31,682 nucleotides of DNA from a virus: the IMG/VR virus record IMGVR_UViG_3300028287_000015, positions 1-31,682 of that record. One strand, written 5' to 3'. Of this stretch, positions 1 to 31,682 are shown piece by piece (the first letter of the stretch is position 1; each line of letters opens with the position of its first letter). A program made the position numbers and the translations under genes. The notes under the pieces are model-generated. The model saw only the letters and a list, made by a program, of their open reading frames with translations. It did not search any database and had not been told where the DNA came from.

Positions 1-225
1 GTTAAAACTGGCAGCCTGTCCAAACTTTGCACCTGTAGCCGAGTAAGTTACACCAGTATCGCTTGTACCATCATAGTTAGTTGTGGTATCATCATCATTC
101 CCATCAAGCTGATATAAAGCTACATTACTACTGTAAACAGCATCTGCACCAAATGCTTGTACCGAATCAGTACTACAAGCCGCTGCAGCCGCACCTGTAT
201 TTATTAGTCTTTTGCCTAAAGCCAT
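1..225 (-). CDS. LamG/concanavalin-like fibre protein, 3' part cut by window edge
   Basis: Seventy-five codons run from an ATG at 225 out of the left edge with no stop, so only the N-terminus is seen. After an Ala-rich start, a stretch ending in GAKFGQAASFN resembles the opening strand pattern of laminin-G/concanavalin-type lectin folds used in phage receptor-binding or virion surface proteins. It is the last visible gene of the late region and starts 2 bases after the preceding stop at 228. A role in host-surface glycan binding is inferred from this fold resemblance and from its place in the fibre cluster; too little sequence is present to be sure. Confidence 0.55.
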   Translation of the reverse strand, partial: MALGKRLINTGAAAAACSTDSVQAFGADAVYSSNVALYQLDGNDDDTTTNYDGTSDTGVTYSATGAKFGQAASFN

Positions 226-227
226 AT

Positions 228-785
228 TTATTCTATTTCGTCAGATGGGAAAAATTGTACTTTGTATTGCAATGCAGTCTTGTAAGACTTCTTAGCATTT
301 ACTTCAGCTTCTAACCTATCGGCTTCTGTTAAAATACCTGCTCTCTCTGTTGCAACATCCGTATCAATATCAATGTCCCTTTCTGCTTTTCTTATAACTT
401 GCCAGTCTGTAGGTTCTAATAGTTTACCTGCCTTAGACTTAATCTCTGCAATCTTACCTGCTTTAATGTCGGCTATCTTATACCTTTTTTCTGTTTCGCC
501 TGTTGGTTCTCCATCTTCTCCGATAATATCTACCTCTTGGCTAAAGTCAATATCAGTAACGTCATAGGTCACTATCTTCTTATCTTCGTCAAAGTATAGA
601 CCACCTTTAGTTTGTATCTGTGGGTCAAAGCTTGGCTTTACAACATCGTAAATACCTATCTCTTGTAGTTCCTCTTTTGATAGGTTGTTTGCACCTCCTA
701 AAATGTGTTTTGTAGGGGTTTTAAGTGAGTTAGGTAAACTCTTGTATATGTTTACTATTCTACCGTTTTGTACTGATGCTTTCAT
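228..785 (-). CDS. tail-fibre-associated protein with fibre-assembly-chaperone-like C-terminus
   Basis: A 185-residue acidic protein. The C-terminal third contains LLEPTDWQVIRKAE followed by ATERAGILTEADRLEAEV. This matches the usual pattern of tail-fibre assembly chaperones, in which a leucine pair and a T/S-D-W motif are followed by an Arg-containing helix. The N-terminal part (NGRIVNIYKSLPNS and later strands) is unassigned. It lies directly before the LamG-like gene, the normal place for a fibre chaperone. The ATG at 785 follows an A/T-rich leader, with only 2 bases after the previous stop. The family link is by motif only; a small structural fibre protein is the alternative. Confidence 0.55.
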   Translation of the reverse strand: MKASVQNGRIVNIYKSLPNSLKTPTKHILGGANNLSKEELQEIGIYDVVKPSFDPQIQTKGGLYFDEDKKIVTYDVTDIDFSQEVDIIGEDGEPTGETEKRYKIADIKAGKIAEIKSKAGKLLEPTDWQVIRKAERDIDIDTDVATERAGILTEADRLEAEVNAKKSYKTALQYKVQFFPSDEIE

Positions 786-787
786 AA

Positions 788-1219
788 TTATATACTTTGT
801 GAGATTGATAGGAAAAATGTGTTAGCACCAGTACAAACAACTTGAATGAAGTTTACTGCACCTGACGTATTGCTATACTCTCCAGCAACAGTTGTAGCTG
901 TCAATCCGCTATTAAGTGTCAATCCAGACGTTCCTCCTGAATCCGTAATAATAATGTCTTTCACATCGCCTATTGAGGCGTTTGTGAAATTCAGTTCAAT
1001 CGGAATACTTGAAGTTATTGTAAATACTGCTGCGGTGTCAAAGTCTAAACTTAATGTAGATGCAGGCGAAATAGGTGAAGAGCCTCTAAGGCTATCCCCT
1101 GTGCTGCTATTACCGTAAATGTCAGCAGTCATACTGTTAACCTTCTCAAATGCTGCTCTGAGCGTATCCCCATTCCCATCATCGGGTTCTGCTCCTACTC
1201 CTATTGGTTCTCGTGCCAT
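788..1219 (-). CDS. small virion/fibre protein, beta-rich
   Basis: A 143-residue protein. Its N-terminal PIGVGAEPDDGNGDTLR with AAFEKVN is a pattern common at the start of phage fibre and neck-appendage proteins. The rest is Thr/Ser/Gly-rich beta-type sequence with evenly spaced hydrophobic residues, ending FFLSISQSI. No catalytic motif is seen. It sits in a tightly packed fibre cluster, 2 bases before the next gene and 12 bases after the previous one. I do not recognise a named family; a trimeric beta-structured appendage or head decoration protein is the best guess from composition and place. Confidence 0.6.
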   Translation of the reverse strand: MAREPIGVGAEPDDGNGDTLRAAFEKVNSMTADIYGNSSTGDSLRGSSPISPASTLSLDFDTAAVFTITSSIPIELNFTNASIGDVKDIIITDSGGTSGLTLNSGLTATTVAGEYSNTSGAVNFIQVVCTGANTFFLSISQSI

Positions 1220-1231
1220 AATTCTATTTTG

Positions 1232-1423
1232 TTATATTAATGTTTGATCTGCTGTTATTAGTATTGTGTCTACTTTATATGCTGTACTATCTACTGACAA
1301 CTCAAGTATATCTGATATCCAACAAGTAGGAGCTGAAGGTACATAGACAGCATCTGTTGTGTCATCTACATCTCCCCACCAGGAAAAACAATATATCCTA
1401 CCCCAATTTATCCCGTTAGCCAT
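1232..1423 (-). CDS. short hypothetical virion-cluster protein
   Basis: A 63-residue protein with a Trp-rich N-terminus (INWGRIYCFSWWGD) and a beta-like second half ending ILITADQTLI. No domain is recognised. Spacing supports expression: its ATG at 1423 follows the stop of a 27-residue ORF by 1 base, and the next gene starts 12 bases after its stop. Its position between the connector gene and the fibre cluster suggests a minor structural role, but nothing in the sequence proves it. Confidence 0.5.
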   Translation of the reverse strand: MANGINWGRIYCFSWWGDVDDTTDAVYVPSAPTCWISDILELSVDSTAYKVDTILITADQTLI

Positions 1424-1424
1424 A

Positions 1425-1508
1425 TTACTTCTTTATTCTTTTTAGATAGTTAGTCAATTTTATTATGTTAGCCACTTTAGGCTTATATGTTTTAATTATA
1501 TTACCCAT
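1425..1508 (-). CDS. 27-residue basic peptide
   Basis: A short ORF, starting MGNIIKTYKPK and ending LKRIKK. Its ATG lies inside the last codons of the connector gene (13-base overlap) and its TAA precedes the next ATG by 1 base. It is strongly basic with no acidic residue. It fills a gap that would otherwise be the only uncoded interval in this cluster, which supports it being real. Function is unknown. Confidence 0.4.
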   Translation of the reverse strand: MGNIIKTYKPKVANIIKLTNYLKRIKK

Positions 1509-2008
1509 CCGCCATATGTTGGGTCCTTATCCGGGTACATACCCGTATCTTGCGCTCCGGTATACTCCGGATAATCCTGGCTCTTCTCATCTATGAAATC
1601 AAAAAACCGATTCACATAGAAGTCAGCAAAGTCTTTTGCCCTTGCTGTTAAAGAATCCAGCTCACTCTTTGTAAGAGTATCACTAGATTCGGTAGTGTGT
1701 TTAAATATACCTCCGTTGCTGATTTGATAAGCAGCAAAAGGAATATAGCTATATTGACTATACCATATAAGCATAGGTTTAATATGACTATTCAGTAACG
1801 TCTTGTATGCAGCATTGGCGGAATCGTCAAGAGTTCCGCCAGTGATCAAACTTTGTATCTTCTCGTATAACTTAGTACCCAAAAAGTTCTGTATGTGTAT
1901 ATCCTGGGCCACCTCAACAAATTGAATTAGCTTATCTGTGTCTAAAGCTCCGTCTATGATAGACTTCCGCTTTAACTCCGTCATTGTTATAAATAATGCC
2001 TTACTCAT
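1496..2008 (-). CDS. DUF6712-like head-tail connector protein
   Basis: A 170-residue protein starting MSKALFITMTELKRKS. The helical N-terminal half, with DTDKLIQFVEVAQDIHIQNFLGT, matches the DUF6712 family of Bacteroidota phages, which occupies the gp6-like head-tail connector slot beside the portal. The frame is open upstream to 2092, but those 28 residues are a basic shadow of the portal's acidic tail. The ATG at 2008 is preferred because it overlaps the portal stop by 8 bases, typical of translational coupling. Predicted role: ring under the portal that seals the head and joins the tail. Confidence 0.7.
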   Translation of the reverse strand: MSKALFITMTELKRKSIIDGALDTDKLIQFVEVAQDIHIQNFLGTKLYEKIQSLITGGTLDDSANAAYKTLLNSHIKPMLIWYSQYSYIPFAAYQISNGGIFKHTTESSDTLTKSELDSLTARAKDFADFYVNRFFDFIDEKSQDYPEYTGAQDTGMYPDKDPTYGGWVI

Positions 2009-3248
2009 CTTCTTCGGTAGGTTTTTCCTCAACAACAGCCTCAGAAACGCTCTCAGAAGCCTCCTGCTGGACGATCTCCTCTTCTTGGACATCTTCTACC
2101 GCAGAAAGCTTTTCTCCCGTCTCCTCTTCTCTCTTGATCTTAGTCTCTATGTTGTCTAGTTCTGTAAATTCTATTGGTTGTAGGGTAACAAAGTATAAAT
2201 CCAATGAAATGTCGTTATATAACAACAATTCCTTGAATGCATCTAGCAACATCTGCTGAAATGGTCTAATTACCATATTATCCATCAAAATGGATGCTGT
2301 TCTAAGCTCTTCAGCATTATTTCCGAACCCAGTGTTGTCTTTTATCCCTAAAAGGATAGGAGACACCACTCCGTGGCCTATCATTATCTTCTCTCGGCTT
2401 TCTTTGGCTAAAAACTCATATTGAGCGTGTGCATCAGGCAGATTTATAGGGTCTATGTTAGATTGGTTCTCTGAACCATCATTAAAAGCCAAAATAAACC
2501 GTCCTGCGTTGCTAGTACCACTAAATTTATCGTAAATCTTACGTTCAATCAACTCCTGGACCTCCTCGTTAGGTATTCCGTTATTGAAATTGATCAACAT
2601 ACTTGGCTGAAGGCCATTTTGTATGTTTGACAAGTGATAATTACTCACTTCTTCCTCTAAGGTAGCATATTGAAGACATCCTTGGTAGTCTACGGGTGAA
2701 TAATAGTAAAAACCAGCCTTGTAAGGCTTAATGACATATAATTCAATACGCTGAGACCTCGTACCGTTGCGATAAGTAGGTATCTTCTTAGGTTTGTCAC
2801 TAGGTTTAATGTTCTTCCAGTCACTATGGTAATAATACGCTTTAATTTTGCCGTCTTCTGCCCTTTCAGCACGCAATGTTTCCATTGGGAAGTGATACAG
2901 TCCGGCTATTTCTTTCTTTCTATTCTTATAAACCACTTGAATGGCCGCTTGGCCAAGCATCTTGTAGTCTGTCACTATCTTTCTTACATCAGTGGCATTT
3001 AAAAGGCTCTTCATTTGAGCAAACATAAGAGGCTTCTCCTTAGAGTCGGTAGCCTCAAGACCTCTACCGTAAATCATATCAGAAATACCATTGATACATC
3101 TACTATTGGTCGGGCTTCCTAAATACCTCTCAATTAACTCACCAAAATAGTTGTTATCTTCACCATACTCGACATAAGCATTTCTGCTCTTCTCGACTAT
3201 TTTAGGCACTTCGTACCCGGTTAGACTTACTACTTTTACATTCTTCAT
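2001..3248 (-). CDS. portal protein
   Basis: A 415-residue protein with the layout of small Bacteroidota phage portals. An N-terminal clip/wing region is followed by a mixed core with the stretch around residues 305-330 (HGVVSPILLGI, NTGFGNNAEELRTA), typical of portal proteins near the tunnel loop, and a helical C-terminal part (VIRPFQQMLLDAFKELL). The last 45 or so residues are Glu-rich and probably disordered. The portal is the dodecameric DNA entry channel at one capsid vertex and docks TerL. Its stop overlaps the connector gene, and its start overlaps the previous gene by 4 bases (ATGA). The position after the capsid gene is unusual compared with lambda-like order. Confidence 0.88.
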   Translation of the reverse strand: MKNVKVVSLTGYEVPKIVEKSRNAYVEYGEDNNYFGELIERYLGSPTNSRCINGISDMIYGRGLEATDSKEKPLMFAQMKSLLNATDVRKIVTDYKMLGQAAIQVVYKNRKKEIAGLYHFPMETLRAERAEDGKIKAYYYHSDWKNIKPSDKPKKIPTYRNGTRSQRIELYVIKPYKAGFYYYSPVDYQGCLQYATLEEEVSNYHLSNIQNGLQPSMLINFNNGIPNEEVQELIERKIYDKFSGTSNAGRFILAFNDGSENQSNIDPINLPDAHAQYEFLAKESREKIMIGHGVVSPILLGIKDNTGFGNNAEELRTASILMDNMVIRPFQQMLLDAFKELLLYNDISLDLYFVTLQPIEFTELDNIETKIKREEETGEKLSAVEDVQEEEIVQQEASESVSEAVVEEKPTEEDE

Positions 3249-3601
3249 ACCATTATATATTGTTGACTACTGTCACCAGAATCGCTTTCTGTGTACTTCC
3301 CGTCATTTATAGTATATACTGAGTTCGACAAATAAGAGTCGGTGCAATAAGCTTTATCTCTAAACAATAGCGTTGACCCATCGAAAATCTCGTAATTGTA
3401 AATACTGTTATCTGATAAAATACTGAAGGTGCAATCTAGGTCAATAAAGTTACCATTAACGGTAGACGATAAACCAGTCAAAGTCTCTGACTTGTTGGTG
3501 CCATCTTCTGTTATCTTAAGGGACAACCCAGTCTGAGCTGTGTTAACCCTAGGCAAAACTTTTATTGTTTGAGCATCCGTATTCGGAAGTAGTCTTATCA
3601 T
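3245..3601 (-). CDS. small structural protein between tail-tube-like gene and portal
   Basis: The likely product is 118 residues starting MIRLLPNTDAQTIKVLPR. The frame is open upstream to 3751, but that part overlaps the previous gene and a terminator, so the ATG at 3601 is chosen. That ATG also carries the recurrent leader AGTTATATTAGTATG. The sequence is beta-rich with a Tyr-rich end (SSQQYIMV). I do not recognise the family; similar short beta proteins occur beside head genes in flavobacterial phages. Its stop overlaps the portal start by 4 bases, so it is probably co-translated with the portal. Confidence 0.65.
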   Translation of the reverse strand: MIRLLPNTDAQTIKVLPRVNTAQTGLSLKITEDGTNKSETLTGLSSTVNGNFIDLDCTFSILSDNSIYNYEIFDGSTLLFRDKAYCTDSYLSNSVYTINDGKYTESDSGDSSQQYIMV

Positions 3602-3633
3602 ACTAATATAACTAAAAAAAGGCTTCGCTGTTT

Positions 3634-3663
3634 TATATAAAAAAAGGGGCCATATAGGCCCCT
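3634..3663 (-). terminator. rho-independent terminator
   Basis: A perfect 7-bp stem (AGGGGCC 3645-3651, GGCCCCT 3657-3663) with a 5-base loop is followed on the minus strand by a T-rich run at 3645-3635. It lies just after the stop of the tail-tube-like gene and before the leader of the next gene. Confidence 0.85.
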
Positions 3664-3683
3664 CCTTATCATCAGGTAAAAAC

Positions 3684-4238
3684 CTATGCTGGATCTCTCT
3701 GAGTAGTTTCACTAGCAGTAGCTGAAGACATTCCCGCAAATGGGTCTGCATCAGTTGCTCCGTCTACAAAATTAGGTAGAGTTGTTTCGTTGGCTGTTAA
3801 AGTCAACGTATATCCATTTAGATCTCCCATCGCTGTCCCGGTAACGGCAGTACCTCCAGTAACTTCCGCTCCGTGCTCTCTTCCAACCAATAGAAGCTTA
3901 TTGTCGAATGTCTGTACGAAAACGTGAGGTCTTCCGTAAGTCATAAGCTTAAGCTCTTTGTTGTCCTCCTTAGTCATCTTATGAAGAGTAAGGTTTGTCA
4001 CTTGCTCAAAGAATGTTGTCCCATTCTCAATAGAGCTGTTTATATTTGATTCCAGAGAAGAATTACCCTTGACATCATAAGTGCTATAGCTAAAAGTACC
4101 ACTCATATCTGTGATTTCATCATTTGATCCAACCGTTACAGTCCCTAGATCGCCAAAATCAACAAAATGCACTTTTACTACGCCACCTACAGCATCTTTA
4201 CACGGTTTTTTTCTTCCCCCGGTTAAATCACAAGCCAT
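3684..4238 (-). CDS. putative major tail tube protein
   Basis: A 184-residue protein beginning MACDLTGGRKKPCKDAVGG, an N-terminus I associate with tail-tube-like proteins of Bacteroidota phages. The body alternates beta strands and one helix (FFEQVTNLTLHKMTK, LKLMTYGRPHVFVQTF), which fits the small beta-barrel tail-tube fold. It is flanked by terminators on both sides, as expected for a gene needing its own high expression, like the capsid gene before it. The assignment rests on recall, length and context; a head decoration protein is the main alternative. Confidence 0.5.
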   Translation of the reverse strand: MACDLTGGRKKPCKDAVGGVVKVHFVDFGDLGTVTVGSNDEITDMSGTFSYSTYDVKGNSSLESNINSSIENGTTFFEQVTNLTLHKMTKEDNKELKLMTYGRPHVFVQTFDNKLLLVGREHGAEVTGGTAVTGTAMGDLNGYTLTLTANETTLPNFVDGATDADPFAGMSSATASETTQRDPA

Positions 4239-4250
4239 ATTTTTATAGTA

Positions 4251-4287
4251 TTAAAAAAGGGTAGGCAGGCTCAAGGCTCACCTACCC
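4251..4287 (-). terminator. rho-independent terminator after capsid gene
   Basis: Arms GGGTAGG (4259-4265) and CCTACCC (4281-4287) enclose a 15-base loop, followed on the minus strand by a run of six T residues. It sits 21 bases after the capsid stop, between it and the tail-tube-like gene. Confidence 0.8.
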
Positions 4288-4308
4288 TCTTATATTAAAC
4301 AATTATTC

Positions 4309-5232
4309 TTATGCGTACAATACGATGTCTCCGCCAATAGCGTGCTGGATTCCAGCAGTAAATCTGACAACGACTCTCACATTCTGACTTCCATCGATGT
4401 CAGCCATATCAATGACTTTTACTTCGTTAGTGTCAGACAACAAACCAGTTCCAAAGAACAAGTTTGACTTCTCAGCAGCTACCATTTTGTCGCTACCCAT
4501 TCCGCTTGCAAGCTCTACGTTGATGCCATCAAAAGTTAAAGCACCTCCGTTGAACCACTGAGTTCCTTTAGAATCTGTACCAGCAGCACCTACGTTGCTA
4601 GCAAATCCACCCAAAGCTCTTACATAAGCTCTGTATACATTAGGAGCAGCATAGATAGTCAAATCCTCAGCACCGTAAACAGTAGAAGGAATAGCATCTA
4701 CTACAGCTCCGATTTGACCGATTACGTTAGAAGAAGTAACAGTTGTAGCAGTTACGTCATTAACGTCACCATCAGCACCTAGAGTAGTTTCGAATCCGTC
4801 AAACTGACCTTCTGTGGCGTTAGTACCAGCCCAGATGTTAGTTTCGATTCTTTGCGCTACTTTAGAAGAAACGTGTGCAAGTAAGAAATCAGAAAAGCTA
4901 GAAGGTAGATCAGAATAAGCTGAATACCCCATAGAAATTGCTTCCCAGTCAGAGATAAAATCTTTCTTACAAAGTTGTAGGTTAACTTGAAACTCTTCTG
5001 GTTGAAGAATTCTTTCAGTCAATGTCAAAGTAGAAGTAGCAGTAAAGTCGCAAGTGCCATTCTTAACGATATCGTCAGAAGCCACCTTCTTCATTACTTC
5101 TTTGTACTTTACATTAGGCTTGATCGTGATCAACTCTTTTGAAAGAGTAGATCCGCTTAGTAAAGCAGCAGAGATATACTTCCCTGCAAACTCACCAGCA
5201 TAAGTAGTAGTAATTGATGTAGTTGTTGCCAT
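4309..5232 (-). CDS. major capsid protein
   Basis: A 307-residue protein with capsid-like composition: Thr/Ala/Gly-rich, no cysteine cluster, moderate size. Recognisable parts are an N-arm (MATTTSITTTYAGEFAGKY), an E-loop-like stretch (TLTLTERILQPEEFQVN), a spine-helix region (SSFSDFLLAHVSSKVAQRIE) and a C-terminal GIQHAIGGDIVLYA. This layout is common to HK97-fold capsid proteins of flavobacterial phages. It directly follows an acidic scaffold-like gene (8-base gap) and is followed by a terminator. It would form the icosahedral shell after protease maturation. Identity is inferred from composition and context, as no enzymatic motif exists for this family. Confidence 0.8.
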   Translation of the reverse strand: MATTTSITTTYAGEFAGKYISAALLSGSTLSKELITIKPNVKYKEVMKKVASDDIVKNGTCDFTATSTLTLTERILQPEEFQVNLQLCKKDFISDWEAISMGYSAYSDLPSSFSDFLLAHVSSKVAQRIETNIWAGTNATEGQFDGFETTLGADGDVNDVTATTVTSSNVIGQIGAVVDAIPSTVYGAEDLTIYAAPNVYRAYVRALGGFASNVGAAGTDSKGTQWFNGGALTFDGINVELASGMGSDKMVAAEKSNLFFGTGLLSDTNEVKVIDMADIDGSQNVRVVVRFTAGIQHAIGGDIVLYA

Positions 5233-5240
5233 TTTTGTGT

Positions 5241-5711
5241 TTATTTATTAAATTTGCTCATATTGTTTAATACTCTATCCAGGGTAGTCTGAGTTCTTCT
5301 TTGAGCAAAAAGATTCATTTCTACTTCTGGCTTTGCTTCTGGGGTGTGAACCATAGGCTCAACCTCATTTTCTACAGCGGCTAGTTCTTCCTTAGGAACT
5401 TCACTGTTGTACTTTTCAGAGGTAGATTTGATTTCACCCATAAGGCTTTCAACCATAGCTTTTAGTTCAGCAAATTCCTCTTTAGAGACGTAAGAAGCTT
5501 CTGTGGCTTCTTCCTCAGCCTCAACGGCTTGCTCTTCCTCTAGTTGATCACCTTCAGATAATACAACTTCCTCTCCTTCTGGAGACTCGTCTACTTTCTC
5601 TACCACTTCTTCAGTAGCAGAAAGCTCCTCTTGGGTCACTTCTTGATCTTCAATTTCTTGAGAACCGAGAAGAACCTCTTTTAGTTTTTCTACAATTTCT
5701 GTCGCTTTCAT
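5241..5711 (-). CDS. acidic scaffold-like protein
   Basis: A 156-residue protein, very rich in Glu, with long charged helical segments (TEIVEKLKEVLL; SYVSKEEFAELKAMVESLMGEI) and a basic tail (LDRVLNNMSKFNK). A long acidic helical body with a short basic C-terminus is the classic profile of internal scaffolding proteins, which bind capsid subunits by the basic end. It lies immediately before the capsid gene and downstream of the prohead protease. The extreme charge makes homology weak, so the call is by profile and place. The start at 5711 has the leader AAACTATG also seen before other genes here. Confidence 0.7.
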   Translation of the reverse strand: MKATEIVEKLKEVLLGSQEIEDQEVTQEELSATEEVVEKVDESPEGEEVVLSEGDQLEEEQAVEAEEEATEASYVSKEEFAELKAMVESLMGEIKSTSEKYNSEVPKEELAAVENEVEPMVHTPEAKPEVEMNLFAQRRTQTTLDRVLNNMSKFNK

Positions 5712-5760
5712 AGTTTAAAATATATTAATATTACCAATTTTTAATATGCTTGTTGTATTT

Positions 5761-7452
5761 TTAAGGAGTTGAGGTTATAGATGTAATAACTCCGCTAGTT
5801 ACGATAAAGGTATATCCTATGTATGTATAGTATCCGTCAGGCTGATATAGATCGGTGTATGTAAAATCAACACCGAACTCTCCAGTAGATAGTCCGCCAA
5901 TTTTATATATACCCATACCCACTTCAGGAATATTAATTAAAGTATCGTCACTGTTGTATGCGGATATGTAGTAAGTAACACTCTGTGGAGTGTCAGTACC
6001 ACTAGGGCCTAGATAAGATCCTGATCTATTTGCTTGGCCTAGCAATCCGTGACGGCAACTGCTATCATACGTTGCAGATTGTTTTGTGTATGTAGGACTA
6101 TCCGTTCTTCCAGAAACAACAGTAGGCGTGGACGTACTATAAAACGTGCTACTTATATTATCTATACCTTTTATGCCTCTAATTTCATAGGTGTTCCCAA
6201 AGCCATCACCAACACTATAGGTAGTGTATGTAGTGGATTGTTGAGTATCTATGTTATAAGTTTTGGTGCAAGGCTGTTGTTCTGTATTCTGATTTCCTGA
6301 AATAATTTGTCCTACGTTCAAAAACCCAGCAGGTACAGTCACCGAAATAGTACAGCTCCTAGAAGTAGGGGCAGTTACCAAGTCGTAATATTCCAGACCA
6401 AATATTGTACCTGGTTGTCCTGTTGAGGTTACAGACCCAGTATAAACAACCGTCATAGGAAGAGAATTTCCTGCATACTTAGCTATTGGAGCTGTAATAT
6501 GAGCTAGGCCAGGATATGTTTGCTCGTCATCCTGTTGTCCCGCTTGAGATACAGAGAAGACCGTTGTAAATACAATGTCACTAAATAAGAAGTTTCTCTG
6601 TGGAGGTTGTGTTGCTGTAGTCGTGCACGATAATGTATTGCCTTCGTTGAAGTACCCAGAAGGAACAGTAACATCTACAGTTAAAGTCCTCAGCGTTTCT
6701 GTAGATACAGGAGTGAATGACGCTGGACTCGTGCCAGATATTGTACCAATATCAGTAGTTGGAACCGTTATGATCCCATCCGAAGCAACAGCGAAACCAC
6801 TAAGCGTTATATCAGCGCACGATAAAGTAGGACTCAACGGCTGTGTGGCCGTTGTAGTACAGTTAAGTGTCGCTCCAGCGTTAAAGTATTCCGCAGGAAC
6901 AGTAATGTCTACATTTAAAGTTCTTACAGTGCTCACGTCTACTATTGCAAATGAAGCTGGACTTGTACTAGATATTGTACCAATATCAGTGCTTGGAAGT
7001 GTGATGGTTCCGTTTTGAGCTACTTCAAAGCCGCTAAGGGTTATATCTGAGCAAGACAAGGTTGATGCGGCTGGCTGTGTTGCTGTGGTTGTACAAGTGA
7101 TTGTACTGCCTGTATTTGTATATCCCGAAGGAACTATTATTACTACGCTTAATGTTCTTGAAGTATCCACCCCAACAAGATCAAAATTAGATGGAGAAGT
7201 GGATTGTATAGTACCTGCGTTTGTGGTAGGAATAGTTATTACTCCCTGATCGCTAACAGAGAATCCACTTAGAGTTAAGTCCGAACAACTAAAATCTTCG
7301 TCAGCAAAAATGCCTCCTCCAGAAAGAGGTCCTATGCCCTGGTTAATCAGTTCGCCATCACAGCACTTCCTTGAATATGTTCTGCCATCTTTACATAAAC
7401 ACGCTCTTCTTGACCCTCTTGGACTTGAATAACTTCCTCTTTTGCTTCTCAT
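5761..7452 (-). CDS. large repeat-containing virion surface protein
   Basis: A 563-residue protein. Residues 15-40 form a Cys-rich motif (ACLCKDGRTYSRKCCDG then a QGIG end) that I recall from the N-termini of several flavobacterial phage tail proteins. Three tandem beta-domains of about 74 residues follow, at residues 54-127, 132-205 and 210-283. Each starts with an S-C-A/S-D-L/I-T-L-S-G-F signature and ends CTTTATQP. A fourth, longer and degenerate copy spans about 288-392. The C-terminal 170 residues are Tyr/Thr-rich and unassigned. One Cys near each module end could form intradomain links. It is probably an Ig-like appendage on head or tail. A related module occurs in the gene at 14466-15269. 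Confidence 0.65.
   Translation of the reverse strand: MRSKRGSYSSPRGSRRACLCKDGRTYSRKCCDGELINQGIGPLSGGGIFADEDFSCSDLTLSGFSVSDQGVITIPTTNAGTIQSTSPSNFDLVGVDTSRTLSVVIIVPSGYTNTGSTITCTTTATQPAASTLSCSDITLSGFEVAQNGTITLPSTDIGTISSTSPASFAIVDVSTVRTLNVDITVPAEYFNAGATLNCTTTATQPLSPTLSCADITLSGFAVASDGIITVPTTDIGTISGTSPASFTPVSTETLRTLTVDVTVPSGYFNEGNTLSCTTTATQPPQRNFLFSDIVFTTVFSVSQAGQQDDEQTYPGLAHITAPIAKYAGNSLPMTVVYTGSVTSTGQPGTIFGLEYYDLVTAPTSRSCTISVTVPAGFLNVGQIISGNQNTEQQPCTKTYNIDTQQSTTYTTYSVGDGFGNTYEIRGIKGIDNISSTFYSTSTPTVVSGRTDSPTYTKQSATYDSSCRHGLLGQANRSGSYLGPSGTDTPQSVTYYISAYNSDDTLINIPEVGMGIYKIGGLSTGEFGVDFTYTDLYQPDGYYTYIGYTFIVTSGVITSITSTP
6604..7293 (-). repeat. three tandem intragenic repeats of about 222 bp
   Basis: Three in-frame repeats, period 234 bases (78 residues), lie at about 7072-7293, 6838-7059 and 6604-6825. 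They encode near-identical beta-domains separated by 4-residue linkers. The copies have diverged at synonymous and conservative positions, so they are not a recent assembly artefact. Confidence 0.85.
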
Positions 7453-8084
7453 TAGCTTAAACTACCGTTTTGTGTTCTTTGTATGAAGTATATAATATCC
7501 CAAACAGAAGATCCGTTTCCTATTGATGTTATCTTTAGTTGCACACCGTCTTGCACGAATGTAGAATCTGTGTAATATTGCATCACCATACTTTCTTGAT
7601 GCTCGACATTATTCCCTTTGGGAAACGCTAAAGTTCCAGACACTCTTGATATCTGACCAGACCCCTCAAGGTTATATTCTAAGTAAGTTTGATTTGCGTT
7701 TGGTGCTGAGGCTTTAAATGCTAGAGTAAATATGTATACGTCATTTTCGTTCACCCCTAATATCTTTTGCGTTGAAGAGTCATAGAAAGCGATGCTTGAA
7801 TGACTCCTAACTATGTTACCAGCATTATTAGGAACAACGACTTCCGCGTCTTGAGTTAATGACAACTTATTGGAAGATGTATATATTGTGTCATCATACC
7901 TAGCCCACCCTAATTGCGTGGTTCCTCCTTGAGGATACACCACTACATTAGACCCATTATGGCCCATATAGAGCGCATCAGTAGTATGCAGCATTGCACC
8001 ATTCTCAATATTCACATTATCCACCTCAGATTGATCTGTATGATGGACGTGAACTTTATATGATGTGTTTTTAGTTGTTGCCAT
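7452..8084 (-). CDS. virion-associated protein, beta-rich
   Basis: A 210-residue protein with a short polar N-terminus (TTKNTSYKVHVHHTDQSE) and then a beta-rich body with YMGHNGSNVVVYPQGG and an end DIIYFIQRTQNGSLS. The layout resembles small jelly-roll or TNF-like head-fibre proteins, but I cannot name a family. Its stop and start codons touch both neighbours (shared base at 7452 and at 8084), so it is translated together with the protease before it and the repeat protein after it. A decoration or fibre role is inferred only from fold-like composition and position in the head cluster. Confidence 0.6.
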   Translation of the reverse strand: MATTKNTSYKVHVHHTDQSEVDNVNIENGAMLHTTDALYMGHNGSNVVVYPQGGTTQLGWARYDDTIYTSSNKLSLTQDAEVVVPNNAGNIVRSHSSIAFYDSSTQKILGVNENDVYIFTLAFKASAPNANQTYLEYNLEGSGQISRVSGTLAFPKGNNVEHQESMVMQYYTDSTFVQDGVQLKITSIGNGSSVWDIIYFIQRTQNGSLS

Positions 8085-9172
8085 TACTTGCTAGACTTGT
8101 GTTTCTCGCAAGGCATATACCAAGTATCGCCTTCGTAATCGTGGGTGTGATATCCTTCACACCCTATATCTTTAGCTGCTTCTTCTGCCTCTTCCTGTGT
8201 GGAATATGCGGCTCTTCCGTCTATAATTGTTGCAGAAGCTTCTATTGCGTTTAGTCCTTTGAGTTTAGAAGTAACCCAAGTTAGCATACTTTTGCCTCCC
8301 CATAGTAAATAAGAAATGGTTCCGCAAGCTTCTGAGTTGCTAGAGTCGTAATATGTTTCTGCTCTAGATAAATAACTGTAGATCCTCTTGAGAGTAGGTA
8401 ATGTAAATTTAGTACTTCCCTTTGCGATTTGTTGTCCTCTAACTTTTCCCACCTGGGTAGCACAACGATTTCCAACTTTCTCATTTAGTTCTATACCTCT
8501 TTTAGCGTTGTTGACAGCAGACTTTGGATATCCTCCATAAGATTCTAGATCTACCTCCTCAGAAAGCTCTGAGAGGGCTTCTAACAGTTCGTATTCTGCA
8601 TTTAGTTCCTCAACGCATTCATCACAAAAAGACTCCGGTAAAGTATCCTTAGGGCCCTCATCAGCATTATCTGCAAAGTAGCCTTCAATAGAGAATCCGT
8701 GGACCTCTCCATCTTTAACCTTTTTCCAGACATCATCATTATACACCTTCATAGAAACCATCCAGGTTCCTACCGGTACATCAAATCCATATTTCCTAGA
8801 CTTATCTTTCTTCTCGTCCTCTACTAGCCAGCTTTCTACGACAGTCATACCGTCAAGCTTTTCATTGTGCTCTAATGTAGAATTTGATTGATAGCCTCTC
8901 TTAAGGAAAAGCTCTGAAGCTTTTCTTACAGTGTCTACAGAGAAGTAAATGTAGTAATCTCCATCTTCTCCCCTTCTTAGTATCTTCTTGTCTGGGACTA
9001 AAGCTGCTCCCATTAGTATACGCTTCTCACCGTCTACTTCAGCAAGCATAACTGACTCTTTTTTGAGCGCAATGAAGTCTTCTTCTATAGCTGGGTTTTC
9101 TACTACCGAGATAGCTTCTATCCCGCTAAATTCGTTTTCTTCGTCTATAATGAGTTCTATTACCTTCTCCAT
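8084..9172 (-). CDS. XkdF-like prohead protease with C-terminal extensions
   Basis: A 362-residue protein. Residues 1-170 match the XkdF/S78-type prohead protease pattern: SVVENPAIEEDF near residue 22, LVPDKKILR near 58, a likely catalytic His at 102 (STLEHNE) and Ser at 161 (HGFSIEGYF). Residues 213-305 form an alpha-helical domain with PKSAVNNAKRG, CATQVGKVRGQQIAKG and LLWGGKSMLTW, often seen in phage head proteins. Residues 323-358 carry a third small Cys/His segment (STQEEAEEAAKDIGCEGYH, WYMPC). The enzyme would trim scaffold and capsid arms during maturation. It lies upstream of scaffold and capsid. The ATG at 9172 has the GTTATAATAGTATG leader. Confidence 0.8.
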   Translation of the reverse strand: MEKVIELIIDEENEFSGIEAISVVENPAIEEDFIALKKESVMLAEVDGEKRILMGAALVPDKKILRRGEDGDYYIYFSVDTVRKASELFLKRGYQSNSTLEHNEKLDGMTVVESWLVEDEKKDKSRKYGFDVPVGTWMVSMKVYNDDVWKKVKDGEVHGFSIEGYFADNADEGPKDTLPESFCDECVEELNAEYELLEALSELSEEVDLESYGGYPKSAVNNAKRGIELNEKVGNRCATQVGKVRGQQIAKGSTKFTLPTLKRIYSYLSRAETYYDSSNSEACGTISYLLWGGKSMLTWVTSKLKGLNAIEASATIIDGRAAYSTQEEAEEAAKDIGCEGYHTHDYEGDTWYMPCEKHKSSK

Positions 9173-9206
9173 ACTATTATAACTATTTGTTTTGACTATT
9201 GTTTTA

Positions 9207-10901
9207 TTATCCTATAGAGGCTGTTTGTGCAATCTTATTTTCCAATTGTTGAGCGCTAGTTACTTCGTGAGCTAATACATAAGTGTGTATAGGTTGATTT
9301 CTAGCTTCGGCTATGCTTCTTCCTATTTGGTTTACATCAGATTGGCCTACTACGTTGAATACTGGGGCTTGAGATGATCCAGCTCCTGCACCACCAGCAT
9401 CTTGCCCTGGTGCTGTGCCTGAGTTGAGAGACCTTAAAGCAGCTGCAGTTGAAGCAATCAAAGCTCCTTGTGTAGCAATAGCACCAACCAGCCTTGCAGG
9501 CCCAGGAATAAGTGATTTATCTTTAACAAACCAACTTTCCCATATACCTATACTAGCGGCAGCGGCAGAGGCTATAATAGATAATCTCGCCAAGCCTTTG
9601 TTTTGTTCGTTTAATTGTGCCGCTTTATTCAAAAAGTCCGCAAGTCCTCCAATCATATAATTATAGTGATTAAATTTCTCTTGTCTTTCTATAACATCAT
9701 ACTTCTCGTTTATGGCAGCTTCTGCTAACTTAAATTCTTTTGTTTCGTACAAAATCGCATCAAACTTATCTCTTAATGCAGCCAACTCTTTTTCTCTACT
9801 ATCTGGAGTCAAACCTAAAGTTTTCTCAATTAAAGAGGCTTTTCCTTTATTTAATAAGTAAGTATCTACAGCATCATCTACATCATCTATATATTCAGGA
9901 AGGTTACTATCTAGCCACTTCATAAACTCTTCATCGTCTTTAGCTCTTTTATCCGCATTTACTCCAAAAAAGTCTAGCGCACTAGGGTCTTCATCAATTA
10001 TTTTACCAGTCAGTTCTTTGTATTTCTCAACATTAGAGGTATTTAGCTTTATTCCAACACCAAGTTCTCTCTCTTGTATAATTTGCTTTTCTTTCAACGC
10101 GACTATCTCTTGGTTTATACGGGTAGCCTTTGTTTCGTTTTTTAAAGCCTGTTGTGAATCCTTTTCATCTGCTGAATTTAGCTTTGATAATTCTTTTTCC
10201 TTCTCAGCTATTTGGCTCCTAATCTCTAAAATATCCTTAAAATAAGTTACAGTTTCATTTAAAGTATCATTACTTAACATCCCTTTAGCCTCTAGGTTTT
10301 TTAGAAGTAAATCCAACTCTTTAAATTCCTTTCTTAATACCTCTACCCTGTCAGAATCTAATTTTAACCCTTCGAATCTAGCGGCAGCCAAGAACTTAAA
10401 GCTTTCAGCTTGTCTTTGTATTGAGTTGGAAAATCTATCAGCGGCTGTGGCCCCCTTTTCATTTTCCATAGCAAATTTTTCCATAAGCGTAATGACGACT
10501 TGAAAGGCTAAAATTATTCCTAAAGGTCCCATTAATTGTTTACCCAATCCTTTTAATGCTGAAGTAACGCCTGCTATACCTCCTTCTTCTTGTTTTCCTA
10601 CGAGGGTTATAAACAATGTAGATAATTGAGAAAGGTTGTTTGCCATACCTCGTATTCCGTAGTTGGAATCAGATATAGCTCGCCCAAATTCAGTAAGTGT
10701 TGCCCCTGCAAGGCCAGCATTAGAAACCGTATTATTCAGTCCAGTATTAGATTTGCCTAATTCAGCTTGTTGTTTCTTAAGATCAGCACTAACCTTGTTT
10801 ACAGCATTGTCTAAACTAACAAAGGATTTGGTCAGGCCATCGACTTTAACCTTACCTTTATCGTTAATCTCAAAAGTAAATTGTATTCTATTGTCGGACA
10901 T
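9207..10901 (-). CDS. tail tape measure protein
   Basis: A 564-residue protein beginning MSDNRIQFTFEINDKGKVK, a common start of tape measure proteins in Bacteroidota phages. Long heptad-rich helices (about residues 25-60 and 180-290) alternate with hydrophobic segments near 125-145 (LGIILAFQVVITLMEKF) and 437-460 (LARLSIIASAAAASIG). A Gly/Ala-rich linker near 495-510 follows. The protein sets tail length and is ejected ahead of DNA. At about 0.15 nm per residue the tail would be near 85 nm, short for a siphophage; this is an estimate from the known ratio. Its start overlaps a 49-residue ORF by 14 bases. Confidence 0.85.
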   Translation of the reverse strand: MSDNRIQFTFEINDKGKVKVDGLTKSFVSLDNAVNKVSADLKKQQAELGKSNTGLNNTVSNAGLAGATLTEFGRAISDSNYGIRGMANNLSQLSTLFITLVGKQEEGGIAGVTSALKGLGKQLMGPLGIILAFQVVITLMEKFAMENEKGATAADRFSNSIQRQAESFKFLAAARFEGLKLDSDRVEVLRKEFKELDLLLKNLEAKGMLSNDTLNETVTYFKDILEIRSQIAEKEKELSKLNSADEKDSQQALKNETKATRINQEIVALKEKQIIQERELGVGIKLNTSNVEKYKELTGKIIDEDPSALDFFGVNADKRAKDDEEFMKWLDSNLPEYIDDVDDAVDTYLLNKGKASLIEKTLGLTPDSREKELAALRDKFDAILYETKEFKLAEAAINEKYDVIERQEKFNHYNYMIGGLADFLNKAAQLNEQNKGLARLSIIASAAAASIGIWESWFVKDKSLIPGPARLVGAIATQGALIASTAAALRSLNSGTAPGQDAGGAGAGSSQAPVFNVVGQSDVNQIGRSIAEARNQPIHTYVLAHEVTSAQQLENKIAQTASIG

Positions 10902-11037
10902 ATTTTCTACGTTTAACTGTTTCTCTCATTTCTTTAAATGTCTCTGGAGCCTTATGACTTCCCTTTGCAAACTGAATTAATTCGTTTGCATCATAATAGT
11001 CCATAAGCTGTAAACCTTCTATAACTTGCTTTATCAT
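10888..11037 (-). CDS. 49-residue helical protein ahead of the tape measure
   Basis: A short ORF starting MIKQVIEGLQLMDYYDANEL and ending KRRKYVRQ. It fills the gap between the 781-residue tail gene and the tape measure and overlaps the tape measure start by 14 bases. It is charged and helical, with a basic tail and no membrane segment. The position is where many siphophages keep the tail assembly chaperone's partner, but the chaperone here is identified elsewhere (16946). Function is unknown; the tight overlap argues for real translation. Confidence 0.5.
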   Translation of the reverse strand: MIKQVIEGLQLMDYYDANELIQFAKGSHKAPETFKEMRETVKRRKYVRQ

Positions 11038-11040
11038 AAT

Positions 11041-13386
11041 TTATCCTGTTATTGACTGACTTAGATCTGCCTTAATTACTGTATTATCAACTGTTATTCC
11101 GTCAAATGAAACGTTGTAAGACAAGTCTTTTAGGTTGTCTCCAAACACCTCTTCTTTAGTCTCATTAAGTATTTCTAGCGTTGTTTTATTTATTAGTTCA
11201 AAGTTAGTTTTACCGCTGAGCAAGTCTGTAGTCATTTTGTTGATCAGATACTCAGTATCATATATTATGATGGTATCATTTAATTGTATCTCCCGTATTT
11301 TTTGTTCTGGGAGTATAGCCTTGAACTTGAATAGCCGTCTATCTATATCAAAAATGTTACTTATATAGCTAGAATAATATGTCTCATAAAGTGTTTTTGT
11401 GAATGGAACTTGATCATACTCATTTACTTCTGCATAGAAATTTAAGTTCTGTATATTAACAGCAGTCTTTCCTGCCGTTTGCGATACAAGATCAATGCTA
11501 TTCGAGGGAATGTAGTATGTAAATAAATTTGTTGAGGTAGCTCCTGTCACAACCTCTATTGTGTTTGTTGATGAAGCAACGGGCTGTAATATGTTGTATA
11601 ACAGCAGCGGCTTCCCTACAATACTATTTTGATCATCATTGACACTATACCCCCACTGAATTGAGGTTAAATTAGAAGGGTCAGGATCATCTTGATCAGA
11701 CAATCTATTGAATTTGTGATGTTCAAAGGGAAGGGTAACTTCATATTTATCTCCTATATTTAAAAGAGTATTACCATCCGAGTCTTCATCTGGATAAGCT
11801 TCAGTGCCCCAAGTTTTTCCTCCAATCTGTTCGTGTTGAGATGCGAATATAGTATCTAGACCGTCATACTTAAACTCCACCTCAGAAAAAGGCAATGCAG
11901 ATTCCACAGTAGAATCTGTAGTGTCTATATACCTTGTTATATCTATAGGGTCCCCTGAACTGCTGTAAAAGTCATCTAAAGGAATTATTTTCATTTCCCC
12001 TGACGCACCTTCAGTGACGGTTAAGTTAAACATCTTAAATAACCCCGCAAGAAAGTCAATTATTTTTATATTGTTAGGAATCAATGTAGTTCCATCCAAT
12101 TCAAAAGTACTTGATATCGTAGTGCTTCCAGTGTAACTGATAACCCTGGTTGCTGTGATTGTGCCGAAAAGACTTATATCGGCAGGCTTATTCTTCTTTA
12201 TCTTGAACTCAAACCCGTAATTTCCTGCCGAAGCAGATTCTAAGTAGAACGTATAGAAATATCCTTTAGGAAGCTCTTCTCTAGGTTTTCCCTCGATGTC
12301 AGAACCCATCATATTTAGGGGATGTGTATTTCCCTGCAATCCATCAAATCTTCTATACTCTTTATTATTCTTTTTTAATATAAAATTATATGTTGCCGTT
12401 GGAGATGGTGGTGTTATTTTAACGTCTATAAAGAAATCTACAGGACCAGCAATGTGTGTTGACATTGGTATATACTGTTGACTAGTGCCTAAAGCCTCTG
12501 GACTGTTAGACTTCATCCCAGATTCGCTACTACCAACGGCCGCAGTGAAGCTTGTTACTTGCTGCTGAGGTAAATCTAAGGATATCTGACCTTTCTCCCG
12601 ATTAAGCCACATAAAAAGTTCATAGTATGGGTAGGAGGGGTCTGAAGTATTAGTAGGTACTGTGAAGAAGTCATTGCTAAACGATATGCTAGAATACTGT
12701 TCCTCTATGGCCTTTATTATTGTATGAACTCTTATAGCTGGCTTTAAATCTCTATAGTCAACGCCCTTTTGATTGTTGTGAGGGTATAGGTTATAATCTT
12801 TTGTGTTGTCCACTGAATCATAAACCAATCTCTCTGTTGACGTTATAAGAGGCACCAGAAGGCTATCTGCATAGGTTGTACTTCCAATAGTCACGTCTTG
12901 AGCAAGGTTCATCAAGCTGGTGATATTTGAAGCTGTATAAGGCACCTTAATACTAGCTAAAGGTGATAAAGTGTCTAATGTCTTATCCCCAAGAGTCTCT
13001 GCAAGTTTAACGGCATCACCAAAGAATATTAAAGTATATGAATAAGGTTTGTTGCCTCTCATATTTGCAGACTGTAATTGTATTCTACCCTTCTTGAATA
13101 GGTTGTAGTTCAAATGCAACTGAGCCTCCACTCTTTTTCTTATGTCAAAAGGAAATCCAGAACTAGCTGGAAAATCCCTCCAAACATTAGGATTGTAAAA
13201 GTGCTTAAATATCTGATTATTCTTCTTACTAGCCGGAACAGTAAATGTCCTAGAAAACTCAGTAAATACTTTAGATATATCTCTGATGTCCTGCTTAGAC
13301 TGAACTAGCTCTATACTCTCAAAGTCAAAGAACTCAACCTGGTCATAGCTAGAAGCTTCAGTAATATATAATTGAGCTGAGATCAT
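11041..13386 (-). CDS. large tail-tip/baseplate-like structural protein
   Basis: A 781-residue protein and the largest in the window. It begins MISAQLYITEASSYDQVEFF and contains FTVPASKKNNQIFKHFYNPN and a run RGNKPYSYTLIFFGDAVKLAETLGDKTL. These match a family of large tail proteins that Bacteroidota phages encode next to the tape measure. It is beta-rich, acidic and Tyr-rich, with no enzymatic motif found. A tip-complex or tail-hub role is inferred from size and adjacency. It shares a base with the previous gene at 13386 and is separated from the next ORF by only 3 bases, so it belongs to the tail operon. Confidence 0.65.
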   Translation of the reverse strand: MISAQLYITEASSYDQVEFFDFESIELVQSKQDIRDISKVFTEFSRTFTVPASKKNNQIFKHFYNPNVWRDFPASSGFPFDIRKRVEAQLHLNYNLFKKGRIQLQSANMRGNKPYSYTLIFFGDAVKLAETLGDKTLDTLSPLASIKVPYTASNITSLMNLAQDVTIGSTTYADSLLVPLITSTERLVYDSVDNTKDYNLYPHNNQKGVDYRDLKPAIRVHTIIKAIEEQYSSISFSNDFFTVPTNTSDPSYPYYELFMWLNREKGQISLDLPQQQVTSFTAAVGSSESGMKSNSPEALGTSQQYIPMSTHIAGPVDFFIDVKITPPSPTATYNFILKKNNKEYRRFDGLQGNTHPLNMMGSDIEGKPREELPKGYFYTFYLESASAGNYGFEFKIKKNKPADISLFGTITATRVISYTGSTTISSTFELDGTTLIPNNIKIIDFLAGLFKMFNLTVTEGASGEMKIIPLDDFYSSSGDPIDITRYIDTTDSTVESALPFSEVEFKYDGLDTIFASQHEQIGGKTWGTEAYPDEDSDGNTLLNIGDKYEVTLPFEHHKFNRLSDQDDPDPSNLTSIQWGYSVNDDQNSIVGKPLLLYNILQPVASSTNTIEVVTGATSTNLFTYYIPSNSIDLVSQTAGKTAVNIQNLNFYAEVNEYDQVPFTKTLYETYYSSYISNIFDIDRRLFKFKAILPEQKIREIQLNDTIIIYDTEYLINKMTTDLLSGKTNFELINKTTLEILNETKEEVFGDNLKDLSYNVSFDGITVDNTVIKADLSQSITG

Positions 13387-14144
13387 TATCTAACAGAATT
13401 TATCGTTTCAGATGCAAAGTCAAATTGAACGGTATAGTTAATTGTTTTGTTATTTACGCTAGTAGCATACTGTAATTGTTTTGTTGTAGGAATGGCCGCC
13501 AACACATTCCCTTCGTAAGTAATCCAAGAATCTTCAGACAGTAGTAGTTCCTCTATCGTTTGATTAAAGTCTTCATTGACAAATCCGGTGTTGAGGACAA
13601 GTCTAGTCATCCCCTTGACATCGTATCTTTGCATTTGAGATTCTTTAGTATCATAAGAAGCAGAAGAACTTATAATGTTCTTCTGAAACCTAGCATCCGT
13701 CACCTCTAGACTTTCTGTAGACTTCTTAAAGAAATACATAGTTTGTATTACTCCAAATTTATTTATAAATTGGCATTTAATTGGCGCGAACTTAGGCTCA
13801 CAAACTGGTATCAGGTTTATGCTTTTTAATAGTGTAGTTTGGCCATCATTATATACGTTTATAGTGTATGGGGAATTGTTGGTGTTTGGCGCAAAAGTTA
13901 CATACTTAACGGCACTTGCAGCAGTATTGTCAAAGTCTGCTGCTAGGTCCACTGTAGTAGGCGTTCCATTTACAGTGTATGTAATTTCTATATCATCTTC
14001 CGTAAAGAAAGGGATGTCTATAGATGTCCCTTCTGGAGTATAAACATAGTCAGATGATACAAGTGCGTGCCTGCTAAGTTCGGGCTGTACCCCATCTTTA
14101 AAATATCCATACCCATCAAATGCTAAAAAGTATTCTGTTGCCAT
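13386..14144 (-). CDS. tail structural protein, C-terminal-type domain
   Basis: A 252-residue protein starting MATEYFLAFDGYGYFKDGV. In flavobacterial phages I recall the FDGYGYFxxG stretch as an internal piece of a longer protein whose N-terminal domain resembles the product of the gene just before this one (14148-14432). Here a TAA and a 3-base gap separate the two, so the protein appears split in two genes. The rest is beta-rich (EDDIEITYTVNG) with CEPKFAPIKCQFINKFG in the middle. It is likely a tail-tip or baseplate component. The shared base with the next gene supports co-translation. Confidence 0.6.
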   Translation of the reverse strand: MATEYFLAFDGYGYFKDGVQPELSRHALVSSDYVYTPEGTSIDIPFFTEDDIEITYTVNGTPTTVDLAADFDNTAASAVKYVTFAPNTNNSPYTINVYNDGQTTLLKSINLIPVCEPKFAPIKCQFINKFGVIQTMYFFKKSTESLEVTDARFQKNIISSSASYDTKESQMQRYDVKGMTRLVLNTGFVNEDFNQTIEELLLSEDSWITYEGNVLAAIPTTKQLQYATSVNNKTINYTVQFDFASETINSVR

Positions 14145-14147
14145 ATT

Positions 14148-14432
14148 TTATGTTATTGTAGATTCTACTTGAATCCATTTTATGTAACTCTTGTTATTAT
14201 TAAAAGGTGTTGCTATTGTTTTGTCTAAGTGCTCTCTTACTATGTCAGATATTTCAAATATTACATAATCATCTCCAGGAAGAGGCTCTTTTTCTATTGT
14301 TGTTATTTTAGTGCCTTTGTCTGTTGTCTTTGTTCCAGAGTATACATATATATCTATCGAAGTCTTAACCATACTCGATTGAGTATACTTAAGGTAAAAA
14401 GGACTTCGTACGTTTGCTTTTACTTCTGGCAT
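14148..14432 (-). CDS. tail protein N-terminal-type domain, paralogue of the preceding gene
   Basis: A 94-residue protein closely similar to residues 1-95 of the preceding gene (14466-15269). Both have NVRSPF near the start, an I-Y-x-YSGTKTTDKGT block, PLxGxxYVxF, D-I-V-R-x-x-L and a K-W-x-Q-x-E/D end. It stops just 3 bases before the FDGYGYF gene. Two explanations fit: it is the detached N-terminal domain of that next gene, or a duplicated free-standing domain. It is probably a virion structural module with a beta-sandwich fold, given alternating hydrophobics. No catalytic residues are seen. Confidence 0.6.
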   Translation of the reverse strand: MPEVKANVRSPFYLKYTQSSMVKTSIDIYVYSGTKTTDKGTKITTIEKEPLPGDDYVIFEISDIVREHLDKTIATPFNNNKSYIKWIQVESTIT

Positions 14433-14465
14433 TATAACAAGGTGCTTTGTATGTATATTCTCATT

Positions 14466-15269
14466 TTAACTTAATGTATCTGTTGTACAGGCTTGATTTA
14501 AATCTATGTAACTTACACCACTTCCTGAAATTGTTGGAACTCCAAAGGTATAAGGGTCCGCAGGATAAACACAAATGTCAATTGTACTGCTTGTTGGTAT
14601 TGTGTAAGCGATGCTTTGCTGACCATCACAAGATGTGTAACTTAATGAACCAGTTTCTGTGGAACTGCTGTTGGTTACTCTGTATGTTTTACAATATGCA
14701 GTAGCAGCAGATGGTTGATCTGCGGTTAATACACATAATGCATTATTATTTCCTGACTCATAAAATCCGCTAGGGATATTAATATTCACTCTAACAGTTC
14801 TTGTAATTGGACTGCCCGTAGTATTTGCGTTGTAGCTAGGTGGTGTTGTTTCACTGCCAAAATTGTCCACGTCTACAAAATTAAAGGAATTTATATCTTG
14901 TGTGCCAGATGACGATGTTGGTTTTGTTATTGTCCCGTCTTGGGCCACCGCAAATCCAGTTATATCTGTACAGTCAGGTACAAAATCCGATATTATGGTA
15001 TCTTCTAATTGGACCCATTTAACATAATCTATATTGCTGTTTAATGGTGTTGTGACGTTAGGTTTTAAATAGTCTCTAACAATGTCAGCAAGATTAAATG
15101 TCACATAATTATTACCAGATAGCGGATATTTTCTTAATTTATACTTTACAGTTCCTTTGTCTGTAGTTTTAGTCCCAGAGTAAATGTATATAGACAGCTC
15201 TACAAACCTTAGGTTTGTGGCTGTATATTTCCTAAAGAAGGGGCTTCTTACGTTTATCTTAGTTGACAT
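14466..15269 (-). CDS. tail structural protein: duplicated N-domain plus Ig-like module
   Basis: A 267-residue protein. Residues 1-95 are a paralogue of the next gene's product. Residues 99-187 (C-T-D-I-T-GFAVAQDGTITKP through INIPSGFYESG to LTADQP) are a copy of the beta-domain that repeats in the large protein at 5761-7452. Residues 190-267 form another beta stretch with Cys residues (YCKTYRVTNSSS, SYTSCDGQQSIAYTIPTSS). The gene is thus a mosaic of modules found elsewhere in this genome. Its start overlaps the previous gene by 11 bases. A surface-exposed tail protein is inferred. Confidence 0.6.
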   Translation of the reverse strand: MSTKINVRSPFFRKYTATNLRFVELSIYIYSGTKTTDKGTVKYKLRKYPLSGNNYVTFNLADIVRDYLKPNVTTPLNSNIDYVKWVQLEDTIISDFVPDCTDITGFAVAQDGTITKPTSSSGTQDINSFNFVDVDNFGSETTPPSYNANTTGSPITRTVRVNINIPSGFYESGNNNALCVLTADQPSAATAYCKTYRVTNSSSTETGSLSYTSCDGQQSIAYTIPTSSTIDICVYPADPYTFGVPTISGSGVSYIDLNQACTTDTLS

Positions 15270-15720
15270 TCTTGCTGGTTGAGTTTTTAAGATGTTCTTC
15301 TACGTCTTTAATATATGCTGCTGATGAATCTGTAATTAGCGCATTCAGTACCCTAAGGGCGGCCTTGTATGATATGTTTTCTCCTTCAAAGCCATCTCTT
15401 CCTATTGCCCTAGCAATTGTTTTAGCAGACTCAATAGTTTTCTCCCCACGGAAACTACTTTTACTGTCCATCCATTTTTTTATACTTATATAACTTGGAG
15501 CCCTTAATCCAGGTTTCCTGCCGCTATGTAAAGTGGCAAAAACTTTATTACCTCCTACGGCAAGGCCAATTGATTGCGGACCCTCGAATACACTAAAAGA
15601 TACACTTCTTGCTGTTTTACCAGTAACCGTTCTATCGGTTTCTATCATATATTCTGCTATAGCCTCTTGTATCTTTGGGCCATAAGTCTCCATTACCACT
15701 CTGAGGTTGTTTCTATTCAC
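15259..15720 (-). CDS. HK97 gp10-like neck protein
   Basis: A 153-residue protein in the slot of the gp10-type head-tail joining or tail completion protein. The pattern KTARSVSFSVFEGPQSIGLAVGG followed by ATLHSGRKPG and a helical tail (AALRVLNALITDSSAAYIKDVEEHL) is typical of this family in Bacteroidota phages. It overlaps the terminator-like gene before it by 8 bases and the next gene by 11. It would act in the neck, joining tail to filled heads. The family assignment is by general pattern, not by a diagnostic motif. Confidence 0.55.
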   Translation of the reverse strand: MNRNNLRVVMETYGPKIQEAIAEYMIETDRTVTGKTARSVSFSVFEGPQSIGLAVGGNKVFATLHSGRKPGLRAPSYISIKKWMDSKSSFRGEKTIESAKTIARAIGRDGFEGENISYKAALRVLNALITDSSAAYIKDVEEHLKNSTSKNVN

Positions 15721-16180
15721 AAGTGCTGAAGTTATCGTTAGGCATTTGTACAGATAGCGTTATTCCCCAGCCAGCTAATTCATTCTCAAAACGATCCTGG
15801 AAAGGCTCAGCAGTGACTTCTCCAGTTATCTGGAGATCACTGTTCTCTAATAGTGTACCTCTTCTTAAATGGCTCTGTAGGTCGTTTACAACAGCAAGCT
15901 GAGTGTTTAATATATCTTGCAAGTTATCATTACCATAAAATGAATCGTAAGTATTCTCGTTCTTATTCTTGTCGACAATATCCATAGACAATACACTAAT
16001 GTCTGCTGTCATAACGTAGTCACTAAAGACTACGTTTCCTATGCTTATATGTGATAATGGAAATATAGTTGTCTTAGTTAAGTCAACCTCCATTACATCA
16101 CCAAAAGTTACCGTATTGGTAATATTGTTAGCTCTTAGCCTGTCTTTAATTTTGTCTAGTAAGTCGTATACTTCTTTCAT
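15713..16180 (-). CDS. tail terminator/completion-like protein
   Basis: A 155-residue protein starting MKEVYDLLDKIKDRLRANN. A helical N-terminus precedes beta strands (TIFPLSHISIGNVVFSDYV) and an ending WGITLSVQMPND, a layout shared by gpU/gp17-like tail terminator proteins. It lies between the assembly chaperone and the gp10-like gene, fitting neck function. Its ATG overlaps the stop of the frameshifted chaperone product (ATGA at 16180-16177), which means the ribosome that completes the frameshift ends exactly at this start. That overlap supports both calls. Confidence 0.55.
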   Translation of the reverse strand: MKEVYDLLDKIKDRLRANNITNTVTFGDVMEVDLTKTTIFPLSHISIGNVVFSDYVMTADISVLSMDIVDKNKNENTYDSFYGNDNLQDILNTQLAVVNDLQSHLRRGTLLENSDLQITGEVTAEPFQDRFENELAGWGITLSVQMPNDNFSTCE

Positions 16181-16946
16181 CTTATTTTCTTGATAGCCGC
16201 AGCTTCTAATTGGTTCTTCTCTTTCTCAAACTCAAGCCAACTTAAGGCTTGCGTGACTTTAAGTTTTGTAACTTCTTCAAACTTGAGGAGGTCTCCCTGA
16301 GCGATTGCATAAATTGATTGATACCAACCCCATTTTCGTCCAAAGCTTGCCTCAGCTCCGAGTCCTCCCGTTGAATCTCCTTCTTCAAATAGCCCGTCAA
16401 ATAGATTGACAGTTCTTTCCCTAAACGATAAAAAAAAACCACAGCCCCCAGTGCTATATCAATAGGCATATCTTTCATTACCTCTGAGTACTTATCTGAG
16501 CTTTCGTAGTCTTCTATAAGATACATTCCCTTCTTCTCGAAAGTAACCGGTCTATACAATACAGCCATAGCTTTATGCATATCAGTCCAATCAGATATAT
16601 AGGTGTCTAAGTCAACAAACTCTCCTAAAGAGATACTATCTAGCTTGGGTATAAACCCAAACTCTACCTCATCACCATTTGGGTCCTTTAAGGAGAACCT
16701 GCTTATCATAGGAGTGTCCGCTTTAAACAACTCATTAAGGTGGTTTATTACAAAGTTGAAGTCAGTAAGCTTCATATTGTAGGCCTCCTTTAGAGTCAGC
16801 CCACAAAAGACCTCCAGCATCTTAAGATTAAGAAACTCTGGGTCTTCAGCTTCCTTGTTGTCCTCAGATAGCTTATAGAACTTTTGATATTCTGAAAGCT
16901 TAATTCCTCTTAGCGACTTAGGGATGTCTATCTTTAACTGCTTCAT
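16177..16946 (-). CDS. tail assembly chaperone, -1 frameshift fusion (GT form)
   Basis: A -1 slip at the T9 run (16438-16430) joins the first 170 or so codons to a second frame that stays open to a TGA at 16179-16177. The joined length is 771 bases, giving 256 residues. The new C-terminus reads through FGRKWGWYQSIYAIAQGD, LLKFEEVTKLKVTQ and ALSWLEFEKEKNQLE. This WGWYxxIYxxAxGD...FEKEKN pattern is what I know as the C-terminus of these chaperones in Bacteroidota phages, and it is absent from the zero frame. The stop overlaps the next start as ATGA. A transcriptional slip on the same run would give the same product. Confidence 0.8.
16242..16946 (-). CDS. tail assembly chaperone, short (zero-frame) form
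   Basis: A 234-residue protein starting MKQLKIDIPKSLRG. The frame is open to 16997, but the ATG at 16946 has the recurrent leader GGTTATATTAGTATG and a sensible N-terminus, so it is chosen. Helical sequence with LKMLEVFCGLTLKEAYNM and PKLDSISLGEFVDLDTYI resembles the G-type tail assembly chaperone of flavobacterial phages. The last 64 or so codons after a T9 run (IYLTGYLKKEIQ onward) are probably just what the ribosome reads when it does not shift. The chaperone coats the tape measure and recruits tube subunits, but here the tape measure lies 5 kb downstream. Confidence 0.7.
   Translation of the reverse strand: MKQLKIDIPKSLRGIKLSEYQKFYKLSEDNKEAEDPEFLNLKMLEVFCGLTLKEAYNMKLTDFNFVINHLNELFKADTPMISRFSLKDPNGDEVEFGFIPKLDSISLGEFVDLDTYISDWTDMHKAMAVLYRPVTFEKKGMYLIEDYESSDKYSEVMKDMPIDIALGAVVFFYRLGKELSIYLTGYLKKEIQREDSELRQALDENGVGINQFMQSLRETSSSLKKLQNLKSRKP
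16426..16441 (-). other. slippery site for -1 frameshift
   Basis: The minus strand reads TGGTTTTTTTTTATCG, with zero-frame codons GTT TTT TTT TAT. A run of nine T residues satisfies the X-XXY-YYZ rule as T-TTT-TTT. The -1 frame downstream has no stop for 85 codons. No clear stimulatory stem-loop was identified by eye. Confidence 0.75.
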
Positions 16947-17150
16947 ACTAATATAACCAATATTTGGTGTCGGTGTACCATAAGCAGACCAAAACAAAAG
17001 ATGAAAAAATTAGTTATATTAATATAGAATTGGAATTTTGGGAGTCACAAACGAACAAAAATGAAAATTCGATATCCTTGCTGGGTATTAATAAAGAGGC
17101 TTAGGGTAACTATACTTTTATCTGAAAGTCTATTCCTCTTTTCTGAATCG

Positions 17151-17248
17151 GTTGATTTTATTAAACTGGATATACTATAACCGACCAATCTCGTTTTACG
17201 TTGATTTTATTAAACTGAACATACTATAACCGATTAAGCCCGTTTTAC
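17151..17248. repeat. two 49-bp tandem direct repeats
   Basis: Units 17151-17199 and 17200-17248 match at 43 of 49 positions by eye. Each contains TTGATTTTATTAAACTG and CATACTATAACCGA (or TATACT in unit 1). On the minus strand each reads CGGTTATAGTAT, close to the GTTATATTAGTAT leaders before several late genes. The repeats lie 200 bases upstream of the tail operon and could be regulatory sites, phage-specific promoters or origin iterons. Confidence 0.85.
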
Positions 17249-17309
17249 GTTCTTTTCCTGAGAGGGCCGCAAATCTCTAGCGGGGGGTAGGGTCCCGCTC
17301 ATATGTTTA

Positions 17310-17345
17310 AGGCCCTTAGAAGCCCTCTGAGGGGCTCCTAGGCCT
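17310..17345. other. long imperfect hairpin
   Basis: Outer arms AGGCC (17310-17314) and GGCCT (17341-17345) and inner arms AGCCC (17321-17325) and GGGCT (17332-17336) form a nested stem with small internal loops and a 6-base loop. There is no T run on either side, so it is not a standard terminator. Confidence 0.5.
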
Positions 17346-17388
17346 ATGTTTTCGTTTGGTTGATTAGTTTTAAGGGCTGAGTATACCC

Positions 17389-17417
17389 AAAAAAAAAGCC
17401 CGGTTAAAAACCAGGCT
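17389..17417 (-). terminator. rho-independent terminator of the accessory operon
   Basis: Minus-strand arms AGCCTGGTT (17417-17409) and AACCGGGCT (17405-17397) form a 9-bp stem with one G-T wobble, followed by a run of nine T residues. It lies 20 bases after the zinc-ribbon gene and ends the cassette. Confidence 0.85.
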
Positions 17418-17437
17418 CTTATAAATTTATTGATATT

Positions 17438-17575
17438 TTATTTTTGTTCTATGTCGGGAAGTCCGTAGTCGTTTAAACTTATTGACATATCCAAATAAAA
17501 CCCGCACGCGCTGCATAAAAAATTGTCCGGATCATTAACGTGGCCGCAGCAGCTGCAATCTTTGTCTATATTCAT
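17438..17575 (-). CDS. 45-residue zinc-ribbon protein
   Basis: A small protein, starting MNIDKDCSCCGH and continuing to FLCSACGFYLD. Cys7-x2-Cys10 and Cys21-x2-Cys24 form a compact zinc-ribbon with 10 residues between knuckles; Cys9 is an extra. The tail after the ribbon is acidic (SLNDYGLPDIEQK). Its ATG overlaps the previous stop as ATGA, and a terminator follows 20 bases later, so it is the last gene of the accessory operon. Zinc-ribbons of this size bind nucleic acid or a protein partner; which applies here cannot be told. Confidence 0.65.
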   Translation of the reverse strand: MNIDKDCSCCGHVNDPDNFLCSACGFYLDMSISLNDYGLPDIEQK

Positions 17576-17751
17576 TTTGTTAGGTTTATAAAGTCCTTTT
17601 GGTTAATCTGTGTTTTAAAGTTTGTTTCATTGGTTAAATAATAACTATCTTTTGTTTCTAATATCTTGACTGCTGTATTAATTGGGTACAGCCTTTTAAT
17701 ATCCCGCGCGTATTGGCGCGCGTGTTCAAACTGTTGCTTTGATTTGCTCAT
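17572..17751 (-). CDS. 59-residue basic hypothetical protein
   Basis: The product starts MSKSKQQFEHARQYARDIK and is basic in its first half, then polar (SYYLTNETNFKTQINQK). It overlaps the GP88-family gene by 26 bases and the zinc-ribbon gene by 4 (ATGA), which supports translation. No family is recognised. The dense overlaps suggest that these three genes are made together in fixed proportion. Confidence 0.55.
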   Translation of the reverse strand: MSKSKQQFEHARQYARDIKRLYPINTAVKILETKDSYYLTNETNFKTQINQKDFINLTK

Positions 17752-18490
17752 TTTGTTTTATGTTTAGTTTATTAGAATTAATTACAAAGCCGGTCGAGTC
17801 GGTCCGGGCCTTTTTTCCCTTAGCCCTTAGGCCCAATATGACCCCGCTATGGTTTAACATTATTAAATCGCTGGTGTCCCCGTCCACAACTTTAAAACCT
17901 TTGTAGGTGGCCGGCAATTGATCCGAGAAAACCGCGGAAACATTAGCCCCGAAGCTTAAGGCCTCCAGGGCTTCGGCTTCATTATCCTCAGCCCTGGAAA
18001 AAGTTAATACATAATTAGGCGCATTGATATACTTTTTAATCTTTCCTAAAATCTTACTGTAGTCATAGAAAATTGAAACCGGGGCCAGGTCGGCAATATC
18101 TAAGCCCGCGTATTTTTTCAATAGATATATAAAATCCTGGTCGCTGGTCCCGTTTAATCTAAATGCTATTTGTTCCCCTTTCTTTTTAGCTTTGGCAGTT
18201 TCTTTGACAATTTCCCCGGCCAGCTTTTTAATAAATAAAGCTTTATTATATATATAAAAGTTTGTTTTATTTATGCGCGCATTTTGGACGCTATTAAAAG
18301 CCCCGCGCCCGGCGTTATATAAGCAAGCCGCCGCGCACCCTTTGGAAGCCATTGGGCAAAGGTTAATCTTTGCGGCGTTTTGTGTGTGTGGTGCCAGGTA
18401 TAAAATAAAGGTTTTAATTTCGTTCTTTGCTGTCTTAGCGTTGGTGTGGCCCGGGCTCAATAGCCGGGCCGGTATCTTATAATTTTTCAT
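17726..18490 (-). CDS. GP88-family phage protein with Cys cluster
   Basis: A 254-residue protein that resembles the gene product 88 family, first known from mycobacteriophages and also found in other phages and plasmids; its function is unknown. The signature CPMASKGCAAACLYNAGRG places Cys45, Cys52 and Cys56 near the N-terminus, spaced like a metal or iron-sulfur cluster. Later stretches are IAFRLNGTSDQDF, VSIFYDYSK, YVLTFSRAEDNEAEAL, VSAVFSDQLP and FKVVDGDTSDL. A beta-alpha alternation in the body suggests a barrel-like fold, as in radical enzymes, but this is inference. It is the largest gene of the accessory operon. Codon use, rich in GCC, CCC and GGC, differs from the surrounding late genes. 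Confidence 0.75.
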   Translation of the reverse strand: MKNYKIPARLLSPGHTNAKTAKNEIKTFILYLAPHTQNAAKINLCPMASKGCAAACLYNAGRGAFNSVQNARINKTNFYIYNKALFIKKLAGEIVKETAKAKKKGEQIAFRLNGTSDQDFIYLLKKYAGLDIADLAPVSIFYDYSKILGKIKKYINAPNYVLTFSRAEDNEAEALEALSFGANVSAVFSDQLPATYKGFKVVDGDTSDLIMLNHSGVILGLRAKGKKARTDSTGFVINSNKLNIKQNEQIKATV

Positions 18491-18492
18491 TG

Positions 18493-18705
18493 TTATATGT
18501 TTAATAGTTTAGACTCTAAAAAGGATTCGATAAAGCCAGGGGGCAAATCAAAACTTTGCCCGTCCTTTATTATTGTGGCTTCTATTATTTCGGCCTCATT
18601 GGCCCCGGGGGTTTCATTGTCCCCAGCCCAATCGGTTAATAGTAAGGTATAGTCTAGTTGATAGCCGTCACCAATAAAGGTTTCGTATTGTTTTCTAGTT
18701 TTCAT
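18493..18705 (-). CDS. 70-residue acidic hypothetical protein
   Basis: The product starts MKTRKQYETFIGDGYQLDY and is acidic (ANEAEIIEATIIKDGQSFDLPPG). It sits 2 bases before the GP88-family gene and overlaps the gene before it by 4 bases. No family is recognised. Similar small acidic proteins accompany GP88 genes elsewhere in my recollection, but I cannot confirm a link. Small acidic size is compatible with a regulator or a DNA-mimic protein; there is no direct evidence for either. Confidence 0.6.
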   Translation of the reverse strand: MKTRKQYETFIGDGYQLDYTLLLTDWAGDNETPGANEAEIIEATIIKDGQSFDLPPGFIESFLESKLLNI

Positions 18706-19052
18706 ATCTTATTTATAAAGTTTGTCAATTGGTTAATATTATTAATGCGCTGGTCCATTTCGCCGCCGTCCGACCAAGGGTCGCGAAAAAAAGTATATTC
18801 GACCCCGTCAATTTTTGCCGATATAATGCGCTCGAATTTAATTGTACGATATTCTTTTTTTTTGGTGTTGAATAGGTTAATATTTTGAACAGCTTCCAAG
18901 TTATATTTAAGCTTTCCGCCCTTTAGATATTTAGTTACCCCTTTGCGAAATACACCCCGGCCCAATGTTTGATTGGCCCTGGTGTAAGTAAGCGAGAAAA
19001 ACCGCCCGCTTTTAATTTTGTTTTTTAGTTCTGTAAAGTTTAAAGTTTTCAT
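18702..19052 (-). CDS. 116-residue basic protein of the accessory operon
   Basis: The product starts MKTLNFTELKNKIKSGRFFS and is strongly basic in its first half (RANQTLGRGVFRKGVTKYLKGG). It ends with YTFFRDPWSDGGEMDQRINN. The pattern FFSLTYTR...GRGVFRKGVTKYLKGG looks like a nucleic-acid-binding beta domain, though I cannot name it. Its stop overlaps the next start (ATGA). It is the first substantial gene after the promoter at 19185-19218. Confidence 0.6.
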   Translation of the reverse strand: MKTLNFTELKNKIKSGRFFSLTYTRANQTLGRGVFRKGVTKYLKGGKLKYNLEAVQNINLFNTKKKEYRTIKFERIISAKIDGVEYTFFRDPWSDGGEMDQRINNINQLTNFINKI

Positions 19053-19064
19053 AATAGTTAAAGT

Positions 19065-19148
19065 TTATTGATTAATAAAATAATTAATAAAGTGGCCGGC
19101 GATATAAAAACCGAAAGCGAACAAGTAAAGGTTTGTAATTAGTTTCAT
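19065..19148 (-). CDS. 27-residue single-membrane-helix peptide
   Basis: A short ORF starting MKLITNLYLFAFGFYIAGHF. It is almost entirely hydrophobic and could span the membrane once. It lies 29 bases downstream of the predicted transcription start of the accessory promoter and 12 bases before the next gene. Length is too short for statistical support; position is the main argument. Confidence 0.35.
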   Translation of the reverse strand: MKLITNLYLFAFGFYIAGHFINYFINQ

Positions 19149-19184
19149 TGTGTAAATGTTTATGTTGATTAAATGTTGATAAGA

Positions 19185-19218
19185 CAAATGTAATAAAAAA
19201 AAGCTTACATACAACAAA
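19185..19218 (-). promoter_or_regulatory. Bacteroidota-type promoter of the accessory operon
   Basis: The minus strand carries TACATTTG (19192-19185), a perfect TAnnTTTG box, with TTG (19214-19212) 19 bases upstream inside TTTGTTG. The transcription start would be near 19178, some 30 bases before the first small ORF. The spacing fits the flavobacterial -33/-7 consensus. Confidence 0.75.
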
Positions 19219-19424
19219 TAAAAATAAAAATCAAGACGCTGAGCAAAAAAAAGTTTTTTTATCCTGGTAAACTTTGCAAAGTGAATAGGGTCCAGGTTTT
19301 AGCCTGGCCCCCTAGCTATTAATTAAGGTACGGGCGCACACGTACAAAAATATATTGACTTATGCAAATCAATACCTTATCAATAATGAATCTAAATAAG
19401 GCCCAAGCGGCCCGCGCGGGGGGT
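19219..19424. other. non-coding interval upstream of the accessory promoter
   Basis: No convincing gene is present. It holds an A/T-rich part (19219-19265) with AAAAAAAAGTTTTTTT, and an imperfect hairpin with arms GGGTCCAGG (19288-19296) and CCTGGCCCC (19303-19311). A minus-strand ORF through 19319-19504 is only a reading of the 12-bp repeats. Confidence 0.5.
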
Positions 19425-19537
19425 ACTGCGTTTAAGGGGGTACTGCGTTTAAGAGCCTGGATCCTGGCTCCTGGGCCTACTGCGTTTAAGAATTTCGGGG
19501 CCACTGCGTTTAAGAATCTACCCCTACTGCGTTTAAG
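19425..19537. repeat. five 12-bp direct repeats (ACTGCGTTTAAG)
   Basis: Identical copies start at 19425, 19442, 19479, 19503 and 19526. Start-to-start distances are 17, 37, 24 and 23 bases. Most copies are preceded by a C/G-rich spacer, and three are followed by AATT or AATC. The last copy lies 3 bases after the TerL stop. Identical short units with uneven C/G-rich spacers resemble iterons or operator arrays. Confidence 0.9.
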
Positions 19538-19540
19538 AAT

Positions 19541-20752
19541 TTATCGAATCACATAAGTGCCGCGCTTGGCATTGATCTCTGCAAACTGAAGAGCATATCT
19601 CATTGCATCGATACAGTGATTCCACTTGTCTATTGGCCGCTCATTGCGAGCGTGCCATACATAATTATTCAGCTCCTTGATTATATTCTCTGACTTAGCA
19701 TCGACTATAAGTTCGTAGTCTTGCATCAGGGCTATCCCTGAAAGGATAGACCCTTTGCCTTTCTTGGTTCCTTTTACATTACAGCCATAAACCTCCCTGA
19801 GCTCCTGGATCATCCTAGGCTCATTGTTGTCTGTTATAATTATAGAGTCTAAGGCGTGCCTTATATTCCTTTCGCCTATTTCCTTTGTAGATAGCCCAGG
19901 CTTGACAAAACACTCCTGGACCCACATAATCCTATGTTCAGTGTCTATAGAGCATCTGACGAGCGTTGTGGGGTCTGTAGAGAATCCGTAATCTTGTCCG
20001 TATACAATCTGATGGTAATCTTTGAATTGGCCAGTTCTCCAGTTGGTGATCACTACACCTTCAGCCTTGTCAATCCACCCACCCATTATCTGGTGCAGAT
20101 ACTTCCTTGGGTTCTTCTTACGCATCATCTCTACCTGATCAACAAAAGAATTAGATAGATTGTCTTTGTTGTCCATATAGCTAGTGTGAATGTATGTTAC
20201 GTTATCCTTCCATACATTCGACCCAGCTTCTACTCTTTTGGCTGCAAAGAACCTCTGGTATATCCAATGCTCCTTTGTGGTTGGGTTGAGTATTAGTATA
20301 CATCTATTCTGTTTGTTCTTCTCTCTGACTGATTGGTCTATCTTATCAAAGCTGTCTTCGTCTATAAGCTCTTCTGCTTCATCCAACACAAAGGTTGTAA
20401 TACCTTGTAAGGACTTAAGCGCAGCGGTTTGATTACCGCTGCTGGTCTTGATACCTTTAAATATTATTGAGCTTCCGGTGGCTGTGTTTAGGATCTCATC
20501 CTTAGTTATCCTAAAATGTTTAGCGATACCGAACAGCTCAAGCTTCTCCAGGAACTCTGGTATAATAGAAGTAGCAGCAGAGACCATAGTATACCTAGCG
20601 AACAGAATCTTATGACCCTTCTCCATTGTAAGGAAAGCTAGGAAGGTATTTACTGCAAAGGACTTACCAGATCCCCTACCACCCGTCACTACAAAGTAAC
20701 GGGTGTCATTTCCTAAAGCCTGGTATTTATCGTGAAGTTGAGGTGCTGCCAC
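19541..20752 (-). CDS. terL: terminase large subunit
   Basis: A 403-residue packaging motor. Walker A is GGRGSGKS at residues 24-31, Walker B with catalytic Glu is FVLDEAEE at 121-128, and a coupling-motif region (LILNPTT) follows. The nuclease half begins near the DYGFSTDPTTLVR stretch, whose first Asp is a probable metal ligand, and later carries DNNEPRMIQELRE. It pumps DNA into the prohead through the portal and cuts genome ends. The start is a GTG at 20752; the frame has no other good start before a stop 48 bases upstream. It overlaps a 54-residue ORF by 26 bases. The five 12-bp repeats follow immediately. Confidence 0.93.
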   Translation of the reverse strand: MAAPQLHDKYQALGNDTRYFVVTGGRGSGKSFAVNTFLAFLTMEKGHKILFARYTMVSAATSIIPEFLEKLELFGIAKHFRITKDEILNTATGSSIIFKGIKTSSGNQTAALKSLQGITTFVLDEAEELIDEDSFDKIDQSVREKNKQNRCILILNPTTKEHWIYQRFFAAKRVEAGSNVWKDNVTYIHTSYMDNKDNLSNSFVDQVEMMRKKNPRKYLHQIMGGWIDKAEGVVITNWRTGQFKDYHQIVYGQDYGFSTDPTTLVRCSIDTEHRIMWVQECFVKPGLSTKEIGERNIRHALDSIIITDNNEPRMIQELREVYGCNVKGTKKGKGSILSGIALMQDYELIVDAKSENIIKELNNYVWHARNERPIDKWNHCIDAMRYALQFAEINAKRGTYVIR

Positions 20753-20891
20753 TAGATTCTCTTGGATTAAGAACCCCTCTTGGGGATAATTTAGCTGGCT
20801 TTACATAATAGCCTAGTATTGGATTCACAAGGTAATTCCAAAAGTCCTTTGGAAAGTCCTTTGGATCATTGATCTGTCTCTTCTTGTTCAT
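20727..20891 (-). CDS. 54-residue ORF bridging TerS-like and TerL genes
   Basis: The ORF starts MNKKRQINDPKDFPKDFWNY and continues LVNPILGYYVKPAKLSP to a Ser/Thr-rich end. It overlaps the end of the TerS-like gene by 26 bases and the start of TerL by 26 bases in other frames, covering the only gap between them. Its first 35 residues look protein-like, with Trp, Tyr and Pro in a sensible order. It may be a coupling ORF that brings ribosomes to TerL's GTG start. Confidence is limited by its length. Confidence 0.4.
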   Translation of the reverse strand: MNKKRQINDPKDFPKDFWNYLVNPILGYYVKPAKLSPRGVLNPRESSGSTSTSR

Positions 20892-21291
20892 CTTGTTCTG
20901 GTGTTATATCTATTGTGTTATCTATCTCAGGGGCCTGCTGAGTTCCAGCAAATATGTTTGTGATGGGTATATCTAGCTTTTGACCTCCGCTAGTATAGTC
21001 TACACTTTCTGTAGGCTTACCATACTTATATTCAAAGAGTAATTTCATATGGGCGAAAGAGGACTTGGCTTGCTTCGCTAACTCGGCCCAGGCCTCTTCT
21101 TCAGAACCAAAGACCTCCTTCATTGCATTCAGAGCATAGATACCCACTCTATCCTTCTTAGCTTCATTAATAGCAGCAGGAGTAGCGTTAACCTTATTGG
21201 CTAAGAAATGCTTATCTCCCTTCTTCCTACCATTGTTCCTACGACCATCATTCTTCTTAATGTACTTAAACTCTTTCGGCTTTCTACCCAT
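20866..21291 (-). CDS. terminase small subunit-like protein
   Basis: A 141-residue protein with a basic N-terminus (KKNDGRRNNGRKKGDKH), a helical middle (VGIYALNAMKEVFGSEEEAWAELAKQAK then MKLLFEYKYGKP) and an acidic tail (PEQDEQEETDQ). The NAMKEVFG...LLFEYKYGKP pattern is known to me from proteins directly before TerL in Bacteroidota phages, where they act as small terminase. It would recognise the packaging site and load TerL. The ATG at 21291 carries the leader AGTTATATTGGTATG. No definite helix-turn-helix is visible, so the call rests on position and pattern. Confidence 0.55.
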   Translation of the reverse strand: MGRKPKEFKYIKKNDGRRNNGRKKGDKHFLANKVNATPAAINEAKKDRVGIYALNAMKEVFGSEEEAWAELAKQAKSSFAHMKLLFEYKYGKPTESVDYTSGGQKLDIPITNIFAGTQQAPEIDNTIDITPEQDEQEETDQ

Positions 21292-21312
21292 ACCAATATA
21301 ACTGATTATCTA

Positions 21313-21786
21313 TCAACGTGTTTTAATGAATGTTAACCAAGTATTAGTCCTAGTCGTCCTGTGACCAATTAAAGGCTCATATTCGGTTAGAGTCAATACA
21401 TCTTTTACTTTAATCCTACTCTCTGCCCATTTAAAAATGAGGACTCCTTTATCTTCCAACACCCTAAAGCATTCGCTAAAGCCTTTTCTTAAATCACTCT
21501 GCCAATCACTAGAGAGGCTTCCATACTTTTTATACATAATGGAAGTTTCATTAAAATGAGCGTGAGGCGGATCGAATATAACCATCTTAAAAGAACCATC
21601 TTCAAATGGTATGTCAGTAAAATCAGAAACTATGTCTGGATTTATTACTATATGCTGTTTATTTCTATCATAATTCAATTTATGATCTTCCTTTCTTTTG
21701 TCAAGATATATAGCATTTGGGTGATTTTTATTGAACCAAAAGGTTTTTCCCCCGCAGCATACATCAAGTATAAATTTATTTTTCAT
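21313..21786 (-). CDS. class I SAM-dependent methyltransferase with DPPH motif
   Basis: A 157-residue protein. Motif I is ILDVCCGGKTFWF (residues 6-18), an acidic loop residue follows at YLDKR (Asp29), and the catalytic motif FDPPHAHF (71-78) is of the DPPY/NPPY type used for amino methylation of adenine or of protein amides. The frame is open to 21840, but the ATG at 21786, overlapping the previous stop by 11 bases, gives the clean family start. At 157 residues it is shorter than most DNA methyltransferases and has no clear target recognition domain. Substrate is unknown; protection of phage DNA is one possibility. Confidence 0.72.
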   Translation of the reverse strand: MKNKFILDVCCGGKTFWFNKNHPNAIYLDKRKEDHKLNYDRNKQHIVINPDIVSDFTDIPFEDGSFKMVIFDPPHAHFNETSIMYKKYGSLSSDWQSDLRKGFSECFRVLEDKGVLIFKWAESRIKVKDVLTLTEYEPLIGHRTTRTNTWLTFIKTR

Positions 21787-22039
21787 TAGCGTGTTTATCA
21801 TAAAAGAAATTATACAGCTCCCAAGTCTTATTGGCCACACCTATATCAGTGTATACCTTCTTAGACTTTTCCTTTTGAACTCCCCTCTGGACAATAACAT
21901 AAAATTCAGTGCAACGACCAAAGCATTTCCCAGCAGGGATAGGATATATTTTATATCCGTTATCTATACACCAGGAAGCCTTCTTCTGGCTGACTATCGA
22001 GTAGTCTATCTTCTCTTTTGGTTTTCTTTTTGTGGCCAA
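21776..22039 (-). CDS. 87-residue hypothetical protein
   Basis: The product starts MATKRKPKEKIDYSIVSQK and includes YPIPAGKCFGRCTEFYVIVQRG and GVANKTWELYNFFYDK. The KxxPAGKxxGRxxEFYVxVQRG pattern is familiar from small proteins of flavobacterial phages, without a known function. It overlaps the methyltransferase start by 11 bases. The two Cys are five residues apart and do not form a recognised metal site. It probably belongs to the early or middle operon. Confidence 0.6.
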   Translation of the reverse strand: MATKRKPKEKIDYSIVSQKKASWCIDNGYKIYPIPAGKCFGRCTEFYVIVQRGVQKEKSKKVYTDIGVANKTWELYNFFYDKHANEK

Positions 22040-22042
22040 AGT

Positions 22043-22114
22043 TTAGTCTATAAATAACATTACTAATAAAACTATCACTCCAAGCAAGAACACTAATGCA
22101 ATTATATCAAACAT
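22043..22114 (-). CDS. 23-residue membrane microprotein
   Basis: A short ORF starting MFDIIALVFLLGVIVLLVML, a single hydrophobic helix. Its ATG overlaps the SET-domain gene's stop by 8 bases, and it ends 3 bases before the next ATG. It fills the only gap in a packed operon. A membrane-inserted regulator or orphan peptide is possible. Confidence 0.45.
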   Translation of the reverse strand: MFDIIALVFLLGVIVLLVMLFID

Positions 22115-22445
22115 TATACTTTCTATAATATACTGTTAGTTCTTCTCCCTTCTTTATTGGTTTAATTGCATACAGAGTACTTTCTATAAAATCACTCTTT
22201 AATCCAGTATCACAATCTACAGCAGTAGCTTTCCAATCGTGTATAAAGCAGTTAGGTGTTGAGCTATGGTTTAAAAAGCCACCCAAAGGTGTCCTAAATA
22301 ATTCTTCATAGTAAGGCGTATTAGGAAGTTCAATGTGTGTATATCCTAATTCATACCCTGCTTCTATATTTTGTGTCGCAAACACTCCAAGACCTTCTAT
22401 CTTACTTTTCTTTATGGTAACTTCTTCTGGTAATGGCTTATACAT
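22107..22445 (-). CDS. SET-domain protein (putative lysine methyltransferase)
   Basis: A 112-residue compact SET domain. SKIEGLGVFATQNIEAG (residues 14-30) is the N-terminal SAM-binding strand. GGFLNHSSTPNC (55-66) is the NHSxxPNC pseudoknot motif, and KKGEELTVYYRKY (98-110) is the C-terminal GEEL-x-x-Y-Y motif with the catalytic Tyr. No pre-SET or post-SET zinc site is present. Such domains transfer methyl groups to protein lysines; the target here could be a host or virion protein. It overlaps the DnaA-like gene before it by 8 bases and a microprotein after it. Confidence 0.82.
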   Translation of the reverse strand: MYKPLPEEVTIKKSKIEGLGVFATQNIEAGYELGYTHIELPNTPYYEELFRTPLGGFLNHSSTPNCFIHDWKATAVDCDTGLKSDFIESTLYAIKPIKKGEELTVYYRKYNV

Positions 22446-22839
22446 ATTGCTTAGTTATAAGGTTTCTATGTTCATTCAGTAGGGTTCTATGCTCGACCAG
22501 TAGGTCGGCATACTTATTCCGATAATACTTCTCCGGGTTAAGGTCCCGCTCTCTGGTCTTAGTGCATTTAGCTATAAGCTTATTGAGTTTGTCATATACC
22601 TCATACAAATTAATTTCATACTCGACAATCACGTCATCAAATATTTTGATTCCGTGAAGTACCGTTGCGTGATCTCTACCTACAGACATACCTATCTCAC
22701 TAAGCGAGCAGAACGTATGCTGTCTGCATAGTTTAAAGTATACAGCTCTAGCATATACTCTAGCTCTTAATCTACTAGGATGGCTTAAGTCTAAGTCAAG
22801 TTCCCTTTCGACAAGCTCTTTTATTTCTCTAACTTTCAT
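22438..22839 (-). CDS. DnaA domain IV-like DNA-binding protein without AAA+ module
   Basis: A 133-residue protein whose N-terminal 70 residues match DnaA domain IV. SRLRARVYARAVYFKLCRQ (22-40) is the helix with the basic loop. FCSLSEIGMSVGRDHATVLH (43-62) is the DnaA signature with RDHATVLHG, which reads DnaA boxes. Domains I-III, including the Walker motifs, are absent. The C-terminal 60 residues are a charged helix (YRNKYADLLVEHRTLLNEHRN). It could bind DnaA boxes in the phage origin or in the host chromosome, either to recruit or to block host DnaA. It overlaps both neighbours by 8-11 bases. Confidence 0.8.
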   Translation of the reverse strand: MKVREIKELVERELDLDLSHPSRLRARVYARAVYFKLCRQHTFCSLSEIGMSVGRDHATVLHGIKIFDDVIVEYEINLYEVYDKLNKLIAKCTKTRERDLNPEKYYRNKYADLLVEHRTLLNEHRNLITKQYV

Positions 22840-23083
22840 ATATATCTTTTTGTTTTTCTAGTTCTAATTCCACTCTATTAACTTCCAATTGTATTTCTTT
22901 TATAGTACACTTGTCTGCCTTCTCTAATGCTTTCTTTACACCAGCACAAGCTTCGTATAACTCTAAAGATTCAAAGTCCTTCATTTGGACTGATATCTCT
23001 TGATAGGTAACGCCCATCAGTAAATCAACCAAAGCAAGATAGTAATAGTTCAAAACCTCAAAGTCGTACTCTTCTTTAGTCAT
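22829..23083 (-). CDS. 84-residue helical hypothetical protein
   Basis: A small acidic protein starting MTKEEYDFEVLNYYYLALVD, with a C-terminal amphipathic helix (CTIKEIQLEVNRVELELEKQ) that could be a coiled coil. No family is recognised. It shares a base with the exonuclease-like gene stop at 23083 and overlaps the DnaA-like gene start by 11 bases, so it is made with both. It may bridge the two functionally, but this is speculation. Confidence 0.6.
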   Translation of the reverse strand: MTKEEYDFEVLNYYYLALVDLLMGVTYQEISVQMKDFESLELYEACAGVKKALEKADKCTIKEIQLEVNRVELELEKQKDIYES

Positions 23084-23883
23084 TATACAGTTCCGTGTAT
23101 ATACCTATTAAATATAACAGACTCTATTTCTTTGTCAGACTTTCCTAAGAAGTCTTCCTTATATCTGTCCGTACAAATGCGCACTTTCTCTTCTCCAGAC
23201 TCGAAGCACTCTTCGGAGGCTTCGTATACTCCAATTCTACCAGTAACCTTTTCTACAACTAAGAAAGTAAATCTCTCTACATTAAATAGCTCTCTGTATA
23301 TATATGGTTGCATATCATAATTGTATTTGCTTTTATATCTAGGATTCCAATTGTCTAATGATGCGGCAGTCTTTAGGTCTACTATATGATTGTTTTTTAA
23401 GTAGTCAGCCTTCCCCCTAAAAGGTATCCCATTTATAAGCCCTATAGATGGCACTTCCTCTAGACCTCCCTGTAATAAGCTAGAAGCATATTCACACCTG
23501 TCTAGAGACTTCTTTTTCAATGCCCTCATAAAATAGAAGTGCTTTAGCAACACAACTTCCTTATCGGATTCTTCAGCACGCTCCTTAAAGGCTTTAGTCT
23601 GAGACTGAGCATCAAAAAACTCATACCGCTGTTCAAGATTCTCTGGTTCTAAAGTAAGCATATGAAAAATACTCCCCTGCAACAAAGCATCAGTTTGTTT
23701 GCTTTTTGTTGTTAAAGACTGGTAGTATGATATAGAAGACTTTAGCAGCTCTTTACAGGCGGATGAAGATAAAGCCGCTTTGCTTAAGTGACCAAAGTAA
23801 AATGGATCCGAATCCATATTGGATATAAGTTCGTCCTTATCCCAGGTTATTCCGTCTAGCAATGTTATTGTATCGTTGCTCAT
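23083..23883 (-). CDS. PD-(D/E)XK exonuclease, RecE/YqaJ-like
   Basis: A 266-residue nuclease. LLQGSIFHMLTLEP (67-80) is the helical motif with an acidic or His residue that opens these enzymes. GIPFRGKADYL (152-162) and IVDLKTAAS (167-175) give the D-x(8)-DLK core (Asp160, Asp169, Lys171), and YDMQPYIYRE (189-198) is the QxxxY-type helix. Such enzymes chew 5' ends of double-stranded DNA so that an annealing protein, here ERF at 28612-29166, can pair the strands. It lies in the recombination region but apart from ERF. Length is normal for single-domain viral exonucleases. Confidence 0.78.
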   Translation of the reverse strand: MSNDTITLLDGITWDKDELISNMDSDPFYFGHLSKAALSSSACKELLKSSISYYQSLTTKSKQTDALLQGSIFHMLTLEPENLEQRYEFFDAQSQTKAFKERAEESDKEVVLLKHFYFMRALKKKSLDRCEYASSLLQGGLEEVPSIGLINGIPFRGKADYLKNNHIVDLKTAASLDNWNPRYKSKYNYDMQPYIYRELFNVERFTFLVVEKVTGRIGVYEASEECFESGEEKVRICTDRYKEDFLGKSDKEIESVIFNRYIHGTV

Positions 23884-23923
23884 ATAATTTTATTTTCAAG
23901 CAAGATAATAAACATTTTGTTAA

Positions 23924-24172
23924 CTACGAAATAGATTTAGGTTTTTCTTCGTAATAAGCCTTTAGTAGATATCCGTCTATTGGACTGATGTTGGATATAG
24001 ATTTATAGATTAACTTGCTAATAGACTTAACATCCTTTCGCTCCGTAGCAGTAGAGTCTGTCCCTAGGTTTGTGTAGAGATCGCGATCAATCTCCAGCAA
24101 AGCATCTACTTTCTTCTGAACAGACCAGGTTCTGTAACCTACTATTTTTTGTATTCTGTCTCTAGTATTCAT
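23924..24172 (-). CDS. 82-residue hypothetical protein
   Basis: The start at 24172 (MNTRDRIQKIVGYRTWSVQK) is chosen over an upstream Met because it overlaps the previous stop as ATGA. The upstream part is a shadow of the previous gene. The body is helical (KKVDALLEIDRDLYTNLG) and the end basic (YYEEKPKSIS). No family is recognised. It is followed by a 40-base gap with an A/T-rich leader before the exonuclease gene. Confidence 0.55.
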   Translation of the reverse strand: MNTRDRIQKIVGYRTWSVQKKVDALLEIDRDLYTNLGTDSTATERKDVKSISKLIYKSISNISPIDGYLLKAYYEEKPKSIS

Positions 24173-24429
24173 CTCTGTTTCCTTAACTTCTGTATGTATA
24201 GAGCTGCATCGAGCAGCTCCTCTTGGAGTTCCCTTAACCATACATAGAATCCATCCGGGTTATCTTGTAAGGTCATCCCATACTCCTTTATCCCACGCTG
24301 ACTGCGTTTGTCCATAATCTCCTTCACCTCCTCCACAATAGGATCCGTTTTAATCGGATCCCTTCTGGCGGTTGTGTTAGTGTTATACTGTTCTCTGTCT
24401 AAAAAATACTTGCTTACTGAATCTCCCAT
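24169..24429 (-). CDS. 86-residue helical protein, possibly MazG-like
   Basis: The product has DPIVEEVKEIMDKRSQRGIKEYG in the middle and WLRELQEELLDAALYIQKLRKQR at the end. The E-E-L-x-D pattern within a helix (ELQEELLDAALY) resembles the metal-binding helix of all-alpha NTP pyrophosphohydrolases of the MazG type, which phages use to lower alarmone or modified nucleotide levels. It is much shorter than a full MazG domain, so the link is weak. It overlaps the next gene as ATGA and lies 3 bases after a nuclease-like gene. Confidence 0.6.
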   Translation of the reverse strand: MGDSVSKYFLDREQYNTNTTARRDPIKTDPIVEEVKEIMDKRSQRGIKEYGMTLQDNPDGFYVWLRELQEELLDAALYIQKLRKQR

Positions 24430-24432
24430 AAC

Positions 24433-24864
24433 TTATAAATATGAATAGCAATGCTTATCGTGAATAGATATATTAGCTACCAGCTTGTCTACCTTTGCTG
24501 TGTTCTTAAATTGTGTTGTCTTGTTGTGTTTCTGCACAAACCACTCAGGCTTAATCCTGAGCAGGTTGAAGCAGTAAATCCCTTTTGGGGTTGAGCATAT
24601 GTACATAGGAACCTCTAGGTTCTCGTGGGCCTTATCTACCATATAGTCGTACTTAGATTTCTCTATAAGTAAAGTATCGTAGTGTGCGCCCCTGCACTTA
24701 AGCTCAATCCTATGATTTAAGTGAGCTGAATAACAATCCCACCTGCTCATCTTATCTTCTGACTTAACTAAATCAACATAATTGGAGAGTTTAATTTGGC
24801 TGAATAGATCAGCCTCATTATACTCACCAATAGGTTTATCGACTATGTTATCCCAGATATTCAT
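24433..24864 (-). CDS. PD-(D/E)XK nuclease-like protein
   Basis: A 143-residue protein. RWDCYSAHLNHRIELKCRGA (41-60) shows an Asp43, then E54-L-K56 on the next strand, the D-x(10)-ExK core of this superfamily. DTLLIEKSKYDYM (63-75) is the following helix, and VPMYICSTPKGIYCFNL gives later strands. The pattern is typical of small phage nucleases of unknown substrate; a resolvase, a restriction-like enzyme or an inactive fold is possible. An acidic residue before Asp43 is not certain. It overlaps the gene before it by 17 bases. Confidence 0.65.
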   Translation of the reverse strand: MNIWDNIVDKPIGEYNEADLFSQIKLSNYVDLVKSEDKMSRWDCYSAHLNHRIELKCRGAHYDTLLIEKSKYDYMVDKAHENLEVPMYICSTPKGIYCFNLLRIKPEWFVQKHNKTTQFKNTAKVDKLVANISIHDKHCYSYL

Positions 24865-25264
24865 TATATACTGACTCTAACTTATTATAGACCCCGTTGA
24901 TAAAGCAACTACTACAACCAGACATTTCTCTTTTTTCATTGAAAACCCTATTGTAAATATCTAGAAGCTCCTTTTGTGTTGTGGGGCTTATACTAGAATT
25001 AGACTTTGCAAAGAATGCTTTAAGATAATCAAACTCAGGCTCTGTCAAACAGTTGGGCTTCTGATAAGAAAACATCTTGTTCAGCTTTTCCTTACGCTCA
25101 TCACATCCACAGTCCTTACCATCCGCAAACATCTCCACTACCTTCTTTATTCCGGTAGCCTTAGTAATCTTCTCTACTGTATCACCAAGGCCTTCTGAGG
25201 CCTTTTGGTGATTCTTAACCCATTCTTTATAGGCTTTGGTCCTTTTGTCTTTAGGTGCTTCCAT
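24848..25264 (-). CDS. 138-residue protein with CGC and CSSC motifs
   Basis: The product contains GLGDTVEKITKATGIKK, then DCGCDERKEKLNKMF near residue 52 and a C-terminal GCSSCFINGVYNKLE near 115. The TxxTGIKKxV...DCGCDxRKExLN pattern is common in Bacteroidota phages without a known role. Four Cys (two pairs about 65 residues apart) could bind one zinc. It starts 2 bases after the sigma-like gene's stop and could act with it, but no helix-turn-helix is seen. Confidence 0.65.
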   Translation of the reverse strand: MEAPKDKRTKAYKEWVKNHQKASEGLGDTVEKITKATGIKKVVEMFADGKDCGCDERKEKLNKMFSYQKPNCLTEPEFDYLKAFFAKSNSSISPTTQKELLDIYNRVFNEKREMSGCSSCFINGVYNKLESVYNEYLG

Positions 25265-25266
25265 AA

Positions 25267-25839
25267 TTATATTTTATCAAAATCTCCGTTTTTAAAATCC
25301 TCCCAGTCCTCCAGGAGCTCGTTATTAATCTTTACCTTATAGTTCTTACAACTATTAAATATTGAGGTTAAGGATATGTTTGTTTTGCTAGCGATATCCC
25401 TCATAGACATATCGCTTCTGTAATATAAAGCAAACAGCTTCTGGTCATACCAATAGTCCCAATCCTCAACCACCTTCATCAGTTTGTCAAACAGTCTGTC
25501 GTGAGCCTCTATAGCCTCCATCTCTTTCACATCGTATGTTACCTGGTTATTTATATGCAGAAAATCTGCCGAGTAATCAGACAGATCTTCTAAATAAACA
25601 GTACCATTCTTAGCTTTGTAAGTCCTTGCACTCATCCACATATTCCTTATAGTGGTCCATATGTAGAACCTATTGATTGTGCCAGTATCTTTGTAGTAAA
25701 CCTTGCTTTCGTCCTTTACATACCTATGCAGCCGAAGATACATCTCCTGGATTAAATCCTCGGCAAGGGAGGGTGGCACTCCCATATTCAACGCCATAGC
25801 CAACCAAAGCTCGTGCTTTCTACCAAGATCTTCTAACAC
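25267..25839 (-). CDS. ECF-like RNA polymerase sigma factor
   Basis: A 190-residue protein with sigma region 2 features: SLAEDLIQEMYLRLHRY (24-40), the AEDLxQE core-binding helix, and RFYIWTTIRNMWMSARTYK (57-75), the -10 reading helix. Region 4 follows: YWYDQKLFALYYRSDMSMRD (129-148), then IASKTNISLTSIFNSCK, a helix-turn-helix that reads a -35 element. Phage sigma factors redirect host RNA polymerase to late promoters. The start is a GTG at 25839 that overlaps the previous TAG. Several late genes here lack TAnnTTTG boxes, which fits a phage-specific sigma. Confidence 0.75.
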   Translation of the reverse strand: MLEDLGRKHELWLAMALNMGVPPSLAEDLIQEMYLRLHRYVKDESKVYYKDTGTINRFYIWTTIRNMWMSARTYKAKNGTVYLEDLSDYSADFLHINNQVTYDVKEMEAIEAHDRLFDKLMKVVEDWDYWYDQKLFALYYRSDMSMRDIASKTNISLTSIFNSCKNYKVKINNELLEDWEDFKNGDFDKI

Positions 25840-25991
25840 TATCCCTGAACAGGTATATAAAGAGCAAAGAACCCAAGCTGGACTCTAATGATATTTATTG
25901 TGTCTAAATCTCCTCCTCCTTCTACGTCAATGTCCGTAAGATAATCTAAGCCAAAAGCAAAGCCCATTATCCATTCAAAATCTATCCCCAT
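25839..25991 (-). CDS. 50-residue acidic protein before the sigma gene
   Basis: The product starts MGIDFEWIMGFAFGLDYLTD and continues IDVEGGGDLDTINIIR to an aliphatic end. Its start overlaps the previous small ORF by 10 bases, and its TAG overlaps the sigma GTG start. Such coupling supports translation. A hydrophobic start with an acidic centre is familiar from small flavobacterial phage proteins of unknown function. An anti-sigma or membrane role is possible but not shown. Confidence 0.55.
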   Translation of the reverse strand: MGIDFEWIMGFAFGLDYLTDIDVEGGGDLDTINIIRVQLGFFALYIPVQG

Positions 25992-26098
25992 AACTTATCA
26001 AATATTTTTATTGCAACCGTAAAAAATACTACACTCCATATTACGGATACTGTTAAACAAATCATTCTAATTAACGTATTCGTTAAGAATCTCTTCAT
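25982..26098 (-). CDS. 38-residue membrane microprotein
   Basis: A short ORF with a basic N-terminus (MKRFLTNTLIRM), a hydrophobic helix (ICLTVSVIWSVVFFTVAI) and a basic end (KIFDKLWG). This is a normal layout for a single-span membrane peptide. It overlaps the next start by 10 bases and begins 28 bases after the RusA stop. Confidence 0.5.
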   Translation of the reverse strand: MKRFLTNTLIRMICLTVSVIWSVVFFTVAIKIFDKLWG

Positions 26099-26125
26099 TT
26101 TGTTATAAATTTAACATATTGTTGT

Positions 26126-26539
26126 TTAATAAACAAATTTTACCTTTATGCAATCAGAATCGCTGTAGTACTTCTTCATTTGTTTTATCTCTACAATGTT
26201 TTGATCCTGTTCATAAATGAGTCCCTCCAAAGCATCAAAGAATGCTTTGTTGAGGTTATCCTGTAAGTCTGGCTTTGTTGTTTTAGGTGTCTGACCTATC
26301 CTTCTTTTCTTAGGTGTAGCCTTAGGATATGCGTAACTATATTCAATATATTCCACAAAAATTGGTGTTCCCGCTTCTATTATAACGAAATTATCGGGTA
26401 ACTGTTCCGAAACTAACGTCACAATGTACTTCTGGTAATCAACAATTTTCTTTGGTTTGTACTTAATTCCATTCCTCCCAATCCTAAATGATTGGTGAGG
26501 TTGAGCCCTGATGTTGAGCTTAAATATTAGTTCGTTCAT
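26126..26539 (-). CDS. rusA: RusA-family Holliday junction resolvase
   Basis: A 137-residue protein. The signature TTKPDLQDNLNKAFFDALEG (residues 87-106) holds the KPD-x-D-N-x-x-K metal-binding core (Asp91, Asp94, Lys98), and IYEQDQNIVEIKQMKKYY follows with Asp112. RusA dimers cut four-way DNA junctions symmetrically. It therefore resolves the branched DNA made by ERF and exonuclease recombination before packaging. Length is normal for the family. It overlaps the ATPase gene by 4 bases (ATGA). Confidence 0.88.
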   Translation of the reverse strand: MNELIFKLNIRAQPHQSFRIGRNGIKYKPKKIVDYQKYIVTLVSEQLPDNFVIIEAGTPIFVEYIEYSYAYPKATPKKRRIGQTPKTTKPDLQDNLNKAFFDALEGLIYEQDQNIVEIKQMKKYYSDSDCIKVKFVY

Positions 26540-27366
26540 AAGTTTATGTAGCTTCCCTCGGCTAAGAGGTCAATTTGTTTATCTATGTAAGGTATTCCAT
26601 TTTTTATTCTAAAGCTGAATTTGTCGAAGGGCTGACCTCTACTCCTCATACAACTGACTATGGTGATGTCATCATCTTCCTCGTCCACCTTTACTGATAT
26701 TTGTGTTTCAGTCTTCTTCTCTAAGAACGATCCTAAGTGGCCAGTAGGCTTCATTGAATTGTAATTAGAGTGAATAACAGTAATGATATGTATCTTTAAT
26801 TCCTTGGTCCATTTCATTAAGTACTGGACAAGTTCATTGCTAGCATTTATATCATTAACATCGTTTATAAGGTCAGCTATTCCGTCTATAATTACCAAAC
26901 CTAGATTATCCACTTTGTTAATGTGCCAATCTATAAACTCAAGTCTCTCTTGTGGAGTGTATTCTCTTAGAGAGTAGGGCTTGTATGTATCAAGCCCTCC
27001 AGCCATTTTATCTATCCGACCAAATACTCTTTGAGCGTGAAACTCTCCTTGCTCAGTATCATAGTGAATAGTCATCTTGCCATCACTATGACCAAGCATT
27101 CTTTCAGAATATTGATTAGATCCGGAAATATAAGCACTAGCCATAAGAGAAACCAAGAAAGTCTTACGACTCTTTGGGGGAGCCTGTATGAAGCTAAAAT
27201 TGCCATATGTACCCACACATATAGGCAAGTCCCTTTCGCCGCCCGTAGACCCCATAGAAATGGCTACAGGAGGATAGTCAACCTCCTTCTTAGGATCCAC
27301 ATAGGCATCCTTAAGAATTTGCTCAAACTTCTTGTTGTGATCTAGCTCTAATTCTTGATATGGCAT
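26536..27366 (-). CDS. RecA-fold ATPase, RepA-helicase-like
   Basis: A 276-residue ATPase. The P-loop region is QAPPKSRKTF (61-70), a variant in which Arg replaces the Gly before the Lys, typical of phage RepA/AAA_25-type proteins. Walker B is LGLVIIDGIADL (155-166), and the conserved HIITVIHSN strand follows near 195. The C-terminus has SCMRSRGQPFDKFSFRI. These proteins act as hexameric replicative helicases or helicase loaders. No polymerase or primase is visible, so the phage probably borrows the host replisome. It overlaps both neighbours. Confidence 0.78.
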   Translation of the reverse strand: MPYQELELDHNKKFEQILKDAYVDPKKEVDYPPVAISMGSTGGERDLPICVGTYGNFSFIQAPPKSRKTFLVSLMASAYISGSNQYSERMLGHSDGKMTIHYDTEQGEFHAQRVFGRIDKMAGGLDTYKPYSLREYTPQERLEFIDWHINKVDNLGLVIIDGIADLINDVNDINASNELVQYLMKWTKELKIHIITVIHSNYNSMKPTGHLGSFLEKKTETQISVKVDEEDDDITIVSCMRSRGQPFDKFSFRIKNGIPYIDKQIDLLAEGSYINL

Positions 27367-27772
27367 CTGGCCTTGTGTTATCTTTTATAATACTTTCTAC
27401 TAATTGTCTGATGAAGCCTTGGTGTTCTTCTACAGAATCCCCATCGGGATTCATAAGAAACAGATCAACTGCTAGGGTCTGCTCCCACATTGACCTATCA
27501 GTTCTGATTATCTGTTCTATTTTAGATATAACCCTATGCGTAAAGAAATCTGAGGTGGCTTGGCTATCGCCAATCCTTAGGCTGAACACCTGAACAAAGG
27601 CCCAAGTTGCAAACCTATACAGAAATCTGCTTCTGTACTCTTCAATAGATTCGTTATAATTCAATTCTTTGATAAGCTCGTTTAGAGCTTCTCTATCTCT
27701 ATTAGAAGGTTTAATGCTGTTTTGTTTTAGCCTATACGTTAAGTGATCTAGGCTTCTGTAAATTTGGTTCAT
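27323..27772 (-). CDS. 149-residue helical hypothetical protein of the replication cluster
   Basis: The product is all-helical, with RDREALNELIKELNYNE, FLYRFATWAFVQVFSLRIG and a long charged C-terminal helix (GFIRQLVESIIKDNTRPD). No catalytic motif is seen. It overlaps the ATPase start by 44 bases, a large overlap that implies close coupling. It may be a helicase partner or loader domain, inferred from the coupling alone. Confidence 0.6.
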   Translation of the reverse strand: MNQIYRSLDHLTYRLKQNSIKPSNRDREALNELIKELNYNESIEEYRSRFLYRFATWAFVQVFSLRIGDSQATSDFFTHRVISKIEQIIRTDRSMWEQTLAVDLFLMNPDGDSVEEHQGFIRQLVESIIKDNTRPDAISRIRARSQQEV

Positions 27773-27777
27773 ATGTT

Positions 27778-28281
27778 TTACATTTTAGCTTTATTCAAAA
27801 TATACCACAAAGTCCCCCCGCTACTTATCCCAAACTTATCTTTAGTCTTATTATATGAATTGCCAGAAGCCTTGTAAAAGTCCCTAACCTCTTTAGTGTT
27901 ATATTTCTTGGTTTTAGCGGAAGCTTTTCTTGCTTGAGCGACACGGTCTTCTTTAGGTCTATCCATCATATTTTCCTTGTGTGTTCCTAAAGCAATATTG
28001 TCTTCTGAGTTATTTTTATTATTACCATCTAAGTGGCGAACCAGTATACCTTTACTATAAATAGCATTACCGTACTTTTGATAAGCTTGAAGTCTGTGAG
28101 CATATATTATAATATACTTTCCTTTCTTTTTAGTCCCAACCCTTATATATCCTTGCGTGTCTGAGTTGGTTATAACTTGGCCTCTTAGACCATACATAGT
28201 GCCTTCAGGGGTTACTGTATACCCTTTATCGTGAGCAAATTTTTCGTTTCTACTAAAAGTTTCTTTGTTATGTGATATCAT
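27778..28281 (-). CDS. HNH endonuclease, free-standing homing type
   Basis: A 167-residue protein. A beta-rich N-terminus with GYIRVGTKKKGKYIIIYAHRLQ (44-65) precedes the HNH core: VRHLDGNNKNNSEDN (81-95) with His83 and Asn residues, then IALGTHKENMMD. The C-terminus (KKYNTKEVRDFYKASGNSYN onward) looks like a DNA-binding helix-turn-helix of the NUMOD type. This is the usual form of a selfish homing enzyme. It stands between the SSB candidate and the ATPase cluster, preceded by a terminator, which suggests later insertion. No intron is seen around it. Confidence 0.85.
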   Translation of the reverse strand: MISHNKETFSRNEKFAHDKGYTVTPEGTMYGLRGQVITNSDTQGYIRVGTKKKGKYIIIYAHRLQAYQKYGNAIYSKGILVRHLDGNNKNNSEDNIALGTHKENMMDRPKEDRVAQARKASAKTKKYNTKEVRDFYKASGNSYNKTKDKFGISSGGTLWYILNKAKM

Positions 28282-28298
28282 AGTTTATTTGGTTTAGC

Positions 28299-28326
28299 AA
28301 AAAAAAGGGAAGACTTTCGACTTCCC
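28299..28326 (-). terminator. rho-independent terminator
   Basis: Arms GGGAAG (28326-28321) and CTTCCC (28312-28307) with a GAAA-containing loop are followed on the minus strand by eight T residues. It ends the ERF/SSB unit 20 bases after the SSB candidate stop and 18 bases before the HNH gene. Confidence 0.85.
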
Positions 28327-28346
28327 TCTTCTTCTAACATTAATAA

Positions 28347-28604
28347 TTAAAAATCAAGATCACCGGTTTCAATTTCGGCTTTCTTCTCCTGCTTGTCTGC
28401 TACGTTAATAGCACCATCAGTCCAAACAACCTTACCGTTACCGATAAAGCTTCTGTCTTCCTTAGCATCTCTCTGCTCTTTGGTTTGTTCCGCCCATACA
28501 GAGACATTCTTTCCGTACTCATTAGTGTTGTCGTAAATCTTAACAGTAACATTTTTATACTTACCGTCTTTACCTTTTAATCCTAGTGATAGTAGTGCAC
28601 TCAT
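28347..28604 (-). CDS. single-strand DNA-binding protein candidate
   Basis: An 85-residue protein with beta-rich sequence (KNVTVKIYDNTNEYGKNVSVWAEQ, FIGNGKVVWTDG) and an acidic tail ending ETGDLDF. A short acidic C-terminus with a terminal Phe is a hallmark of single-strand DNA-binding proteins that recruit partners. At 85 residues it is shorter than a bacterial SSB but in the range of phage OB-fold proteins. It follows the ERF gene by 7 bases and is followed by a terminator, so the two form one unit. The identification is by tail and context, not by an OB signature. Confidence 0.45.
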   Translation of the reverse strand: MSALLSLGLKGKDGKYKNVTVKIYDNTNEYGKNVSVWAEQTKEQRDAKEDRSFIGNGKVVWTDGAINVADKQEKKAEIETGDLDF

Positions 28605-28611
28605 AGTTTAT

Positions 28612-29166
28612 TTATTTAATTAGTGATTTAAGATCTTTCAATAGATCGTTATTAATAGTATACTTTTGCATAACAGCAGCAACGTTGCCCCCTCCATCAA
28701 GGTAAGATACTACCTTTTTATATTCAGGGGAGCCTTTGATTAAGGCTGGTTTGCCTGGACTAGACTTGCTGTGATTATTTGTAGCGTCAGCATCTTTAGT
28801 ATCGTCTATAAGTAATAAGTTCCCTATAGCATACTTTTTAGCGTAGCTAGAAGCAGCTCCAGTTCTCTGGGGCTGTTGCATCCCTTTAGCATCAAAGTCT
28901 ATAATCGCCTGGGCGTTAGACTCAATCTGCATACTAGGGTCTTTAGCATCAATAAGTTTAGCGGTAGACTCAATAAATAAGACTCCTCCAACTTCTTTAA
29001 TCTCATCAGTCATCTTAAGCACAGCTTCGTGCTTCATAGCTAATGGTTTAACAGCCTCCAAGATGTCCTCGGCAGATCTGTAATTGTACTTCCCAAAGGC
29101 ATTCCTTTGGTTCTTAGGAGCCTTAAGCTCCGTTTGAATCATCAATAGTTTTTGTGTAATATTCAT
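28612..29166 (-). CDS. erf: ERF-family single-strand annealing protein
   Basis: A 184-residue protein. AFGKYNYRSAEDILEAVKPL (23-42) is the ERF N-terminal signature, and QPQRTGAASSYAKKYAIGNL (98-117) is the second conserved block, followed by LLIDDTKDAD. The C-terminal part (LIKGSPEYKKVVSYLDGGGN) is a small helical DNA-binding domain. ERF anneals complementary strands exposed by an exonuclease and circularises or recombines phage genomes. It starts 3 bases after the 63-residue gene. Confidence 0.9.
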   Translation of the reverse strand: MNITQKLLMIQTELKAPKNQRNAFGKYNYRSAEDILEAVKPLAMKHEAVLKMTDEIKEVGGVLFIESTAKLIDAKDPSMQIESNAQAIIDFDAKGMQQPQRTGAASSYAKKYAIGNLLLIDDTKDADATNNHSKSSPGKPALIKGSPEYKKVVSYLDGGGNVAAVMQKYTINNDLLKDLKSLIK

Positions 29167-29169
29167 AAA

Positions 29170-29361
29170 TTAGTATTTAGTAATTTCTCTTAATACAACT
29201 TCCTTGTATTCTTTAGGGCATTCCTCATCACAAAGCTCAACAACATAAGATATCAATCTATCTATCTCATCCTGCTTTTCTGCATTGTATTTGGTTAGTG
29301 CCTCAATCCTCGCCTTGTAGTAATCGGTCTGATTGTAAAATGGTCTAAGTGTGTTCTTCAT
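29170..29361 (-). CDS. 63-residue hypothetical protein, first gene of the early operon
   Basis: A helical protein starting MKNTLRPFYNQTDYYKARIE, with a coiled middle (KYNAEKQDEIDRLISYVVEL) and two Cys (LCDEECP). No family is recognised. It is the first gene after the promoter at 29379-29408, so it should be transcribed early. It lies 3 bases before ERF and could be a partner of it or a small host-takeover protein. Confidence 0.6.
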   Translation of the reverse strand: MKNTLRPFYNQTDYYKARIEALTKYNAEKQDEIDRLISYVVELCDEECPKEYKEVVLREITKY

Positions 29362-29378
29362 ATCAGTTAATTTTTGTG

Positions 29379-29408
29379 CAAGTTATAAAAAATAATTAAC
29401 TAAACAAA
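29379..29408 (-). promoter_or_regulatory. promoter of the ERF operon
   Basis: On the minus strand TTTG (29408-29405) is 19 bases before TAACTTG (29385-29379), one base short of TAnnTTTG. The predicted start near 29372 leaves a leader of about 10 bases before the ATG at 29361. Confidence 0.55.
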
Positions 29409-29416
29409 TAATTAAC

Positions 29417-29450
29417 AAAAAAAAGAGAGCTGTATTTCTACAGCCCTCTC
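29417..29450 (-). terminator. rho-independent terminator between promoters
   Basis: Outer arms GAGAG (29450-29446) and CTCTC (29429-29425) and inner arms CTGTA and TACAG form a stem with a 2-base bulge and a 4-base loop, followed on the minus strand by eight T residues. It lies between the two promoters at 29509-29540 and 29379-29408. Confidence 0.85.
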
Positions 29451-29508
29451 AACCAAATTAACTAAAACAATTTACAAATGAAAAACAATTAATAATGTTT
29501 GAACGGAA

Positions 29509-29540
29509 CAAATGTATATTATTTTTTTAATATAACCAAA
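29509..29540 (-). promoter_or_regulatory. perfect Bacteroidota-type promoter with no gene before the next terminator
   Basis: On the minus strand TTTG (29540-29537) is 20 bases before TACATTTG (29516-29509), a perfect TAnnTTTG box. Transcription would start near 29502 and meet the terminator at 29450-29417 after about 85 bases. No ATG lies in that span. The -33 box overlaps the end of the M15-like gene. Confidence 0.75.
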
Positions 29541-29892
29541 ACATATTTGGCTTTTGATCATCATTATCTACATATATGGTCTTCTGGTCCCTAGACACAG
29601 CTATTCGACTAAAACCTACCTCCATCAAGGAAGCTATCATCTTATATCGCTTCTTAGCATTGTCACAACGTATTATCGCAGCCTTACCTATAAGGTGGCT
29701 GCTTACACTAGAGTCTTCCCACCGTCTGTTTTGGAACTTAGTCCTGTAACCAGACACTATTAAGAATTGCAGCTTGCACAAATGTGCTGCTGCGTCTATC
29801 ATAGCAAGAAATTCTCTATCCATATACTTCTCGGCAGACCCCGGTTGATCGGGACTGTCAAACTCTGTAATAAGAAAGTGTCTTAATTCCAT
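29527..29892 (-). CDS. M15-peptidase paralogue with lost zinc ligands
   Basis: A 121-residue protein starting MELRHFLITEFDSPDQPGS. It aligns along its length with the intact M15 enzyme at 30732-31091 (EFxSPD, YMDxxFLxMxDxAxH, SGYRT, SSHxxGKA, DNDD). In the intact copy the zinc ligands are His65, Asp72 and His104. Here His66 stays, but the Asp is Ile73 and the second His is Tyr107 (TIYVDNDD), so it should not bind zinc in the normal way. The frame is open to 29925, but the ATG at 29892 matches the paralogue's start. It could be a decoy, a cell-wall-binding protein or an endolysin regulator. Confidence 0.75.
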   Translation of the reverse strand: MELRHFLITEFDSPDQPGSAEKYMDREFLAMIDAAAHLCKLQFLIVSGYRTKFQNRRWEDSSVSSHLIGKAAIIRCDNAKKRYKMIASLMEVGFSRIAVSRDQKTIYVDNDDQKPNMFWLY

Positions 29893-29896
29893 ACTG

Positions 29897-29947
29897 CAAT
29901 ATAATATTTTTTTATACATTTGCAAAACGTAGCAGTAGATCTACGTT
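29897..29947 (-). promoter_or_regulatory. candidate promoter with adjoining operator-like dyad
   Basis: On the minus strand TTTG (29926-29923) is 19 bases before TATATTG (29903-29897). Immediately upstream lies an inverted repeat, AACGTAG (29927-29933) and CTACGTT (29941-29947), that also contains a perfect 10-bp palindrome (29935-29944). If real, the start falls within a few bases of the ATG at 29892, giving a nearly leaderless RNA. Confidence 0.45.
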
Positions 29948-30016
29948 AAAAGCTACCAAACTTCAATAGAGATATTGTTGGATCAGATAGCATTGAAAGT
30001 TTGTTTTTCTAGGGGG

Positions 30017-30081
30017 CTTTTTCTTTTCTTTCTTTTTCTTTTACCCTTTTCTTTTTCTTTGTTTTCTTTTAATTATACACA
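30017..30081. other. pyrimidine-rich tract with DnaA-box-like site
   Basis: From 30017 to 30070 the plus strand is almost all C/T, with only two purine interruptions, so the minus strand is a polypurine tract. TTATACACA (30073-30081) matches the DnaA-box consensus TTATNCACA. The interval 29948-30080 holds no convincing gene. Confidence 0.6.
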
Positions 30082-30131
30082 AAAAAAGGACTGTCCCAGT
30101 GTCCCAACCTTAGGGTATGGGACAGTGGGAC
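30081..30131 (-). terminator. strong rho-independent terminator after the lysis genes
   Basis: A 14-bp stem with one mismatch (30093-30106 with 30118-30131, built on GTCCCAGTGTCCCA) and an 11-base loop. On the minus strand it is followed by AGTCC and seven T residues. It closes the lysis operon 23 bases after the last stop. Confidence 0.9.
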
Positions 30132-30154
30132 ATTACTGTGTTTAACAAAGTAGT

Positions 30155-30289
30155 CTATCTACCCTGACCTCGATACTTCTTAGTGTAGTTCTTAGAGCTT
30201 TTTAGCACGCTAGTCTTAGACTTAGCGTGCGTGCCAGGTCGCTTAACTCTTTTCTTCTTCTGGAATGTAGTTTCTGCTTTACGGGCCAT
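30155..30289 (-). CDS. 44-residue basic protein
   Basis: The product starts MARKAETTFQKKKRVKRPGT and continues HAKSKTSVLKSSKNYTKKY to a GQGR end, with about one third Lys or Arg. This short basic protein is familiar from the lysis or early end of flavobacterial phages. Its ATG overlaps the holin stop (TAATG), and a terminator follows. It looks like a ribosomal-protein-like or nucleic-acid-binding peptide. Function is unknown; conservation in related phages is recalled, not checked. Confidence 0.65.
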   Translation of the reverse strand: MARKAETTFQKKKRVKRPGTHAKSKTSVLKSSKNYTKKYRGQGR

Positions 30290-30705
30290 TACTGATGCAT
30301 CTTGTTACCAAACACCTTCTCGACTCCGCGGCTGCCAAAATAGCCACCAATTACAATAGTTAATAAGCCTGTAATAGAGTCTAGTGGATAACCTAAGTAC
30401 CACCCGACAACATAACTGATAGTTAAAAACACTAATGTAAGTGGCCGCACATTTTGTGCGAGCCACCCACTTCTGCTGTCAGCAACCCATCTACGGGTCA
30501 CTCCGTCCATCTCAGCTCTCTCTAGTCGCAGTTTCTCTAGTGCTATGTCCTTATCCTCAGCACTCATATCAGAACCTCCTATAATCGCCTCTATGACACT
30601 CCCAACAGGAGTGTCTTGTGCTATTGCTCCGACAACCTTAGGTATCTTTTGTAGTAGGAAAGAACCTACTGCTGTATCTTTAAACTTCTTCTTAGTCTTT
30701 GACAT
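30289..30705 (-). CDS. holin-like protein, 3TM superfamily
   Basis: A 138-residue protein resembling the three-helix phage holins. A soluble N-terminal part with PKVVGAIAQDTPVGSVIEAI is followed by a charged helix (DIALEKLRLERAEMDGVTRRW), then two clear membrane segments near residues 85-105 (VRPLTLVFLTISYVVGWYLG) and 109-126 (SITGLLTIVIGGYFGSRG). The RxWVADSRSGWLAQNVRP stretch before the membrane is a typical signature. It would permeabilise the inner membrane so the M15 endolysin reaches the wall. It follows that gene by 26 bases. Confidence 0.78.
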   Translation of the reverse strand: MSKTKKKFKDTAVGSFLLQKIPKVVGAIAQDTPVGSVIEAIIGGSDMSAEDKDIALEKLRLERAEMDGVTRRWVADSRSGWLAQNVRPLTLVFLTISYVVGWYLGYPLDSITGLLTIVIGGYFGSRGVEKVFGNKMHQ

Positions 30706-30731
30706 TTAATAAAGTATCACCTACTGTTGCA

Positions 30732-31091
30732 CTAATATGTCCAAATAACATTTGCGTCTTTGTGGTCATCCGAATCGACGTGGATGAAAGTGTTGGCAAT
30801 ACCAAACCTGGTGAACCCTGCATTAATAAGGGCTTCAAGTATAAGCCATCTTTCTCTCGAACCCTGTATTGCGATATCAACTGCTTTTCCCACAATATGG
30901 CTTGAGTTCGGTCTTCCTCCAACTTTTTCGTTATGTTCGATAGTCCGATATCCGGAGTTAATCTTAAAGGGAATCCCTGCAACGTGACGTGCGTGGTCGA
31001 GCATTTTAAGGAAGTCAGAATCCATATACTCCCCAGAATGAGGAACATCTGGAGACGCAAATTCTTCATATGAAAAGTATTTTAAGCTCAT
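30732..31091 (-). CDS. M15 peptidase endolysin
   Basis: A 119-residue single-domain enzyme of the Peptidase_M15 (VanY/D-Ala-D-Ala carboxypeptidase-like) class. SGYRT (46-50), [13 protein letters not shown] (63-75) with zinc ligands His65 and Asp72, and FIHVDSDDH (102-110) with His104 and Asp106 make a complete active site. It cuts peptide bonds in host peptidoglycan at lysis. No signal peptide is seen, so it depends on a holin. It overlaps the membrane gene before it by 4 bases (ATGA) and precedes the holin-like gene. A degenerate paralogue lies at 29527-29892. Confidence 0.88.
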
Positions 31092-31471
31092 TTCTTACAT
31101 TTACAATTTTTGTCATCACAATCCATAGCCTTGTTAAGCAGTAACCTATCAATAGTATCGTCTTGGACCTTAATAAGCATATTCTCTAGCATATCCTTAG
31201 CCTGTACAAGCATCTCAATCTTCATCTCTAAGTTACTAATCTTCTTCTTAGCTGCCTCAAGGTCATCCGGGTTTCTACCCGTGATGGACGCAATAACCAT
31301 AGCGATACTTGCAGCTATCATACCAATCAAGGTATTGACTATTTGCGCATTATCACTAGGTATTGTATACTTAGTGAGATAGTATAAAATCAGTACTACT
31401 AAAAAGAAGACAATCAGACTACCTACATAGTGTCTGATGTCTTTTGCTACTCCATTAGTTGGCATCTTCAT
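31088..31471 (-). CDS. membrane protein with two helices and Cys-rich tail
   Basis: A 127-residue protein with membrane helices near 17-34 ([19 protein letters not shown]) and 45-66 ([21 protein letters not shown]). A long charged helix follows ([19 protein letters not shown]), and the tail is [11 protein letters not shown] membrane anchor with a cytoplasmic coiled coil suits a holin partner or antiholin. Similar proteins occupy the lysis region in flavobacterial phages. It overlaps both neighbours as ATGA. Confidence 0.65.
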
Positions 31472-31620
31472 TTTATTAAAGCTCTATAAATTTGTATTAT
31501 AGTAAATGTTAAAGTGGCTCCCATTACAAGCATCTTTAGCACCTCGTTTACTTCACTAACGCTAAATGCTAATGCCATTAAATTGCCAAAGTATAGTCCA
31601 AATATCTTCAAATCTTCCAT
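31468..31620 (-). CDS. 50-residue hydrophobic membrane protein
   Basis: A small protein, starting [20 protein letters not shown], with two hydrophobic segments ([36 protein letters not shown]). It overlaps the next gene as ATGA. Size and double hairpin layout resemble small class II holins or antiholins. This short form is common in flavobacterial phage lysis clusters. Which of the three membrane proteins is the actual holin cannot be told. Confidence 0.6.
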
Positions 31621-31682
31621 TATCTTAATTTGTAAAACAACCAAGCCTTTTTATCTCTTGGTTTACATACTACCATAGTTTC
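31620..31682 (-). CDS. 3' end of a short or partial gene at window edge
   Basis: A minus-strand frame ends at TAA 31622-31620, overlapping the next ATG as TAATG. It has a Met at 31676, giving 18 residues (MVVCKPRDKKAWLFYKLR), but the frame is open to the window edge, so it may be the end of a longer gene. Basic composition; no family. Confidence 0.4.
   Translation of the reverse strand, partial: ETMVVCKPRDKKAWLFYKLR

Follow-up and report, generated by a model that had tools for sequence, protein, structure and literature searches.

The 31,682 bases analysed here (the window, which is an entire IMG/VR virus record and possibly a fragment of a phage genome) carry, in a fixed slot between the terminase large subunit gene, terL, and the structural genes, a six-gene operon bounded by conserved promoter and terminator signals, whose constant part is a pair of genes encoding a WYL_2-like protein and a protein of the GP88 family. 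On balance, we lean towards reading this unit as an accessory operon expressed early by marine flavobacterial phages of one lineage, in which the pair would act on the host and GP88 would be a metal or Fe-S enzyme, the chemistry, the host target and the role of the partner being proposed here as hypotheses. The main genes of the window all lie on the minus strand, in the order early side (with genes for an ERF recombinase, RusA, an exonuclease, an HNH protein, a methyltransferase and a weakly sigma-70-like protein), terL, the six-gene unit and the structural genes, including those for a protease and a portal. The nearest cultured relative is Nonlabens phage P12024L, whose host is a marine flavobacterium (TerL 51% identical); no near match to the window was found at the DNA level among phage records, and searches for RNA families and tRNAs gave none. 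The slot is bordered upstream by terL (19541..20752, minus strand; PF04466 E 2e-32, PF17288 E 3e-16) and downstream by a gene for a conserved 230-residue protein (16242..16934, minus strand). A preliminary description of this DNA had placed the unit between terminase and tail genes; the terL border is as described, and the label "tail" is not supported, since the downstream protein belongs to phrog_32199, an uncharacterised family without known function.

The six open reading frames of that description are all present, on the minus strand. Starting from the promoter, they encode a 27-residue hydrophobic (membrane) peptide (19065..19148), 81-96% identical to a peptide found in many TerL-near relatives; a 116-residue basic protein that is WYL_2-like (Sm/SH3 barrel; 18702..19052; phrog_2267, E 2e-5); a 70-residue acidic protein with no Pfam or PHROG match (18493..18705); the GP88-family protein, of 254 residues (17726..18490; PF17338 E 2e-37, phrog_1617 E 1e-61); a 59-residue basic protein with no Pfam or PHROG family (17572..17751); and a 45-residue, zinc-ribbon-like protein with four cysteines arranged as CxxC...CxxC (17438..17575; PF12773, E 4e-4). 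The genes had been described as overlapping, which is the case at three of the five junctions, short gaps being found at the other two. The 45-residue protein had been called a zinc ribbon, and it has the four cysteines in the pattern given, with a PF12773 score (20.9 bits) that stays below the cut-off of 27.3. Similarly, PF10902 (WYL_2) scores 13.3 bits on the window protein, below the gathering cut-off of 26.7, and matches three of the six members of that protein's family, with a best E of 1.6e-8. The assignment to GP88, on the other hand, is firm, with 129.5 bits against a PF17338 gathering cut-off of 24.4. The PADLOC defence profiles gave no match to the slot proteins except for a weak zinc-ribbon similarity between the 45-residue protein and Cas12f tails.

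The sequence TAnnTTTG is a promoter type known for Bacteroidetes. Upstream of the first gene, the box TACATTTG lies at 19192-19185 on the minus strand, preceded across a 19-nt spacer by TTG at 19214-19212 (whole signal 19185..19214, minus strand), as expected from the perfect TAnnTTTG promoter that had been claimed, and it recurs in relatives above chance. Of 59 relatives, 54 have such a box 5' of the WYL2-like gene of the slot, against 19.5 expected from shuffles, and the box together with a correctly spaced TTG is present in 39 of 59 slots (3.5 expected); these slots are related and do not represent independent events, TerL identity among those compared ranging from 46 to 99%, and the shuffle controls keep this relatedness in. 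An identical TACATTTG box precedes the early operon at 29516. The strong terminator described at the other end is also there: the stem at 17420-17394 (17394..17420, minus strand) is the best of the region and closes the operon as an intrinsic terminator, and 24 of the 37 complete slots have a strict stem followed by a T-run, where 0.1 would be expected; its sequence has diverged. In close relatives the place of the terminator is kept, ca. 480 nt before the next gene. On the reading favoured here, the host RNA polymerase would use the TAnnTTTG promoter of the operon shortly after infection, and transcription of the operon would be separate from that of the late genes, which the weakly matching sigma-like protein of the phage may serve.

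The comparison loci are metagenomic and often partial, and slot positions in them were set by tblastn with the bordering genes. P12024L has no gap at this place: its terL stop is directly followed by the start of the homologue of the gene that borders the slot downstream; the unit is therefore an insertion relative to P12024L, or was lost there. This bears out the view that the unit breaks the usual order from terminase to structural genes, and provides the relative with an empty slot that the preliminary description had suggested looking for. Among viral contigs no empty slot was seen, the complete slots all measuring 2.6-5 kb. Identity in the closest relatives is 99% for TerL and 38 to 95% for the slot proteins, and therefore the slot evolves by allele exchange. 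As judged from sequence signals, the unit has the own promoter and terminator and the absence from a relative that are typical of moron-type elements; as to the distinct base composition of such elements, its G+C is the same as that of the flanks, whereas its synonymous clustering of strong and weak bases, dealt with below, is very different. Own signals, a slot that is empty in P12024L and gene turnover all agree with the independently expressed cargo module that had been proposed.

The six genes had also been considered as one set, and this did not hold when the slots were compared. Open reading frames were clustered over 71 slots and genes were tallied on the 37 complete ones, a count that depends on automatic choice of the reading frames. 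Only the WYL2-like gene and the GP88 gene are constant: both are present in 32 of the 37 complete slots, always in the same order, and neither in the other five, so that the pair is dispensable; one alone was found in none. The other four genes turn over. The acidic 70-residue protein is found in 13 of 13 TerL-near slots and in none of the more distant ones, the 59-residue protein in 25 of the 37 complete slots (with 51-93% identity between TerL-near relatives), and the four-cysteine protein in 10 of 37. Besides, in three loci (L063, L077 and L081) the 254-residue GP88 is replaced at the same place by a distant form of 203 residues (PF17338 E 7e-38; closest to PHROG 1392), as if the function were kept when the gene was swapped for a distant homologue. 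The functional core of the operon would then consist of the WYL_2-like barrel protein and GP88, the other small genes being exchangeable.

It can also be the case that unrelated small early genes have gathered in the slot as in any hypervariable insertion point, the linkage of WYL2-like protein and GP88 reflecting shared ancestry and not joint function. The high gene turnover and the many singleton reading frames of the distant slots would fit this, as would the fact that all slots come from one phage lineage. Outside that lineage, in loci lacking this terL and the downstream gene, the WYL2-like gene lies less than 3 kb from GP88 in 12 of 36 cases, and most WYL2-like loci show no GP88 within the available DNA. 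However, in six of those 12 loci (L023-L027 and L032) the pair occurs in the opposite order, with the WYL2-like gene directly 3' of GP88, and this, together with the lack of any slot with only one of the two genes and with the replacement of GP88 by its distant homologue in place, makes the explanation by ancestry alone rather improbable. The link between both genes is strong inside the terL lineage and partial elsewhere.

Five direct repeats of TTAAACGCAGTA, in a single orientation, are located a few nucleotides past the terL stop (19424..19536, minus strand). Repeats of this type, in four to eight copies, occupy the equivalent place in most relatives and were never found reversed, and some relatives carry extra copies elsewhere, many of them inside open reading frames. 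They can be considered putative regulatory or packaging sites. One-way intergenic stoperators are present in cluster A mycobacteriophages (PMC5712189), and the likeness to these of asymmetric repeats directly upstream of the operon would be in line with a regulatory or immunity region, in which the repeats would resemble operators or stoperators and the small proteins would take part in a lysogeny or timing decision. We consider this quite unlikely: no repressor or integrase appeared in the Pfam and PHROG scans, in which the early genes were covered in part, and the repeats lie nearer to the terL end than to the promoter, with many of the copies in relatives falling within reading frames. Even less probable appears a unit for superinfection exclusion, with the 27-residue membrane peptide as its leading member. 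That the hydrophobic peptide comes first in the operon, and that a different one (cluster c9) takes its place in more distant slots, could speak for such a unit, but GP88 looks like a soluble protein, no membrane peptide was noted beside it in unrelated phages and no exclusion family was matched.

The window GP88 shares with the family (PF17338; PHROG 1617 and the distant PHROG 1392) three cysteines and the motifs RLNGTSD, YDY and DGD, the pairing with a WYL_2-like gene and the slot downstream of terL being features of this lineage as compared with the family at large. In an alignment of diverse GP88 sequences, C45, C52, C56, D117, D143, S165 and D205 are invariant in 69 of 69, and R111 and K224 are kept in 68 of 69. 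An AlphaFold2 model (pLDDT 86.8, pTM 0.84) shows a strand, a loop with the cysteines and then alternating helices and strands, that is, a predicted partial (beta/alpha) barrel, and the model of the 203-residue short form has the same plan. A search of these models against PDB structures with Foldseek gave no significant match (best E 0.26 for the long form and 0.033 for the short form), and a search of PDB sequences with a single GP88 protein gave none; the kinases that appeared in a profile search of the PDB had E values of 0.46 or worse and were taken as chance. Radical-SAM proteins recur among the weak fold matches: the long form gave MiaB, and the short form gave lipoyl synthase and viperin, the latter with the highest probability shown (0.69). 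Several phage proteins of the radical-SAM kind also appear, ranked below the GP88 family itself. The arrangement of strand, cysteine loop and (beta/alpha) repeats is compatible with radical SAM (PF04055), but there is no PF04055 match, and instead of the classical C-x3-C-x2-C the spacing in GP88 is C45-x6-C52-x3-C56. On the reading favoured here, GP88 would be an enzyme whose metal or Fe-S site is held by the three invariant cysteines on the barrel, and radical-SAM-like chemistry is a conceivable, if doubtful, version of this.

Another family, DUF5131 or phage Gp37-Gp68 (PF07505), has the cysteine pattern C-x6-C-x2-C, after which come an SD and a TK motif, ordered as in GP88; it differs by one in the cysteine spacing, and the window GP88 has no Pfam match to it. 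Profile alignment of both families with hhalign was not significant (E 0.02, probability 2%), with a score of 22.7, the best of the comparisons tried, against 16.4 at most for decoys, and two GP88 matches in the phage collection are annotated as "Gp37/Gp68-like". The likeness is suggestive and may serve as a lead to kinship, not as membership. In the literature searched, no publication on PF17338 or "gene product 88" was found. A gp88 of the cluster K phage Waterfoul has been reported to be toxic (PMC11797047); it was not treated as a member of the family, with which it probably has only the number in common.

Deposited phage records with GP88 number at least 267; mycobacteriophages account for 237 of these, and Pelagibacter, Roseobacter, rhizobial, Caulobacter and other phages for the rest. 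Hundreds of marine viral contigs carry it too. Outside phages it appeared in one plasmid and in two weak loci of a bacterial and archaeal genome collection, this near absence from plasmids and cellular genomes indicating that it is mainly a phage gene. It is the second gene from the left end in the T7-like Pelagibacter phage HTVC309P and in Mesorhizobium phage Lo5R7ANS, lies between terL and the RNA polymerase gene in the circular Rhizobium phage TRX32-1, and is located near the right end and read leftwards in all mycobacteriophages among the matches listed. It is near the right end of mycobacteriophages that the early lytic promoter Pleft has been mapped (PMC5712189). In phage Tunturi_5, GP88 is fused to an InPase domain, a domain assigned mainly to phage polyvalent proteins, which are likely packaged and injected into the host (PMC5512222). 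The TACATTTG box shared with the early operon, these early positions and the InPase fusion indirectly suggest that the operon is quite probably expressed early. The position of GP88 just upstream of terL in HTVC023P is a counterexample.

With the early takeover regions of T7-like phages and cluster A mycobacteriophages the window unit has in common an early-side character, many small reading frames and the presence of GP88, which in those regions is among the first genes; it differs from them in lying between terL and the structural genes, with a promoter and a terminator of its own. As to polyvalent proteins, the homologue in Tunturi_5 is fused to an InPase of the polyvalent type and GP88 is found in viral proteins of up to ca. 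1200 residues, whereas the window GP88 is small and single-domain, which is not the multi-domain organisation of that class, and GP88 is not named in PMC5512222. Of the host-takeover, exclusion or anti-defence roles that had been suggested for the unit, takeover and anti-defence are plausible because of the presence of GP88 in early regions of unrelated phages and of the InPase fusion, although no defence family was matched; exclusion has the 27-residue peptide as its sole hint. When infection begins, GP88 may help to disarm the host or to redirect it; for the WYL_2-like partner, a role as ligand sensor or as regulator of GP88 is a guess by analogy with its fold class.

A different possibility is that the pair takes part in the DNA or nucleotide metabolism of the phage, for instance as a base-modifying or repair enzyme. 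A predicted barrel with a cysteine site would suit such an enzyme, and methyltransferase genes are found near GP88 in HTVC309P and in mycobacteriophage Rebeuca, where GP88 is gp86, and upstream of terL in the window phage. The pair, however, has its own promoter, lies outside the replication module and apart from the replication genes, and has been gained and lost while the remaining genome was stable. We regard this alternative as unlikely, and a host-directed role as somewhat probable by comparison with one in phage DNA metabolism. Our results link GP88, so far a catalogued family without known function, to a partner gene, an operon and an early-infection context, and point to a candidate catalytic site and, in one phage, to fusion with a conflict-related domain; its role can now be tested in culturable phages. 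The undescribed system that had been anticipated is thus found in part: neither GP88 nor its partner has a known function, but GP88 belongs to a catalogued family and there is no fixed six-gene system.

The unit had been described as richer in G+C than its flanks, with many GCC, CCC and GGC codons. The former is not the case, the G+C being 0.387 in the slot genes, 0.390 in the late genes and 0.378 in the early genes, which places the slot at the 61st percentile of windows of the same length. Enrichment in certain codons is real, and affects GCC, GGC, GGG and CGC; it results from clustering of strong (G/C, S) and weak (A/T, W) bases and not from a higher G+C. S and W have a lag-1 autocorrelation of 0.28 in the slot, against -0.04 elsewhere, and windows away from the slot reach ca. 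0.05 at most. At fourfold-degenerate sites of the slot, S is chosen in 78% of cases between two S and in 15% between two W, as compared with ca. 25% in any context in the late genes. Against randomised synonymous codons with flank usage, the clustering has a z of 8.7 in GP88 and 6.5 in the WYL2-like gene, and with their own codons permuted these values are 4.8 and 2.3, all flanking genes giving 2.3 or less. Compared with distant DNA from its own locus, GP88 shows more clustering in 68 of 68 loci of the terL lineage and in 38 of 39 other loci (redundant contigs included), and is the top-ranking reading frame in 32 of 43 loci tested; phage HMO-2011 and one locus (L159) are clear exceptions.

Amino-acid or codon choice was rejected as the cause for the window in view of the z values of GP88, 8.7 and 4.8 with its own codons permuted, and the fold z-scores of GP88, no more extreme than those of the flanking genes, do not point to mRNA folding. 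A single recent transfer is unlikely because GP88 is clustered in all 68 loci of the lineage and in 38 of the 39 others. As to restriction-site avoidance, S-only palindromes are not avoided but enriched, and mixed ones are only mildly reduced. The cause may lie in selection acting on DNA motifs, in neighbour-dependent mutation or, as the slot is often exchanged, in biased gene conversion. The synonymous clustering, a puzzle in its own right, is open to measurement in every sequenced phage with GP88 and may mark such genes. Bringing these observations together, one may speculate that GP88 and its partner form a phage-wide early Fe-S effector, of a new radical-SAM-like branch defined by C-x6-C-x3-C, that would alter a host molecule, and that the clustered pattern, for which no known mechanism accounts, has been kept by selection or by unusual local mutation in many unrelated phages; we put this forward as a bold proposal, with more chance of being wrong than right. 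The depletion of dinucleotides is greatest at GA/TC and AG/CT. Between the terminator and the next gene, finally, there is a tandem pair of 49-nt repeats, 88% alike (17151..17248, not assigned to a strand).

Within 17438-19148, the six-ORF unit of the slot between terL and the next conserved gene, G/C lies beside G/C and A/T beside A/T with very strong clustering at synonymous sites. Within this viral genome such clustering is confined to the slot, and it is also found in genes for GP88 (PF17338) at other loci, from many unrelated phages. One GP88 carrier, Tunturiibacter phage Tunturi_5, encodes an InPase domain fused to GP88 (gp272, L253:1898-3235), a protein that is annotated as a 'minor head protein' in spite of this fusion. 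In the slots of five relatives (L058, L075, L085, L090 and L092) the pair formed by GP88 and its WYL_2-like partner is absent and other small ORFs are found in its place, such as that for a 287-aa protein in L058; these are possible alternative cargo.

Five copies of the asymmetric 12-mer TTAAACGCAGTA, all in a single orientation, follow terL (19424-19536), and an additional copy with one mismatch is located near 30134 in the same orientation. Most relatives carry four to eight copies after terL, and reversed copies were never found; the array is similar to packaging or stoperator repeats. A 49-nt sequence occurs twice in tandem at 17151-17248, its copies 88% alike, a short distance upstream of the next conserved gene; it is perhaps a late-promoter or regulatory repeat. 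A sigma-70-like protein (25267-25839), with weak matches to region 2 and region 4, is homologous to gp35, annotated as sigma-like, of the Nonlabens phage P12024L, and may drive the late genes.

The tetramer CATG is absent from the whole window (0 versus about 67 expected in the flanks). It is also missing from most relatives, but not all; its absence likely reflects avoidance of restriction or methylation.
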